Assembly: GCA_030602615.1 (NCBI GenBank)
Contig: JAUVZM010000003.1
Coordinates: 37,707-101,706, forward strand
Direction of reading: 5' to 3'
Source: a bacterium
Lineage (GTDB): Bacteria > Armatimonadota > Zipacnadia > Zipacnadales > Zipacnadaceae
Length of the DNA: 64,000 bases
Made by a program: the position numbers and the translations under genes. Shown one piece after another: positions 1-64,000 of the stretch. Every line of letters begins with the position of its first letter. Positions within the stretch are counted from its first letter, which is position 1. The notes beneath the pieces were generated by a model. The model made no database searches and was not told the DNA's origin. It saw only the letters and a program-made list of their open reading frames with translations.

Positions 1-1037
1 GACTCTTCACCGAATAGCTCCTTGGCCTCGGCGGCGAGTTGTTGCTGCTGTGAGTGCAGCTCATTCAACTGGTCCTGGTGCAACTCGATATCAGCCTTAG
101 ACCGGGCAATCCCGGCAACCAGGTTCTTGACTTTATCGGCCTCTTCCGCTGAGACCTCAGGAAGCTCCTCCACCTTATCATTCAACTCTGCAATTTCGCG
201 ATTGAGCTGTTCGATGCGTTCGACATCTTGGTGCAGCCGGATCCACTCACTATTCAATCCAGCGAGTTGCTTCTCCAGTTCTCGACAGCGCTCGATCTTC
301 GCCAGGAGCTGTTCAGCGTGGCCAATCTGCGGCTCCAGTTGCTTTAGCTGCGCTTCGGCCTCGCGCAGCTCTTTCCGGGCCTGGCTGACCTTGCCGCCTG
401 TCTCTTCCAACTCGCGGATTTCACCCTCCAGACGGGCAATTTCCTCCTGAACGAGATGGAGAGGGCCGGGATTCACCGGTGCCGCCCGCTCCAGGCCCCG
501 TTGTAACTCGGCGAGCGACTTGTCGAGCTGGCCGATGATGTCCGAAACACTTACACCGGAAGCCGAACCTGATACTGACTGCTGGAGCAGATCGCTCAGT
601 TCCCCACCGGCCTCCACGGCAGTGATCTGCTGCTGGCGAATGGCCGCAGTGCTCTCGTAGATATCCTGCGAGCCGATCCCCAGAAGCTGCGCTATCTTAT
701 CCTGCACCTTACTGTGGTCGGTCCACTCTTCACCGCTATCCAGATCCGCCAGGCATACTTCTTTGTCAGCAAAGTTCTTTTCCAGGCGCCACCGATGGCC
801 GGCGGCGGTGAACTCAAGCGCTATTTCGAATAGATTCTTTGTCCCCCAGCTCTGCCGTCGATGCACAGCCTGGCTGGTTGTGTCAGCTTTCTGAAAAAGC
901 ACAGTGAGCAAGGCCGCCTGCAGGGTGGACTTGCCGGCCTCGTTAGGCCCTCGGATGATGTTAAGACCACTTTCGAACTCAAACTCTCGCTCGCCCAGGC
1001 AACCGAAGTTGCGTGTCCGGAGGTGCTTGATTATCAA
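1..1037 (-). CDS. SbcC/Rad50-like AAA ATPase, partial (runs off the left edge)
   Basis: Minus-strand reading LIIKHLRTRNFGCLGEREFEFESGLNIIRGPNEAGKSTLQAALL (Walker A GPNEAGKST) followed by coiled-coil-like sequence; TTG start overlaps the stop of the upstream SbcD-like gene. Confidence 0.8.
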   Translation of the reverse strand, partial: MIIKHLRTRNFGCLGEREFEFESGLNIIRGPNEAGKSTLQAALLTVLFQKADTTSQAVHRRQSWGTKNLFEIALEFTAAGHRWRLEKNFADKEVCLADLDSGEEWTDHSKVQDKIAQLLGIGSQDIYESTAAIRQQQITAVEAGGELSDLLQQSVSGSASGVSVSDIIGQLDKSLAELQRGLERAAPVNPGPLHLVQEEIARLEGEIRELEETGGKVSQARKELREAEAQLKQLEPQIGHAEQLLAKIERCRELEKQLAGLNSEWIRLHQDVERIEQLNREIAELNDKVEELPEVSAEEADKVKNLVAGIARSKADIELHQDQLNELHSQQQQLAAEAKELFGEE

Positions 1038-2143
1038 CCGAGCACCTCCTTGCCGGCCAGCAACGCCAGGCCCAGACTGCGGGCCTGCCCTACGACCTGG
1101 CGCTGCTCGTCAGTTTCGGCGGCCGCAAAGCGCTCTTTCATCAGCCCCCGAAAGCGCCCCGCCACCAGACCGGAAGGTTCCGGGCCCGTCTCATCCCAGT
1201 CGGCATGGCTTTCGTCAGTCAGGCGGATGCGGAAGAACTGTTCTTCAACCCGCTCCAGGATTCTGTCGTGATCTACCACCATCTGTTCCGGGGCAATGCC
1301 CACCAGCCGAGTGTCCAGTATCGCATCGGCATCGGCCAACTCAAGTATGCTCTGGATCAGCTCCTCGAGGTTGGCGAAATCGGCCAGATCCAGGTCCTGC
1401 CTGCGAGACTGCAAAGTACCGGTAGCAACCTGCTCCCACGTACAGCGTCCTTCATCGTCCAGGTCCACCACCAGCACCTGGCCCTGCTCGGCCTGGTCAA
1501 GGCCGACGATCTCCGGCGAACCCGGATACAGCGCCACGACATCTTGCTGAGAATCGTCCCTGAAGCTGTGCCAATGGCCCAGCGCCAAATAGTTCATGCC
1601 ACAGTCGGCAATCTGGTCAGCGGTAACTATCACCGTGTCCTCATCCACGAACCCGGGTATCTGCACCGAGCCGTGCAGCAGGCCGATATTGAGGGGCACC
1701 TGTGCATTAGGCTGAAACATCTTGGCATCTTCAGCAAAATGAATCGCGACATCCAGGCCGGGCACCTCGAGCGTGGGTTGCTCTGCGCTCAGCAGGTGCA
1801 CCCCGTCAGGCAAGCCTTCCGCCAGCCAGCGCTCATAGAGGCTGCCGGGCGCGATGGGATCGTGGGTACCAGGAATCAGTACGGTTGCCACCATCTGCGA
1901 TTGGCTGACCAGGTCACTGAGCAAGCTCCGTACTCGCTGAGCGGTGCGCTCCGGGGGCCGGGGGCTGTCAAACAGATCACCGGCAACAATTAGCAGTTGC
2001 GCCTCGTAGTCACGACAGCAGGTCAGGCAGCGCTCGAATGCCTGCATCAGCCGCTGGCGATGCTTGGAGGCAGCAGTTCCGAAAGCCCGGCTGGAGCGGC
2101 CCAAATGAACGTCAGCAGTATGAACAAAGCGCAAGCGACTCAT
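1034..2143 (-). CDS. SbcD/Mre11-like DNA repair exonuclease (metallophosphoesterase)
   Basis: MSRLRFVHTADVHLGRSS...LLIVAGDLFDS...LIPGTHD...LALGHWH phosphoesterase motifs; adjacent to the SbcC-like gene. Confidence 0.88.
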   Translation of the reverse strand: MSRLRFVHTADVHLGRSSRAFGTAASKHRQRLMQAFERCLTCCRDYEAQLLIVAGDLFDSPRPPERTAQRVRSLLSDLVSQSQMVATVLIPGTHDPIAPGSLYERWLAEGLPDGVHLLSAEQPTLEVPGLDVAIHFAEDAKMFQPNAQVPLNIGLLHGSVQIPGFVDEDTVIVTADQIADCGMNYLALGHWHSFRDDSQQDVVALYPGSPEIVGLDQAEQGQVLVVDLDDEGRCTWEQVATGTLQSRRQDLDLADFANLEELIQSILELADADAILDTRLVGIAPEQMVVDHDRILERVEEQFFRIRLTDESHADWDETGPEPSGLVAGRFRGLMKERFAAAETDEQRQVVGQARSLGLALLAGKEVLG

Positions 2144-2334
2144 CCCTCGATCGTCGGCAGGGTAATAAAGCTGACACTACTCACTTCGCGATATTGGCGG
2201 CTATTACCTCCGTCTATCACCCGCTTGAGCGCGAATGCAGCACAAAGTGCCACTGGCATGGAGGAGATTCTGCGATTTAATTGTATAATATATAATAGAA
2301 CAACACGATTCTAAAGGATGAGGAGGACAAGCGC

Positions 2335-3243
2335 ATGGACAGGCGCATGGCAGTGAGTTGGCTGGCCGCAGCCGCAGCCTTGCTCGTGCTGGCGGCAGCA
2401 GCCTTCTGGGGCGGAGCCGCCCTGCGAACAGTGGTTGCCCCGACTGGAGCTACCGCCTTCGCCGCAGAAGCCGAGCAGCCGACCTATCCGGGCCCGGAGG
2501 CATACGCTGAGAAGATTGTGCTCGATGGCCAGGAGCAGGGCATCGTCGTACTGGACGCCAATCAGCCTTTGCGGATCCGGACATCGGTCGGGGGCTTCAC
2601 CGGTTACGAGCGAGCTATGGTGGTGGTCAACCGGCTGAACAGCGGCCTGGAGGCAGGACTGCAAGGCGAACAGATCCAGGCCGAGCAGTACAACGGAGAG
2701 TGGGTGGTCACCGGCGCGGGCACCAACCTTATAACTGTCAACCAGGCTGAAGCCGATATCCGCGACCTCAGTCGTTCGCAACTGGCCGACATCTGGGCGG
2801 CCAACCTGCGCGTCGCGGTAGACGCTGCCTGGCAGACACCTGCGCCGGACGAAGGCGAACCCGCTGAGGGAGAGTTCCTCGAGCAGCCTCCGACGGAAGA
2901 GATAGCCGAGACTGAACCCAGCGAGGAACAGCCGCCCGCCGGCGAAGAAGAAGCTGAGGAGCCCACGGTGGCAGTCGAAGAGTGGCAGCCCGAGGAGCCG
3001 TACAAGGATAAGATCGTTGCCATAGTCAGCTTCGGCGAGGGTGCCCGCCTGGGGATAGCTCGGGTCAATGGCCCGGAATCGGCAGTTGACCGGGTCCAGG
3101 CAGTAGCTCAACTCGAGACCAGTTACGAAGACTATGTTGACATAGAGATCTACGTACCAATATCCACCAAGGTGCCCGGTAAGATCCTGGACAGAGTCCA
3201 GGGCGTTGGCGTCACCGGCGTGGGCGACCTGCGGATCAGATAA
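2335..3243 (+). CDS. Hypothetical membrane-anchored/secreted protein with acidic Pro/Glu-rich linker
   Basis: 302 aa ORF, N-terminal hydrophobic segment, low-complexity EEPTEEIAETEPSEEQPPAGEEEAEEP linker. Confidence 0.7.
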   Translation: MDRRMAVSWLAAAAALLVLAAAAFWGGAALRTVVAPTGATAFAAEAEQPTYPGPEAYAEKIVLDGQEQGIVVLDANQPLRIRTSVGGFTGYERAMVVVNRLNSGLEAGLQGEQIQAEQYNGEWVVTGAGTNLITVNQAEADIRDLSRSQLADIWAANLRVAVDAAWQTPAPDEGEPAEGEFLEQPPTEEIAETEPSEEQPPAGEEEAEEPTVAVEEWQPEEPYKDKIVAIVSFGEGARLGIARVNGPESAVDRVQAVAQLETSYEDYVDIEIYVPISTKVPGKILDRVQGVGVTGVGDLRIR

Positions 3244-3254
3244 GGAGGCCCAAA

Positions 3255-3728
3255 ATGATACACAATAAACAATGGCGCTGGTTGACTTTGGTAGTCATTC
3301 TGACCGCTTTCCTGGTGGGATTCGGCAGCGGTCCCAGCAACGTGGAAGCGCTGAACCTGGGCGGCGCGCTCAAAGGCGCACTGAAGATCTTTGGCATCGC
3401 CTTTGTGGTGAAGCAATTCGGCGGCCAGATCAATTCGTTCATCAATAGCGTGCTGGCTCAGCATTCGGCAAAGGTTGCCGGGCAGACCAAGGTAGTGCCC
3501 ATTGTTCGCATTGGCGCGGGCGGAACCGCAGTTGGGGCCGCACAGATAATGGGCCCAGCGGTGCAGGTCAAGAAGGTCTCGGCAGTGGCCGAGGTGGAGT
3601 GGAAACCGGGTAACGTGCTGCGAGCCCGCGGCCTGTTTCCGGTCACTAACGTCAAAATCACCGATCCGACCAAAATCAAGGGAGTCGGGGGCGTGGGAGT
3701 CTCGGCCAATATCAAGCTGCCTCTGTGA
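3255..3728 (+). CDS. Hypothetical secreted protein
   Basis: 157 aa ORF starting 12 nt after the previous gene, N-terminal signal-like segment. Confidence 0.7.
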   Translation: MIHNKQWRWLTLVVILTAFLVGFGSGPSNVEALNLGGALKGALKIFGIAFVVKQFGGQINSFINSVLAQHSAKVAGQTKVVPIVRIGAGGTAVGAAQIMGPAVQVKKVSAVAEVEWKPGNVLRARGLFPVTNVKITDPTKIKGVGGVGVSANIKLPL

Positions 3729-3773
3729 TAGCGGCCCAAGCCAGAGCTTCGCTAACAAACTGCTAACTCACCG

Positions 3774-3836
3774 AACCGATAGGGGAACATCAGGGGGGCG
3801 GAGAGGATCGCCCCTCCGCCCGATTGATGCGCGGCA
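3774..3836. terminator. Hairpin between convergent genes
   Basis: GGGCGGAG-AGGATCGCCC-CTCCGCCC stem-loop in the convergent gap at about 3797-3822. Confidence 0.4.
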
Positions 3837-3846
3837 TCACAGGTCT

Positions 3847-4098
3847 CTACCACTCAGTGGGTTCGCCAGAGTCGGTAGCCGATGAGGCTTCAATTACCTG
3901 TACATTGGCGGCACGGGGGCCTTTCTCGTCCCGCTCAATATCGAACTCGACTTTATCGCCATCATTGAGCGTCTTGTAGCCCTCACCGGCGATAGCCGAA
4001 TGATGGACAAAGACGTCCTCGCCGCCTTCGGTATCTTCCGTCTCTATAAAGCCGTAGCCCTTGGAATCATTGAACCATTTAACTGTACCTTGTGCCAC
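3847..4098 (-). CDS. Cold-shock protein (CspA family)
   Basis: [35 protein letters not shown] (RNP1/RNP2 motifs); GTG start at 4098 placed 8 nt after AGGAGG is favoured over the listed 4107. Confidence 0.92.
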
Positions 4099-4315
4099 AA
4101 TACACACCTCCTTTTCAAGTTCGGCTATGTAGCATCCACCGTCAGCCGTTACTCGAAGAGGTACTTCTCTTCAGTCAGCCAACCAGCTTTAACTCTAGCC
4201 TTCAGTGCAACTCAGTACACCAACGTACTCTCACTTAGCCGAGTACATTATTGATAGTTTACCATAATTTGCTAATCTGCACAAACAATCAGCCGGCAAG
4301 TGGCGATATTCTGCG

Positions 4316-5182
4316 CTACTGTCGGCCAGCAGAGCTAGTAGTACGGCGGCTGGGTACTGTCAGATTCCACGCTTCAGTTCCATACTTGTGCGCAGATAGG
4401 TGCTCAGCCCGAGCTTGTTCCTGGGCGCTAAGCTCACCGGTCTGCAACTCCACTGCCAAAGCCTGGCTAAATCCGGCCACCAGGGCCTCGGCCAGTTCGT
4501 CATAACTAACGTCTCGGCCCAGCATATGACTTACGCCTACCGCAGCCTGCCGGAGCGACTCAGGCTTATTGCTGCTCCCGTCACCCGGCATAACTGCTAG
4601 ATGATCGGAGATATCCAGCGTAATAGGTACCGACCCGTGCTGGAGGATGGTGCCGTTTCTGCGCACCTGGGCCGAACCAGCAATCTTGCGGCCGGCGGCT
4701 ACCATATCGGCCCGGGTCGAGTGACTGAAGCAGATAGCAGATTGCTGGTGCCCGCTGCCTTTCCCGTCAACAGCAGGGGACTCTCTGCCCAACTCAGCTT
4801 CCACCCCCAGCAGTTCCAGGCCCTGCTGAATCCCCCGCGACAAACAGCGATAGGAGCGGATAACGCTGTGGCCATCCTCTATCTGGTCCTGGGGTACGCA
4901 CACCGAATAGGTGACTTCGTCATCGTGCAGGATGGCCCGCCCGCCGGTCGGGCGGCGCACCAGACCCCAGCCGCGCTGGTGAAGGGCCGCGGTGTCCACC
5001 TGCTGGTCAACTTCCTGAAATCGCCCTAACGACACCGCCGGCGGAGACCAACCATAAATGCGCAGAGTCGGCGGGACTATCTGTGCCTCCACCGACTCCA
5101 TTATCGCCTCATCCACCGCCATATTATGGTGTCCGTCGCTGTGTCCGCTGTAGATTACTCGCCACTTGGCTATTGCGCCCAC
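4316..5182 (-). CDS. Lipoate-protein ligase A family protein (biotin/lipoate A/B protein ligase)
   Basis: MAVDEAIME...RRPTGGRAILHDDEVTYSV motif of LplA/LipM-type enzymes; gcvH lies next to it. Confidence 0.88.
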   Translation of the reverse strand: MGAIAKWRVIYSGHSDGHHNMAVDEAIMESVEAQIVPPTLRIYGWSPPAVSLGRFQEVDQQVDTAALHQRGWGLVRRPTGGRAILHDDEVTYSVCVPQDQIEDGHSVIRSYRCLSRGIQQGLELLGVEAELGRESPAVDGKGSGHQQSAICFSHSTRADMVAAGRKIAGSAQVRRNGTILQHGSVPITLDISDHLAVMPGDGSSNKPESLRQAAVGVSHMLGRDVSYDELAEALVAGFSQALAVELQTGELSAQEQARAEHLSAHKYGTEAWNLTVPSRRTTSSAGRQ

Positions 5183-5231
5183 GGTCCGCCCGTCTCACCT
5201 ACTGCTGGTTCAGTCTCTGTGCTGGCCTGTG

Positions 5232-5627
5232 CTACTGCTCGCTCAGGAACTGGTCGTACTGATCCTCATCCATCAACTGGCCGGGATCAAAGTCAGGGCC
5301 CGGCGCAACGGTCACCAACCACCCGCCACCATATGGCTCTTCGTTGATCATCTCGGGGGCATCGAGAACTTCATCGTTGCGACCAACTACCTCGCCACTG
5401 AGCGGGGCAAGCAGATCCTGGACGGCCTTGGCCGACTCGATGGTAGCGAAGGGTTGGCCCTCAGTCATAGTGCTGCCTGCTTCCGGTAGCTCCACATAGA
5501 TGATGTCGCCCATCTCGTTCTGGGCATAGTCGGTAAGTCCAACAGTTACCTCGTCGCCCTCGACGTTAACCCAGGTGTGCTCCTCGTAATAAAGACGCTC
5601 GCTCATCGCTGCTATTACCTCCTGCAA
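5232..5627 (-). CDS. gcvH: Glycine cleavage system H protein
   Basis: YEEHTWVNVEGDEVTVGLTDYAQNEMGDIIYVELPEAG...FATIESAKAVQDLLAPLSGEVV with lipoyl-lysine ESAKA; start Met probably MSERLYY. Confidence 0.93.
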   Translation of the reverse strand: MQEVIAAMSERLYYEEHTWVNVEGDEVTVGLTDYAQNEMGDIIYVELPEAGSTMTEGQPFATIESAKAVQDLLAPLSGEVVGRNDEVLDAPEMINEEPYGGGWLVTVAPGPDFDPGQLMDEDQYDQFLSEQ

Positions 5628-5732
5628 TATTTGTGTCCGCCCAGAGGCAGACAGTCCTGAATAATGACTGACCCTACCAGACAGCGCTGCACAGTATACA
5701 TCGGCAAAACTGAGAATGCAACTGTATCAATG

Positions 5733-6653
5733 TTACGCTGTCGCACCGGCTGCCCGGGCGATCTCGCGGATGTGGTCGGGCGTGGTGCCGCAGCAGCCTC
5801 CCACCAGGCGCACCCCACAGGCAATGAGCTGCGCCGCAAGCTGCCCTGACTCCTGAGGAGTGCCGCAAAAGACGGTCTCACCGTCAACAAGCTGGGGCTG
5901 GCCGGCGTTGGCCTGGACCATAAGAGGCCGGTCCGCCGCCTGGCACATCTCGCGGACTGCGACCATCAAGCCATCCAGGTCCCCGCAATTGGCCCCGATG
6001 ATATCCACTCCCTCTGCGGCTAGCTGGCGGGCAGCCTCGGTACCACTAACCCCCATCATTGTCCTGCCATTGGCTATTGAGAACGACATCGTGGCCGCAA
6101 TGACGATATTCAGGTCCACCTCGCGCACTGCCCTAATCGCAGCTTGCAACTCGCCCATATCCTCAAAGGTCTCCAGCAGCACAAAGTCAACGAGCCCGGT
6201 CGCCAACATGACCTCGAACTGCTGGCGGTAGATAGCCACCACCTCGTCACGACTCAGCTCACCAAGTGGCTCGACAAGCTCACCGGTCGGGCCGGCTCCG
6301 GCGGCGAGATAGGCCTGCTGGCCGACCGCCTCCCGGGCGATGCGCACTGCCGCTGTCTGGATGCTGGCGGCCTGATCATCAAGCCCCGCTCGCCGGAGCA
6401 TTGCGATGTTGGCTGCGAAGCTATTGGTCTGGAAGACCTCGGCGCCAGCTTGCTGGTAGCTGCGATGGATCTCCGCGACCACCTCAGGGTGAGTCAAATT
6501 AACCTCAGCGGTATTGCGATAGTTGATCCCCCTGGCCGTGAGCATAGTGCCCATAACACCCTCGCAGACCAGCACACGGTTATCCATCTCCCCGAGCATC
6601 TGTTTGCCACGGGCCATCATACTCACCTCAATATACCAGGAGCTGCTTCCCAA
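5733..6653 (-). CDS. Homocysteine S-methyltransferase family protein (MetH N-terminal-like)
   Basis: VCEGVMGTML...NCGDLDGLM...LVGGCCGTTPDHIREIA zinc-binding motif. Confidence 0.88.
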   Translation of the reverse strand: MGSSSWYIEVSMMARGKQMLGEMDNRVLVCEGVMGTMLTARGINYRNTAEVNLTHPEVVAEIHRSYQQAGAEVFQTNSFAANIAMLRRAGLDDQAASIQTAAVRIAREAVGQQAYLAAGAGPTGELVEPLGELSRDEVVAIYRQQFEVMLATGLVDFVLLETFEDMGELQAAIRAVREVDLNIVIAATMSFSIANGRTMMGVSGTEAARQLAAEGVDIIGANCGDLDGLMVAVREMCQAADRPLMVQANAGQPQLVDGETVFCGTPQESGQLAAQLIACGVRLVGGCCGTTPDHIREIARAAGATA

Positions 6654-6663
6654 TCAGTAGCGT

Positions 6664-7602
6664 TTAGGTCTGGTGGCGCCGTCGTCGTCGCACTATGAGC
6701 CAAATCAATACGAGCAACGGTAGCCACACGACCACACCATCTATGACAAGGTAAATCAGGGCAGTGAGCAACCCTTGCAGGATCGAAATGAGCACCCGGT
6801 GTGCGGTACGCAGGTGGTACACAACGTCGTACGGACCACTCGGCCCCACTGCTGCAGTTCCCTCTTCGTACAGGCTGACGGTGATCGTTGAAAAGCCAAC
6901 CCGGTCCCTCAGGTAGCGCAGGCGCCCTTCAGCCCTCTCGATTTCCTCCCGCCGGCCGGCCAGTTCGCGCTCAATCGCCAATAGGTCGGCCAATTTCCCC
7001 GACCGCTTCAGCATCGCCAGCAACCGTTCTTCAGCCTGGCGCAGTGTGCGCAGCCGCGCGTCCAGATCCAGGAATTCCTCGGTTACGTCTTGAGTATCAA
7101 TACTCTCATGTTTCACTTTACCCAGCGCGCGAATCTGCGACATGACGTTACTGAACTGCTTGACCGGTACGCGGACAGTGAAGTTAATCTGCTGCCGGCC
7201 AGCCTCGTCAACCCACGATTCACTATCAGAGACGTAGCCCCCGGTTTTCCCGGCCAGAGCCTCAATCTGTCGCCGAACCTTGCCGGTATTCCGCGTCTCC
7301 AGGCTCAAGCTGGCATTGTAGATAATCTGCCGGTCAACGGTCGCGGCAGCCGCCTCGGTGATGAGCACCGAGGGCAGCGCAGCGGACCTCGCTGCGTCGG
7401 CCATCTCTTCACCCGCGTACTCGTACTCAGCTTCATAGGCCATCCCCGGTTCAGATGGAGGGGTAGGGGACTCAGCCATTCGGTAGGCCTTCTGTCGCGA
7501 CAGGCTAAAGACAGGCATCAGAACCACGCCGATAATCGCCAAGGCCCCAATAACAGCAAGCGTCCATACTACAGCCTTAGTTACACGGTGCAATCTCACC
7601 AC
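6664..7602 (-). CDS. DUF4349-type membrane protein
   Basis: RQIIYNASLSLETRN...GGYVSDSESW...VPVKQFSNVMSQIRALGKVKHESIDTQDVTEEFLDLDARLRTLRQAEERLLAML; N-terminal and C-terminal TM segments. Confidence 0.85.
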   Translation of the reverse strand: MVRLHRVTKAVVWTLAVIGALAIIGVVLMPVFSLSRQKAYRMAESPTPPSEPGMAYEAEYEYAGEEMADAARSAALPSVLITEAAAATVDRQIIYNASLSLETRNTGKVRRQIEALAGKTGGYVSDSESWVDEAGRQQINFTVRVPVKQFSNVMSQIRALGKVKHESIDTQDVTEEFLDLDARLRTLRQAEERLLAMLKRSGKLADLLAIERELAGRREEIERAEGRLRYLRDRVGFSTITVSLYEEGTAAVGPSGPYDVVYHLRTAHRVLISILQGLLTALIYLVIDGVVVWLPLLVLIWLIVRRRRRHQT

Positions 7603-7839
7603 CTCCTGATTGACCCCCTGTACCTCGGACTATCTATCACAACGGAATCTTAGACGGCTGCGCCCGGTTGATTGTTCCTAGCCCGCACAAGTGCCCGTGA
7701 TGGGCAGTCACCTAATCCTAATGTTCGTCGGCAAAACCACAGGTCCTTCCCTGTATTCTGTGGTGGCTGACCCGGGTTCGCCGCCTGCAAGCGACGGGCC
7801 AGACGCGCCAGCATGGGGCATCTGGTTCGCCTAACTGCG

Positions 7840-9231
7840 CTATTGCTTGGGGAAGACCTGATCCTCCCCGGCAGGGGCGTTGGGATCGCGGTGGTGCTGC
7901 AGCCCGTCAGTATCAGCCTCTACATACCGGTCAAACCACTCATCCATCTGCGCTTTCAGATCCCACGCTCGCTGAGTGTAGGCGGGATCGGAGGCCAGAT
8001 TGGCCCGCTCGTCGGGATCGTTGACCAGATCAAACAGATCGTGGGGACCATCCGGGTAGCGATGGACGTACTTCCACTCTTCAGTGCGGATCATCCGCGC
8101 CGGCCCGTACTCGTCGTATATCGCCACCATTTCCCGCCCAGATACCGGCTTCCCGTGGAGGGCCGCTGCGAAGCTGCTGCCCGGCAGATTGCGCCCTGCG
8201 GGTAGGGGCAGACCCAGGTAGTCCAGGAGGGTTGGCGCAAAGTCATAAGCGCTGAACATACCCGACTCCACCGCGCCCTGGGTAACGGTGCCCGGCTGAC
8301 TGAAGACCAGCGGCACGCGGATGGAGTTCTCGTACATATTGCGCGGGTAGGTCCCGTTGCCCTTGCCCCAGAAGCCATGATGGCCGCAACTGAAGCCGTT
8401 GTCGCTGGCGAAGACAAATAGCGTATCCTCGCGCAGGCCCAATTCTTCCACGCGGTCAATAATGCGGCCCAGGTTGTTGTCCATAGCGGTGACCGCCGCG
8501 AAGTAGCCCTTGAGCATCTCCCGGTTGCCCAGACAGCGCTCGGTCTGCTCTTCGGCCCAGGGATGGCGGGGCTCCTGGGGGCAACTGTCGAAGGGGCAGT
8601 CATCGTAGGAGTCCACGATATCCTGGGGGTGGCCGGTCCAGGGCGAATGGGGCGCGGTGTAGTGCACGCTCAAGTAGAACGGCTGCCGGTCGCAGTGCCG
8701 ATCAATGAAGCCCAGGGCCTCGTCGGTGATGACATCGGTGACATAGCCCGGCTCGGTGATCGGCTCCCCATCGCGCACCATGGGCGCGTTGTTGTACGGG
8801 CCGCCGCCCTCTTGATGGACGTACCAGAAATCAAAGCTGTGCTGGGCGTGGAGGCTGTCGCCCATATGCCACTTGCCGCTAATCCCGCAAGTGTAACCGT
8901 GCTGGGCCATAATGTCGGTGCTGGCCACCTCGTCGGCCAGATAGCGCGTGGCCCCTGGCCCAATGTTGCCCTTACTTATCCACTCGTGGATGCCGTGTTG
9001 GGAGGGAATGCGCCCGGTCAGGAAGGTAGCCCGGCTCGGTGAGCAGACCGGCGTGGCCACGAAAAAGCGGTCAAAGCGGACGCCGGTAGCGGCCAGGCGG
9101 TCAATATTGGGCGTGCGAATCTCGTCGTTGCCGTAGCAGCCCGCCGCCCACGGCCCCTGATCGTCGGTAAGTGCAAGGATAACATTCGGTTGCTGGCTTT
9201 CGCTGTCCGCCATCGCTGAACGTCCTTTCAT
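7840..9231 (-). CDS. Sulfatase (type I, cysteine-type)
   Basis: NVILALTDDQGPWAAGCYGNDEIRTPNIDRLAATGVRFDRFFVATPVCSPSRATFLTGR: CxPSR formylglycine motif; probable start at MADSESQQ. Confidence 0.93.
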   Translation of the reverse strand: MKGRSAMADSESQQPNVILALTDDQGPWAAGCYGNDEIRTPNIDRLAATGVRFDRFFVATPVCSPSRATFLTGRIPSQHGIHEWISKGNIGPGATRYLADEVASTDIMAQHGYTCGISGKWHMGDSLHAQHSFDFWYVHQEGGGPYNNAPMVRDGEPITEPGYVTDVITDEALGFIDRHCDRQPFYLSVHYTAPHSPWTGHPQDIVDSYDDCPFDSCPQEPRHPWAEEQTERCLGNREMLKGYFAAVTAMDNNLGRIIDRVEELGLREDTLFVFASDNGFSCGHHGFWGKGNGTYPRNMYENSIRVPLVFSQPGTVTQGAVESGMFSAYDFAPTLLDYLGLPLPAGRNLPGSSFAAALHGKPVSGREMVAIYDEYGPARMIRTEEWKYVHRYPDGPHDLFDLVNDPDERANLASDPAYTQRAWDLKAQMDEWFDRYVEADTDGLQHHRDPNAPAGEDQVFPKQ

Positions 9232-9238
9232 AGCAGAC

Positions 9239-9376
9239 TCAATCTTGTTCAGTAGCCGCTTCGACTATCGCAATCTCCTCATCGGTCAGGTTGTACAGCT
9301 CATAGACTATCTTATCAATGGCCTGGTCGGTGGCGGCTATCTGGCGCTGAAGGCGCTCGGGCCTCGTCCGGCGCGG
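9239..9376 (-). pseudogene. C-terminal remnant of a Type II restriction/N6-adenine methyltransferase (TaqI/Eco57I-like)
   Basis: Minus-strand translation PRRTRPERLQRQIAATDQAIDKIVYELYNLTDEEIAIVEAATEQD*, typical of these enzymes' C-termini; no upstream body. Confidence 0.55.
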
Positions 9377-9497
9377 TGATGTGATGTGGATCGGCAGTTT
9401 CAGTCATTCAGCCAACCTCCCCCCGTGCGCGCACGGCGAACCTTGCCACCATAACAGTCTTCGGCGAGCAGATGTGTATATCCTGCAAAGCAAGACA

Positions 9498-10298
9498 CTA
9501 GGAGGCCGAAACGACTGGCAAGCCGGCAGCCCGGAGCATTTCGGTGAATTGGAGGGCGTTCTGGATGGCCTGGCCCTGGTAGTGGTTATTGAAGACCACA
9601 TATACCGTTTCGGCCTGCTGCGTCATATCGGCCACTTTGTCAATCCACTCACCCAGCTCCTCTTCACTGTAAAGGTAGTCGTAACGCTCCCACGCCTCGT
9701 CGTGGTCGAACCACTTGTCATAATTGCGGCCGTGGAAGCGTAAATAACCAATATCAGAGGTAACCTCCGCCACCGGCGGCACCAGGCTATCAAAACGGGG
9801 CTGATCCACGCAGCAGAAGCCAAAATCAAGCCCGCGTAGGAACTCGAAGGTCTTCTTCGTCACCCACTTGCGATTGCGAAACTCAATCACCACCGGCAGA
9901 GCGGGCAGTAGCTCGCGAAATCGGCGCAAATAGTCAACATTCTGGGAATTCGCATGGAAAGAATAGGGAAACTGAGCCAGGACGCATCCCAGCTTATCTG
10001 CCTCCTGAAGGGGCTGAAGAGCGTCGGCAAACTGTGCAAAATCCTCGGGGTTGGCATCGCGCTGGTGCGTCATTGCGGAGTTGGCTTTGATGATGAACTG
10101 GAAATCGGGCCCGGTTTTATACGACATCGCCGCCAGCGTGCGCACAGTGGGCATCCGATAGTAGGTATAATTGACCTCGACGAGGCCAAACTGCTGTGCG
10201 TAGAAATTCAGAAAATCCCGCTTACTGGTACCATTCGGGTAGAAAGGACCAACCCAATCGTCATATGAATAGCCTGCTGTGCCGACGAAAATGCTCAC
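9498..10298 (-). CDS. DUF72 domain protein (YecE-like)
   Basis: MSIFVGTAGYSYDDWVGPFYPNG...NFYAQQFGLVEVNYTYYRMP...VIEFRNRKWV...YLRFHGRN...VYVVFNNHYQGQAIQNAL. Confidence 0.9.
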   Translation of the reverse strand: MSIFVGTAGYSYDDWVGPFYPNGTSKRDFLNFYAQQFGLVEVNYTYYRMPTVRTLAAMSYKTGPDFQFIIKANSAMTHQRDANPEDFAQFADALQPLQEADKLGCVLAQFPYSFHANSQNVDYLRRFRELLPALPVVIEFRNRKWVTKKTFEFLRGLDFGFCCVDQPRFDSLVPPVAEVTSDIGYLRFHGRNYDKWFDHDEAWERYDYLYSEEELGEWIDKVADMTQQAETVYVVFNNHYQGQAIQNALQFTEMLRAAGLPVVSAS

Positions 10299-10402
10299 AG
10301 GTAGTCACCATTGTGAGTATATCGTTGGCACTGCGGCAGCGTCAAGTTGAGTTGGGTGGAGGCAACTTTGCTGCTGTTGTGTTGTCCGATACAGCAAGGG
10401 GT

Positions 10403-10431
10403 TTGACAAAACATGCGGTTCTTGGTAGTAT
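10403..10431 (+). promoter_or_regulatory. Candidate sigma-70 promoter
   Basis: TTGACA - 17 nt - TAGTAT, upstream of the 10588 CDS. Confidence 0.6.
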
Positions 10432-10587
10432 TTGGCGCAAATTGACGGTTTTTTGCTAACCATCGGTGCGGGGTTCAACGTTTTACGGCAGGAAGGAGGA
10501 CACGCAGCTTACGCCGCAACACTAATCGCACCACCAGTTGCTAACAGTAGACGTAGACAACTAGCACAACCAATGGGAGGAAACAAC

Positions 10588-11295
10588 ATGATGTGCAGAA
10601 TGACAGTAGCCGTGATCGTTGTGCTGATGTGGATGGGGGGTGCGGCCTGGGCGGGAGATATCGTTGCCATGCCCACCGGCAATATGGTCCCCCAGGGCCA
10701 GTACGAGGTTCATTACATCTACTGGGATATGGATTCCATACCTACGCCCGGTGGCCCGATACGGGAACACGTCAATGTGTTTGAGTTTTTCGCTGGTGTG
10801 ACTGACGACCTGGAGATAGACGTTTTGTCTCTATGGCCCCAGGGCCTGGATGATATTCAGGAAGTCAACGTCTACTACCGGGTGTTGGAGGAGACTCCCT
10901 TGAAGCCTTCACTGATTGTGGGGGCCACAAACGTGACTGGGGAGAACTGGCTACCCAGCACAGAGCGACCCGGGCCTCTATTCCCCAACGGCGACACCCG
11001 GGTCTCACCGTTCGTGCTGGGCTCCTACAACATTATGGTGCCCAAAGGTGGTCCACCCAGCTTGCGGAACCCGCTGGTAAGGCTACACCTTGGTTACGGC
11101 ATCAACTTTCACGAAGATAAGCCATTCGGGGGGATGCAGATACTCGTGCATCCTGGCCTCGGTGCAGGTATCTTCAACTATCAGGGCCAGCCCGTCTACC
11201 TGGTTGCCTGCATGCCCAGGCCCGACATTGAGATCCACTTCGGCTGGGGTCAGGGCGACCCGCTGTTCCATGTGGGATACCACGGCAGCTTCTAG
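10588..11295 (+). CDS. Hypothetical secreted protein
   Basis: Signal peptide MMCRMTVAVIVVLMWMGGAAWA after GGGAGG SD; the listed 10432 start is upstream of the likely start. Confidence 0.7.
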   Translation: MMCRMTVAVIVVLMWMGGAAWAGDIVAMPTGNMVPQGQYEVHYIYWDMDSIPTPGGPIREHVNVFEFFAGVTDDLEIDVLSLWPQGLDDIQEVNVYYRVLEETPLKPSLIVGATNVTGENWLPSTERPGPLFPNGDTRVSPFVLGSYNIMVPKGGPPSLRNPLVRLHLGYGINFHEDKPFGGMQILVHPGLGAGIFNYQGQPVYLVACMPRPDIEIHFGWGQGDPLFHVGYHGSF

Positions 11296-11346
11296 TCAAG
11301 GCTGCCGCACGACCCCGACAACAACTTGGCCGAGAACTAAGAACGT

Positions 11347-11378
11347 CAATGAGCGCACCATCACCGGTGCGCTCATTG
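11347..11378 (+). terminator. Strong hairpin, likely terminator
   Basis: CAATGAGCGCACC-ATCACC-GGTGCGCTCATTG, perfect 13-bp stem, followed by gcgtttgtctgt. Confidence 0.6.
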
Positions 11379-11657
11379 GCGTTTGTCTGTATGTCGTCCC
11401 CAATATCGACTGAATAGGTGCAGTTCCTTCGTCACACTACCAACGATCATTGCAGGGCAGCATCAGCCGGCTTGATCTGATTGGGCTTGGCCTGCTCACA
11501 ACCCTCGTCGTGTCGGATGCTTCTCGAGCGTATATCCTTGTGCCAGCCGCACCGACCACTTCGGGACTGCTCTGGCGTGCAGCGCTTGATGATTGTATAC
11601 TGTAGATCACGTCGTCTGGATACTGGGCGCAAATCCATAAAGGGGGATACAAGACAG

Positions 11658-12863
11658 ATGAACTCCACTCGAACGAGGGTATGGCTTGCCGCACTGACCA
11701 TCTTAGCCTCTGTCGGCCTACTGAACGGCTGTCCTCGCAAATCACCCGAAGATATCGTCGTCCGACCTCTGCCAGCTCCAGTCACACCCGAAAGCAAACC
11801 AATAAAGATCGGCGCGATCTTCAGCGTCACCGGCGACGCCTCATTCCAGGGAAAGCCACAACAAGAGACTGTCGAGATGCTCGGCGAACAGGTCAACGCC
11901 CAGGGCGGAGTCCTTGGCGGGCAACCCTTAGAGGTGATTACTGAGGACGACGGGAGCATACCGGACGGAGCGGCCAGGGCCGCTCGCGACCTGATCGAGC
12001 AGGGCGTAGTAGCTATTATCGGCTCGTCGCGGGCGCTGACAACTATGCCCCTGAAGAAGCTCTGTCAGGAGGCAAAGGTGCCCCTGATCTCGTGTGCAGC
12101 AGACAAAACCATCACCGATCCGGTCGCCAGTTACGTCTTCGCTGTGCCCCCAACTAATACCCTGGCAGTGGCCAAGTGTTTTGAGTACCTGGAGAAAGAG
12201 CGCATTGACACGGTGGCCTCCATTTACGCAGCCGACTCCTTCGGCGAAGATGGGCAGAAAAACATCGAAGCAACCGCCGCCGCGAAGGGTATCGAGATCG
12301 TCGCTACCGAGACCTTCGGCGAAGAGGACACCGACATGGCCACACAACTGACCAAGATCAAGGCGGCCGACCCCGGCGCTCTGCTCTGTTGGGGCACCAA
12401 TCCGGGCCCGGCGTTGATCACCAGGCAGGCCAGGACAATCGGGCTGGATGTGCCGATACTGCAGAGTCACGGCGTAGCCAACATGGAGTTCATCGAGCTG
12501 GCCGGGGAGGCAGCCAACGGTGTCCAGCTTCCGGCGGGCCGACTGATCGTCTGGGAGCAGTTGGCCGACGACGATCCCTTCAAGAGCCTGCTTCAGGAGT
12601 TCGCGGGAGCCTACGAAGCCAAATATGGCGAGGCTCCCAGCACATTTGCCGGTCACGCTTACGACGCGTTCTGGATCACAATCAACGCCATAGAGATGGC
12701 CGGTGAGGCCGACCGGGCCCAGGTCCGCGCCGCCATCGAGCAGACTGAACTCATCGGTACCGCCGGCGAGTTCAAGTACTCAGCCGGCGATCACAACGGC
12801 TTGACCCTGGCTGCCTTCGTCTGGGTCAAGATTGTTGACGGAGCCTGGCAGCTCGTTGAATAG
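11658..12863 (+). CDS. Branched-chain amino-acid-type ABC transporter substrate-binding lipoprotein
   Basis: Lipobox LLNGC; KIGAIFSVTGDASFQGKPQQETVEMLGEQVNAQGGVLG...ED...AARDLIEQGVVAIIGSSRALTTMPL (LivK/Peripla_BP_6). Confidence 0.9.
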   Translation: MNSTRTRVWLAALTILASVGLLNGCPRKSPEDIVVRPLPAPVTPESKPIKIGAIFSVTGDASFQGKPQQETVEMLGEQVNAQGGVLGGQPLEVITEDDGSIPDGAARAARDLIEQGVVAIIGSSRALTTMPLKKLCQEAKVPLISCAADKTITDPVASYVFAVPPTNTLAVAKCFEYLEKERIDTVASIYAADSFGEDGQKNIEATAAAKGIEIVATETFGEEDTDMATQLTKIKAADPGALLCWGTNPGPALITRQARTIGLDVPILQSHGVANMEFIELAGEAANGVQLPAGRLIVWEQLADDDPFKSLLQEFAGAYEAKYGEAPSTFAGHAYDAFWITINAIEMAGEADRAQVRAAIEQTELIGTAGEFKYSAGDHNGLTLAAFVWVKIVDGAWQLVE

Positions 12864-12905
12864 TCCTCCAGGGCAAACGTTACTAGACAAACAGGAGGGC
12901 ATGCC

Positions 12906-13595
12906 ATGATCGGTGCGCTAATCTTCGATGTTGACGGCGTCATCGCTGAGACCGAAGTGCTCAATGCCCGCGCCAGTGTGCTGATGTTCGAGCAACTCTA
13001 CGGCGTAAAGGTCCAGCCCGAAGATTTTCGGCCCTTTGTCGGCACCGGTGATGAGCGCTACGTCGAGGGCGTTGCCGAGAAGTACGAAGTGGAGATTGAC
13101 ACCGAAGCCGCCGTCCAGCGCCGCGCCGAGAATTTTTTCAAACTGTTGGAAGACGAGCCACTGCCGGCGGCTCCGGGCGTAATGGCGCTGGTCACTGCCG
13201 CACGCGACGACCCCGAACTGAAGCTGGCCATCGCCACCTCCGGTAACAAGGACAAGCAGTTCCCCGTCATCGCGGGCGCCGGGCTGAAGCTGGAATGGTT
13301 TGACGCGGTGGTTACCGGTGACGATATCACCCACAAAAAGCCTCACCCTGAGATTTACCTAACCACTGCTCACAAACTGGGTCTTCCTCCAGAGAAATGT
13401 GTCGTCTTCGAAGACGCCCCGGCGGGTGTTGCATCAGCCAGGTCCGCGGGAATGCCCTGCATCGCGGTGACTTCCAGCGTAGACGCTGCCCAGCTCACCG
13501 CTGCTGACCTGGTGGTAGACTCGCTGGCCGAGGTTAGTATGGAGTCGGTGCGGAAGATGCTCACAGGCAAATCGGAAAGGAGTGAGAACAGATGA
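12906..13595 (+). CDS. HAD-superfamily hydrolase (CbbY/PGMB-like)
   Basis: ALIFDVDGVIAETE ... AIATSGN ... VTGDDITHKKPHPEIYL ... CVVFEDAPAGVASARSAGM. Confidence 0.9.
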   Translation: MIGALIFDVDGVIAETEVLNARASVLMFEQLYGVKVQPEDFRPFVGTGDERYVEGVAEKYEVEIDTEAAVQRRAENFFKLLEDEPLPAAPGVMALVTAARDDPELKLAIATSGNKDKQFPVIAGAGLKLEWFDAVVTGDDITHKKPHPEIYLTTAHKLGLPPEKCVVFEDAPAGVASARSAGMPCIAVTSSVDAAQLTAADLVVDSLAEVSMESVRKMLTGKSERSENR

Positions 13596-14065
13596 ACACG
13601 CTTAGAGACACTGACGAGGGCCGGGCCAGGCCGTCCGTCTGGCCGGTGTATCTCGTTGCGGCGATAATCGGGCTACACGGTCTGAGTTTCCTGGGTTCCG
13701 TAGTGCTCTTCCCCCTGATTGCCTACATTGCCAAGGAAGCAGCACCCCAAGCATCTCCTGAGGTCCTGCGCGCCCTGAAGTTTCATATCGCCATTACAGC
13801 CTATGTTCCATTTTTCGCTGTGTATGGAGTTTTCAGTGTACTAACGACTGTCGGCGCGCTGCGGCTGCGTCCATGGAGTTGGTGGTGTGGAGTCGTATGG
13901 ACTGTGCTTTATGCTGTGTACTGCATATGGATTACAATGGCCTTGCCAGTACGGAGTCCGGCATGGACAATTGCACTCAGCGTTGCCCAAATTGCTCTAC
14001 TCCTATGGCTCCTGGCAACGCGCCGCCAGTTGTTCTTCCCGACGAGGCCACAGGGCGAGGAATAG
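13592..14065 (+). CDS. Hypothetical integral membrane protein, tandem paralogue 1
   Basis: 4-nt ATGA overlap with the HAD gene; N-term MNTLRDTDEGRARPSVWPVY; multiple TM segments. Confidence 0.75.
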   Translation: MNTLRDTDEGRARPSVWPVYLVAAIIGLHGLSFLGSVVLFPLIAYIAKEAAPQASPEVLRALKFHIAITAYVPFFAVYGVFSVLTTVGALRLRPWSWWCGVVWTVLYAVYCIWITMALPVRSPAWTIALSVAQIALLLWLLATRRQLFFPTRPQGEE

Positions 14066-14091
14066 CCCCAAAACGCACAGGAGGGAGACAG

Positions 14092-14526
14092 ATGAACACG
14101 CTTAGCGACACTGACGAGCGCAGACCCAGGCCGTCCGTCTGGCTGGTGTACGCTATGAGTGCGCTTATCGGCGTAATCAGCCTTGGGTTGGTAGCAATGA
14201 TGGGATTGGCTGTGTGGTTGCGAGCGCTATTGCTTGAGCACACTGCGCCGGCTCAGCTATTATCGCCACACAGGGCGATGCCGGCTTTCGTCATCCTCAC
14301 TGGACTATTCGGCATCTTCGCAGCAGCCGGGGCCAGTCGGCTGCGTCCGTGGGGTTGGTGGGCCGTAGTTGTCTGGGCTGGGTTGTACTTCATTGTGGCA
14401 ATGCCAGACCTTGCGACGTTCTGGCAGGGCGGGATTTCCTCGTGGGCAATTCTGGAGGTTAGCTCACTGATTTACATCGTATTGGTGCTGATCATAAGGC
14501 GCCGCCTGTTCTTCCCGCGTGCATGA
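14092..14526 (+). CDS. Hypothetical integral membrane protein, tandem paralogue 2
   Basis: MNTLSDTDERRPRPSVWLVY after ggagggagacag SD; similar TM layout to the preceding gene. Confidence 0.75.
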   Translation: MNTLSDTDERRPRPSVWLVYAMSALIGVISLGLVAMMGLAVWLRALLLEHTAPAQLLSPHRAMPAFVILTGLFGIFAAAGASRLRPWGWWAVVVWAGLYFIVAMPDLATFWQGGISSWAILEVSSLIYIVLVLIIRRRLFFPRA

Positions 14527-14528
14527 AG

Positions 14529-14557
14529 CCGTCGGCGGGTGCTTCGTGCCGACGCCA
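14529..14557. terminator. Bidirectional hairpin in convergent gap
   Basis: CGTCGGC-GGGTGCTTCGT-GCCGACG. Confidence 0.45.
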
Positions 14558-14563
14558 TCGCCC

Positions 14564-16123
14564 TCAGTCGCTGAAGTTGAACGGCGTATGCCCGTACTCC
14601 TCCCAGAAACTGACCCCCTGGCTGGCACAGGTATTGGCAATAATCGTCAGGTAGTCCGGTGTCAGGAAGGTGACGGGCACCTGGCTCTCCCACACCAGAT
14701 CATAATCCCCGTCCAGACTGAGCCGCCCGAACGGATCCTCCCAGTTGCGCTGCAGTAGTTCAATGGCAAGCTGGCCCTGTTCCCATTCGCTGGCACCGGG
14801 CATGCCCCCCAGGTAGAGGAATGTCCGGGCCGTCCCGCTGAAGACGCTCATTGAGACCTTGAGTTCATCGCCGTTTTCATAGGGCAGACCATAGAGCCCG
14901 AAATCGTCATTCCGCGTGTAGTATAAGCCGGTCTGCTCCAGCAATCCGCCAAGTAGCTCGAATAGCTCATCATTGCCACCGGGCAGTTGTAGGTCCGGCG
15001 GTGCGTCGGCATCGTCGCTCTCCATGAACGCCTGCCAGTAGGCCGCCCGCTGCGCACCCAACTGCCCCATAAAGAAGGTGAAGACAGGAGTAGCTGCCGA
15101 AAGCGGCGCCTGAAATTCCCAGTACAACTCATACTCACCGTCTTCGGTCTCATACACACTAAGTCGCCCGGCCAAGTCTTCATAGTTAAGCCGCAACGCC
15201 GCCAGCGCCGCCTCGCCCTGCTCCTCCAGACTGTCCCCGGGCAAGTAGCTCAGGTAGACATAGCCGTGTAGAAAGTCTTCGTATTCGTGGATATACACCG
15301 TCACGTCATCGGCGTAGGCCAGGGAGAAAAGGCCATCCCCCTCGTCTGTGTAGTGCAGACCGGAGGCGGCGAGGATATCCGCTACGTGGCTACCCGGGTT
15401 CTGGCGCGCCGGGTCCTGCGCAGGCGCGCTTTTCAGCCAGATATCCACCACATTGGAGGGGATGGCGAACTTGGTCAGCATTGAGGAAGCGGCGATGGTT
15501 AGCGTGTGCACCCCGACCACTCGGCTCCGGTCGTCCACCAGTGGCCCGCCACTGTTGCCTCCCTCGGCGGCGGCATCGTGCTCGATGTACTTGCTGCCGC
15601 CCCAGGTACGCCGGGCGGCGATTGCGCCTGAGCGAATCGAAATCTCGCGCAGTCCCAGCGGGTGCCCGCACACATAGACAGGCTGCGTCTCGTAGACCAT
15701 ATCCGAGTCAGCCAACTGCAGGTAAGTCAGCGTCGACTTGGCGACCCTCAAGAGCGCCAGGTCCAGCTCCGGATTCTCGCGCAGCACCTCGGCCTCGAAG
15801 CGTTGCTCCCGCGGCTCATTCGGATGAAAGATGACCGTCACCGTGCGCCGGTCAGCGATTATGGTCCGGCCATCCTCCTGCTCGATTTCCGGCGCAACCA
15901 CATGAGCATTGGTGACGATCAAGCCATCCTCACTGACGACGAACCCACTGCCCGAGCCTCCGGTTGCATCGCCGGTTACTGTCGCCTCCAGGTCAACTCG
16001 GATCAGCACCACGGCATCTTTGATTTGGGCTACGGTTTCCGGTGTGAGCTGAGCATAGCACAGCTCTACCGTCAGCAACAGCGCTGCAACGGCCACCCAC
16101 AACGCCAATCGCGATCTTGTCAT
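14564..16123 (-). CDS. Trypsin-like serine protease (HtrA/DegP type) with duplicated C-terminal YbjN-like domains
   Basis: Signal peptide MTRSRLALWVAVAALLLTVELCYA; GSGSGFVVSEDGLIVTNAHVV, DLALLRV, AAEGGNSGGPLVDD catalytic motifs; start chosen after GGGGGAAT SD. Confidence 0.85.
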   Translation of the reverse strand: MTRSRLALWVAVAALLLTVELCYAQLTPETVAQIKDAVVLIRVDLEATVTGDATGGSGSGFVVSEDGLIVTNAHVVAPEIEQEDGRTIIADRRTVTVIFHPNEPREQRFEAEVLRENPELDLALLRVAKSTLTYLQLADSDMVYETQPVYVCGHPLGLREISIRSGAIAARRTWGGSKYIEHDAAAEGGNSGGPLVDDRSRVVGVHTLTIAASSMLTKFAIPSNVVDIWLKSAPAQDPARQNPGSHVADILAASGLHYTDEGDGLFSLAYADDVTVYIHEYEDFLHGYVYLSYLPGDSLEEQGEAALAALRLNYEDLAGRLSVYETEDGEYELYWEFQAPLSAATPVFTFFMGQLGAQRAAYWQAFMESDDADAPPDLQLPGGNDELFELLGGLLEQTGLYYTRNDDFGLYGLPYENGDELKVSMSVFSGTARTFLYLGGMPGASEWEQGQLAIELLQRNWEDPFGRLSLDGDYDLVWESQVPVTFLTPDYLTIIANTCASQGVSFWEEYGHTPFNFSD

Positions 16124-16363
16124 CTGGCATTCCCCCATCTTCGGTGAACGAGCACAGTGCGACGACGATGTGCTTCTCACAATGTCGGCAATCCGCAGTC
16201 TAAGCTTGACAGGCCCGTATGACCTGCCCTCAGTATAGCTCATCCCCCCACACGCATGCAAGCGACTTGTGCACCATCCCCAAGCGCCACCAAGTCCAGA
16301 GGCGGGCTGCACCTAACCCACTATGTCGCCTTCCAACATCGGCGAACCGCCTGCTCGAAACAG

Positions 16364-16396
16364 TACGCGCGCCTGCTTTAGCAAGGCGCGCGCGTA
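16364..16396 (-). terminator. GC-rich hairpin downstream of rplT
   Basis: TACGCGCGCC-TGCTTTAGCAA-GGCGCGCGCGTA. Confidence 0.4.
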
Positions 16397-16477
16397 ATCA
16401 ATACAATCGGCATAGATTGTTGTTGATGCCTTAGCCTTACGGTCTCGGCCAGGCCTGGGCACAACTGACTAAAGCCG

Positions 16478-16834
16478 TCAACTCAAGACTGCTTTGGCCT
16501 GCTCGACCACGGCATCAAAGGCCTGGGGCTCTGCAACAGCCAGGTGCGCCAGTATCTTGCGGTCAAGCTCGACACCGGCCTTGCGCAGGCCACCAGTTAG
16601 CTGACTATAGGTCAGGCCGCGCTGGCGAGCGGCTGCGTTGATGCGGGCAATCCACAGCCGGCGGAAGTCGCGTTTTCTGACGCGCCGGTCACGCCAGGCG
16701 TAGTTGCCCGCCCGCATCAGTGTCTCCTTGGCACTGCCGAAAAAGCGGTGGCGACCGCCCCAGTAGCCCTTGGCTTGCTTGAGTACCTTCTTATGCCGAC
16801 GGCGTCGCGTCGGCCCGGTTTTCGTTCGTGGCAT
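16478..16834 (-). CDS. rplT: 50S ribosomal protein L20
   Basis: [68 protein letters not shown]. Confidence 0.98.
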
Positions 16835-16886
16835 ATTCAGCTAACCTCTGAGTTTTTTATCTGACTGATCCGTCCAGGCGGTTGTT

Positions 16887-17090
16887 CTATTCATACGGCA
16901 GCAAGTCCGCAACGTGCTTGGCATCCCCAGCGCTGACTTCCTCGTCGTGACTGAGCCGCCGCTTGCGGTGGCGGGACTTCTTGGAAAGCAGGTGGCCCTG
17001 CCCGGTCTGCCGATGCATTAGCTTGCCACTGCCGGTCACCTTCAGGCGCTTGCTGGCCGCTTTTCTAGTCTTCATTTTGTTCTTGCCCAT
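16887..17090 (-). CDS. rpmI: 50S ribosomal protein L35
   Basis: MGKNKMKTRKAASKRLKVTGSGKLMHRQTGQGHLLSKKSRHRKRRLSH. Confidence 0.97.
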   Translation of the reverse strand: MGKNKMKTRKAASKRLKVTGSGKLMHRQTGQGHLLSKKSRHRKRRLSHDEEVSAGDAKHVADLLPYE

Positions 17091-17192
17091 AGCTACTGTC
17101 TCCTCAATTCTCCCTGGTGCGCAATCTGACGCCCAGACTAACACCAGCCTGGGCGCGAGTTAGCTCGTTTGCCTAGCTATGATGATGAACAG

Positions 17193-17714
17193 TTACTTGC
17201 TACTGTCGGGGCGGAGGATCATGATCATCTGGCGCCCCTCCATATGGGGCGGCGAATCGATTACTCCGGCCTCTTCGCATCCGTCAATGAACTTTTGAAG
17301 CTGCCGCCGGCCCAGATGCTTATGGCGCAGTTCCGGGCCGCGGAATATTATATTAAGTTTGACGTGATAACCATGCTCCAGAAATCTCACAGCTCGCTTG
17401 AGCTTAAAGTTGATATCGTGGGTTTCGGTGTTGGGGCGGACCCGAATAGTCTTTAGTCCGCCGCTTTTGGACTTCTGAGCTGCTTTCCTGGCCTTCTCCT
17501 GCTCGTAGCGGAACTTGCCGTAGTCCATTATGCGGCAGACCGGCGGGTCAGCACCAGGAGCTAGCTCAATGAGGTCAAGCTCTTGCCTTTGGGCCTCCGT
17601 CCGCGCCTGCTCGATGGGCATAACACCGATCTGCTCGCCTTCGGGGTCAATCAGGCGCACCTGCGGTGCCCGGATCCGTTCATTAACCCGATATTTTTTG
17701 CGACTTATGAGCAT
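17193..17714 (-). CDS. infC: Translation initiation factor IF-3
   Basis: YRVNERIRAPQVRLIDPEGEQIGVMPIEQA...KFRYEQEKARKAAQKSKSGGLKTIRVRPNTETHDINFKLKRAVRFLEHGYHVKLNIIFRGPELRHKHLG. Confidence 0.97.
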   Translation of the reverse strand: MLISRKKYRVNERIRAPQVRLIDPEGEQIGVMPIEQARTEAQRQELDLIELAPGADPPVCRIMDYGKFRYEQEKARKAAQKSKSGGLKTIRVRPNTETHDINFKLKRAVRFLEHGYHVKLNIIFRGPELRHKHLGRRQLQKFIDGCEEAGVIDSPPHMEGRQMIMILRPDSSK

Positions 17715-17839
17715 TCACCTCTGCTGCCAGCAGCCTTTTCCGTTAAATAACCCGACCATTCCCCTATCATAGAGGTGTAATAATAGCATTGTCCGGTACG
17801 GATGTCAAGAGGGTGACACTGGCAACACCCCCCCAACGT

Positions 17840-19054
17840 CTACAACATACAACACTTCTTGTATTTCTTGCCGCTGCCACATGGGCAGGGGTCGTTGCGC
17901 CCTACATTCTCATAATCAACAGCCGCGTCTCTCTGTTGGGCCAGCCAGCGGCGCGCCCGGCGCTCAAGCTGCTGGCGGCTGTACGCGAAGAACTGCTGAT
18001 AACCAGCGCACAGGTAGCTGGGCACAGAGGCATCGTCGGAATATGCCAGGCGATTCTTTGGGCAGCCGCCTCGGCATATCCACAACCACTCGCACTCCTG
18101 GCACTTTTCGCTTAATTCCGATTTGCGCTGGGCAAACTGAGCAAATCTTTCTTGCTTCACCAACTCCCGTAGCGGCGTCTGCCTCAGATTGCCCAACTTC
18201 CACTGCGGTTCGACGAAAAAGTCACAGCAGTAGACATCGCCGTTGTGCTCCACCACCACATAGCTGCCGCACTGCTCGCGCAGCTGACACGAGGGCGGCT
18301 GGGCGCCTGCGTAGATCGTCATCAGATCGTCGAACAGCCGCACGTGCACCTGCGGTTGAGCCTCCTGCGACCACAAGTCAAGAATCCCGCACAGAAAATC
18401 GCCCCAATCATGCGGGTCAATGGAAAAATCAGCCAGCTTGCCGGTGGCAGGGTCATTCTCAACCAGCGGAATGAACTGCAGATATTCCAGCGCCAGCTCC
18501 TCAGTCAAATATGTGTAGACTTCCTCAGGCCGGTGAACACTGACCGGCGTGACCATCGTCAGACAGTTGTGCTCCACGCGGTGGGCCTGGAGCCTGTCCA
18601 GTGCGGCGATGACCTGCTCGTGGCTGCCCTTCTCGGAAGGATAGATGCGAAAGTGGTCGTGGATCTGGGGGGAGCCGTCAATGCTGATACCAACCAGGAA
18701 CTTATACTCGGCCAGGAACTGACACCAGTCCTCATCCAACAGGATGCCGTTTGTTTGCAGGGAGTTGGAGACCCGCTGGCCGCTTCGCCCCAATTTCTGC
18801 TGATAGTCAACCACCCGCCGGAAAAAGTCCAGCCCCATCAACGTCGGCTCGCCGCCCTGCCAGGCAAAAGCGACCTGCTCGCCACTCATCGCCATATACT
18901 GGCCGATGAACTCCTCCAGCACCTCATCGGACATCCGGTGACGGGGGCTGTCCGGATACAGCTCCGCCTTCGGGCGGTAGAAGCAATACGTGCAGGCCAG
19001 GTTACAGTCCGGCCCGACCGGCTTGACCAAAACTCCAATATCTTGAGCAGGCAT
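17840..19054 (-). CDS. Anaerobic sulfatase-maturating enzyme (radical SAM/SPASM) with C-terminal SEC-C zinc motif
   Basis: DIGVLVKPVGPDCNLACTYCFYRPKAELYP, AFAWQGGEPTLMGLDFF, SPASM cysteines, C-term VGRNDPCPCGSGKKYKKCCML. Confidence 0.92.
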   Translation of the reverse strand: MPAQDIGVLVKPVGPDCNLACTYCFYRPKAELYPDSPRHRMSDEVLEEFIGQYMAMSGEQVAFAWQGGEPTLMGLDFFRRVVDYQQKLGRSGQRVSNSLQTNGILLDEDWCQFLAEYKFLVGISIDGSPQIHDHFRIYPSEKGSHEQVIAALDRLQAHRVEHNCLTMVTPVSVHRPEEVYTYLTEELALEYLQFIPLVENDPATGKLADFSIDPHDWGDFLCGILDLWSQEAQPQVHVRLFDDLMTIYAGAQPPSCQLREQCGSYVVVEHNGDVYCCDFFVEPQWKLGNLRQTPLRELVKQERFAQFAQRKSELSEKCQECEWLWICRGGCPKNRLAYSDDASVPSYLCAGYQQFFAYSRQQLERRARRWLAQQRDAAVDYENVGRNDPCPCGSGKKYKKCCML

Positions 19055-19223
19055 AGCGAATAGATATTATATGTCCTTTTCCGACGGCGGTAAAGCCGGC
19101 AGCCAGTGACGGTCAGGCGATGCTGCAAGGAAGCCACAATCGTCTGGTCAAGGGGAGTGACCGGGTGGGCGTTGTTGATAGGAGCTTTTGGTGCCGCTGG
19201 AGTAGGCTTGGTGGCGCTGTGGG

Positions 19224-19418
19224 CTATTCGCATCCTGCGGGGGGGCTATCTGATCCACTCATGGTGTCCGCAACGCTGCTGACCTGGGTATCGACAGCGC
19301 TGCCCAGTTGTCCCCAGGTCGTTACACATGCTGCGGCAATCAGCATCAACAGCAACGTATATTCCACAGTGGTCAGCCCCGCCTCGTCAGTCCACAGTTC
19401 CTTGATTCTCTGCAGCAT
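19224..19418 (-). CDS. Flp/Fap-type pilin subunit
   Basis: 64 aa MLQRIKELWTDEAGLTTVEYTLLLMLIAAACVTTWGQLGSAV: short leader, DExGLTTVEY, hydrophobic helix; the longer listed ORF is an upstream extension. Confidence 0.8.
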   Translation of the reverse strand: MLQRIKELWTDEAGLTTVEYTLLLMLIAAACVTTWGQLGSAVDTQVSSVADTMSGSDSPPAGCE

Positions 19419-19682
19419 CTCCTGGCCTGCTCTCGTGATATGCGTCCGGCGGTCCGGCAGAGATGGCTTTGCAAGTGTATAATCGGTCGTTGGGGCAAGG
19501 TTCTTTACAGCCCAGCATCTGGCTTCTCGGGCTTTTCCATCCGCCGCCACCGGCGCGTGACAGCATTTGTGACATAATGTAGAATAAGAAGCGTAGAATG
19601 TGCGGTTTGCTGCTAGCCGGGCCGAATCAGGCAGAGTCTGCTGGAACGTACCAATGGAGTGCGAGGAGGGGGCAAGCAAGTT

Positions 19683-21410
19683 ATGAAGGCAGCCAAACTC
19701 ACTGCCATCTTGTTGGCAGCCGCCATAATGCTGCTGGTGGCAGTGCCGCAACTGCGCGGCACCCTGGACCTTCTGCGGTACAATCCTCTTACCGGACAAG
19801 GCACATGGCTGAAAAAGGCCGAAGTGGAGCGGGTGGTCAAGCAGCACCCACAAGACCCGCGGATGTGGCTGGCTTTCGCCGAGTGCGGCGCCAGCTCACA
19901 GCGGGGGACTGTGTGGGAGCGCACGGGGCCGTGGGACCAGTCCTGGTCGCCCCGGCCGGCGTATGAAAGAGCAATCTCGCTGGCCCCCGACTCCCCAGTC
20001 CCGTATTCGCGATATGCCATATACCTGCTGGCCGACACCGGCGTGCTAACCCGCGAAGAACGTGGTGTTGAGAGGGAAGAAGAGTTCCAGCGAACTGCCA
20101 CCCAGGTTGCCAATCTACGCGAGGCCGAGAGCCTGCTGCAAAAAGCCGGCGCGCTGCAGTCGGACAATGCTGCCTGCGACTATCTGCTCGCCTATATCTA
20201 TCTGGCCCAGCATAAGGACGAACAGGCGTTCGCCGTCTTGCGCCAGGGCATCAGTAAGCCTCGCTGGGACACATACAGCCAGGTCGCAGCCACTGCCGTT
20301 CTCCGTCTGCTGGACGCCACTGGCTCAGCTTCGCCGCTGCTCGAGACCCACGCGTTGAATATAGCAGTGTCCAACGGTATCCACATCACTGCCAAGTTGC
20401 GGAGTTTATCGTGGACACTTAGCGGCATGGGCGAACGCTCGCAAAACAGCGCCCAGCACCAGAAAGCCATTCTGTGTTACGAGGCGGCAGTGCACTTGGG
20501 TTACGTCATGCGCAAAGATGCCTATACCGTGATCGACGGCCTCGTTGCTATCGCGGTAACAGCTATACCTTCAGGACCTTTTCTTTCCGAAGAGGAACGG
20601 CAAAAGATACTGAACGAGACGCAGAAGCAGCAGCAATACTTCGACCGCCAGCAGGACGAGCGCATGAGGCGCATGGAAGAGGCGCGCGTTGCCAACTTCG
20701 CTGCCTACATGCGCACCCACGGCCGGGCCGACCTGGCTGGCTTTTACCAGAAAGAAGTGCAGGCCGCCAACCAGTGGCTAGAGGAATGCCGCGCCGCAGC
20801 GGACACCGAAGTTTCTCCTGCGATCTTCTTGTACGGATGGCCGCGCTACAGCCGTCTCCTATGGCTACAAACCGGGCTGCTGCTGGCTCTATGGCTGTTG
20901 GTAGGACTAATCTCACTTGTCGTGCGATACTGGCGCGAGCCGCGTGCCGGCCTTGCCTGGCCTTGGTGGCAGTGGCTGCTGCTGATCGGCGTTCTGTTGG
21001 TGGGCATACGACTGGTGGCCCCGTGGGCAGAGCTGCATGTGTACTCATACTTCTATGCCCAGCCCTATGCCTATCCTATCTACATGCCGGCGGCAATCTT
21101 CGGCCTGTCATTGACAATTGCGGCCTGGCTGGTCGCGGCATTGGTGGTGACGCTGGTAAAGCGCGCCCGGCAGGTGCCTGCCCAGCGCCTCGGCAAAGCC
21201 CGAACTTATCTAGCGACTCTGCGCATGCTGGTGCCCGTTACCTTCGCAGCGCTCTTCTTGCTGTCCGTCATTTCTCTGTGGCCAGCGTGCCAGAGCATCA
21301 AGCCCTGGCGCGACCAAACCCGCGCCGAGATTCAGCAGGGCGAGGTGCACTATATGGGTATCGGTGCTACCAACCCCACGAAGCACGAGCCACCTGATCC
21401 TGGATATTGA
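19683..21410 (+). CDS. Hypothetical multi-TM protein with TPR-like N-terminal region
   Basis: N-terminal TM, Ala-rich helical repeats, C-terminal TM cluster. Confidence 0.65.
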   Translation: MKAAKLTAILLAAAIMLLVAVPQLRGTLDLLRYNPLTGQGTWLKKAEVERVVKQHPQDPRMWLAFAECGASSQRGTVWERTGPWDQSWSPRPAYERAISLAPDSPVPYSRYAIYLLADTGVLTREERGVEREEEFQRTATQVANLREAESLLQKAGALQSDNAACDYLLAYIYLAQHKDEQAFAVLRQGISKPRWDTYSQVAATAVLRLLDATGSASPLLETHALNIAVSNGIHITAKLRSLSWTLSGMGERSQNSAQHQKAILCYEAAVHLGYVMRKDAYTVIDGLVAIAVTAIPSGPFLSEEERQKILNETQKQQQYFDRQQDERMRRMEEARVANFAAYMRTHGRADLAGFYQKEVQAANQWLEECRAAADTEVSPAIFLYGWPRYSRLLWLQTGLLLALWLLVGLISLVVRYWREPRAGLAWPWWQWLLLIGVLLVGIRLVAPWAELHVYSYFYAQPYAYPIYMPAAIFGLSLTIAAWLVAALVVTLVKRARQVPAQRLGKARTYLATLRMLVPVTFAALFLLSVISLWPACQSIKPWRDQTRAEIQQGEVHYMGIGATNPTKHEPPDPGY

Positions 21411-21433
21411 TCGGCTCCGGGGTGGGCAAGCAC

Positions 21434-23047
21434 TCACAAAGCCGCCGCGTGGCGGCCGGCGTTTGGGTCGCCCGCCGCGTAGATAGTGCCAGTATCCGGG
21501 TCAAGGTAGATCATAACCGGGCTGGCAATGGCCTCGGAGGTGGTCGAAAGACTGTGGCCGCGACTCTCCAGCTCACTACGGACCTCACCGGGAATATCAC
21601 AGTTGACCCGTAAGCTGCCCGGCGCCTTAAAAGCACGATCCCGGTCCGGATCAGAATCAAACGAGTTTTCCATATGATCGGTGTTAAAGCGCGGCTGGGT
21701 CACCGCCTCTGCTGGCATCATACCAAGCTCGATGTGATTAAGCAATACGTTCAGAGTGGTCTGGTCCTGGAGATCGCCGCCGGCCACACTGATAGCCACA
21801 GCCGGCTTGCCGTCTCTGGTGACCAGGGTGGGCGTCAGGGTGATGCAGGGGCGCTTGCCTGGCTGGATGCAGTTGGGATGCCCGGCGGTGGTGTTCAAGC
21901 ATCTGAGCCGATTGCCCTGCACGACTCCGGTCCTTGGGTCGGGCTGATTTTCCGCCAGGTTGCAACTGGGCGTGGCTGCCACCACATTTCCCCAGCGATC
22001 AGCGACCACACAGGTGGTCGTATCAGAAATCGGAGTCCTGACTGGATTCTCGTCGGGCGAGGGCATATCTGCAAGCGCATTCATATCGTAGGGGTCACCG
22101 GGACGGCGCTCCAGCGATGCCTGGCCCATATCCAGCAGTGTACGGCGGATATCGGTATATTCGCCCGAAAGAAGCTCAGCCAGCGGAACACTGGCAAAGT
22201 CCGGGTCGCCGTAGTACCTGTCGCGGTCGGCATACGCCAGCTTCATCGCCTCGGTCAGCAGGTGGATGTAGTCCGGCGAGAGGTGCCCCATCTGTGATAG
22301 ATTGTAGCCCTCGGCAAGTCGCAGAACCTGACAGAGCACCGGCCCCTGGGTCCAGGTGTTGCACTTGTGCACGACATAGCCCCGATAGCTAACTGAGACC
22401 GGGTCCTCGACAGTGGTCGCGTGATGCTCCAGGTCGCGCTTGCGCAAGAACGAACCGACGTTCTGGTACCAGACTACCAGGTCATCGGCTATATCGCCCT
22501 TATAGAAGCGGTCGCGGGCCGCTCGCAGTTTCTCCTCGCGGCTGCCCGGTGTCTCCTGCTCACGCTGGGCCATCTTGCGCAGCGTCGCCGCCAGCTTAGG
22601 ATGCCACCAACTTTCGCCGGCATCCAGCAGAGCCAGCGCTGGCGCCACCACCTCCGCAAAACTCCTGGTCCCGTATAGCTCCAGGACTGTTAGACACAAG
22701 TGGACAGTACCCGGCGTGGGCATGGCTCTATAGCTGCCTTCATCGGGGATCCCGTTGGCGTAGTACCAGTCAATAGCGCTCTGATCCAGCGGCGCCCGCC
22801 CCATGCCACACAGAACTTTTACCTCCTGACGGCTGGCGTCGTAGATGATTAGAGGAATCTCCCCGCCAATAGCACACCAACCATAATCTGTTACCGTCAG
22901 GGCAAACAACGTTGCCGCCGCCGCATCAGCGGCGTTGCCCCCCTGCTCGAGCAGATGGATGCCTGCCGCGACCGCTCCACTTCCTCCGGCAGCTACTGCC
23001 CCTGCTTGGCCTGAGGCTTGCCAGCTTATTGCGTTGTCTTTCATCAA
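21434..23047 (-). CDS. ggt: Gamma-glutamyltranspeptidase family protein
   Basis: AAGGSGAVAAGIHLLEQGGNAADAAAATLFALTV...ISDTTTCVVADRWGNVVAATPS nucleophile Thr region; SVAGGDLQDQ. Confidence 0.9.
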   Translation of the reverse strand: MMKDNAISWQASGQAGAVAAGGSGAVAAGIHLLEQGGNAADAAAATLFALTVTDYGWCAIGGEIPLIIYDASRQEVKVLCGMGRAPLDQSAIDWYYANGIPDEGSYRAMPTPGTVHLCLTVLELYGTRSFAEVVAPALALLDAGESWWHPKLAATLRKMAQREQETPGSREEKLRAARDRFYKGDIADDLVVWYQNVGSFLRKRDLEHHATTVEDPVSVSYRGYVVHKCNTWTQGPVLCQVLRLAEGYNLSQMGHLSPDYIHLLTEAMKLAYADRDRYYGDPDFASVPLAELLSGEYTDIRRTLLDMGQASLERRPGDPYDMNALADMPSPDENPVRTPISDTTTCVVADRWGNVVAATPSCNLAENQPDPRTGVVQGNRLRCLNTTAGHPNCIQPGKRPCITLTPTLVTRDGKPAVAISVAGGDLQDQTTLNVLLNHIELGMMPAEAVTQPRFNTDHMENSFDSDPDRDRAFKAPGSLRVNCDIPGEVRSELESRGHSLSTTSEAIASPVMIYLDPDTGTIYAAGDPNAGRHAAAL

Positions 23048-23176
23048 AACCTCCCAATTATCTTATGCTTAACATACTCTGTCCCTCTACTCCCGTCAAG
23101 CCGATAGTGGCAAACTACCACGCCCCAGGCCGAACTTACCTCCTCGACATTTTCCCGCGTATGTAGTAGCGTACAC

Positions 23177-23202
23177 TACGAGTAGTATTCAAACTACTCG
23201 TA
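23177..23202. promoter_or_regulatory. Perfect palindrome, candidate operator for the mttB-like operon
   Basis: TACGAGTAGT-ATTCAA-ACTACTCGTA, 10-bp perfect arms. Confidence 0.55.
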
Positions 23203-23225
23203 ATCTACAAGAAGAGGAGAGCAGC

Positions 23226-23312
23226 ATGCGTCTGCGATTGTTGTTGCCACAGAGCATATCGGTAGTGGTACAGCTTTGCGGGGTGCGACATTACGATATT
23301 GAGGTGAGATGA
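23226..23312 (+). CDS. Putative 28-aa leader peptide upstream of the mttB-like gene
   Basis: ATG after aagaggagagcagc SD; MRLRLLLPQSISVVVQLCGVRHYDIEVR*; stop 1 nt before the mttB-like ATG (TGAAATG). Confidence 0.4.
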   Translation: MRLRLLLPQSISVVVQLCGVRHYDIEVR

Positions 23313-23313
23313 A

Positions 23314-24801
23314 ATGCTCAGGGGCGTTCTGAAGGTCATAGACAAAGAGCAGATGGACCGGCTTCATGAGGGCATACTTAATGTCCTGGAGAATACCGGG
23401 CTGCGCATTCGCGGCCCGGCGCTGTTAGAGGCGCTGGCTGGTGCCGGATGCAGGGTCGACTTCGAGCAGCAGCGGGCCTGGTTTCGGCCGGATCTGGTGG
23501 AAAAGCAGATTGCAGCTCAGCGTGGCCGCTACAAAATGGTGCGCTCGTCGCTGTGGTATGCCTTCTGTCGTAAAATGCCCGAAGAGGATGTGGCTTGGCC
23601 GGACGAATTCTCTGTAGATTTCGGCTGGGCCACGCCGCAGATCTATGACTATCCGACCGGACAGTATCGCCAGGCTACCCGGCAGGATCAAATCGAGATG
23701 ATCAAGCTCGGCAATGCCCTGGATGAAGTCAAGGCTATCAATGCCCCGTTCATCTGTGGCGATTTCGATCCCAGGATCGAGATCATCGAATCTGCCCGCC
23801 TCCTTCTGTTGAACACCAGCAAACCTGGATGGGTCGGTACAAGCTGTGCCGCGGAAGTCAAGTACCTGGCAGAGCTGGCCGCGCTGGCCACAGACGGCGA
23901 CGAGGAAGTCCTTCGTTCAGCGCCGCCTATCTTTGTGAGTGCCTACTGTACCAGCTCACCGCTGAAAATCGACACCCGCTCCTGCGAAGTCCTTACCGAG
24001 GCGTTGAAGTACAAGTTTCCTGTAAACTTCGCCCCCATGCCCATCTTGGGAGGCACCACGCCCGTCACCCCGGCTGGCAGTGTCATCATTGCCGCGGCGG
24101 AGATTCTGGGTGGCATCACAGCGGCCTCACTGATTGATCCGGACGTATACTACTATGCTAGCAGCATAACTGGCGAGATGGATATGAAGACCACACAGGT
24201 CTGTTATGCGACTCCGGCAGCTATCCTCACCGATGCCGCCTTGCATCAACTATTTCGCTACAAATATGGTCTGGTGTTGAATGTGGAGCCGGGATATGTG
24301 GAAGCCAAATGTCCGGGGCTTCAAGCAGCGTTTATGAAAACCTATCGGCAGATGGCACTTGGGTGCACTACGGCCTCCTCTCTGCCCATCGGCGTACTGG
24401 ACAACGCGGCGGTGTTCTCGCCCACTCAGGCGATGATTGATCTTGACCTAAACAAAGCGATATACAAGTTCGCCCAGGGAATAGAGGTCAACGACGAGAC
24501 GATGTGCCTGGATTTGATTAATGAACTCGAATTCGGCGAGAAGAAAGGCGCATACATCGAAACTGAACATACTTTCAAGCATTTCCGTGATGTGCTGTGG
24601 GATCCCAAGTACTTGGACCGGACATATCGCAAAAAAACTTCTCTGGAGCCAGCCACCCAGGAATCAAAATTACTGGAGAAGGCCGATCAGACCTGGCGGG
24701 AGCTTGTAGCGTCGCAAGAGCCTCCTGAGCTTGCTCCCGAATTCGTAGCCGAGGTAGACCGGATCGTAGCAGCAGCGAGAAAGGAATTGCTCGGGGAATA
24801 G
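23314..24801 (+). CDS. Trimethylamine/glycine-betaine methyltransferase family (MttB superfamily, non-pyrrolysine)
   Basis: MDRLHEGILNVLENTGLRIRGPALLEALAGAGCRVDFEQQRAWFRPDLVEKQI; 495 codons with no internal stop. Confidence 0.9.
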   Translation: MLRGVLKVIDKEQMDRLHEGILNVLENTGLRIRGPALLEALAGAGCRVDFEQQRAWFRPDLVEKQIAAQRGRYKMVRSSLWYAFCRKMPEEDVAWPDEFSVDFGWATPQIYDYPTGQYRQATRQDQIEMIKLGNALDEVKAINAPFICGDFDPRIEIIESARLLLLNTSKPGWVGTSCAAEVKYLAELAALATDGDEEVLRSAPPIFVSAYCTSSPLKIDTRSCEVLTEALKYKFPVNFAPMPILGGTTPVTPAGSVIIAAAEILGGITAASLIDPDVYYYASSITGEMDMKTTQVCYATPAAILTDAALHQLFRYKYGLVLNVEPGYVEAKCPGLQAAFMKTYRQMALGCTTASSLPIGVLDNAAVFSPTQAMIDLDLNKAIYKFAQGIEVNDETMCLDLINELEFGEKKGAYIETEHTFKHFRDVLWDPKYLDRTYRKKTSLEPATQESKLLEKADQTWRELVASQEPPELAPEFVAEVDRIVAAARKELLGE

Positions 24802-24836
24802 CCACATAGCCGAGTATATACGCAAAGAGGATTCAT

Positions 24837-27125
24837 ATGCAAAATAATGTTTATGGTGCCGATTTTCATTCTGTGTCAGACGGTGCGCCTTACTCACCCC
24901 GCCAGTTTGCCGTCAGCCGAGATAGCCAGGGTCACAGATGGGCCGCGTGGCACTCGAACGAGGGCGACCTGGAAGCCATCCGGGTTTACTCCCCCGAAGT
25001 CTGCCCGGAGACGCAGATAATCTCGCCGGTGGGCCTGTGTTTTGAGCCAGCACTAGTAGCTGAGCCTGACGGCGCAATATGGTGCACCTGGTCCCAGCGC
25101 CGCGAAGAGCGGTGGGAGACAGTGGCTCGCCGCTATGACGAAGAATGGTCCCCACCAGTTGTGCTGCCTACTGAGAAGGCCTTTGCTTTCCACGTGGCGG
25201 GCAGTTGCGACAGCCAGGGCCGCCTGTGGCTGGGCCACTGCGCCTGGGACTATGGTGAGCCTCCCCGAGTCGGTGTCCACATCTATGACGGCAGCGAGTG
25301 GTCGGCGCCGATACAATTCCCTGGTGTCGAGGGCTTCCATATGCGTCCCCGCTTAGCTGCTGCGGACGACGGGGCTGTCTGGATTGCTTTCAATGCTTAC
25401 CGGGACGGGGCCTTTCGCGTGATTACGGCCTCTTTTTCGGCGGAGGAGCAGAGTCCTGAATTCACAGCAGTGCCCTGCGATCAGCCCGGAGCTTGGGATC
25501 TGTTTCCCAGCATTTGTGTGGACAGCGGCGGCACTGTTTGGGTGGCGTGGGTCACCTCTGTGGACGTGGTCCGCGCCGGCGTGGTAGGCCGCCAGCACAC
25601 GCTCAACTGCGCCGTGTGGGATGGCGCAAAGTGGGCGCCACCGGCGGGCAGCGACAGCTTTGCCGTCACCCGCCTGGATTGGGGAATGCTGCCGGTCAAT
25701 ACCTACTGGGGCTACGATGGCCTGCGGCGGCGGCCAATGCTGGCCCGCGACCAGCAGGGCATCTGGGTGTTCTGGGAAAGACACCGCGACGAGACCAGTA
25801 TCATCGAAAACGTACACAACGGTCAATTCTGTGGCAAGTATCACGACGGTCACGGCTGGTCCCAAGCTTATCTGGTTCACGACGGCCATTGCTGCTTTAC
25901 TGTAGACAGCAATACCCCCCAGCCGGAAGAGGCCCTGATGTGGGGTTGCAAGACTGGTCCGGGCCAGCTCGGAGTTGACATTGCACTGCTGGAGCGGCCC
26001 CGCGGCGAACTGGAGCTGCTGGAAGAGTATCTCGATGAACTATGGACAGGATGGCAGCCTGTTGACTTGCCGCAGCAGGTAACCGGGCCTTTGCCTACCC
26101 ACAAGATTGAGTGCGGCGGCTGTGAGTATGAACTCATCTGGACTGATTTGCACTATCATTCCTACTATTCCCCTGACGCCGAGGGCGAGCCCCTTGAACT
26201 ACTCTTGTACGCTCGCGACCGTGCCGGCCTGGCTGCCTGCTGCATAATAGACAACGATTACTACTCCGACATAGTTGTGACCCGCAGTGCCCTGGAATAC
26301 ACCTATGCAGTAGCCCAGTGCTTCGATGAGACAGAATTTGTGGCTTTCTGGGGCTATGAGTACACTTACCATCCGCCCAATGAGCCGGAACACCCCAAGA
26401 ATCACCGTGCAGTCGTGTACTATGACCGCGATCAGCCGCTGGCCCGGCGTAGCCATCCTGATGGCGCCACGGCGGACGAATTTATGGCAACAATGGACGG
26501 CAGTGCGTCGTTGTGGCACGCACACCACGAGGAATGGGATCTGTTCGGCCATATCCAGGAGGAGTGTGTCGAGGTGTGCGCCGGATGGTATGACTACATG
26601 CAAACCACCGATGTCACTCAGCGCCACCTGGCGGCCGGCCATCGGTTTGGCTTGACCGGAGCCAGTGACACCCATCGCATCTGCCCGGGCATGGGGGGCG
26701 CACTAACCGGCCTGTACGTCCACGAACGCAGCCGGGAGGGGGTAGTCGCGGCGTTGAAGGCCCGCCGCTGCTACGCCACCACCGGTACACGGCTGCTGAT
26801 GGACTTCCGCATCAATGACCATCTTATGGGCAGTTGCCTGAAGAGCATTGAGGGGCCGCGCCTGCAACTTAGTCTCAGTGGCCGACGGGAGATCGAACTG
26901 GTCACGGTACTGCGCGATGAAGAGGTTATCGCGCAACTGGCGCCCGGCACCCGAAGCTGGCAGTGGAACTGCACTGACGCGGAGGCCGAACCCGGCTGGC
27001 ACTTTTACCGGGTAGAGGTTAAGGAGCGCGGGGAGATTAAGCAATACCCTCATAACATCGCCCAGGCTGCTGGCTTCCGGGCCTACAGTAGCCCCATCTG
27101 GGTGAGAATCCATATAGAGGAATAG
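24837..27125 (+). CDS. CehA/McbA-like PHP-fold metallohydrolase with N-terminal beta-propeller-like repeats
   Basis: N-terminal repeats (WAAWHSN, WCTWSQR, WLGHCAWD, WIAFNAY, WVAWVTS); C-terminal ELIWTDLHYHSYYSPDAEGEPLELLLYARDRAGLAACCIIDNDYY and ATTGTRLLMDFRIN. Confidence 0.85.
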   Translation: MQNNVYGADFHSVSDGAPYSPRQFAVSRDSQGHRWAAWHSNEGDLEAIRVYSPEVCPETQIISPVGLCFEPALVAEPDGAIWCTWSQRREERWETVARRYDEEWSPPVVLPTEKAFAFHVAGSCDSQGRLWLGHCAWDYGEPPRVGVHIYDGSEWSAPIQFPGVEGFHMRPRLAAADDGAVWIAFNAYRDGAFRVITASFSAEEQSPEFTAVPCDQPGAWDLFPSICVDSGGTVWVAWVTSVDVVRAGVVGRQHTLNCAVWDGAKWAPPAGSDSFAVTRLDWGMLPVNTYWGYDGLRRRPMLARDQQGIWVFWERHRDETSIIENVHNGQFCGKYHDGHGWSQAYLVHDGHCCFTVDSNTPQPEEALMWGCKTGPGQLGVDIALLERPRGELELLEEYLDELWTGWQPVDLPQQVTGPLPTHKIECGGCEYELIWTDLHYHSYYSPDAEGEPLELLLYARDRAGLAACCIIDNDYYSDIVVTRSALEYTYAVAQCFDETEFVAFWGYEYTYHPPNEPEHPKNHRAVVYYDRDQPLARRSHPDGATADEFMATMDGSASLWHAHHEEWDLFGHIQEECVEVCAGWYDYMQTTDVTQRHLAAGHRFGLTGASDTHRICPGMGGALTGLYVHERSREGVVAALKARRCYATTGTRLLMDFRINDHLMGSCLKSIEGPRLQLSLSGRREIELVTVLRDEEVIAQLAPGTRSWQWNCTDAEAEPGWHFYRVEVKERGEIKQYPHNIAQAAGFRAYSSPIWVRIHIEE

Positions 27126-27217
27126 TAGCACCGTGCAGGGAAATCCACGCGCAGCAGGAAGCTATATGTGCAGCAAGATATTCTCAGCACACAGCCAATA
27201 GAAAGGATGGCGAGCAA

Positions 27218-28273
27218 ATGAACGAGACAGTTCGAGTTGCTTTTGTGGGGGCTGGTCGGCATGCTACGGGGAGCTTATATCCGCAGTTGCACCATGTACC
27301 CGATCTCGACCTGGTCGCGGTCTGCGACTTGGCTCGGGAAAAGGCGGAGCACAACGCCCGGTGGTTCGGCGCTCGCGCGGTATACACTGATGTCGAGCAG
27401 ATGCTGGCTAATGAACAGCTCGATGGTGTATATATCTGCGGGCTGCCCGATATGATGGATGAGGTGGGTCTGCAAGCACTTGAGGCCGGTCTGCCGATCT
27501 TTGTGGAGAAGCCGTCAGCCGTTGACGTGCCCAAGGCCCGAGAATTGGCCCAGGCCGCCGATGACCGGGGGCTGTGGGGAATGGTTGCCTTTATGAAGCG
27601 CTTCGCCCCAGCCTACGTGACGGCGCGCGATATAGTTGGCGGAGCCGATTTCAACAGCCTGCAGATGCTGGAGGTGGCCTTTACCCAGGGGCCCTATCCC
27701 CAATGGGCGGGTATAGACGATACTATGCTGGCGATGCTTACGGGACAGAACTGTCACATTTTCGACCTGGTCCGCTTCTTTGGGGGTGACGTTGAGTGGG
27801 TGCAGGTGACCAAGCGCTGGCTCAATGCTGACCGAATGGGTCTGTTTGTCAGTTGCCAGTTCGCCAGCGGCGCCATTGGCGTGATGAACCTCAATACGCT
27901 GGAAGGCTGGGAGGGCAACCCGTGGCAGGATATCCGTGAATCGCTGCGCTGTGTGGGGATAGGCGAGTCGGTGACGGTCGATGAGATGCTGTACATTACT
28001 CACCACCGCCCGGGCCAGCCCTGGTGTGGCATGGAGAACAAGCCCTTCGGCCACGCCCTTGGGCGGCTGCAGCCTGCCTGGGTTGCTTTGGTGGCTGATG
28101 ACCTGTGCGGTTACCGTGGCGAGGTCGCCTACTTTGCCCAGTGTCTGCGGGAGGATCGTCCCCCGGAGCAGGGCGCGGATCTGTGGGATGGCGCTAAGTC
28201 CCTGGAGCTTACTGAGGCGATTTATGAAAGTGCCAGCTCGGACGGGGCGCGCGTGGCAGTTCCCGTGCGGTAG
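27218..28273 (+). CDS. Gfo/Idh/MocA family oxidoreductase
   Basis: VRVAFVGAGRHATGSLYPQLHHVPDLDLVAVCDLAREKAEHNARWFGA...PIFVEKPSAVDV. Confidence 0.93.
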   Translation: MNETVRVAFVGAGRHATGSLYPQLHHVPDLDLVAVCDLAREKAEHNARWFGARAVYTDVEQMLANEQLDGVYICGLPDMMDEVGLQALEAGLPIFVEKPSAVDVPKARELAQAADDRGLWGMVAFMKRFAPAYVTARDIVGGADFNSLQMLEVAFTQGPYPQWAGIDDTMLAMLTGQNCHIFDLVRFFGGDVEWVQVTKRWLNADRMGLFVSCQFASGAIGVMNLNTLEGWEGNPWQDIRESLRCVGIGESVTVDEMLYITHHRPGQPWCGMENKPFGHALGRLQPAWVALVADDLCGYRGEVAYFAQCLREDRPPEQGADLWDGAKSLELTEAIYESASSDGARVAVPVR

Positions 28274-28434
28274 GTGACGGGTGGGAGGTTGGAGGAGGGA
28301 GGTGGGAAGGGTATAGCCTACGCGAATCTTAAGCGACAAGGTGAGTAGTTACCCAAGCTCTATAGGAGGACGATATAACCATAAGCAAGCTTGAGCATAG
28401 AGTTATCTATAACCAGGATGACAGTGCACTCTTC

Positions 28435-29844
28435 TTGCTACTGGCGGAAAGGAATGAGTCAACAAAGCCAGAGCATGTCGATGACATGGTTGATGAGGTA
28501 GCCGATGGGGGCGCTGAGGTGTTCCTTGTTTGCCCCAACGCGCAGAAGGTCAACTATCCCAGCAGAGTCCGGGAGACATACTGGGACAACGAGGAGTTCC
28601 ACGGAAGTCGGGATTGGAGCCAATTTTTTGAGAAGCAGAAGGAGTTGGCCCAACAGTGTGACTATCTGGAGCGGGCCCTGGCTCGCTGCCGCCAGCGGAG
28701 CATAGTGCCGGGCGTTACCATTCGCATGAATGACATGCACGGCTTTCCCGAATGGCCGAAATCTCCACAGTTCAGTCGGTTCTATATGGACCATCCCGAG
28801 TGGCAACTCGACGGTCGCCATGCGGCCCGCGGCTATGCGTCCCGAGGGTTGAACTATGCTATCCCCGAAGTCCGCGACCATTACTTGTCGCTGATTCAGG
28901 AAATTGTCGGTGAATATGACATCGAGGTGCTGGAACTGGATTTCAACCGCTTCCCGGCTTATTTCTATCGCGACAATATCGAGCAGCACTGCACAACGAT
29001 GACTGAATTCATCGGGGAAGTGCGCAACGCTGTGGACGCGACCGGGCGGAAGATTGCGCTGACGGCGCGCATCGCAGCCACACCGGGCGGCGCGCTGGGC
29101 TTGGGTCTTGACGTACAGGCGTGGGCGCAGCAAGGCACAATTGACGGGATAACAGTAAGTGAATTCCTGAATACCGGCTGGGAGCTGCCCATTAATCAGT
29201 TTCTACGCCTGGTCGGTCCGGACGTGGCAGTGTATGCTGGGGCAGACGCTGCGGCCTTTACCTGGGAAGGCCTGAGCCGACAGAATTTGGCTCTCAATAG
29301 GGAACTACTTAGAGGCTTCGCGGCAGGTTATCTGGCCTCAGGTGCTGATGGGGTGAACTTGTTCAATTTCTTCACTTGCCGCGAGCCGAACCGGCCTCAG
29401 CCGCAGGAACCTCTGTTTGACGTTTTGGCTGAGATGGGCGATTTGGAAGGTCTACGTTCGAAAGAGCGTCGCCACGCGACCACCTCGGGCTTTCAGATGG
29501 TGGAATCCGACCTGCCCCGCCAGGTCCCTGTTGAGCTTTCGCCCGGCCAGAGCCGCAAGTTTCGTATGACACTGGCCGCCGAGGGCTCAGGGGGGCAGGG
29601 CTCTCTACTAGTCATATTCGACGGTACCGCCCACAGTGACGATCTGTGGCTCTATCTCAATGACCAGCCAATTGGCTGCGCCGCACAGGTTGTTGAGGGC
29701 GAACGAGGAACGTTCCAGAGCCAGGTAGCAACTTTTGATCTGCCTCAAGGCGCTGTTCGCGACGGCACCAACGAACTGATAGTCCGTTGCGAAAACACAA
29801 CTATCAGGATCGTCGGGCTGGAAGTGCGCTTCGCTGAGAAATAG
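28435..29844 (+). CDS. Hypothetical glycoside-hydrolase-like (TIM-barrel) protein
   Basis: 469 aa; in-frame coding probably begins upstream (ISKLEHRVIYNQDDSALFL...) after AGGAGGA SD but with no ATG/GTG/TTG at the expected position; YDIEVLELDFNRFP core. Confidence 0.65.
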   Translation: MLLAERNESTKPEHVDDMVDEVADGGAEVFLVCPNAQKVNYPSRVRETYWDNEEFHGSRDWSQFFEKQKELAQQCDYLERALARCRQRSIVPGVTIRMNDMHGFPEWPKSPQFSRFYMDHPEWQLDGRHAARGYASRGLNYAIPEVRDHYLSLIQEIVGEYDIEVLELDFNRFPAYFYRDNIEQHCTTMTEFIGEVRNAVDATGRKIALTARIAATPGGALGLGLDVQAWAQQGTIDGITVSEFLNTGWELPINQFLRLVGPDVAVYAGADAAAFTWEGLSRQNLALNRELLRGFAAGYLASGADGVNLFNFFTCREPNRPQPQEPLFDVLAEMGDLEGLRSKERRHATTSGFQMVESDLPRQVPVELSPGQSRKFRMTLAAEGSGGQGSLLVIFDGTAHSDDLWLYLNDQPIGCAAQVVEGERGTFQSQVATFDLPQGAVRDGTNELIVRCENTTIRIVGLEVRFAEK

Positions 29845-29879
29845 ATTATTCCCGTGTGCCCACAGCCGTTGCTATGCGC

Positions 29880-30290
29880 CTGAGGAGATCCTTGAAATCA
29901 AGGGCCTTATTGAAGGCCATGAGTTGCGCCCTGCAATTGTACTAGCTGACCCGCCCCTTAATCTTCCCATACAACAAGCAGCGGGACAATTCTGCCGGCT
30001 CATAGATAATGCTCAGATGAAGAGTTGCGTTCCGGTATCGAGGCAATCACTCCCAACGAATCCATCTCCGTTCTCATCGAAGCCTGCGGGAGCCCGCAGG
30101 CGGTAAGGACTTTAGTATCCCTCGCACCTTCGGGAGGCCGGGTGGTGGTGGCCGGTGCTCTCTCTGGCGAACTGCTTCTTCCTGACCCCTTCGACGCCTT
30201 TATAATGCGTGAAATCTCCATCATTGGTGCTTTTCAGCCCAACTGCCCCGTGGAGCATCAGCGGTATTATCCCTCTAAAGACAGGGCAGA
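29880..30290 (+). pseudogene. Zinc-type alcohol dehydrogenase remnant (Rossmann segment)
   Basis: SISVLIEACGSPQAVRTLVSLAPSGGRVVVAGALSGELLLPDPFDAFIMREISIIGAFQPNCPVEHQRYYPS, with an upstream segment RPAIVLADPPLNLPIQQAAGQF in a different frame; no intact N- or C-terminus. Confidence 0.65.
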
Positions 30291-31585
30291 AACTCTGCCT
30301 GACGCTGAAGCATCTCCTCCATCATTTCTTCGGCCCGCTGGGGGTTGTCTACGGTCGGCTCCAGCAACAATGCCTGCAGCAGCACGCGCTTGGAGCGCTG
30401 GCGATACGCTTCAACCAGCAGCTCTTGGATAGAGGTTTGCAGCCGGCACATAGCAGCGATTGCTTCCGGAAGCGGCCCAACTTCAATAGGATGAATACCC
30501 TGGGCATCAACAATAAGCGGCACTTCCACAATAGCATCGGCCGGCAAGTTGGCCACCGAAAGCTCGCTGTTAGGGACATTGGCCGAGATTATGCGGTCGC
30601 CGCTGTCAAACTCAATACCTTCGATGATAGGAATGATCACCTCACCGGAGGTCTCGGCCAGTTCCTCGGTCATCGCCGCCTCCCCGTCGGCGACCTGCTG
30701 GATTATCTTCCAGAGTGGCAACTTATCCTCGCTGCCGCGTTCCCAGGCGACATGGAATTTGCGGTAGTGTTCAAATGTAGGCCCGGTCAAACTGTAAGCA
30801 AAGCCGACATATTCACCCGGGTGACTCTCCGCGGGGTAGGTCAGCAGGCCGTAGGTGTCATAGAAGTATCGCACCAGCGGGTCCAGTCCCCAGGTTTGCT
30901 GCTCCATACGTTCAGCGAAACGCGGGGACAGATCGGCACCGTCTGTGGCATCCTTGATGCCCAAAACCCAGTGGAAGTGATTGATCCCGCCGACGGTCAG
31001 TTCAATCTGTTCAGGTTCTTTACCGAGGACCTCCGCTACCTTTGCGAGGGTGGCGAAGGGACCATGGCATATACCTGCAGCTTCAACTTCGGTCAGCCGA
31101 CTTATCGCCAGGCACACCCGGCTTTCGGGATTTGTGAAATTGAGCACCAGCGCCTGGGGGCAGAGCCGCTCGACATCCCGGATAATCGGCATAGTCAGGT
31201 GGATGCTACGCAGGGTATGGAAGGCTGCGCCGGGGCCGCCATTTTCCCCAAAGATATGCTTGAACCCATAGGAAAGAGGCACGTAGAAGTCCTGCTGCCA
31301 TAGCTCCAGGCGCTGGCGTGCTACCGCGATGATAACGTAGTCAGCCCCGGGTAGCGCCTCAGCACGGTCAGTGGTAGCCTCCAGGCGGACGCTGGCCCCG
31401 CGATAGTCCTTCAGCACCTGTGCGAAACTGTACATCCGCTCCAGCGCCTCTTCGTCGGTGTCCACCAGTACGACGGTAAGCTCTGTCTGCCGATTCAGTC
31501 GGTCGGCATCCAGCAGGTCGGCGATGGTCCCGCGCCCAAATGACAGACTACCCGCGCCCACCACGACTACTTTTACCGGTTTCAT
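30275..31585 (-). CDS. Glycoside hydrolase family 4 (NAD-dependent alpha-galactosidase/6-phospho-glucosidase type)
   Basis: MKPVKVVVVGAGSLSFGRGTIADLL...VLVDTDEEALERM...VLNFTNPESRVCLAISRL...EAAGICHG...VGGINHFHWVL. Confidence 0.92.
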   Translation of the reverse strand: MKPVKVVVVGAGSLSFGRGTIADLLDADRLNRQTELTVVLVDTDEEALERMYSFAQVLKDYRGASVRLEATTDRAEALPGADYVIIAVARQRLELWQQDFYVPLSYGFKHIFGENGGPGAAFHTLRSIHLTMPIIRDVERLCPQALVLNFTNPESRVCLAISRLTEVEAAGICHGPFATLAKVAEVLGKEPEQIELTVGGINHFHWVLGIKDATDGADLSPRFAERMEQQTWGLDPLVRYFYDTYGLLTYPAESHPGEYVGFAYSLTGPTFEHYRKFHVAWERGSEDKLPLWKIIQQVADGEAAMTEELAETSGEVIIPIIEGIEFDSGDRIISANVPNSELSVANLPADAIVEVPLIVDAQGIHPIEVGPLPEAIAAMCRLQTSIQELLVEAYRQRSKRVLLQALLLEPTVDNPQRAEEMMEEMLQRQAEFLPCL

Positions 31586-31723
31586 AATATCTTGCTGCCT
31601 CCTGAGTGAATATTGCCAAAACTGCCCCTACATTATAGCGAACGGGGGACGCTGTCAAGGGCAGGCGGGGACTACCAATAGACGGGAGAAGTCTGTGGTT
31701 AGCAAGAGAACTTGGAGGGTGTT

Positions 31724-31950
31724 CTATACAGCGAGGGGCACGGCGCTGCGCATCGGCCGGGCATACAGATCCGCCCAGTCCAGGCGGGGATTGAAGTGGA
31801 ACTCTAAGATAGCCTGACTGACGCTATCCTGGTAGTGGGCTGGCCCTCGTCGGCGCGGCACATAGGGCAATACCGCCTTACCACTAACCCCGTCGCTCTC
31901 CAACTCTATCAGATGAGGCGTTGTGGGTTGTTCCCCCCTCCTCGCTCCGC
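31724..31950 (-). pseudogene. Truncated coding-like remnant containing repeat copy A
   Basis: Minus-strand frame GARRGEQPTTPHLIELESDGVSGKAVLPYVPRRRGPAHYQDSVSQAILEFHFNPRLDWADLYARPMRSAVPLAV*, stop upstream in frame. Confidence 0.35.
31853..31942. repeat. Direct repeat copy A (~90 bp)
   Basis: gcgcggcacatagggcaa...aaccccgtcgctctccaactctatcagatgaggcgttgtgggttg; near-identical to 34055-34144. Confidence 0.75.
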
Positions 31951-32044
31951 GTCACGGAAGTGGCCAATTCTTCAGAAGCACCACTTGCGACAAATTGGCC
32001 GCAGCTTCTGCTACTAGTCTCCCTCTTTTTGTCCTCCAATCCCC

Positions 32045-33178
32045 CTATCGGAGTGCCTCATCAAGCATGGTCAGATAATTCTCCAAAGGTATGTAACTTG
32101 GTATTGAATTGCCGGACCCGATGGCGAAACGGCCTGAGGGTGCACATTCATCAATCATCGAGCGCACGTAGCCACGGAGCTGCTCTGGTGAATAGGAGGC
32201 CAGTTTATGTATATCTATTCCGCCGAGTACAGCAATCTGCTCGCCGTAGCGCTTTTGGAAGTCACCAGCGGGAATGATGCTGTCCTCAAAGGAATGCTTT
32301 CCATCAATGCCTACATCTTCAATCAAATCCTTCATTATAGCCTCTATGTTGCCGCAGGAGTGTAGAAAATAGGGCAGCTTGGCGTCATGAGCTATCTGAG
32401 CAAAGCGTCTATGCCAGGGCAGAAAGTATTCTCGTAGATCGTCCGGCGAAATGAGAGTCTGAGTGCGGAATCCCATATCATCGCCGGGAAAGATGGCGAT
32501 CAGATTATCGAGATGAACCAGGCGCTGATAATACTGCTCCATAAGTGTACCGACGCGCTCGATGACAGCGCTGATCAGTTCTGGGTTATCATACAGGGCA
32601 AGACTTAGTCCCTCGTAGGACATAATCCAGCGAACATGTTCGCAGATACCGCCAGCGTGACAGGACATCAGTCCCATACCCTCTGGCAGGTGGCTATCAA
32701 TGTACTCATGAGGAAAGAAATCAGCCTCGGTTAGAGTAGGCCAGGGATATTGCTCAAAATCTTCCCAACTACTGATAGGCCTATGGTGTTCATCTGCCCA
32801 GGCCCGCTGGCCCTCCGAAGCCTGGGCCGTGTCTTCGGTAAGCAGATGATGGCGGGGGAGGTCCAAGGATAGTTCGAGGCGCACAAAGTCGTAGCCCATC
32901 CGGTACCAGAATTCAATGAGATTATCCCAATATGCTGGCTCAGTAAAGGCCTGGACTGAGCCAGTTTCCTTGGTTCCATTGCTTGGAGCCGGCACCCATT
33001 GACGTCCCAGCATATCGCTGATGATAGTACACATATGTATGTCATCAACCACATATTCCACCAACGGAGGCTTTTGTGGTCTTTCCTCCCCCATCAGGCA
33101 ACGGATAAAGGCCTCCGCATCAGGCGTGGGGCTGTCAATAGGCACACAATAGTCCGACACATTGCTCACCTCGATCAT
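32045..33178 (-). CDS. Uroporphyrinogen decarboxylase-like (URO-D/MtaA-type methyltransferase family) protein
   Basis: 377 aa; LPYFLHSCGNIEAIMKDLIEDVGIDGKHSFEDSIIPAGDFQKRYGEQIAVLGGIDIHKLA. Confidence 0.85.
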   Translation of the reverse strand: MIEVSNVSDYCVPIDSPTPDAEAFIRCLMGEERPQKPPLVEYVVDDIHMCTIISDMLGRQWVPAPSNGTKETGSVQAFTEPAYWDNLIEFWYRMGYDFVRLELSLDLPRHHLLTEDTAQASEGQRAWADEHHRPISSWEDFEQYPWPTLTEADFFPHEYIDSHLPEGMGLMSCHAGGICEHVRWIMSYEGLSLALYDNPELISAVIERVGTLMEQYYQRLVHLDNLIAIFPGDDMGFRTQTLISPDDLREYFLPWHRRFAQIAHDAKLPYFLHSCGNIEAIMKDLIEDVGIDGKHSFEDSIIPAGDFQKRYGEQIAVLGGIDIHKLASYSPEQLRGYVRSMIDECAPSGRFAIGSGNSIPSYIPLENYLTMLDEALR

Positions 33179-33257
33179 CGTTTACTAACCACCAAAGCCG
33201 ACCTGCCCCCATAAATGGTACCAGTTGCTATGTTGGCTCCACGGTCTCCAGGCTCGG

Positions 33258-33715
33258 CTACGCCTCGTCTTCCGGCCGTAGCTGGACCGCTTTCGGCGCT
33301 GGTGCTCGATAGTTAAGTACGCTGTGTGGCCTCACTGTATTATGCTCTCTTCGCCATCGCTCCACTAATACCTGCGCCTCCCACAGTGTGTCAAAGATAT
33401 CCACGTTCAAAAGCTCGTCCCCGAACTTGCCGTTGAACGACTCCAGGTGCTCATTCTCCTAGGGACTGCCCAGCGCGATGCATGGAGTCTTTACTTCCAG
33501 ATTTGATATTCACTGCCGCACGATATTGGCGGTAGACTCTGATCCGTTGTCGGAACGAATGTAATCCCGAATGCACCGCCCAATGAACAGCTAGGTGAGT
33601 CGGTTCACTACGTCCTCGCTGGTCAGTCGCCTGGCCACGTCGATGGCCAGACATTCCCGGCTGTATTCATCGATGATCGTAAGCAGGCAAAATGGCCGTC
33701 CGGCGGGACGGCTAT
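33258..33715 (-). pseudogene. IS3-family transposase (DDE integrase core), decayed
   Basis: Single minus-strand frame GRPFCLLTIIDEYSRECLAIDVARRLTSEDVVNRLT*...YIRSDNGSESTANIVRQ*...P*ENEHLESFNGKFGDELLNVDIFDTLWEAQVLVERWRREHNTVRPHSVLNYRAPAPKAVQ; in-frame stops at 33591-33593, 33510-33512, 33459-33461. Confidence 0.85.
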
Positions 33716-33868
33716 CTTCCCGGCCTGGAGGCCGACCTCGCCTTCTTTCGCCAGTGGCGTTCAAACCAACTTGAGGTGTCTTGCTGAGGGTTGGTGACTG
33801 GGAGTCATGGGTACACTGCTAATTGCAGAACCGGTAGCATCACTTGGAGACAGCGAGCCGAGCAAGAA

Positions 33869-34045
33869 ATGAGAATACTAAAGGGCCTGTGGCATGACGA
33901 AGATGGTCTCACCACGGTCGAGTATGCGCTACTACTGCTAGTCCTGATCCTTGGAGCTACCACAATCTGGGTTGGCCTGGCGGGTCAGGTCGGCAATGCA
34001 GTAGATCGGGCTAACAGGGAGACAGAAGGAGCCTCCGGCAGATAG
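33869..34045 (+). CDS. Flp/Fap-type pilin subunit
   Basis: 58 aa MRILKGLWHDEDGLTTVEYALLLLVLILGATTIWVGLAGQVGNAV. Confidence 0.8.
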   Translation: MRILKGLWHDEDGLTTVEYALLLLVLILGATTIWVGLAGQVGNAVDRANRETEGASGR

Positions 34046-34054
34046 GTGGGGGCT

Positions 34055-34144
34055 GCGCGGCACGTAGGGCAAGGCCACCTTGCCATCAACCCCGTCGCTC
34101 TCCAAGTCTATCAGATGAGGCGTTTTGGGTTGTCCCCGCCTCCT
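34055..34144. repeat. Direct repeat copy B (~90 bp)
   Basis: gcgcggcacgtagggcaa...aaccccgtcgctctccaagtctatcagatgaggcgttttgggttg; matches copy A. Confidence 0.75.
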
Positions 34145-34192
34145 TGGCACCTGCGCGTCTATGCCGCTGCCCCGGCCCGTCGCCCAAGTACG

Positions 34193-34726
34193 CTAGAACT
34201 TCTCAACCCAACAAGCTCCGTCGGTTACGTTCATCGTGAATACGTGGGCTTTCGGAGCCTCTTGGTCCCTGTGTTCTGACAGAAATACCTGCCAGCCCTC
34301 AAGGTGTCTAGCTTCATCAAAAACCACCATAGCGGTGACTACACTCTCTTGACGAATATTGCCCAACATGCGCAGATGCCTGTTTAGGATGCCGCTGAAG
34401 ACCATATCATGTCGGCTCTTAGAGCCGTCTCTTGGGAAAGCATCGACCTCCACTACAAGCTGAGCATCGATGTATGACTGCCCGGGCACTTGACAGCCAA
34501 TTACAATATCATATTCATATCCAAGCCTTTGCGGAGTGCCCCTTACTCTTGCATTACGGTGCACATCCTCTGATTTGACTTCCGGATAGTCAGGAAGCGC
34601 ATCAACGACTTTGGAGAGTGACTCAACAAGCCTACAAATCGCGTCCTCCCTGCTCCCCATTTCCCAGCCTGTTTGCTCATACTGCCGACACATACGATCC
34701 AGGGCATGACGCAAAAGCTGTTTCAT
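34193..34726 (-). CDS. Hypothetical protein
   Basis: 177 aa ORF, no family recognised. Confidence 0.55.
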   Translation of the reverse strand: MKQLLRHALDRMCRQYEQTGWEMGSREDAICRLVESLSKVVDALPDYPEVKSEDVHRNARVRGTPQRLGYEYDIVIGCQVPGQSYIDAQLVVEVDAFPRDGSKSRHDMVFSGILNRHLRMLGNIRQESVVTAMVVFDEARHLEGWQVFLSEHRDQEAPKAHVFTMNVTDGACWVEKF

Positions 34727-34801
34727 AATCTGTTCTCCTTGTGTAGCTCCTAAATGCTCACGCCCGCCTGCTTGACGGTCAGCTCAAGGTCTGGCATAGT
34801 G

Positions 34802-35329
34802 CTAAACATTGCTCTGCTCGAGTTCGGCCATTGTTGGGCGAGTATGAAACTTGCTTTTGAATTCCCTCCCGGCTGCGTCCCGGAAAACCACTGCCACGAC
34901 CTTGTTCTTGTTTTCTCGTTCTCCTTTTCTCACTTCCTCAGCGCAAAACCAAAGCGTACACACGTCGCCTTCCTCTAGCTTCAGGGGGAGTGGTTTGCCG
35001 AAATATGATGGAGCAGTGGGGAGGAATTGGCTGCCATCGGCAAGCAGTAGACTCCCACTCACCACTGGTACTGGTCGCTTTCCGATGTTGACGGCCTTCA
35101 GCAGTATGGCTTCCTTTGTGTCAACTCCTGGTGTTACCAAGTAGTTCTGCTCCGCAGAGACTCTTATTTGCACCCGTTCTCCAACATACGTTAGTATTGC
35201 CACGATTAACAATGCCATTGCCACGATTGCGCCATACCAATACCTTCCTTCCAGCCCCATCACTACTCCTGCAACAAAGGCCCCCACCACCACCACACCA
35301 ATTGCCAGCCACAGCCACTTCCTGCTCAT
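34802..35329 (-). CDS. Hypothetical membrane protein
   Basis: 175 aa, two N-terminal TM segments. Confidence 0.6.
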   Translation of the reverse strand: MSRKWLWLAIGVVVVGAFVAGVVMGLEGRYWYGAIVAMALLIVAILTYVGERVQIRVSAEQNYLVTPGVDTKEAILLKAVNIGKRPVPVVSGSLLLADGSQFLPTAPSYFGKPLPLKLEEGDVCTLWFCAEEVRKGERENKNKVVAVVFRDAAGREFKSKFHTRPTMAELEQSNV

Positions 35330-35458
35330 TGTAAAGCCTCCTTCGCTGATTCGGTAGCTACCTTTCGCCGTCGCTGCCGGTGCTACTTGCTCGACGGTCA
35401 GCGCAATACCTGCCCTAGCTATTGTTTACGCGGGGTAGGCTGCGGACAGGCCGTACGC

Positions 35459-35806
35459 CTACAATCCCAGCACGATCCGGAGCCGCTCTGCTACCGCCTC
35501 CATTGTATCGGAAGACACCCTACCCCAACACTCGGTGAGTCGTTGCCGGCTGATACAGCGGATATGATCACATTGGACTATAGAGCGTGTCCGCACGCCG
35601 CCTTCAGGAGGTTCTATCGCAACGTGGAGGGGAATTTCTCTATCAGTCGTGGTCAATGGCGCTACAATGACCAAATCGGCGGGGCCCTGATTGAAGCGAT
35701 CCACCGAGACCACCAGGGCGGGACGCTGGCCGCGCTGTTCGTGGCCCCGGGTAGGAGATAGGTTTACGTACCAAATCTCACCGCGAGCCGGCTGCGCCGG
35801 ACTCAT
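35459..35806 (-). CDS. MazF/PemK-family toxin (endoribonuclease)
   Basis: RGEIWYVNLSPTRGHEQRGQRPALVVSVDRFN...VIVAPLTTTDREIPLHV...SIVQCDHIRCISRQRL. Confidence 0.92.
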   Translation of the reverse strand: MSPAQPARGEIWYVNLSPTRGHEQRGQRPALVVSVDRFNQGPADLVIVAPLTTTDREIPLHVAIEPPEGGVRTRSIVQCDHIRCISRQRLTECWGRVSSDTMEAVAERLRIVLGL

Positions 35807-36051
35807 TCTGCCTCCAGCCCATCCGAAATGGTCGCCTCCCAGGCAGTACGCTCCTCCTGCTCCTCCTGCCAGGCTTCAGCATCACTGCGCAAAGCAGCAT
35901 AGGCCTTATTTGTCTCTTCCAGGACATACTGGCGATGCAGGTTGGCGACGGCCTGATCAAGCAAGTCTACCATCGCCGTGTGCTGTTTCTCTGCCAGGGC
36001 CCGAAGTGTCCGGTGGGTTTCCTCGTTAATACGAACTGTAGCACTACTCAT
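35803..36051 (-). CDS. Ribbon-helix-helix-type antitoxin partner of MazF
   Basis: MSSATVRINEETHRTLRALAEKQHTAMVDLLDQAVANLHRQ; 4-nt ATGA overlap with the toxin gene. Confidence 0.85.
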   Translation of the reverse strand: MSSATVRINEETHRTLRALAEKQHTAMVDLLDQAVANLHRQYVLEETNKAYAALRSDAEAWQEEQEERTAWEATISDGLEAE

Positions 36052-36552
36052 TGCAAACTCCCTTGTAGACATTATGGACTACTTAGACGTCTACATTTTA
36101 TAACACAGACCAAGAAAAATGTCAAGGGTCAAGGGCTGAGTGCTACTATCTGGTAGGCAAGCACGGTAGAGGCCTACTCATTCGGAAGCTGGCCGGGGAA
36201 CTCCTTCGCTGCCACCTGCCAGCAGTGTCTGGCTGCCGACGGGTAGGGAGCAGGTGTTGAGGAGAAGTAGGTTTCGCAACAGTCTCCGGGGACCCGCTCC
36301 CCGTCCCGCCGGCAATACTTTACATGCGACAACGCTACCATCCGCTCGTAGCTTCCAACTGCCTGGCGAGTCTTTCCCCAGCCAGGCATCTCTTATGAGC
36401 GAGGGACTTGCCAGTATTCCCCGCTTGGTGTATCATACTAGTTGCCTGTCAAGCCGCACTATACTCTAGCACTCCGCCAAGGAGTTGCAGGGGTAAGCCG
36501 GGACATACGGAGTTCCAGTTTCCCCATTCCCAGCGAAGGGTTACTGCTGTGG

Positions 36553-36639
36553 TGCCGGAGGTCGGATTCGAACCGATACGGGGTTTAAGGCCCCGCCAGA
36601 TTTTGAGTCTGGTGCGTCTACCAGTTCCGCCACTCCGGC
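36553..36639 (-). tRNA. tRNA-Leu (anticodon CAA)
   Basis: GCCGGAGTGGCGGAACTGGTAGACGCACCAGACTCAAAATCTGGCGGGGCCTTAAACCCCGTATCGGTTCGAATCCGACCTCCGGCA; long variable arm, GGTTCGAATCC T-arm. Confidence 0.96.
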
Positions 36640-36762
36640 AACCAGCTTGAGTATATGCCAGAATCGGGGTGCTCGTCAAGTTTGCGACTGTGGCAAGCAC
36701 CCTCGCAAGACCGGGCACTATGCTTGAAGAGTCCAAGCTGACGTAGAGAGGAGACAAACCAG

Positions 36763-37143
36763 ATGCGTAGAGATGCAGCAGTGTGGCTGATAGCAGTCGC
36801 CGTACTGGGTATGGCCTTATTCGTCGGATGCGGGAAATCTAAGGAGGCTGAGACAACACAGCCACAAGCACAAATGCCTGGCGCCTACGGCCAACAGCCT
36901 GGCGCCTACGGCCAACAACCTGGTGCCTACGGCCAACAGCCCGGTGCCTACCCTGGTGCCTACGGCCAACAGGCGATGCAGCCAGCCCTCGCACAATTCG
37001 CAGAGCCGGAGGAGGCGGAACCGCCAGGCCCCGGCTACCAGGAGCGCTATGAACAGGGGGAATTGACCGACGAGGAACTTCGCCAAGAGCATGAGCTACA
37101 GCAAGTTGAAAGGGAGTTAGGTTATCCTGTTGGTCCCGAGTAG
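36763..37143 (+). CDS. Putative lipoprotein with PGAYGQQ tandem repeats
   Basis: MRRDAAVWLIAVAVLGMALFVGCGKSKE then PGAYGQQ units. Confidence 0.8.
   Translation: MRRDAAVWLIAVAVLGMALFVGCGKSKEAETTQPQAQMPGAYGQQPGAYGQQPGAYGQQPGAYPGAYGQQAMQPALAQFAEPEEAEPPGPGYQERYEQGELTDEELRQEHELQQVERELGYPVGPE
36877..36972 (+). repeat. 21-nt in-frame tandem repeat
   Basis: cctggcgcctacggccaacag units at 36877, 36898, 36919, partial 36940, and 36952. Confidence 0.9.
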
Positions 37144-37296
37144 CTGAGACTGGATAGCTGTGCCGGATTTCGCGCCAATCAGCCAGCAAGTATTCAATGC
37201 TGACGCGGCAAACCTTACCCCATAACGGTGGACGCTCCATAGTCGAATTCTCCCGCAGACAGAGAAGACTCAGCCCAGGGAACGAGGCGACTGTAA

Positions 37297-38358
37297 ATGG
37301 ACGAGTACGGAGACTATTCGCAACCCAGCGGAGAGCAAAATCAATCTGAGCAGGCCCAACCGGCACCGACAGGGCAACAGCCCCCCTCCAGCCCACCTCG
37401 GCGACGGACTAACTGGGCGCTGATCATCGGTATCGCGCTCGTTGTGTTTGTAATACTGATCGGCGGCTTCTTTCTGGCCATGATGTTTGCCCTGTTCGGA
37501 GCGATGGGGGCCTCCGCGGAGCTGAGTGGGGGGCCACGGGTGGGAGTTATCACAATAAGCGGGCCGATTACCGCTGGAGATGATGCGGGCGCCTGGCTGT
37601 TTGGAGGGCCAAGAGGGGCACGTACGACGATGAGCCAGTTGCGCCAGGCCGCCGAGGATAACTCGGTAAAGGCCGTCGTGCTGCGCATCAACAGTCCCGG
37701 GGGCACCGCAGCTGCCTCCCAGGCGATATACAAAGAAATCCAGCGCCTGGCGGAGGGCAAGCCGGTAGTCGTCTCAATGGGCGATGTGGCGGCCTCGGGC
37801 GGCTACTACGTGGCCTGCCCGGCCGATGCTATCTTCGCCAATCCCGCCACTATCACCGGCAGCATCGGGGTCATCTTCGAGACACTGAACTTCTACGAGT
37901 TTATGGAGAAATACGGGCTGGAAACTGAAACGATAAAGTCAGGGAAATACAAGGACACTGGCTCGCCTTTCCGCCCGATGCGCCCCGACGAGCGGGAACT
38001 GCTGCAGGAGACGCTTATGGGCGTGTACGATCAGTTTGTGCGCGATGTCGCCCAGGCCCGGGGGATGGATGAAACCGAGGTTAAGAAGCTGGCTGACGGA
38101 AGAATCTACACCGGCGAGCAGGCGGTGGAGGCGGGCCTCATTGATCAGCTCGGCAACTTCTACGACGCGGTAGACGAAGCGGCAAAGCGTGGGGGAATCG
38201 AGGGACAACCCAAACTGAAGCAGTTCGGAGGTGGCTCGGTCTGGGGTAGCTTCTTTGATACGTTGGCACAGGCCCTCGCCCGCCAGATGAAGCCGGAGCT
38301 AGTAAGCGAGCTCTCGCGCAGCCTCACCACACCACAGCCACAGCCGCAGTACCGCTAA
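37297..38358 (+). CDS. sppA: Signal peptide peptidase SppA, 36K type
   Basis: TM anchor; VLRINSPGGTAAASQAIYKEI; VVVSMGDVAASGGYYVACPADAIFANPATITGSIGVI; IKSGKYKDTGSPFRPM. Confidence 0.94.
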   Translation: MDEYGDYSQPSGEQNQSEQAQPAPTGQQPPSSPPRRRTNWALIIGIALVVFVILIGGFFLAMMFALFGAMGASAELSGGPRVGVITISGPITAGDDAGAWLFGGPRGARTTMSQLRQAAEDNSVKAVVLRINSPGGTAAASQAIYKEIQRLAEGKPVVVSMGDVAASGGYYVACPADAIFANPATITGSIGVIFETLNFYEFMEKYGLETETIKSGKYKDTGSPFRPMRPDERELLQETLMGVYDQFVRDVAQARGMDETEVKKLADGRIYTGEQAVEAGLIDQLGNFYDAVDEAAKRGGIEGQPKLKQFGGGSVWGSFFDTLAQALARQMKPELVSELSRSLTTPQPQPQYR

Positions 38359-38384
38359 GACTGTACCGGGAGGCGCTGCCGCTG

Positions 38385-41009
38385 GTGGCTAAACAGTTAC
38401 TGGTAATAGACGGGAACAGCCTGCTGCATCGGGCCTTCCATGCGCTGCCGCAGTCGCTGTCCACCTCTTCCGGGCAACCCACTAATGCTATCTACGGGCT
38501 GGCTCAGATGTTGTTGCCGCTGCTGGAGGAGAAATCGCCCACCGCTGCTCTGGTAGCTTTTGATGCCCCGGGCAAGACCTTCCGTGACGAGCTGTTTGAA
38601 GATTATAAAGCAGGCCGACCGCCCACTGATGAGACGCTGATCGCCCAGTTTGACCTGGCCCACGAACTGATTGACGCCCTGGGTATGACCCAGACGGAGA
38701 TAGCCGGATACGAGGCTGACGATATCATCGGCACTGTTGCTGAAAAGGCCGGGGCTGCCAGCTTTGAGGTGTTGATTATTACCGGCGACCGCGATGTGCT
38801 GCAACTGGTTGATGACCAGACCAGCGTGCTGGCTACCATTCGCGGCCTCAGTGAGACGCGGCTTTACGGGCCAGATGAAGTGCGCGAAGAATACGGTGTC
38901 CGGCCTGATCAGATAGCTGATTACAAGGCGCTGGTGGGCGACAGCTCGGACAATATTCCAGGAGTGGCCGGCGTGGGGCCCAAGAGTGCGGCCCAGCTAC
39001 TTGCACAATTTCCTCACGTCGAAGAACTGCTCGAGCGGCTGGACGAGGTGGACAGTGACAAGCTGGCGGCCAAGCTGAAGCAGAGCAGTTACCAGATACA
39101 ACTCAGCAAGAAACTGGCAACTATTGCCGTTGATAGTCCGCTGGAGATGGATATTGACGATCTTACCTGGGAGGGCATTCAGCCTGGTCAGCTCCGGCAG
39201 CTTTTTGCGCGGCTGGAATTCTCCCGGCTGATGGACCGACTGCCCGCTCAATCAACCGCCGACAACGAACAGCCGGCACTGGCCGATCTCGATGAGGTAA
39301 TGCAGGCGATCAAAGCAGCCGAATGCTGCAACCTGGCAGCAGCGTGGACCGAAGATGAGCTGAGGGGTCTGGCCCTGGCCACCGATGAAGTGGGACCGGC
39401 ATATCTGTCCCTGGCGCCGGCCAAACAAGAGGATAGCGACGGTGGCCTGTTCGGCGAAGCGAGGCAGGCGCAGGTCCCGCCGACAGTGGCTGAACTGCTG
39501 GAAGATCCTGCAATCGCCAAACGGGGCTGCAATCTGAAGCAGATTGCCACGGGCCTTGACGACTATGACATCCGCATGGCCGGCTGCCAATGGGATGGCG
39601 CCCTTGCCGACTACCTGATCGCCCCTCAGCGTGACCAGAACGCGGACGCGCTGGCGGCGTGCTATCTGCAGGAGGCCCTGCCTTCACCGGAGCAGCCTGC
39701 AGAGCGGGCCTGTCAACTGGCCACTATGATCCCGCGCCTGCGGGCAGTTTTGAGTGAGGAGATAGAGCAACTCGACTTGATGCCTCTGTTCGAGCGCGTG
39801 GAGATGCCGCAGATTGAGATTCTCCGCGATATGGAGCGGGCCGGTATTGCGCTGGACTGCGAGCGGCTTGCGCAACTAGGCGAGCAGATCCAGGCCGACC
39901 AGGAGAAGCTGGGCCAGCGCATCCACAAGCTCGCCGGCGAGCAGTTCAATATCAATTCACCGCAGCAGTTGGGCGAGATTCTGTTTGAGAAGCTGGAGCT
40001 GCCCGAAGGTCGGCGCACCAAGACGGGCTGGTCGACGGCTGCCGATGTGCTGGAAGAACTGCGCGAGCACCACGAGATCGTCGGGCTGGTGTTGGAATAT
40101 CGGCAACTGGGTAAGCTGTATTCGACCTACATAAAGGCACTACTGGAGCAGGTTAGTACGAAAACCGGGCGGGTGCATACGACGTTTGTGCAGACGGCAA
40201 CCGCTACGGGGCGGCTGTCCAGCCGCAATCCCAACCTGCAGAATATCCCTAAGCGTACTGAGCTGGGACGGTCGGTGCGCGCTTGCTTTATCGCCGGCAG
40301 TCCCGAGACAGTGTTGTTGTGTGCTGACTACTCGCAGATTGAATTGCGAATTCTGGCTCATCTTTCCGGCGATGAGAATCTGGTTAGTGCGTTCGTAGCT
40401 GGCGAAGATATTCACGAGCGTACCGCTGCAGCGCTGTTTAGCGTGACTCTGGACGAAGTGAGTCGCCAGCAGCGTAGTGCCGCCAAGACTGTCAACTACG
40501 CGGTCATCTATGGGATGGGCAGCCAGGCGCTGGCCACCCAACTGGATATATCGCGAGAGGAGGCTGATAAGTTCATAGAAGACTACTTCGCGCAGTTGCC
40601 CGGCGTACAACAGTATATGGATCAGATAGTAAGGCAGGCATATGCAGACGGCTACGTCCGGACCATCTGTGGACGGCGCCGGCCGGTGCCGGAGCTGAAT
40701 AGCAACAATCGGCGGGTGCAGGCCTACGGTGAGCGGGCGGCAGCCAATGCTCCGATTCAGGGCTCGGCAGCCGATATAATGAAGCTGGCGATGGCTGATA
40801 TCACCCCGCGCCTGGCAGAGGCCAGCGGTGAGGCGCGCATGTTGCTTCAGGTCCACGACGAGTTGGTCTTCGAAGTCCCCGAACAGGATATGTCCGATGT
40901 AAGCAAGCTGACCAAACGGATCATGGAGAACGCCTGGGAACTGTCAGTTCCACTGGCCGTAGATCTCAAGGCCGGCCGGAACTGGCGCGATTTGGAGGAG
41001 GTACCTTAA
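38385..41009 (+). CDS. polA: DNA polymerase I
   Basis: 5'-nuclease domain VIDGNSLLHRAFHALP; polymerase motifs TGRLSSRNPNLQNIPKR, DYSQIELRILAHLSGD, QVHDELVFEVP; GTG start. Confidence 0.96.
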   Translation: MAKQLLVIDGNSLLHRAFHALPQSLSTSSGQPTNAIYGLAQMLLPLLEEKSPTAALVAFDAPGKTFRDELFEDYKAGRPPTDETLIAQFDLAHELIDALGMTQTEIAGYEADDIIGTVAEKAGAASFEVLIITGDRDVLQLVDDQTSVLATIRGLSETRLYGPDEVREEYGVRPDQIADYKALVGDSSDNIPGVAGVGPKSAAQLLAQFPHVEELLERLDEVDSDKLAAKLKQSSYQIQLSKKLATIAVDSPLEMDIDDLTWEGIQPGQLRQLFARLEFSRLMDRLPAQSTADNEQPALADLDEVMQAIKAAECCNLAAAWTEDELRGLALATDEVGPAYLSLAPAKQEDSDGGLFGEARQAQVPPTVAELLEDPAIAKRGCNLKQIATGLDDYDIRMAGCQWDGALADYLIAPQRDQNADALAACYLQEALPSPEQPAERACQLATMIPRLRAVLSEEIEQLDLMPLFERVEMPQIEILRDMERAGIALDCERLAQLGEQIQADQEKLGQRIHKLAGEQFNINSPQQLGEILFEKLELPEGRRTKTGWSTAADVLEELREHHEIVGLVLEYRQLGKLYSTYIKALLEQVSTKTGRVHTTFVQTATATGRLSSRNPNLQNIPKRTELGRSVRACFIAGSPETVLLCADYSQIELRILAHLSGDENLVSAFVAGEDIHERTAAALFSVTLDEVSRQQRSAAKTVNYAVIYGMGSQALATQLDISREEADKFIEDYFAQLPGVQQYMDQIVRQAYADGYVRTICGRRRPVPELNSNNRRVQAYGERAAANAPIQGSAADIMKLAMADITPRLAEASGEARMLLQVHDELVFEVPEQDMSDVSKLTKRIMENAWELSVPLAVDLKAGRNWRDLEEVP

Positions 41010-41060
41010 GGCAAGTTGTGACCCCTTACCACGAATTAGGGATGTAGAATCACCTTAGGA

Positions 41061-42608
41061 GTGAATCAAATGAGTTCCATAAATGACGATGAATCCACGG
41101 ACACCACTGACAGCTATGACGACATCTTTGACGAGGACGTCCCGGAAGAACCCCGAGAAGAGAAGCCGATAAGCTCCCGCTGGGACCTGCAGGAAAGCTG
41201 GGCCGACCTGGAGGAGGCTATCCCGACAGACGTTCAGAAGGGCGACATAATCCCCGGTACGGTGGTGGCGGTGCAGGATCAGTACATAGTAGTGGACGTC
41301 GGCGCCAAGTCTGAGGGCATGGTGCCCCGCAATGAGTTTGCCGCGGGCGAGGAGCTGCCGGCGGAGGGTGCTGAAATCCGTGTGGCTGTGGTGCGGGTTG
41401 ATGATGAGGCCGGTCAGATCACCCTCTCGAAGAAGCGCGCTGACTACGAGCAGGCCTGGGAAAAGCTGTACCGCGCCCAACAGGACGGTGAAGTGCTCAC
41501 CGGGATGGTCACCGACCGCGTCAAGGGGGGGCTGCGAGTTGATGTAGGCATGCCCGGCTTTGTGCCGGCGTCTCATGTGGCCATTCGCGACGTGCGCAAG
41601 CTAAACAAGCTGATCGGCAAGGTCCTGAAGCTAAAGGTGCTGGAGGTGGACCGGCTCCGCAATCAGATTGTGCTTTCCCACCGCCAGGTTATTGAAGAAG
41701 AGCGCACCCGCCGCCGCGAAGAGACCCTATCCCGACTGGAGGAAGGCGTCGTCTGTGAAGGACGGGTGCGCAATGTCACCAACTACGGTGCCTTCGTTGA
41801 CCTGGGCGGAGTAGACGGACTGCTGCATATCTCCGAGATGGCTTGGTCGCACGTTGACCACCCCTCTGACGTGGTCAAGCCCGGAGAGATTATCCGAGTG
41901 ATGGTGCTGGATATCCAGAAAGACGGCGAGCGGATATCTCTGGGTATGCGCCAACTTCTGCCCGATCCCTGGAAGCAGGCAGCCAAACAACTGGAGGTCG
42001 GCTCCTTGTATGAGGCTGTTATTGCGCGTGTGGTTGACACCGGCGCGTTTGCCAGCCTGAAAGAAGCGGATGTGGAAGGCTTCATTCCCCTGCGCGAGCT
42101 AAGCTCGCAGCACATCAGCCAGGCCAAGGAAGTAGCCAGCAAGGGCCAGAAAGTGAATGTCAAGCTACTGGACCTGGATGCCAATGCTCATAAGATGACC
42201 TTGAGCCTGATGGGCGCAGAAACCGAAAGCGACCGCCAGGAGTACGAGGAGTATATGAAGAGTCAGCAGGCTCCGGCGGTCAGACTTGGCGACCAGTTCG
42301 GGGAAGTGCTTAACCAGACCAAGGCGTCGCTGGCTGATTCTGAGCAGCCTGATGAGGACACTGACGAGCCGGCTGAGCCTGAGCAGCCTGATGAGGATAC
42401 TGACGAGCTGGCTGAGCCTGAGCAGCCTGATGAGGACACTGACGAGCCGGCTGAGCAGGAGCCAGCCGATGAGCAAGCAGAAACGCCCGGACCAGATGAG
42501 CCTGTACCGACAGAGCCGGAAAGCTCCGCCGAAGAAGCCGAGGCTGAGCCCGATGAAGCTGACGAAACCGACCAGCCCGAGGCGACTGGTGAAGAAGAGA
42601 CATCCTGA
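41061..42608 (+). CDS. rpsA: 30S ribosomal protein S1 / S1 RNA-binding-domain protein
   Basis: Successive S1 domains (GTVVAVQDQYIVVDVGAKSEG, GMVTDRVKGGLRVDVGMPGFVPASH, GRVRNVTNYGAFVDLGGVDGLLHISEMAW, EAVIARVVDTGAFASLKEADVEGFIPLREL); acidic tail. Confidence 0.9.
   Translation: MNQMSSINDDESTDTTDSYDDIFDEDVPEEPREEKPISSRWDLQESWADLEEAIPTDVQKGDIIPGTVVAVQDQYIVVDVGAKSEGMVPRNEFAAGEELPAEGAEIRVAVVRVDDEAGQITLSKKRADYEQAWEKLYRAQQDGEVLTGMVTDRVKGGLRVDVGMPGFVPASHVAIRDVRKLNKLIGKVLKLKVLEVDRLRNQIVLSHRQVIEEERTRRREETLSRLEEGVVCEGRVRNVTNYGAFVDLGGVDGLLHISEMAWSHVDHPSDVVKPGEIIRVMVLDIQKDGERISLGMRQLLPDPWKQAAKQLEVGSLYEAVIARVVDTGAFASLKEADVEGFIPLRELSSQHISQAKEVASKGQKVNVKLLDLDANAHKMTLSLMGAETESDRQEYEEYMKSQQAPAVRLGDQFGEVLNQTKASLADSEQPDEDTDEPAEPEQPDEDTDELAEPEQPDEDTDEPAEQEPADEQAETPGPDEPVPTEPESSAEEAEAEPDEADETDQPEATGEEETS
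42342..42458 (+). repeat. 39-nt in-frame tandem repeat x3 (EQPDEDTDEPAEP)
   Basis: gagcagcctgatgaggacactgacgagccggctgagcct repeated at 42342, 42381, 42420. Confidence 0.95.
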
Positions 42609-42634
42609 ACGCGGAGGAAAGGGTCGCGACGGCA

Positions 42635-43249
42635 ATGATTGTATTGGGAGTGGCCGGGCCGCTGGCCTCCGGCAAATCCACTGTTCTTGAAATGCTTGAA
42701 GAGCTGGGTGCGGCCACGCTGCGGGCCGATGACGTCTCGCGAGAGCTGCTTCAGCCCGGCCAGCCGGTCCTTGAGCAGGTACGCGCCGCCTTCGGCGATG
42801 AGTACCTCGCGCCCGCTGGCGAACTGCAGCGCAATAAGCTGGCTGAACTCATATTTGCCGACTGCCAGGCACGCCAGCGTCTGAACAGGATTATGCATCC
42901 GCCAATGGTGGCACGATTGCGTGAGATACTAGACGAATATCGCCGCGCCAACGCTCCCCCGCCAATGGTGGCTATCGAGGCGGCGATCCTCCACCAGATG
43001 GGGCTGGACCAAATCGTCGATAAGGTGCTACTGGTCACTGCCTCTGAACCGATGCGCATCCGCCGTCTGTGCCAACGCGACGGAATAAGCACCCCGCAGG
43101 CTCAACAGCGCGTTGAGCTTCACGACGAGCTAGGGCTGGGCGAGATAGAAGCTGACTACATCATTGACACGAGCGGGGAGCTAGCCGAGACTTGTCAGCA
43201 GGTGACTAATCTGTGGACGCAGCTAATGGAATTGACGCAGGCACAATGA
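42635..43249 (+). CDS. coaE: Dephospho-CoA kinase
   Basis: VLGVAGPLASGKSTVLEMLEELGAATLRADDVSRELLQPG...RQRLNRIMHPPM. Confidence 0.9.
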   Translation: MIVLGVAGPLASGKSTVLEMLEELGAATLRADDVSRELLQPGQPVLEQVRAAFGDEYLAPAGELQRNKLAELIFADCQARQRLNRIMHPPMVARLREILDEYRRANAPPPMVAIEAAILHQMGLDQIVDKVLLVTASEPMRIRRLCQRDGISTPQAQQRVELHDELGLGEIEADYIIDTSGELAETCQQVTNLWTQLMELTQAQ

Positions 43250-43327
43250 ACTGCGAAGCAGGTACCGACCCTCATCTGCGCGGAACATTTCACTCTACTG
43301 AGTGCGTTGTGAAACAACAAAGCAAGC

Positions 43328-43356
43328 TTGACAGACCCTCGCCCTTTTGCTTAAAT
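43328..43356 (+). promoter_or_regulatory. Candidate sigma-70 promoter
   Basis: TTGACA - 17 nt - TTAAAT upstream of the ABC operon. Confidence 0.45.
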
Positions 43357-43503
43357 TTACTCATAACAGTTTGCACGGCAGCCTTAGATGGTGCATTACA
43401 AGACCGGCTTCGCCCCTCGATGGGACGTGTAGAGACTGGCTCCGTGGGCGAGTCGGGCTTTGGTGTCTGACTTCAAGTTGCAATTGCCGCGGAGGACTGC
43501 ATT

Positions 43504-44439
43504 ATGATTCAGGCGGACGGCCTAACCAAGTACTACGCACAGCATCCCGCCATAGTTGACGTCTCCTTCCAGGTCGAAGAAGGCGAAATCGTCGCCTTCC
43601 TGGGACCAAATGCCGCCGGCAAGACAACGACTATGCGAATTCTGACCGGCTATATGCCCGCGACCTTCGGCACTGCCCAGGTGGCCGGTTTTGATCTGGC
43701 CGAGCAGTCACTGCAGGCGCGCCGCAATATCGGCTATATGCCGGAGGCCGTGGCGCTGTACCCGGATATGCGCGTCTATCAATATCTGAGCTATTGCGGC
43801 CGGCTCCAGGGAATGGGCAAGGCTGAACTCACTGAGCGGATGGAGTATGTGATTGACCGTTGCGGGCTAAGCGAGCGGGCCAGTTCCATCATCGGCACAC
43901 TGTCACTGGGCTTCCGCCAGCGGGTGAGCCTGGCCCAGGCGATGTTGCACGATCCGCCCGTATTGATTCTCGATGAGCCTACCGTCGGCCTGGACCCCAA
44001 TCAGATAGTCGAGGTGCGCGAGCTTATAAAGAGCTTAGCGGGAGATCACACCGTACTCCTCTCTACCCATATCCTGCCTGAGGCACAGATGACCTGCGAG
44101 CGGGTAATCATCATCAACGAGGGCGAGATCGTCGCCGAAGGCAGCCCGCAGGCGCTTACCGCCCAGCTTCGTCAGGCTGAGACATTGCTGGTGACCATCC
44201 GCGACGATGACGGTACCGTAGCTCGCCAGATAAAGAACATTCCCGAAGTGGTTGACGTGCGCAGCGCCGAGCAGGCGAGTAGCTACTACGTCGAGACTGA
44301 GGTAGGGTCGGACCTGCGCGCCGATCTCAGCAAATTCATCGTGGAAAAGGGCTGGGGCTTGCTGGAGTTACGACCGGTGGAGATGTCCCTGGAGGACGTC
44401 TTCCGCGAGCTGACTACTGAAGAAAAAGGTGTCGCCTAG
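43504..44439 (+). CDS. ABC transporter ATP-binding protein (GldA/CcmA-like)
   Basis: GPNAAGKTTTMRIL Walker A; LSLGFRQRVSLAQAMLHDPPVLILDEPTVGLDP. Confidence 0.95.
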   Translation: MIQADGLTKYYAQHPAIVDVSFQVEEGEIVAFLGPNAAGKTTTMRILTGYMPATFGTAQVAGFDLAEQSLQARRNIGYMPEAVALYPDMRVYQYLSYCGRLQGMGKAELTERMEYVIDRCGLSERASSIIGTLSLGFRQRVSLAQAMLHDPPVLILDEPTVGLDPNQIVEVRELIKSLAGDHTVLLSTHILPEAQMTCERVIIINEGEIVAEGSPQALTAQLRQAETLLVTIRDDDGTVARQIKNIPEVVDVRSAEQASSYYVETEVGSDLRADLSKFIVEKGWGLLELRPVEMSLEDVFRELTTEEKGVA

Positions 44440-45159
44440 ATGAGGAATATCCTGACCATAGCCGGTAAGGAGCTGCGCTCCTACTTTACTTCGCCGATGG
44501 CTTATGTGCTGGCGGTCTTCTACCTGGGCATCATTGGCTATATCTTCATAGCAATCTTTCTGCTAATGCCCCAGGCTCAGACTGAGCACCTCCGCGACCT
44601 CATTGGCAGTATGCTCTTCCTGACCCTGTTCATTATTCCCATGCTGACGATGGGCCTATTTGCCCAGGAGCGGGCCAGCGGCACAATGGAGCTGCTTATG
44701 ACGCGCCCGGTACGCGACTGGGAGGTAGTTGTCGGTAAGTTCCTGGCGACAGTGAGTCTCTTTGCGTCAGTGATAATAATAAGCATGAGCTACCCGGCGA
44801 TACTGGAGGTCGTGGCAAAGGTGGATTGGGCAATGATCCTGACCGGATATTTGGGATTGTTGCTGGCCGGAGCCGCCTTTGCTGCCCTGGGTACCTTTGC
44901 CAGCTCACTGACCTCCAATCAGATTGCTGCGGCTATCATCGCTGTCTTTATGCTGTTGTTCCTCTGGCTTGTTGGCGCGCTGTCGTATTCTGTCAGCCAG
45001 AGCCTGGGCGATGTTTTCAAACACCTATCCGTGATGGAGAACTACCAGGACTTCAGCAAGGGAATTATTGACACTAAGAACATAATCTACTTCCTGAGTC
45101 TCATCTTCGTAAGCCTATTTCTGGCAGTTCGCACTATCGAAAACCGACGGACTATCTAG
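44440..45159 (+). CDS. ABC transporter permease (GldF-like, ABC-2 type)
   Basis: ELRSYFTSPMAYVLAVFYL...LTLFIIPMLTMGLFAQERASGTMELLMTRPVRDWEVVVGKFLA. Confidence 0.93.
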   Translation: MRNILTIAGKELRSYFTSPMAYVLAVFYLGIIGYIFIAIFLLMPQAQTEHLRDLIGSMLFLTLFIIPMLTMGLFAQERASGTMELLMTRPVRDWEVVVGKFLATVSLFASVIIISMSYPAILEVVAKVDWAMILTGYLGLLLAGAAFAALGTFASSLTSNQIAAAIIAVFMLLFLWLVGALSYSVSQSLGDVFKHLSVMENYQDFSKGIIDTKNIIYFLSLIFVSLFLAVRTIENRRTI

Positions 45160-45202
45160 GCCTACCTGACAGTTGACGGCCTTTATTGCTGGGTGAGAGC
45201 GA

Positions 45203-46879
45203 ATGTCCGAACAGAAGCCAATCCGAGATCAGCAGGATAATACCAGTCCCTCGGGCCGACGCCAAGCAGGCGCCACGCCCGAACCCACCGCGCTGGAGAG
45301 AGCCAGCGTCATCGGCGGGTGGCTGGGGCTGCTGGCGATCATCGTCGGCCTGGTGTGGGCAGCAGTTGTCAAGCACTTTGCCGCTGTGCCGCTGGGGTTA
45401 GTCATTGGAGGCGTAGCTCTGGGACTCTTGTGGCTAGTCATTAACATAAGCAAAGTAGTTACAGCCGTCCGCGGTCGCCAGGCCAAGTTGATCTTCAATT
45501 CAGCCGCGTTCATCGCGGTGGTTTTGGGAATTGTGGTCCTACTCAACTATATGGGAGCACGCCACCACATCCGCAAGGATATGACCCAGTCGCAGCGATT
45601 CTCGCTATCTGAGCAGACCCGCAAAGTGGCCCAGGACCTTGAGAAAGAAGTCAAGTTAGTAGCCTTCATTGCCCCCGAGCATCGCCAAGCTGCCGAAGCC
45701 GCAGACCGCCTGCGCGAGTACGAGATGCTCTCGCCCAAGATTAAGATCGAGCAATACGATCCCAAGACCAACTTCGCCAAGCTCAAAGAATACGACGTGG
45801 AAAGCTACGATGTGCAGTTCAGTCCGGCAATAATCGTAAAGTCAGGGGATCGGCAAGAAGATGTAGTCGGGGCCAGCGAAGAGCAAATTACCTCGGCAAT
45901 TCTGGCCGTTAGCCAGGGCAAGAAGACCAAAGCCTACTTCCTGCAGGGCCATAGCGAGTTTCCTGTGGAGGGCACTGGACCGGATGCAGTGGCCACGCTG
46001 AAGCGAAATCTGGAGAACCAACAGTATGAGGTGGAGACCCTCTCATTGATGGCCCAGCAGCAGCCGCGGGTACCCGACGACTGCGCGGTGCTGGCCATAA
46101 TCGGGCCCCAGAAGCCACTCCATGACAAGGAAGTCGAGGCTATCAAGCGATACCTCGACCAGGGCGGCAAGCTGTTTGTCGCTGTCGGCGCTCCTCCTGC
46201 GCCGGGGCTTGAGGGGATACTGGGTTCGTACGGTATCACCCCGCTTGACGGGATGGTCATGGACCCTCAGATGAGTTTGTGGGGGCAGGTCAACGTGCCG
46301 ATGGTCAACGCACCAGTCTCACACGAGATTACACGTGGATTGGGCGCCGTAATCCTACCGGTTACGCGCGCCTTCGCGCTGCAAAGCACGCCGCCGCAGT
46401 ATCCCGGTGCCCCACCGCCACCTGGCCCCAAGCCGGTTGCGCTGCTGGAATCATCTTCGGCAGCCTGGCTCGAAACAACTCTGGAGGGCCAACCGAAAAA
46501 GGATCCCGGCGAGCAAGGCGGTCCTCTGGTGATGGCAGCGCTGGTTGACGAGGCCACCCCAGCTTCGCCGACTATGCCCGGTATGCCCCCACCCCCCAGC
46601 GGCAATGGCACGCGATTGGTGGTAGTGGGCACTGCCATCCTGGTCTCTGACACGCTGGTACAGCAAGGCGTTGATGTCGGAGTGATCTTCGCTCTGAAGA
46701 GCATCGCCTGGCTGGTCGAAAACGAAAAGCTCATCTCAATCCCTCCCAAAGACACTACGCCCAACCGGGTCACAGTCTCCGACCGCCAACGCAACCTCGC
46801 CATCGTCACAGTTTGCCTTCTGCCAGTGCTGGTGATGCTGACCGGCGCTACCGTCTGGTGGCGACGCAGGAGGGGCTGA
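45203..46879 (+). CDS. GldG-like ABC auxiliary transport protein
   Basis: QRFSLSEQTRKVAQDLEKEVKLVAFIAPEHRQAAEAADRLREYEMLSPKIKIEQYDP; KKTKAYFLQGHSEFPVEG; C-terminal TM. Confidence 0.9.
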   Translation: MSEQKPIRDQQDNTSPSGRRQAGATPEPTALERASVIGGWLGLLAIIVGLVWAAVVKHFAAVPLGLVIGGVALGLLWLVINISKVVTAVRGRQAKLIFNSAAFIAVVLGIVVLLNYMGARHHIRKDMTQSQRFSLSEQTRKVAQDLEKEVKLVAFIAPEHRQAAEAADRLREYEMLSPKIKIEQYDPKTNFAKLKEYDVESYDVQFSPAIIVKSGDRQEDVVGASEEQITSAILAVSQGKKTKAYFLQGHSEFPVEGTGPDAVATLKRNLENQQYEVETLSLMAQQQPRVPDDCAVLAIIGPQKPLHDKEVEAIKRYLDQGGKLFVAVGAPPAPGLEGILGSYGITPLDGMVMDPQMSLWGQVNVPMVNAPVSHEITRGLGAVILPVTRAFALQSTPPQYPGAPPPPGPKPVALLESSSAAWLETTLEGQPKKDPGEQGGPLVMAALVDEATPASPTMPGMPPPPSGNGTRLVVVGTAILVSDTLVQQGVDVGVIFALKSIAWLVENEKLISIPPKDTTPNRVTVSDRQRNLAIVTVCLLPVLVMLTGATVWWRRRRG

Positions 46880-46885
46880 GGATAG

Positions 46886-48319
46886 ATGAAGCGTTATCAG
46901 TTCACACTGGCAGCTCTGTTAATATTTGCGATACTGCTGGCCTGGGTGCTCACTCAGGAGCGTGGACGAGTGCCGGAAGAGGGTGAAATCTTCCGCCTCT
47001 CTCCACAACGGATTGTCAAGCTTGAGGTGAACCAAGATGACAACAGGCTGGTGCTGGAGCGCCGCGACCAGCAGTGGTATCTGAGCGAACCGCTCCAGGG
47101 GCTGGCTGATAGCGACAAAGTTGACAGTATGCTGGAAAGCCTGGTCCAAATCAAGCCTGGCAAGCGAGAGGACGTTGACCTGACCAATCCCGACTACGGG
47201 CTGGCCCAACCAGTGCTCACCGTCACCTTCCAGACTCGGGCCGGTCGCGCTACCACGGTCAAGCTGGGTGCTGAGAGTGGCACCGGCGACGATCATTTCG
47301 CCACCATTAGCGGCCGCCCTGAGCTATACTTGATTAAGACCTCGTTCAAGACAGCGCTGGAGAAATCTCCCGATGACCTCCGCGACAGAAAGCTGGTGGA
47401 TCTGAAGAAGGATGATGTCCGCAAGCTGAAGATCGAGCGGCCAGCGACGACCATCATAGCCGAACGAATCAGCGCAGGTGATACCCACAAGTGGCAGTTG
47501 CATCAGCCCGTGGAAGCAGCGGCGGATCGCTTCGCTGTCGAGGATATAGTGGACGGCATAATCCGGGCGAAGGCTGCTGACTTCGCTGACAGGCCAGAAG
47601 ATCTCAGCAGCGTTGGGTTGGACAAGCCCCAGGCCACCGTCTCGCTGACTACGAAAGATGGCCAGGAGCGGACGTTCCGCATCGGCAAGCAGATCGAAAA
47701 GGACGTACCCAAGGAGTACGGCGAGGGCACCGAGCAGAAGCGGGTCGTCTACGTGGATATGGAGCAGCGCCCGCAACTGCTGCTGGTCACGGCGGACCTG
47801 CTGAACCAGGTCAGCAAGAGCCTCTTCGCCCTGCGCGACAAGACCATCCTCGACTTCGCCAGGGAGAAGGTCTTGCAGGTTAAGGTCCAGTCCAAGCAGA
47901 AACTTAACTTTGCAGCCAGCAAGAACGAAGACGGTGAGTGGATTCTGGCGGCGCCGGCGGGAATGCAGGCCCCGGCCGACAGAATTGATGACATCCTCTG
48001 GGACCTGGACAGTTTGCAGGCTGTTACCTTCGAAAAGGAGCAGCCTGAGCAGGGAGACCTTATGGAGTATGGCCTGGCGGTCCCCTATACGGTCATAACG
48101 TTGAAAATCGCCCGCCAAAGCAGACCAATCAAGGTGCGCCTGGGCAATAAACCCCAGCCTAATGCACGCTACTGTCAGACCTCCGAGAGCGAGCAGGTAT
48201 ATCAGATTAATGCCACCGTGTTGCTGAACGATCTACCGGCAGACTTGAAGGCCCTGACCAGTCCCAAGGAGACGGAGTCAGAGAGTTTGCTTCAACCGAA
48301 CACTCTCCCGCAGCCTTAA
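46886..48319 (+). CDS. DUF4340 domain protein
   Basis: N-terminal TM; repeated IVKLEVNQDDNRLVLERRDQQWYLSEPLQGLADSDKVDSMLESLVQIKPGK-type motifs; in operon with Gld-like genes. Confidence 0.88.
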   Translation: MKRYQFTLAALLIFAILLAWVLTQERGRVPEEGEIFRLSPQRIVKLEVNQDDNRLVLERRDQQWYLSEPLQGLADSDKVDSMLESLVQIKPGKREDVDLTNPDYGLAQPVLTVTFQTRAGRATTVKLGAESGTGDDHFATISGRPELYLIKTSFKTALEKSPDDLRDRKLVDLKKDDVRKLKIERPATTIIAERISAGDTHKWQLHQPVEAAADRFAVEDIVDGIIRAKAADFADRPEDLSSVGLDKPQATVSLTTKDGQERTFRIGKQIEKDVPKEYGEGTEQKRVVYVDMEQRPQLLLVTADLLNQVSKSLFALRDKTILDFAREKVLQVKVQSKQKLNFAASKNEDGEWILAAPAGMQAPADRIDDILWDLDSLQAVTFEKEQPEQGDLMEYGLAVPYTVITLKIARQSRPIKVRLGNKPQPNARYCQTSESEQVYQINATVLLNDLPADLKALTSPKETESESLLQPNTLPQP

Positions 48320-48348
48320 AGAGCGGCTACCAGCGGACGAGGTGCCTT

Positions 48349-49569
48349 ATGGACAACCAGCAGGTCATCGAACTGAGCCAGCGCTACCTGATGTCCACCT
48401 ACAGCCCGCTTCCGGTCGCATTTGTGCGCGGGGAGGGCTGTCGGCTGTGGGATGCCGACGGCAACGAATACCTGGACTTTGTGGCGGGCATTGCGGTGGC
48501 CAGTACCGGCCACTGCCATCCCCGCGTGGTAGAGGCCATCTGCGAGCAGGCCGGCCAGCTTATGCACACTTCCAATCTTTACCATATCCCCCTCCAGGCC
48601 CAACTGGCTCAGAGCCTGGCGGAGATATCCTGCGCCGACCGCTGCTTTTTTTGCAACAGCGGGGCCGAGGCTAACGAAGCCGCCATCAAGCTGCCCCGCA
48701 AGTGGGCCGGTATGAACCGCAGTGGCGAGTGTTTTGAGATTATCACGGCGAAGCAGTCCTTCCACGGCCGGACGCTGGCAACGCTCGCCGCCACCGGCCA
48801 GGAGAAATACCAGAAAGCTTTCCGCCCACTGCCCCCCGGCTTCACATACGTCCCCTTTAATGATGTCGGTGCGCTGGAAGAAGCGATAAGCGAGCAAACT
48901 TGCGCGGTGATGCTAGAGTCGATCCAGGTCGAAGGCGGCATCAACGTCCCGGATGACGACTACCTGCCCCGGGTCGAAGACCTTTGCGAGGAGCAGGGCA
49001 TCCTGCTGATACTTGACGAGGTGCAAACGGGAATGGGCCGAACCGGCCACTGGTTCGGGTACGAACATGCCGACATCACCCCTGACATCATCACGCTGGC
49101 CAAGGCGCTGGGATCAGGCTTTCCTATTGGGGCCTGCCTGGCGAAAGAAGGTGTAGCCAGCGCTTTTCAACCCGGCGATCACGCCTCCACCTTCGGCGGC
49201 AATCATCTGGCCTGCGCGGCCGCTCTGGCGACTATTGATGTCATCGAAGACGAGGGCCTGGTGGCTAATGCCGCCCGGATGGGCAGCTTGCTTGAGGAAC
49301 TGCTGACCGACGAGCTAAGCGAAATAGACGGCTTCGACCACATTCGCGGCAGAGGGCTGCTGCTGGCCGTCCAGGTCACGCCCGAGGTCTCGGCGAAGGC
49401 TATTCAGAATCAGTGCCTGGCGGCCGGGCTGGTGGTCAATGCTATGGGCGACGACAGGGTGCGCCTGGCCCCACCACTGATGATCAGCGAAGCCGACTGC
49501 CAGCAGGCCGTAGCGATACTGGCAGATGCAGTCCGCAAAGTGGCCGGCAACTTGAATCCTCACCGATAA
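48349..49569 (+). CDS. Class III aminotransferase (acetylornithine/succinylornithine type)
   Basis: LWDADGNEYLDFVAGIAVASTGHCHPRVV; FFCNSGAEANEAAIKLPRKW; LILDEVQTGMGRTGHWFGYEH; TLAKALGSGFPIGACLAKE. Confidence 0.93.
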   Translation: MDNQQVIELSQRYLMSTYSPLPVAFVRGEGCRLWDADGNEYLDFVAGIAVASTGHCHPRVVEAICEQAGQLMHTSNLYHIPLQAQLAQSLAEISCADRCFFCNSGAEANEAAIKLPRKWAGMNRSGECFEIITAKQSFHGRTLATLAATGQEKYQKAFRPLPPGFTYVPFNDVGALEEAISEQTCAVMLESIQVEGGINVPDDDYLPRVEDLCEEQGILLILDEVQTGMGRTGHWFGYEHADITPDIITLAKALGSGFPIGACLAKEGVASAFQPGDHASTFGGNHLACAAALATIDVIEDEGLVANAARMGSLLEELLTDELSEIDGFDHIRGRGLLLAVQVTPEVSAKAIQNQCLAAGLVVNAMGDDRVRLAPPLMISEADCQQAVAILADAVRKVAGNLNPHR

Positions 49570-49627
49570 TGGTTGACTTCCCAACAGGCCGCCGTGTGCC
49601 ACGGCCCAATTAGCAGAAAGCCCCAGG

Positions 49628-52042
49628 GTGAAGAGGGCTGTGCCGCCAGGAGGGTCGGACGATGCCGGTATGGATGGCAGGCAACCACGCCAATTGAGTT
49701 TGCTGTTTCCCCTCTACTTCGTGGCTGCTGGGCTGGCTGCTGGAGTTGCCCAGGTGATAGTGTTTCGCGAGTTGCTGATCTCCTGCCAGGGCAATGAGGT
49801 GAGCATGGGGATAATCCTGGCCGGATGGCTGCTGTGGGGGGCAGCAGGTGCCATCTGGGCGGGGCGCGCCCGTCGGCTCGGTGACATGAAGGCTTGCCTG
49901 CGCGTCGCCGCGTTGCTCACCTTCCTGCCGGGGCTTGCCCTGATCGCTGGCTTGCTGCTAACCAGCGGCTACAGTTATCTGCTCGCCGTCAAAATCCCTG
50001 AGCTGTTCCCCACTCTCGCCGGAGCCAGCAATTTGTTGACCCAGCTTCTCTCCCTGGAAGCCGGGCAGATGCTCAGCCTGCCGCAGATTGTGATGTTGGG
50101 CTTTGGAGCCACGCTGCTGCCTGCAGCAGTGGCCGGGGCGCAGTTTGCTACCGCGTGCCGTGGCTACGCCCAGCTTCGCAGCCATCAGCCGGATACGGTG
50201 GGCCGCGCCTACGGCCTTGATGCGGTCGGCCACCTGCTGGGCGGCACCGTCCTGGCCTGGCTGGCGCTGCAGGTGATTCCGCCCTTTTCTATGGCAATCA
50301 TAGTGGGCCTGCTGAATGCCGGAGCCGGATTTTGCCTGCTGGCGGCTATCGCCACCGACCAGCAGAGGTGGGTCTACGGGATAGGGACGCTCCTGACCCT
50401 GGCTATGGTGGCCGCGGGCCTGATTGGCCCGCAACTGGCCCGCCAGTGGCGATGGACTGATGAGCAGGTACTGGCCAGTACGCGGACGATATATGGCGAC
50501 ATAACTCTGACCAGATTTGGCGACAGCGGGGTCTATGTCTACAATAATGGCCTGCCGACGGCCAGTTCACCGGCGCCACCATCCCTCACCGTTGACATAG
50601 ACTTCGCCCTGCTTCAGCATCCCAACCCGCAGCGCATTCTGATGGTGGGCGGAGGCGCGACAGGTGGACTGGCAGCAGCACTGCGCCATGAACCGGATCG
50701 CATTGATTATGTCGAGCTGGACCCCGCCATCTTCTCCTTTGTCGCTCCGTGGCTGACCGCTGAGGATCAGGCTGCGCTCACCGATCCCACAGTTCATACG
50801 ATTGCCGGTGACGGCCGCCTGCTTGTGAAGCATCGCAGTCGCCGGCAAGCAGCCAAGTACGATGCCGTGCTGGTGATGCTGCCGCCGCCGGTCAGCGCTC
50901 AGCTCAACCGCTTCTACACGCGCCAGTGGTTTGAGCAGGTCAGGCAGTTGCTGGGGCCGGAAGGTATCGTGGCCTGGCAACTGCCTTCTTCCCAGGTCTA
51001 TCTACACGGACCGCTGCGCAGCCTCAATGTAACGGTGCTGGAGGCCGCCCGCCAGGTATTTGACTCGCTGGTGTATCTGCCCGGCGAGCGGATGACCATC
51101 GTGGCCACGCCGGGCTCAAGCTATCTCACCCAGCATTCCTCGGTGCTGGTTGCCCGCGCCCGGCAGCGCGGCTTGCAGTCCGATATGCTGTACGCATGGC
51201 TGCCGGATATGCTGCGGGCAGATTTTACCGATTACGTTCAGAGCCAAACGCAACTGACCACTCAAGTGCCGATTAACAGCGACCAGCGGCCGGTTGCTTA
51301 CCTCTACCATCAGGCGTGGTGGCTGGAACACCGCCATCCCGGCTGGGGCGAGAAGCTCAGCCGACTGACAAAAGCCGATGCCTGGCAGTGGTGGGGAGCC
51401 GTTGGGGTGTTGCTATTCTTGTGGGCACTCACCTCCTGCACCGGCCCAGGCCGCCGGACAGTGATTCCTATGGCGGTGGCTGTCGCCGGACTGTGTGGGA
51501 TGGCCGCGGAGATGGTTCTGCTCATTAGCTTCCAATCACATTACGGGTATGTCTTCCAGCAGATTGGATTTATTGTGGGCAGCTTTATGGTGGGGCTGGC
51601 AGCGGGAAGCTGGTGGCTGGGCCGGTGGTTGCAGCAGCAGCCATCCCGCCGGTCAATTGCCCTGCGCCTGGCCGGCATTCTGGGCGGCGGAGCAGCGCTT
51701 GTGGCGCTGATGCCGCTGTTGTTGAGTTGGGTATGGCAGGCGGCGCCGGGCCCAGCAGCCGAGGCAGTGGTGTCCTACGGGGTGTATCCTCTCTTAGCAG
51801 GCATCTTGGGGCTGTGGATTGGCGCCGAATTTCCGCTGGCCGCTGCGTTGTGGACAGAAGCCAGACACCAACAGGCCCAGTCGGCCACGGTGCTCTATGG
51901 TGCCGACCTGATTGGCGCAGCCGTCGGGGCGCTAATTGGCGGCACTTTGCTGGTCCCGCTGCTGGGCACACTCCAAACCTGCTGGCTGTTTGCCTTCGTG
52001 GCAGCTTCAGCGGGAGTGGTGGTGCTACTTCGGAGCAAGTAG
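49628..52042 (+). CDS. Polytopic membrane protein with embedded spermidine synthase-like domain
   Basis: N-terminal and C-terminal multi-TM blocks flank ILMVGGGATGGLAAALRHEPDRIDYVELDPAIFSF...TIAGDGRLLVKHRS...YDAVLVMLPPPVSAQLNRFYTRQWFEQVRQLLGPEGIVAWQLPSS; start may be MDGRQPRQL. Confidence 0.85.
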   Translation: MKRAVPPGGSDDAGMDGRQPRQLSLLFPLYFVAAGLAAGVAQVIVFRELLISCQGNEVSMGIILAGWLLWGAAGAIWAGRARRLGDMKACLRVAALLTFLPGLALIAGLLLTSGYSYLLAVKIPELFPTLAGASNLLTQLLSLEAGQMLSLPQIVMLGFGATLLPAAVAGAQFATACRGYAQLRSHQPDTVGRAYGLDAVGHLLGGTVLAWLALQVIPPFSMAIIVGLLNAGAGFCLLAAIATDQQRWVYGIGTLLTLAMVAAGLIGPQLARQWRWTDEQVLASTRTIYGDITLTRFGDSGVYVYNNGLPTASSPAPPSLTVDIDFALLQHPNPQRILMVGGGATGGLAAALRHEPDRIDYVELDPAIFSFVAPWLTAEDQAALTDPTVHTIAGDGRLLVKHRSRRQAAKYDAVLVMLPPPVSAQLNRFYTRQWFEQVRQLLGPEGIVAWQLPSSQVYLHGPLRSLNVTVLEAARQVFDSLVYLPGERMTIVATPGSSYLTQHSSVLVARARQRGLQSDMLYAWLPDMLRADFTDYVQSQTQLTTQVPINSDQRPVAYLYHQAWWLEHRHPGWGEKLSRLTKADAWQWWGAVGVLLFLWALTSCTGPGRRTVIPMAVAVAGLCGMAAEMVLLISFQSHYGYVFQQIGFIVGSFMVGLAAGSWWLGRWLQQQPSRRSIALRLAGILGGGAALVALMPLLLSWVWQAAPGPAAEAVVSYGVYPLLAGILGLWIGAEFPLAAALWTEARHQQAQSATVLYGADLIGAAVGALIGGTLLVPLLGTLQTCWLFAFVAASAGVVVLLRSK

Positions 52043-52107
52043 GTGTTGCAGAAGCGTAATTCCGGCGCTGCTGTCAAACGCGAGGGAAGAAATGCTCCGC
52101 ATTGCTC

Positions 52108-53256
52108 CTACGCTTGCCAGATGCCGGGGATCTTGCAGCCACACTTGGTGCACTTGCCAGTGCGGGGGTCAAGACCGGTGTTGGTAACCTGCGGGCCGTG
52201 GCGCTTGAGGACTTTCATCCCACAGGCCGGACAGTAGGTAGACTCGGCAGGGTCGCCGGGCATATTACCCAGATAGACATAATTCAGGCCTACCTCATAG
52301 GCTAGCTTCCGCAGATTGCGCAGCGTATCTTGTGAGGTGGCCTGGACCCGGCGGAGCTGGTACTTGGGGAAGAACCGCGAGACAAACAGCGGCACATCCG
52401 GGCTCAGACTGTCCAATATCCACTGGCACATCTTCCGGAATGTAGAAGTGTTGTCATTGTACCCGGGGACTACCAGATTGGCCAGCTCCAGCCACGTGCC
52501 GCTCGCGTGGACCTGCTTGATGGCATTCAGCACCGGCTGCAGAGTAGCGCCGACTACATTCTGGTAGAAGTCGTCGGTGAAACCCTTCAGATCGATGACT
52601 ATAGCGTCCATAGCCTGACACAGCTCCGCCAGCGGCTCAGAGCAGATGTAGCCGCCGGTGTGGCAGAGCATCTTGATGCCGCGCGCCCGGGCCAGCCTGG
52701 CGGTGTCCAGGACATACTCAATGCATTGAGTAGGATCGTTGAGTGTGAAGATAATACAGGGGATATTGTTGTCAATGACCTGGTCTACCATACTCTGCGG
52801 CGACAGATCTTTGTTGTCGGTGTGCTGAGGGTAGCTCTGGGTGAACTCCCAGTTCTGGCAGAACTTGCAGTGCAGGTTGCAGCCGGCCGTACCCACGGCG
52901 AGGGTCCGGGTGCCGGGCAGAAAGTGGAAGAAGGGCCCCTTTTCGACTGGATCGCCGTGAATGGCCGTTGGCTTGCCGTAAACTAGCGAAATCATCTGGC
53001 CGCCGAGGTTCATCCGCGCCTTGCAGTTGCCGTGTTGACCGGGTGCCAGCGTACAGTGGCGCGGGCAGAGCTGACACATTATCGTATTGCCCGACTGATT
53101 CTCCCAGAAGCGGGCTGGGTGGCGTGCCACATTGCCAACGGCAGCCTCCACCGGCACTGCACTGGCCAGAAGACCGCAGCCCAGCAGGGCACCCAAGCCC
53201 CCTCGCGCACACTTGGTCAGGAATTCGCGCCGGTCTATCTCATCATATGAAGCCAT
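52108..53256 (-). CDS. amrS: AmmeMemoRadiSam-type radical SAM enzyme (AmrS-like) with twin-arginine signal
   Basis: DRREFLTKCARGGLGALLGCGLLASAVPVEA; CQLCPRHCTLAPGQHGNCKARMN; VGTAGCNLHCKFCQNWEFTQSYP; C-terminal YCPACGMKV...CTKCGCKIPG zinc-ribbon-like. Confidence 0.92.
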   Translation of the reverse strand: MASYDEIDRREFLTKCARGGLGALLGCGLLASAVPVEAAVGNVARHPARFWENQSGNTIMCQLCPRHCTLAPGQHGNCKARMNLGGQMISLVYGKPTAIHGDPVEKGPFFHFLPGTRTLAVGTAGCNLHCKFCQNWEFTQSYPQHTDNKDLSPQSMVDQVIDNNIPCIIFTLNDPTQCIEYVLDTARLARARGIKMLCHTGGYICSEPLAELCQAMDAIVIDLKGFTDDFYQNVVGATLQPVLNAIKQVHASGTWLELANLVVPGYNDNTSTFRKMCQWILDSLSPDVPLFVSRFFPKYQLRRVQATSQDTLRNLRKLAYEVGLNYVYLGNMPGDPAESTYCPACGMKVLKRHGPQVTNTGLDPRTGKCTKCGCKIPGIWQA

Positions 53257-53329
53257 AACAGAAGCATTTCCGTCGTTTACACACGGAGAATGGCTATTAT
53301 TACTCGGCTAACGAGTAGCCCATAGTCAT

Positions 53330-53394
53330 GGGAGGGGCACCCTTGCCCCGACCAGCCTGGCGATTGTCCAGGTCGGGCCAGGGGTGGCCCTCCC
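53330..53394. repeat. Long imperfect inverted repeat (24-bp arms)
   Basis: GGGAGGGGCACCCTTGCCCCGACC - 17 nt - GGTCGGGCCAGGGGTGGCCCTCCC. Confidence 0.75.
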
Positions 53395-53417
53395 ACAGAG
53401 TCGAGTTGGTATGCTCA

Positions 53418-56096
53418 TCAACCCGTATAGACGGGGATACCCCAGTTGAGAAGCTGCTGCCGGGCTGCCCCGCCCAAGGCCCGATCCAACGCCGTGCCGA
53501 AGGCATACATACTGTGAACCTCAGCCGGCATCATCTTAAGTGTCGTAAAGAAGCCGCGGAACGGCTCGCGGTCGATCAGCCGCTCGGCGCTGTAGCCCTG
53601 GACATCGAGAATGGCATATAGCATACCCGCAACAACGTGTCCTCCCAGGTCCTGCTCCTGGCGCTCGGAGCCAGCACGGACGTATTCCTCCAGCGCCTTC
53701 AGTGCTCGGTCACGACTGTTGATGACGGCCTCCTGAGGCAGCTTAACCGCCGAGGCGCTGCCGATAGCATCGCGGGTCTCGGTGACCAGATCATATTGCA
53801 GCGAGGCGGCAGCAAACTGCGCCAGGCCGCTGGTCAGCGCGGGCTGATCGGCCAGCCACGGCTCGGTGGCCTGGCGAACCGCCTTCTGGCTGAGCTGATG
53901 CAGGCCCAGCATCCAGTCGGGCGGATCCTTGATGGCCCAGGCGCTGACACGAACCGGCTCACCCGCCGACTGCTTGCCACTGGGATCAACGTAGATGACA
54001 ACCTTCTCCGGTTGCTCCACCCCCGCCCACTGCTCCAGGATCTCTTGAGCCTGGTCCCAGATGTTGGGCATATTATACTGGCGCATTAGCCCAGCCACGG
54101 TATAGGGAGCGAAGACTACAATGTTCTGGCCAACGTGAGAATCCATATGGATGACGTCCTTGCCGATCATTTCCGTCACTTTGGCTGCATACTCGGAGGC
54201 CGGATCCGTCTGATTGGCAAGCTGCTCGCGGAGCCAGCGCGCATCGTCGGCCAGGCCGCTGTCGGCGAATGAGTTCTCCAGCTCATCAAGCACGGCCAGC
54301 GCCTGGTCAGTGTGCCCCATCTTCTGGTGACAGCGTGCCAGCAGGTATTGGGCGCGCGCCGCAAAATCGCCGGTGCGCAATCGGACCAGCGTGCTCAGCA
54401 ACTGGGCGGCTCTGCCAAACTGCCCTTGATCCATCAGCAGCGCCGCCTGGTAGTAGTAGGCAGGCTGGGTGAGGTCGGGCGGGGCTAGGACATACTTGAT
54501 ATGCTTCTTGTAGGCTTCAAACCAGGCATGCTCGGTATGGCGCTTGTATAGCCTCATCAGGTGCAGGAAAGTGGCCTGGTCATTTTCCAGGCCGGGCGGG
54601 AAGATAACGGGCATGACCGCGGCTGCTTGCGGATACATCTGCTGGGAGACCTCGTAGTTGCTCGGATCGGCATAGAAGCGGATCAACTTCACCAGTGCCT
54701 CGAACTCGTAGCTGCTGCCCGGGAAATGTATGAGCAGTTGCTGGAAGGTATAAGCCGTATCCGGTGTGACCGCCTCCGGATTTTCGTAGGGCGTGTAGGC
54801 TATGGCAATCTGGTATAGAGCGTCATCGCGCAGCGGACTGCCGAAGAAACCGTTAATGATCACCGCGTAGGCGCTGCTGGCATCCTGGATGGCCAGTAGT
54901 TCATCGGCAGCCGGTATCATCCCGCGGGCGCCGGTGGCTATCTGGTAGCTATCGCTGACCCGGTACAAATCGTCAGGCCCCTTGGCCTTGTTGATATCCT
55001 CGAACAGTATCTTCATCTGCCGGTAGCATTCGCCGATGTGGAAGAAGGCGTCGTCCAAGTTGTCATTGCCGGGAAATCGGTCAATGAACTGGCGAAACAG
55101 CGTAACCGCGTCGGCGTACTCGCGGTAGTTCTCGTGATGGCGGGCCCTCTGCCACAAGTCCTGAGCAGCGCGGCTGGGGTCGAACTGGAGTGTATCGTAA
55201 TACTCGCCGGCGGCCCGGTCACCGCGCTGCCGGATCCGCCGCAGCAGACTGTTGGCCTCGCGGATGGCTGCATTGGCCTGACTACTGCCCGGCATCTCAT
55301 AGATGAGAAACTCGTAAGCGTCCAGGGCGGCGCGCTCATGGCCCTGCAGGCGCAAAGCATTGGCGATCATCATCTGGGCATCGTCAGCGCAGTCACACAG
55401 CGGATAGCGAGCAAGCACATCCTCACAGGCGGCGATTGCCTGATCGTAGGCTTCGACTTGATAGTATTTGCGCGCCAGCATGCACAGGGCCTTAGCGCCA
55501 TAGTCGCTAGTCGGATGCAGCTCAGTGAGCGCAATCAGGGCGTCTATCGTCGCCTGCGGATCATCCATCTCATTGTATTCGCCTACCAGGGCCATATAGG
55601 CATCATCAGCGTAGGTGCTGCCCGGAAATTCGTGGACAATGAACTCCAGGGCATCAATCGCCAACAGGTGGTCTTTGTCCCTGACCAGCATCTGGGCCAG
55701 ACCCCAGGCAGCATCATCGGCCATGGGGCTGTGGGGATAGTTATCCAGCAGCAGACTGTAGGCGGAAACCTGGGCGCGGAAATCCTTCTTCACCGAGGTA
55801 ACCCAGGCATAGTGCATCAGGGTATCATCGCCAAAATCGGTGCCCCCGTACTTATCCAGGAAGACCTCATTGGCCTTGATGGCCTGTTGCATCTCTTTGT
55901 GCTGTGAGGGTTTGCAGCAGGTGTAGCTGGCCGTAGCGGCATCGTCGTGCTCGTTGTAATAGGTCAGTCGGCTGGGGAGCAGCGCAATATCGGCGAATGA
56001 AGTACCCAGCACGCCGGATATGTCGAACTCCTCGGCCGCCGCAACTGTACCCAACAACAGGATAAGCAGCACAATCACTATTGCTACACGAGACAT
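53418..56096 (-). CDS. TPR/TolA-like (YbgF-type) secreted repeat protein
   Basis: Signal MSRVAIVIVLLILLLGTVAAA; repeats such as SAYSLLLDNYPHSPMADDAAWGLAQMLV, DALEFIVHEFPGSTYADDAYMALVGEY, DRFPGNDNLDDAFFHIGECYRQ. Confidence 0.85.
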   Translation of the reverse strand: MSRVAIVIVLLILLLGTVAAAEEFDISGVLGTSFADIALLPSRLTYYNEHDDAATASYTCCKPSQHKEMQQAIKANEVFLDKYGGTDFGDDTLMHYAWVTSVKKDFRAQVSAYSLLLDNYPHSPMADDAAWGLAQMLVRDKDHLLAIDALEFIVHEFPGSTYADDAYMALVGEYNEMDDPQATIDALIALTELHPTSDYGAKALCMLARKYYQVEAYDQAIAACEDVLARYPLCDCADDAQMMIANALRLQGHERAALDAYEFLIYEMPGSSQANAAIREANSLLRRIRQRGDRAAGEYYDTLQFDPSRAAQDLWQRARHHENYREYADAVTLFRQFIDRFPGNDNLDDAFFHIGECYRQMKILFEDINKAKGPDDLYRVSDSYQIATGARGMIPAADELLAIQDASSAYAVIINGFFGSPLRDDALYQIAIAYTPYENPEAVTPDTAYTFQQLLIHFPGSSYEFEALVKLIRFYADPSNYEVSQQMYPQAAAVMPVIFPPGLENDQATFLHLMRLYKRHTEHAWFEAYKKHIKYVLAPPDLTQPAYYYQAALLMDQGQFGRAAQLLSTLVRLRTGDFAARAQYLLARCHQKMGHTDQALAVLDELENSFADSGLADDARWLREQLANQTDPASEYAAKVTEMIGKDVIHMDSHVGQNIVVFAPYTVAGLMRQYNMPNIWDQAQEILEQWAGVEQPEKVVIYVDPSGKQSAGEPVRVSAWAIKDPPDWMLGLHQLSQKAVRQATEPWLADQPALTSGLAQFAAASLQYDLVTETRDAIGSASAVKLPQEAVINSRDRALKALEEYVRAGSERQEQDLGGHVVAGMLYAILDVQGYSAERLIDREPFRGFFTTLKMMPAEVHSMYAFGTALDRALGGAARQQLLNWGIPVYTG

Positions 56097-56429
56097 CGCC
56101 ATCCACCTCCATATATCGCTCGCACGCAGCACAATTCTGCCTGCGCTACTGTCGCTAGCTGCAATATTCGCGCTTGGATTGCCTGATTCCTGCCCAGACA
56201 ATCCCACAGATAGCATACCCAGATTCGGGTGGTCTCCACACTCACTTGGACGTCTGCGCCGCCGATTGAGTTCGCTGCGTCATGCACAACCCAGACATCG
56301 TCAGCCAACCGTCGTGCTTCGGACAGCCCAGGAAGCCAGGAAGATTCTAACCTCTCGTCCCTCCCAACACTCACAAGCGGTTGTTGATCATTGATATTGC
56401 ACGTCCGCGCGGCCGGTAAGCAACTCCCC

Positions 56430-56458
56430 TTGACATTAGAACGTATGTTTGATATAAT
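56430..56458 (+). promoter_or_regulatory. Perfect consensus sigma-70 promoter with SOS-like box in spacer
   Basis: TTGACA - 17 nt - TATAAT; spacer contains GAACGTATGTTT (56439-56450). Confidence 0.7.
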
Positions 56459-56490
56459 AGTATGCGGGCATTTGTCAGGAGGCGAGCAGC

Positions 56491-57050
56491 ATGCAAGTTC
56501 AGTCGTTAGAAGCATTCGGGGTTCACCGTGATCTGCTACGGGCGTGGGAAAACAACTACAGTAAAAAGTTACTGCCGGTTCAGGCCGAGGCGGTCGCTGC
56601 CGGGAAGGTGCTCAACGGCACCAGCCTGATAGTATATGCACCGACCGGCATGGATAATAGCCGGGCCCAAGCACCCGGTTGAGCCGCGCAAGGGCGTCCT
56701 GGTTGATTCGGTCTTCCGCTACCAGGAGCATAACAGCAGCACGGTGGGGCAAGAAGACTTTGGCATAGGCATAGATATTGCAGATGCTAGTTTCGGCGGG
56801 GCGGTACTCGCCGTGACGCTGAAGCTCACCGCCCAGGGAGAGCCGACGCTTGTCTTCGTAAAAGACAGGCGGAACAGCGTCCGGTGGGCTTACCGCCTCG
56901 CTGAATGCGTAAACCTCCCTCCTGCCCAGCAAGCCATTGAGCAGCTATCCGCCCTCCCCCCTACCTCCACGCGCCGTCGCCGGGCCACAGCGCGTCAAAA
57001 TCGGATAAGCCGGCTCGCGGGGCTGCACAAAATCCGGCAGATGTGGTATA
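56491..57050 (+). pseudogene. DEAD/DEAH (Ski2-like) helicase remnant with large internal deletion
   Basis: N-term LLPVQAEAVAAGKVLNGTSLIVYAPTG broken before SGKT; frame shift, then KHPVEPRKGVLVDSVFRYQEHNS...LTAQGEPTLVFVKDRRNSVRWAYRLAECVNLPPAQQAIEQL. Confidence 0.75.
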
Positions 57051-57125
57051 CTAAATCTAGCGGTGGCCGCAAAGGCGGTTGCCGCAGTTGTGTATAACCC
57101 AGATAACTGTCCAATCTACACTTCA

Positions 57126-57935
57126 ATGACTCCTGGCATCAAGCTTGTAGCAATTGACCTGGACGGTACGCTGCTGGCCGACAACCACAGCACCGATCCC
57201 GCCAATCTTGCAGCTATCCACCAGGCCGAGGCGCAGGGCGTGACCGTAGTAATCTGCACCGGCCGACCCTATCCGTCAGCAAATCAGGTCGCCAGCCAGC
57301 TTGGGCTGACCGATAATCCCGTTATCAGCTACAACGGTGCGCTCGTCCGGATGCCAGGAGACGGCGAAGTTCTGTTTTCGCAACCAGTGTCAGCAGAGCT
57401 GGCGCAGCAGGTAGTCCAGGATTGTGTCGAGCGCCAGTTGCAGATTCACTATTTTCTGGATGACGTGATGTACGTGCCCCGGGTGAGTGCCGGGGCACGG
57501 CTGTATGGTCAGCGCACGGGGATGCAGCCGGTGCCGGTCGGGGATCTGCGTAAGTTCGCTGGCAGCAGCCCCACCAAAATTCTTGTCTTTGCCGGCCCCG
57601 AAGTTGTGCAGCGCTTACTGCCAGAGTTTGAAAGTCGCTACCACGGCAAGCTGTACGTAACCACCTCTATGCCCGAGTACCTGGAGTTTCTGCACCCCAA
57701 CGTCTCCAAAGGCAACGCCCTCCGTGCTTTGGCCGACCAGCATGGGCTTGACGCCAGCCAGATTATGGCCGTCGGCGACCTGCTCAATGACTTGCCCATG
57801 GTAGAGATGGCCGGGGTTGGCGTCGCTGTCGCTCACGCCGAAGAGGTTCTCCAGTCGGCGGCAGACTATGTCACCGACAGTTCCGAGCAAGCCGTCGCCG
57901 AAGCCCTGGAGCAATTCGTGCTCAACCCACGTTGA
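57126..57935 (+). CDS. Cof-type HAD phosphatase
   Basis: IKLVAIDLDGTLLADNHS...GVTVVICTGRPYPS...VSKGNALRALADQHGLDASQIMAVGDLLNDLPMVEMAGVGVAV. Confidence 0.94.
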   Translation: MTPGIKLVAIDLDGTLLADNHSTDPANLAAIHQAEAQGVTVVICTGRPYPSANQVASQLGLTDNPVISYNGALVRMPGDGEVLFSQPVSAELAQQVVQDCVERQLQIHYFLDDVMYVPRVSAGARLYGQRTGMQPVPVGDLRKFAGSSPTKILVFAGPEVVQRLLPEFESRYHGKLYVTTSMPEYLEFLHPNVSKGNALRALADQHGLDASQIMAVGDLLNDLPMVEMAGVGVAVAHAEEVLQSAADYVTDSSEQAVAEALEQFVLNPR

Positions 57936-57978
57936 GGCGGCCACCCTGGTATGCCCGACGAGTTGCGTTACCCAATTG

Positions 57979-58007
57979 TTGCAAACTTATCTCAAGTGTG
58001 CTACAAT
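57979..58007 (+). promoter_or_regulatory. Candidate sigma-70 promoter
   Basis: TTGCAA - 17 nt - TACAAT upstream of the radical SAM gene. Confidence 0.5.
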
Positions 58008-58181
58008 AATTAACGACAAATTGATGAACCAGTATTGGCAAAATGACCAGCTCCGTCTGGCCCGATAGCAACAACTTCGCTACTACCCACAGCAACACCG
58101 AAGCATGCTTGATGGTCGTACACCGTCAGCAATCAATGCGCGATTGATCTGAGTTGATCCCCTAGCTTCAGGGAGGCAACA

Positions 58182-59606
58182 ATGCTTAAGATCAAAGAGC
58201 GACTGGTTAACACCGTAGCCAATCTGGCCAGCGACGAGGATAAATTAATAGGGCGACTGGGCACCGTCGCTCGCATCGGCAGACATCTCGCCCCCGCGCG
58301 CCTTCATCGCAAGCAGCTCAGCCAGCTTCAATGGGCGATAGACAATGACCACCCAGCAATTGAGCTAATCCGCCGGGTTGTCCGCGATACCAATCGCAAT
58401 ACGCTGCAGGGCTTTGTCAATCTTTTCGTCAATCACGCCTGGGACGGTTACAGGCGCCGGAAGCAATTCGAAAAGGAACACGGGCTGTTCCCGCCGTCCT
58501 TCGTAGTGATATCCCCGCTGGCTGCCTGCAATTTGAACTGCGTCGGCTGCTATGCGGGCGCCTACGGGCACCGCGAGCCCAACCTGACCTATGAGGATAT
58601 GCAAAAGATCATCGAGGAAGCCAGACAGTGGGGCTGCCGGTTCATTGCCATAACCGGCGGCGAACCTACGCTGTACTGGGACCGGATCCCCGGCAGCGAC
58701 CGGGGCATATGCGACCTGTGCCGCCAGTACGATGATATGGTCTTTTTGATGTACACCAACGGGACGCTGCTTGGGGAGGAGATGGCAGCGCAGATGGCGA
58801 AACTGGGCAATATCACGCCGGGCATTAGTATTGAAGGCTTCCGCCGGGAGACTGACGCGCGCCGCGGCGAAGGCGTCTTCGAGAAGATAATGCGGGCGAT
58901 GGAGGCCCTGCACAGCCAGCACGTCTTCTTTGGAGCTTCGGTGACTTATACCACACAGAACGTAGATGTGGTCAGCTCTGACGAGTTCGTAGAGATGCTG
59001 ATTGACAAGGGCTGTTTCTACTCCTGGTATTTTATGTATGTGCCGGTCGGCCGGGAGCCCGACCTGTCACTGATGATCACTCCCGAGCAGAGAAAGCAGG
59101 TGGCGCACAAGACCTGGGAGTGGCTGACGACTCGGCCCATCTTTATCGCCGATTTCTGGAACTCTGGGCCTCTGGTGCAGGGCTGCATCGCCGCCGGCCG
59201 GCCCAACGGCTATATACACATCACGCACGAAGGCGACATCTGTCCCTGTGTGTTCATGATGTACTCGGCCCATAACATTCATAAAATGGATTCCGAAACG
59301 CCGCTGATAGACGCCGTAAAGAGCGACTTTTTCGCCAAAATACGCAAGGGGCAAAGAGAGAAGGAGAATAATCCTCTGGCACCCTGCCAAATTGTCGATC
59401 ATCCCGAGGTGCTCAAAGAGGCGGTAGAAACTACCGGAGCGCACTCCACTCAGGAAGGTCAGACCCTGCTGGATGAGCTTCATCCTCTAATAGCCCAGAA
59501 AGCGAAAGAGTGGCAGGAGATCGCCGACGAGATGTGGACGCATAGCGGTGTGTACTGCGGGTTCGCTGATGAATACGAGGATGGCAACTGGCTGCATCCG
59601 GGCTAA
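58182..59606 (+). CDS. Radical SAM protein (SPASM/MoaA-like)
   Basis: VISPLAACNLNCVGCYAGAYGHREPNLTYEDMQKIIEEARQWGCRFIAITGGEPTLYWD. Confidence 0.9.
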   Translation: MLKIKERLVNTVANLASDEDKLIGRLGTVARIGRHLAPARLHRKQLSQLQWAIDNDHPAIELIRRVVRDTNRNTLQGFVNLFVNHAWDGYRRRKQFEKEHGLFPPSFVVISPLAACNLNCVGCYAGAYGHREPNLTYEDMQKIIEEARQWGCRFIAITGGEPTLYWDRIPGSDRGICDLCRQYDDMVFLMYTNGTLLGEEMAAQMAKLGNITPGISIEGFRRETDARRGEGVFEKIMRAMEALHSQHVFFGASVTYTTQNVDVVSSDEFVEMLIDKGCFYSWYFMYVPVGREPDLSLMITPEQRKQVAHKTWEWLTTRPIFIADFWNSGPLVQGCIAAGRPNGYIHITHEGDICPCVFMMYSAHNIHKMDSETPLIDAVKSDFFAKIRKGQREKENNPLAPCQIVDHPEVLKEAVETTGAHSTQEGQTLLDELHPLIAQKAKEWQEIADEMWTHSGVYCGFADEYEDGNWLHPG

Positions 59607-59700
59607 TCAGCGGTCATCTCCAACCCAGCTACTAGCCAGATTATTTCCGCTATTACACTTAGGTGAGCCTCAGTTTATATATGAATAAGGAGCTACAAGC

Positions 59701-61005
59701 ATGGAAATTCGTCTGATTGCAGCTGAGCGCTTGCGCTATCACGGAGATTCCAGTCGACTGGGTCAACCGCTGTTTCCCCCGTTGAGCCTGATGACCATAG
59801 CAGCACTCACCCCCGAAAAGCACAACGTCACCATCACTGACGAAAGCGTTGAGGCGGTCGACTTTGATCAAAAACCTGACCTGGTCGGCCTCACCGCCAT
59901 GACTGCAGCTGCCCCTCGGGCTTATCAGATCGCCGACCGGTTCCGCCAGCAGGGGGTGCCAGTTGTTATGGGCGGCATGCACGCTTCAGCGTTGCCTGAT
60001 GAAGCCCTCCAACATGTGGACTCAGTGGTAATTGGGGAGGCCGAGGAGTTGTGGCCTCAGCTTCTGGCGGATCTCGAGGACGGGTCATTGCAACCTGTTT
60101 ACCGCCACGAAGAATACCCCGACCCCGCCACGATCCCGGCAGCAAGGCGCGATCTGGTAGACATAAATAAGTACGTAGCCAAATATACGCTTCAGGCCAG
60201 TCGCGGCTGCCCGTTTGCCTGCTCTTTCTGCACGGTCTCTACCTTCTTTGGTCGTACCTACCGCACCCGGCCGATCGAAGATGTCGTCGCGGAAGCAGCC
60301 AGCCTTGGAGGCGAGCCGCTGATACTGGTGGATGACAACATAATGGGAAAGCCCTCCTATGCCGAACGACTCTTCGAGGCATTGGCCGACCTGAAGACGA
60401 CTTTTGCTACCCAGGCCTCTACTACAATGCTCAAGAGCCCGGAGCTTATCGTCCAGGCCGCCGAAGCCGGCTGCCGGGCGCTGTTCGTGGGGCTGGAAAG
60501 TATCTCGCCCCAGCAACTGGCCAATGTCGGCAAGAAGTTCAACGTCGTCGAGAAATATAAGGAACTGGTGCAAAGACTGCACGATAATGGAATCTCGATA
60601 ATCGGTAGCTTTATGTTCGGCCTGGACGGTGATAAGCCCGACGTCTTTGAGCGCACCGCCGACTTTGCCGAGGAGGCCCAGATTGACATCGCTCAGTTCT
60701 CCATCCTAACGCCCCTGCCGGGCACGAAACTCTACCACCAACTCCAGCGCGAAGACAGGATATTTGAAGATGACTGGAGCAACTATGACGGCACCCGTGC
60801 CACCTTCGTGCCCCAGGGCATGAGCCGAGAGAAGCTCGACGCCGGTCTGCAGTGGATCTACGAACGGTTCTATTCGTGGCGCAGCATCTTCAAGCGCACT
60901 GCCAGCCGCCTCCAACCACTGATATGGACAATTAACGCCATCTATCATCGGCGAGCGGGCAAGTGGGTCACCGAGATGCGCCAGCAGTTGACTACCGGTG
61001 AGTGA
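59701..61005 (+). CDS. B12-binding-domain radical SAM protein
   Basis: PPLSLMTIAALTPEKHNVTITDE...VVMGGMHASALPDEAL...QASRGCPFACSFCTVSTFFGRTYRTRPIEDVVAE. Confidence 0.93.
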   Translation: MEIRLIAAERLRYHGDSSRLGQPLFPPLSLMTIAALTPEKHNVTITDESVEAVDFDQKPDLVGLTAMTAAAPRAYQIADRFRQQGVPVVMGGMHASALPDEALQHVDSVVIGEAEELWPQLLADLEDGSLQPVYRHEEYPDPATIPAARRDLVDINKYVAKYTLQASRGCPFACSFCTVSTFFGRTYRTRPIEDVVAEAASLGGEPLILVDDNIMGKPSYAERLFEALADLKTTFATQASTTMLKSPELIVQAAEAGCRALFVGLESISPQQLANVGKKFNVVEKYKELVQRLHDNGISIIGSFMFGLDGDKPDVFERTADFAEEAQIDIAQFSILTPLPGTKLYHQLQREDRIFEDDWSNYDGTRATFVPQGMSREKLDAGLQWIYERFYSWRSIFKRTASRLQPLIWTINAIYHRRAGKWVTEMRQQLTTGE

Positions 61006-61211
61006 CCTGCAGAAAAGGCCGGCTACTGGCGGCAGCGGTGGTGTCTTGTTCGCCGTACCGTTCCTCTGTTTGTGCAGGAACCGCGCCGTAAGTGGCGAAC
61101 CCTCAAGCGCTCGTCGTTGAAGTCCCTCCAACTTAGCAGAGCCAGGTTGAGTGAATCACTAACAGCCCGCGGCTGGCCAGTACCATCAGCCGTGAGCAAA
61201 GGTTTGTCTAT

Positions 61212-62804
61212 GTGAAGAGACTATGGTTATCGCGCAAAACGCGCGCAGGCACAGTCGCGCTGGCGACCTTAATAATGTTAGTAGTGCTGTATAGCTGGGC
61301 GCTGACGGGCCGGTTTTTTGATGTTATGCAGTCGGTCTACGCCTGTGCTGCAGCGCAGATCAACCAGGGGCTTGATCTGTACACAGACACTGTAGCCCTC
61401 CACACGCCACTTAGTATCCTCTTCCTGGCACTACTGTTTTCCTGGTTCGGGATCAGCTTGAACGTCTCGACCCTTGCTACCCGTCTCGCCGGCGGACTGG
61501 AAAGTGTCTGGATATATCTGTTTGCTCGTAAGCTACAGATGACCGCGGGCTGGGCGTTCGTAGCGGGGTTGTTCACGCTCATTTGGGGAATTGAGCTGGG
61601 GGTGCTGGGCCGCACGCCTTCGTTCTATCTGTGCCTGGGAGCCTTTTTGGCCACAGGGGCTTTGTTTTTCGTCGGGACCTTCCGCTCCTTGTTATTCACA
61701 CTGCTCGGCGGCTTGCTGGCCGGTGCGGCCTTTTGGACGTACCAGGCCAGCGGCACACACATCGTGCTGGCCTTCTTCGTATGGATTGCGCTGCGGGTGG
61801 TCGGCATTATACCAGGGGATACAAGGCCTCGCATCCGCAAGGCAGCGCAGGAAGCATTGCTCTTCGGCGCCGGCCTGGCCGGCGGTTCTTTAGTAATCTT
61901 CATCTGGGCCCAATATCATGGGATTTGGGGACGAATGCTCTACTGTGTCAAGGATATGCCCGGAGAGTCTCTGCACCTGTACCTGTGGCGATGGTCAGCA
62001 CTACTTGACAACTGGACACCTGACTCCCTCAGTTTCAGCGCGCTGAAATCGTACCTGGGAAGCCTGGATCCCCATCCCCTGGCAGCAATTACCTGGTTAC
62101 TGCTGGCCGTAAGCTGGTTCCGCAGCCGCCGGGCGGTGGCACCTGTCACTTGCTCGCGAGTGGGCTTGTTGCTTATCTTCGCTGGGGTTGGGATGCTCGT
62201 TATGTTTTGGTTCGCTGCAACCTATCGCCTGCTGCTTCATGTAATGCCGACACTGGGGCTGGTAGCGTGCTGGTGGGTTAGCCAGAGAACTCAGCAGGTA
62301 GGAACGGCTGTTAAGCGTTACTGGCCCGCAGCCCTGCTTGCTCTGTTTATGCTCTGGGGAGTGGTGCGCATCGGACACAACCTTTCCTGGCGGGGAAACA
62401 CGCGCGTGGAATTTCCTACCGCTACGTTCTGGACACAACCCGAGGATGCAGCCTGGCTGCAGCAGGCCGTGGCCACCGTCCACCAAAGACACCTACCCGG
62501 CTCAAGCTGCTTCATCCTGGGCCGGGGCGGTCTGCTGCATATCTTGACCGGGACATGGCCCGCCGGCAAGTATCCAGTGACTGCATCATTTCTCCTGAAT
62601 TCACAGGAATACAAGAGAGCTTGGGAAGAGATTGCTCGATCCCATCCGACATATGTTTACGGCTTTCTGCACAGCCCACGACACATTCACACCGAGCCCT
62701 ACTCTGAGACCTTCAGCGCAAATCTTGACAAGCACTATCAGGTGCACACCCGCCTTGACAGTCATGCCGGCACTTTTGTAGTCTGGGAGAAACGCACCGA
62801 ATAA
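61212..62804 (+). CDS. Hypothetical multi-TM protein (glycosyltransferase-39-like topology)
   Basis: 530 aa, about 10 hydrophobic segments, early VYACAAAQINQGLDLYTDTVALHTPLSILFLAL loop. Confidence 0.65.
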   Translation: MKRLWLSRKTRAGTVALATLIMLVVLYSWALTGRFFDVMQSVYACAAAQINQGLDLYTDTVALHTPLSILFLALLFSWFGISLNVSTLATRLAGGLESVWIYLFARKLQMTAGWAFVAGLFTLIWGIELGVLGRTPSFYLCLGAFLATGALFFVGTFRSLLFTLLGGLLAGAAFWTYQASGTHIVLAFFVWIALRVVGIIPGDTRPRIRKAAQEALLFGAGLAGGSLVIFIWAQYHGIWGRMLYCVKDMPGESLHLYLWRWSALLDNWTPDSLSFSALKSYLGSLDPHPLAAITWLLLAVSWFRSRRAVAPVTCSRVGLLLIFAGVGMLVMFWFAATYRLLLHVMPTLGLVACWWVSQRTQQVGTAVKRYWPAALLALFMLWGVVRIGHNLSWRGNTRVEFPTATFWTQPEDAAWLQQAVATVHQRHLPGSSCFILGRGGLLHILTGTWPAGKYPVTASFLLNSQEYKRAWEEIARSHPTYVYGFLHSPRHIHTEPYSETFSANLDKHYQVHTRLDSHAGTFVVWEKRTE

Positions 62805-62833
62805 TAGCTCAGCTATTGCGAGGAGGATAGACA

Positions 62834-63820
62834 TTGGTTACCGAAATGGAAATGGTCACAATCAAGTCAGGCGAGCAGCTTCAGATCATCCGCGTGGTCG
62901 GTCCTGATGCAGAGTGGAAAGAGCCGATAATGAAGGTGCTTGGCCACAAGGGCGAGTTCTGGCTGGGCACCATCCAGATGACGCTCGAACAGCCCCTGGA
63001 AGGCGTGCAGTGCTACTACTATCTGGGCTTGCTGGACGGGGAGATCGTCAGCAATATTACCACCACCGAGGCTCCCGAAGTGGGCGTCGGCATTCTCGGC
63101 CATGTTTTCACTAACCCCTCTCACCGCCGCAAGGGTATCTGCACGGCGCTGATGGAGACAGTGACCAGCGACTTCACCGGGCGCGGCGGTAGGGCGATGA
63201 CGCTGGGCACTGGCTACGACAGCCCCGCCTACCATATCTACCACCGCTTCGGCTTTGCGGGCATCGGCACATCAGGACGGCTGATCTGGCAGGCCCGGCC
63301 CGGCTTTCTCGACGACTACTTCGCAGCCGACTCCACCGACGTTGCCGACATTAGCTGGCCGGACTGGACCCGGCTGGACCTGCTCTACACCATCGCCACC
63401 GGCAGCTTCCTGCGCGGCATCTATTTCACGCACTACGGACTCTCCGAGTACGAGGCCTATTTCCCCCGGCTCTCGCAACTAACCACTGCCACTGAGTCCG
63501 CCCAGTCAAAGGTGCTTATCAAGCCGGGCGGCGAGGTCGTCGGTCATGCTCTGCTGGTGCCTGACCCGCGCTGGCACAATGATGTCTGGCTGCTCGACCT
63601 GTTCGTTCATCCTGACTTCTATCCAGCCGCCGGTGAGCTGCTGGCCGCGATAGAGCTGCCGCCGAGCCGAAAGGTCCAGGCTTATGCCGACAGCCAGTCC
63701 CCCGAGAAGATCCAGCTTCTGGAGGCGGCCGGCTTCCACCAGGAAGCAGTGCTGCGCAACCAGATTGTCAATACCGAGGGCGAGCACCTTGACGTTCACA
63801 TATTCGCTGCTACCAAGTGA
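62834..63820 (+). CDS. GNAT-family N-acetyltransferase
   Basis: VGVGILGHVFTNPSHRRKGICTALMETVTSDFTGRGGRAMTLGTGYDSPAYHIYHRFGFAGIG. Confidence 0.9.
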   Translation: MVTEMEMVTIKSGEQLQIIRVVGPDAEWKEPIMKVLGHKGEFWLGTIQMTLEQPLEGVQCYYYLGLLDGEIVSNITTTEAPEVGVGILGHVFTNPSHRRKGICTALMETVTSDFTGRGGRAMTLGTGYDSPAYHIYHRFGFAGIGTSGRLIWQARPGFLDDYFAADSTDVADISWPDWTRLDLLYTIATGSFLRGIYFTHYGLSEYEAYFPRLSQLTTATESAQSKVLIKPGGEVVGHALLVPDPRWHNDVWLLDLFVHPDFYPAAGELLAAIELPPSRKVQAYADSQSPEKIQLLEAAGFHQEAVLRNQIVNTEGEHLDVHIFAATK

Positions 63821-64000
63821 ATGCTCACTACAACCCATCTAACGCGGATTATTCATAAACCGAAATGCAAATCTGTCGTACTGTTCCAATTTCAAGAGTT
63901 TTTGCCGGCCTGCCCGCCGTAGCTGCACTATTGCAGATCATGCGGGAAAGGTGCGGCTTGTGGTGAGCTCAGTAGAGCCGGAAAATCGGCTTTTTTCAAA

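Follow-up and report, generated by a model that had tools for sequence, protein, structure and literature searches.

The window, i.e. the whole stretch of 64,000 nucleotides analysed here from the genome (G000) of an uncultured sediment bacterium, contains a locus which is most probably a pseudogene, the relic of a LexA-controlled Hel308/Ski2-like helicase gene whose promoter has outlived the gene. There is nothing unusual about the relic as a pseudogene. Of greater use are the SOS motif and the predicted SOS control of a helicase that is Hel308-like, bears a winged helix of the response-regulator type and, judged from sequence comparison, is a conserved SOS gene of the order. The results provide an evidence-backed LexA motif and a partial SOS regulon for Zipacnadia. 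No published SOS description of this uncultured Armatimonadota class was found in the literature searched, and a search on SOS in Zipacnadia, or on Hel308 in connection with LexA, returned nothing relevant. The data also suggest a connection, open to experimental test, between LexA and a helicase family that is known for the most part from archaea and eukaryotes, and the locus itself offers a modest natural example of a regulatory site outliving its gene.

We propose the following scenario. LexA bound to GAAC-N4-GTTY between the -35 and -10 elements would keep the promoter off, and LexA cleavage in response to DNA damage would release it. Prior to the divergence of G000 and its sister species G006 two deletions removed the region from Walker A through DExH and everything after approximately residue 305. 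As promoter, Shine-Dalgarno sequence and start codon survive, DNA damage should still give rise to a short transcript and a catalytically dead peptide of 63 residues, which is probably without benefit.

A helicase gene broken behind a consensus promoter

The hexamers TTGACA (56430–56435) and TATAAT (56453–56458), both perfect and separated by a 17-nt spacer, form the forward-strand promoter TTGACA-TTAGAACGTATGTTTGA-TATAAT and confirm the exact sigma-70 consensus reported in the earlier, sequence-only reading. All 29 positions are identical in G004, which retains the intact gene, and in G006, which carries the same truncated gene. Three sites of the 64-kb window match the sigma-70 consensus with at most one mismatch, compared to 0.08 expected, and 56430–56458 is the sole perfect one. 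Its spacer harbours the predicted LexA (SOS) box GAACGTATGTTT (56439–56450, + strand), such that a GAAC-N4-GTTC/T palindrome overlaps the promoter as in GAAC-N4-GTTY LexA-regulated promoters. The box by itself is unremarkable (six matches of GAACNNNNGTTY versus 2.1 expected in 64 kb), and its weight derives from the conservation in orthologous upstream regions described below, not from the in-window count. A LexA-like box in the spacer had been noted before, and this part stands; its supposed one-base deviation does not, since the GTTT half is the usual form of the lineage, the genome's own lexA promoter likewise carrying GAAC-N4-GTTT (GAACGAATGTTTGACA).

A Shine-Dalgarno sequence AGGAGG (56477–56482, + strand), retained in G004 and G006, lies 8 nt before the ATG at 56491 that opens ORF1 (56491–56682, + strand; stop codon TGA at 56680–56682). 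ORF1 encodes 63 residues, of which the first ~54 are the N-terminus of the Hel308-like helicase and the remainder an out-of-frame tail; as recognized earlier, the well-initiated frame breaks right before Walker A, at the point where intact relatives have APTGAGKT. The helicase sequence picks up in another frame (PVEPRKG...LVFVKDRRNSVRWAYRLAE) in ORF2 (56636–57097, + strand, 153 residues), which overlaps ORF1 in the +1 frame and comprises helicase residues ~204–305, located between the two RecA-like domains, followed by a non-helicase tail. Alignment with the intact G004 gene places the first deletion junction at 56646–56658 (+ strand), where the segment from Walker A to about residue 200 including DExH is gone; the junction is the same in G006, whose copy shows a short GTAA repeat there. 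While the previously described resumption in a different frame holds, a second deletion has to be added, which has removed the C-terminal part of the helicase from about residue 305 onwards, the winged helix included; its junction at 56980–56992 (+ strand) is again found in G006, the gene being full-length in G001.

Because Walker A, DExH, the C-terminal motifs and the winged helix are missing, catalysis is concluded to be gone in the window copy. Walker A, DExH and motifs V/VI do not occur there in one frame, whereas the orthologues of G001 and G004 possess them. A programmed frameshift rejoining ORF1 and ORF2 was considered and rejected, as the joined product would still lack Walker A, DExH and motifs V/VI. 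Neither fragment gave a match in a Pfam search, and a search of the region for RNA elements yielded only a sub-threshold rpfG match (E 0.27). No intact second copy of the helicase was found in G000, a draft of 83 contigs and 93% completeness, which leaves some room for one elsewhere in the genome.

The intact helicase in related genomes

In intact relatives of the class Zipacnadia (Armatimonadota) the gene encodes a Hel308/Ski2-like helicase of ~870 residues with a C-terminal OmpR/PhoB winged helix. In the comparison with sister genomes that had been suggested, both G001 and G004 keep the gene. A search of genome_contigs gave a single related contig, JALGTD010000002.1 from a Candidatus Zipacnadia MAG, and its sequence matches G004. 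In G004 the helicase ORF is uninterrupted, begins with MQVQSLEAFGVHRDLLRTWENNYSKELLPVQAEAVSTGNVLNGTSLIVYAPTGAGKTLVGEM and stands behind the same promoter. G001 contains the full gene (868 residues) in a syntenic arrangement consisting of a divergent TPR gene, the helicase, a HAD gene and two radical-SAM-like genes, and its product shows the Pfam domains DEAD, Helicase_C, a weak archaeal-helicase domain 4 and a C-terminal Trans_reg_C. Of the 201 genomes of the phylum, 26 contain an orthologue at E ≤ 1e-60, and most of these belong to the same order.

The intact protein resembles the Hel308/HelQ (Ski2-like SF2) repair helicases, which provide its best NCBIfam and PDB matches by sequence (ski2-type, Hel308-related 2zj2, 9e-55) and with which the orthologues share the DExH core, the C-terminal helicase domain and the weak domain-4 match. 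It differs from them in its bacterial origin, in the C-terminal OmpR/PhoB winged helix and in scoring far below the equivalog cut-offs; the G001 protein reaches 194.6 bits against the cut-off of 1200 of the NCBIfam Hel308 equivalog and is thus not assigned to Hel308 proper. We therefore use the name Hel308-like, the protein being nearest to the Hel308/Ski2 type by sequence. The window copy deviates further by the lack of all catalytic motifs. DinG and UvrD are SOS-induced, LexA-controlled helicases; the Zipacnadia gene is comparable in its predicted LexA control, but belongs to a different helicase family with a different architecture.

The fusion of the intact helicase (L067:9229-11835 and orthologues) to an OmpR/PhoB-type winged helix (Trans_reg_C 2.6e-9) is an unusual partnership for a Hel308-like helicase. 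A further contig, binned in another genus (G011:C156), carries the same promoter and ~70 helicase codons to just past Walker A, beyond which the sequence continues as the C-terminal part of the counterpart of the gene at window positions 49628–52042; the contig might be misbinned or chimeric, or the arrangement might represent a further truncation.

LexA-type boxes and the predicted SOS regulon

Among the upstream regions of 24 intact helicase orthologues, sampled across the order and class, 17 contain an exact GAAC-N4-GTTY within 160 nt of the start codon, in most cases between -35 and -10, and in another five the box has one mismatch. Given a background rate of ~0.019 boxes per region, the 17 exact boxes correspond to a binomial P of ~2e-24, a guide value as the simple binomial ignores relatedness. 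The genome of the window encodes a canonical, intact LexA (TIGR00498, 219.8 bits) with Ala-Gly in GTVPAGEP, SGDSM and VKHF, which from family knowledge we take to contain the cleavage site and the catalytic Ser and Lys. The box of the same class at its own lexA promoter has a counterpart at lexA in most relatives. The proposal that the helicase was once an SOS gene controlled through a LexA-type box is supported by the boxed orthologues and by a LexA with its own box in the genome. The recommended scan for GAAC-N4-GTTC/T boxes, performed by pattern searches, yielded six sites of GAACNNNNGTTYGAYA in G000 versus none for reversed controls, and this pattern is strongly enriched over the family. 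Moreover, the composite promoter TTGACANNNGAACNNNNGTTYGNTATA precedes second Y-family polymerase genes in five genomes (G002, G005, G006, G007 and G009), and its reversed control has no match in any of 15 genomes.

As further observations on these genes, G005 has two second Y-family polymerase genes with a TTGACA-box-TATA promoter, and G000 has no such gene, only one DinB-like gene. The composite promoter is also found before a DUF6504 gene in G012 and G013; in G012 this gene is followed by a PHP-domain polymerase-like ORF, an arrangement that looks like a DnaE2/ImuC-type mutasome operon. In four genomes of the genus (G000, G003, G004 and G006) an MreB-like gene (Pfam MreB_Mbl 7.5e-71), a candidate SOS-controlled cell-shape gene, has a conserved box of the LexA type (GAACGTATGTTTGATA or GAACATACGTTTGATA; in G000 at C72:7437-7452) ~120–140 nt upstream. 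No LexA-type box was detected near recA (G000:C2:2251, and in the family) within the flanks examined, unlike in most SOS systems.

GAAC-N4-GTTC is the LexA/SOS motif (Cheo-type) of Bacillus and other Gram-positives (PMC3323433). The predicted Zipacnadia regulon agrees with the Bacillus/Gram-positive one in the palindrome, in the position of the box in or beside a sigma-70 promoter, in the autoregulation of lexA and in the inclusion of translesion polymerase genes (PMC3323433). It differs in the second half of the box, which is often GTTT, in the missing box near recA, and in the addition of the Hel308-like helicase and, in this genus, probably of the MreB-like gene.

Alternative readings of the locus

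The conservation of the 5′ end between G000 and G006 counts against the pseudogene reading. No change is found at the 29 positions from -35 to -10 and three at the 73 positions of promoter plus leader, compared to 14 of 165 in ORF1, 43 of 319 plus indels in the body and 75 of 810 in the neighbouring HAD gene (pS 0.22). For small numbers from one species pair, and on the assumption that the deletion is older than the G000/G006 split, promoter and body differ at a Fisher P of ~0.03, and ORF1, whose changes are mostly silent (pN 0.025, pS 0.188), shows three amino-acid changes in 52 codons versus ~7 expected under neutrality (P ~0.01). In simulations of neutral change P lies between 0.007 and 0.011 when the 52 clean codons are considered and between 0.005 and 0.010 with 55 codons. 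Amino-acid changes in the body, where the deletions and the G006 frameshift are located, are not distinguishable from neutral (P 0.11–0.16). From gene to gene pS ranges from 0.17 to 0.53, which suggests recombination. These patterns hint at, rather than prove, a continued use of the promoter and the 63-residue peptide; selection may still act on the 5′ end.

The truncated unit could accordingly have been kept for an SOS-induced functional peptide, e.g. a small regulatory or binding protein. We regard such a use, already raised in the sequence-only reading, as quite unlikely: the identical 63-residue ORF with its stop in G006 and the bias towards silent changes speak for it, but the signal is weak on its own, comprising only 10–14 changes, the peptide ends in ~9 residues that are read out of frame by accident, no Pfam family is matched, and from this locus G005 has lost the promoter as well as the helicase N-terminus. 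Hardly likely is also the more far-reaching version, according to which the two deletions converted an SOS helicase gene into an SOS-induced small-protein gene, with promoter, Shine-Dalgarno sequence and ~54 codons selected in at least two species and the peptide acting in the damage response.

Alternatively, the promoter might persist because read-through places the downstream HAD-family phosphatase gene (Hydrolase_3, intact; 57126–57935, + strand) under SOS control, as had likewise been suggested. This gene is the next one on the same strand, 440 nt after ORF1, and the gene order is the same in G001 with its intact helicase. Read-through is physically possible because the interval contains no proper terminator, only a weak hairpin (57060–57085) without a proper T-run. 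However, the HAD gene has its own promoter-like element (TGCACA-N17-TATACT with TG before the -10; 57024–57052, + strand), similar in G001 and G006, it is found at a distance from the helicase in G005 as well as in other genera, and no clear LexA box was found upstream of it in any of 11 genomes. A role of read-through in retaining the promoter is therefore scarcely probable.

An assembly error disrupting a gene that is in fact intact would be conceivable for a draft genome in many contigs; this explanation is very improbable and was rejected, as G006, a separate and separately binned species, displays both deletion junctions at ~88% identity. In G006 ORF2 also starts at the same point, and a deletion of 7 nt has in addition shifted the frame of the body. 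Two common junctions make common descent the simplest reading. The loss of the helicase is thus, according to this comparison, neither an assembly error nor very recent, and the earlier attribution to a recent event is not upheld. At the same locus G005 retains only a relic of ~100 nt. A chance match of the SOS-like box inside an ordinary strong promoter has a negligible probability: although about two such boxes are expected in a window of this length, its position is conserved in the orthologous promoters and it recurs at lexA and Y-family polymerase genes.

Two further observations concern the sister genomes. G006 carries two additional short helicase relics elsewhere (on C49 and C2); both are interrupted by stops, and neither has a recognisable promoter in its vicinity. 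They may derive from earlier extra copies or from rearrangements. The segment corresponding to window positions 49561–56418, with synthase-like, radical SAM and TPR genes, adjoins the helicase in G000, G001 and G005 and is absent there in G004 and G006, a distribution at odds with that of the shared helicase truncation.
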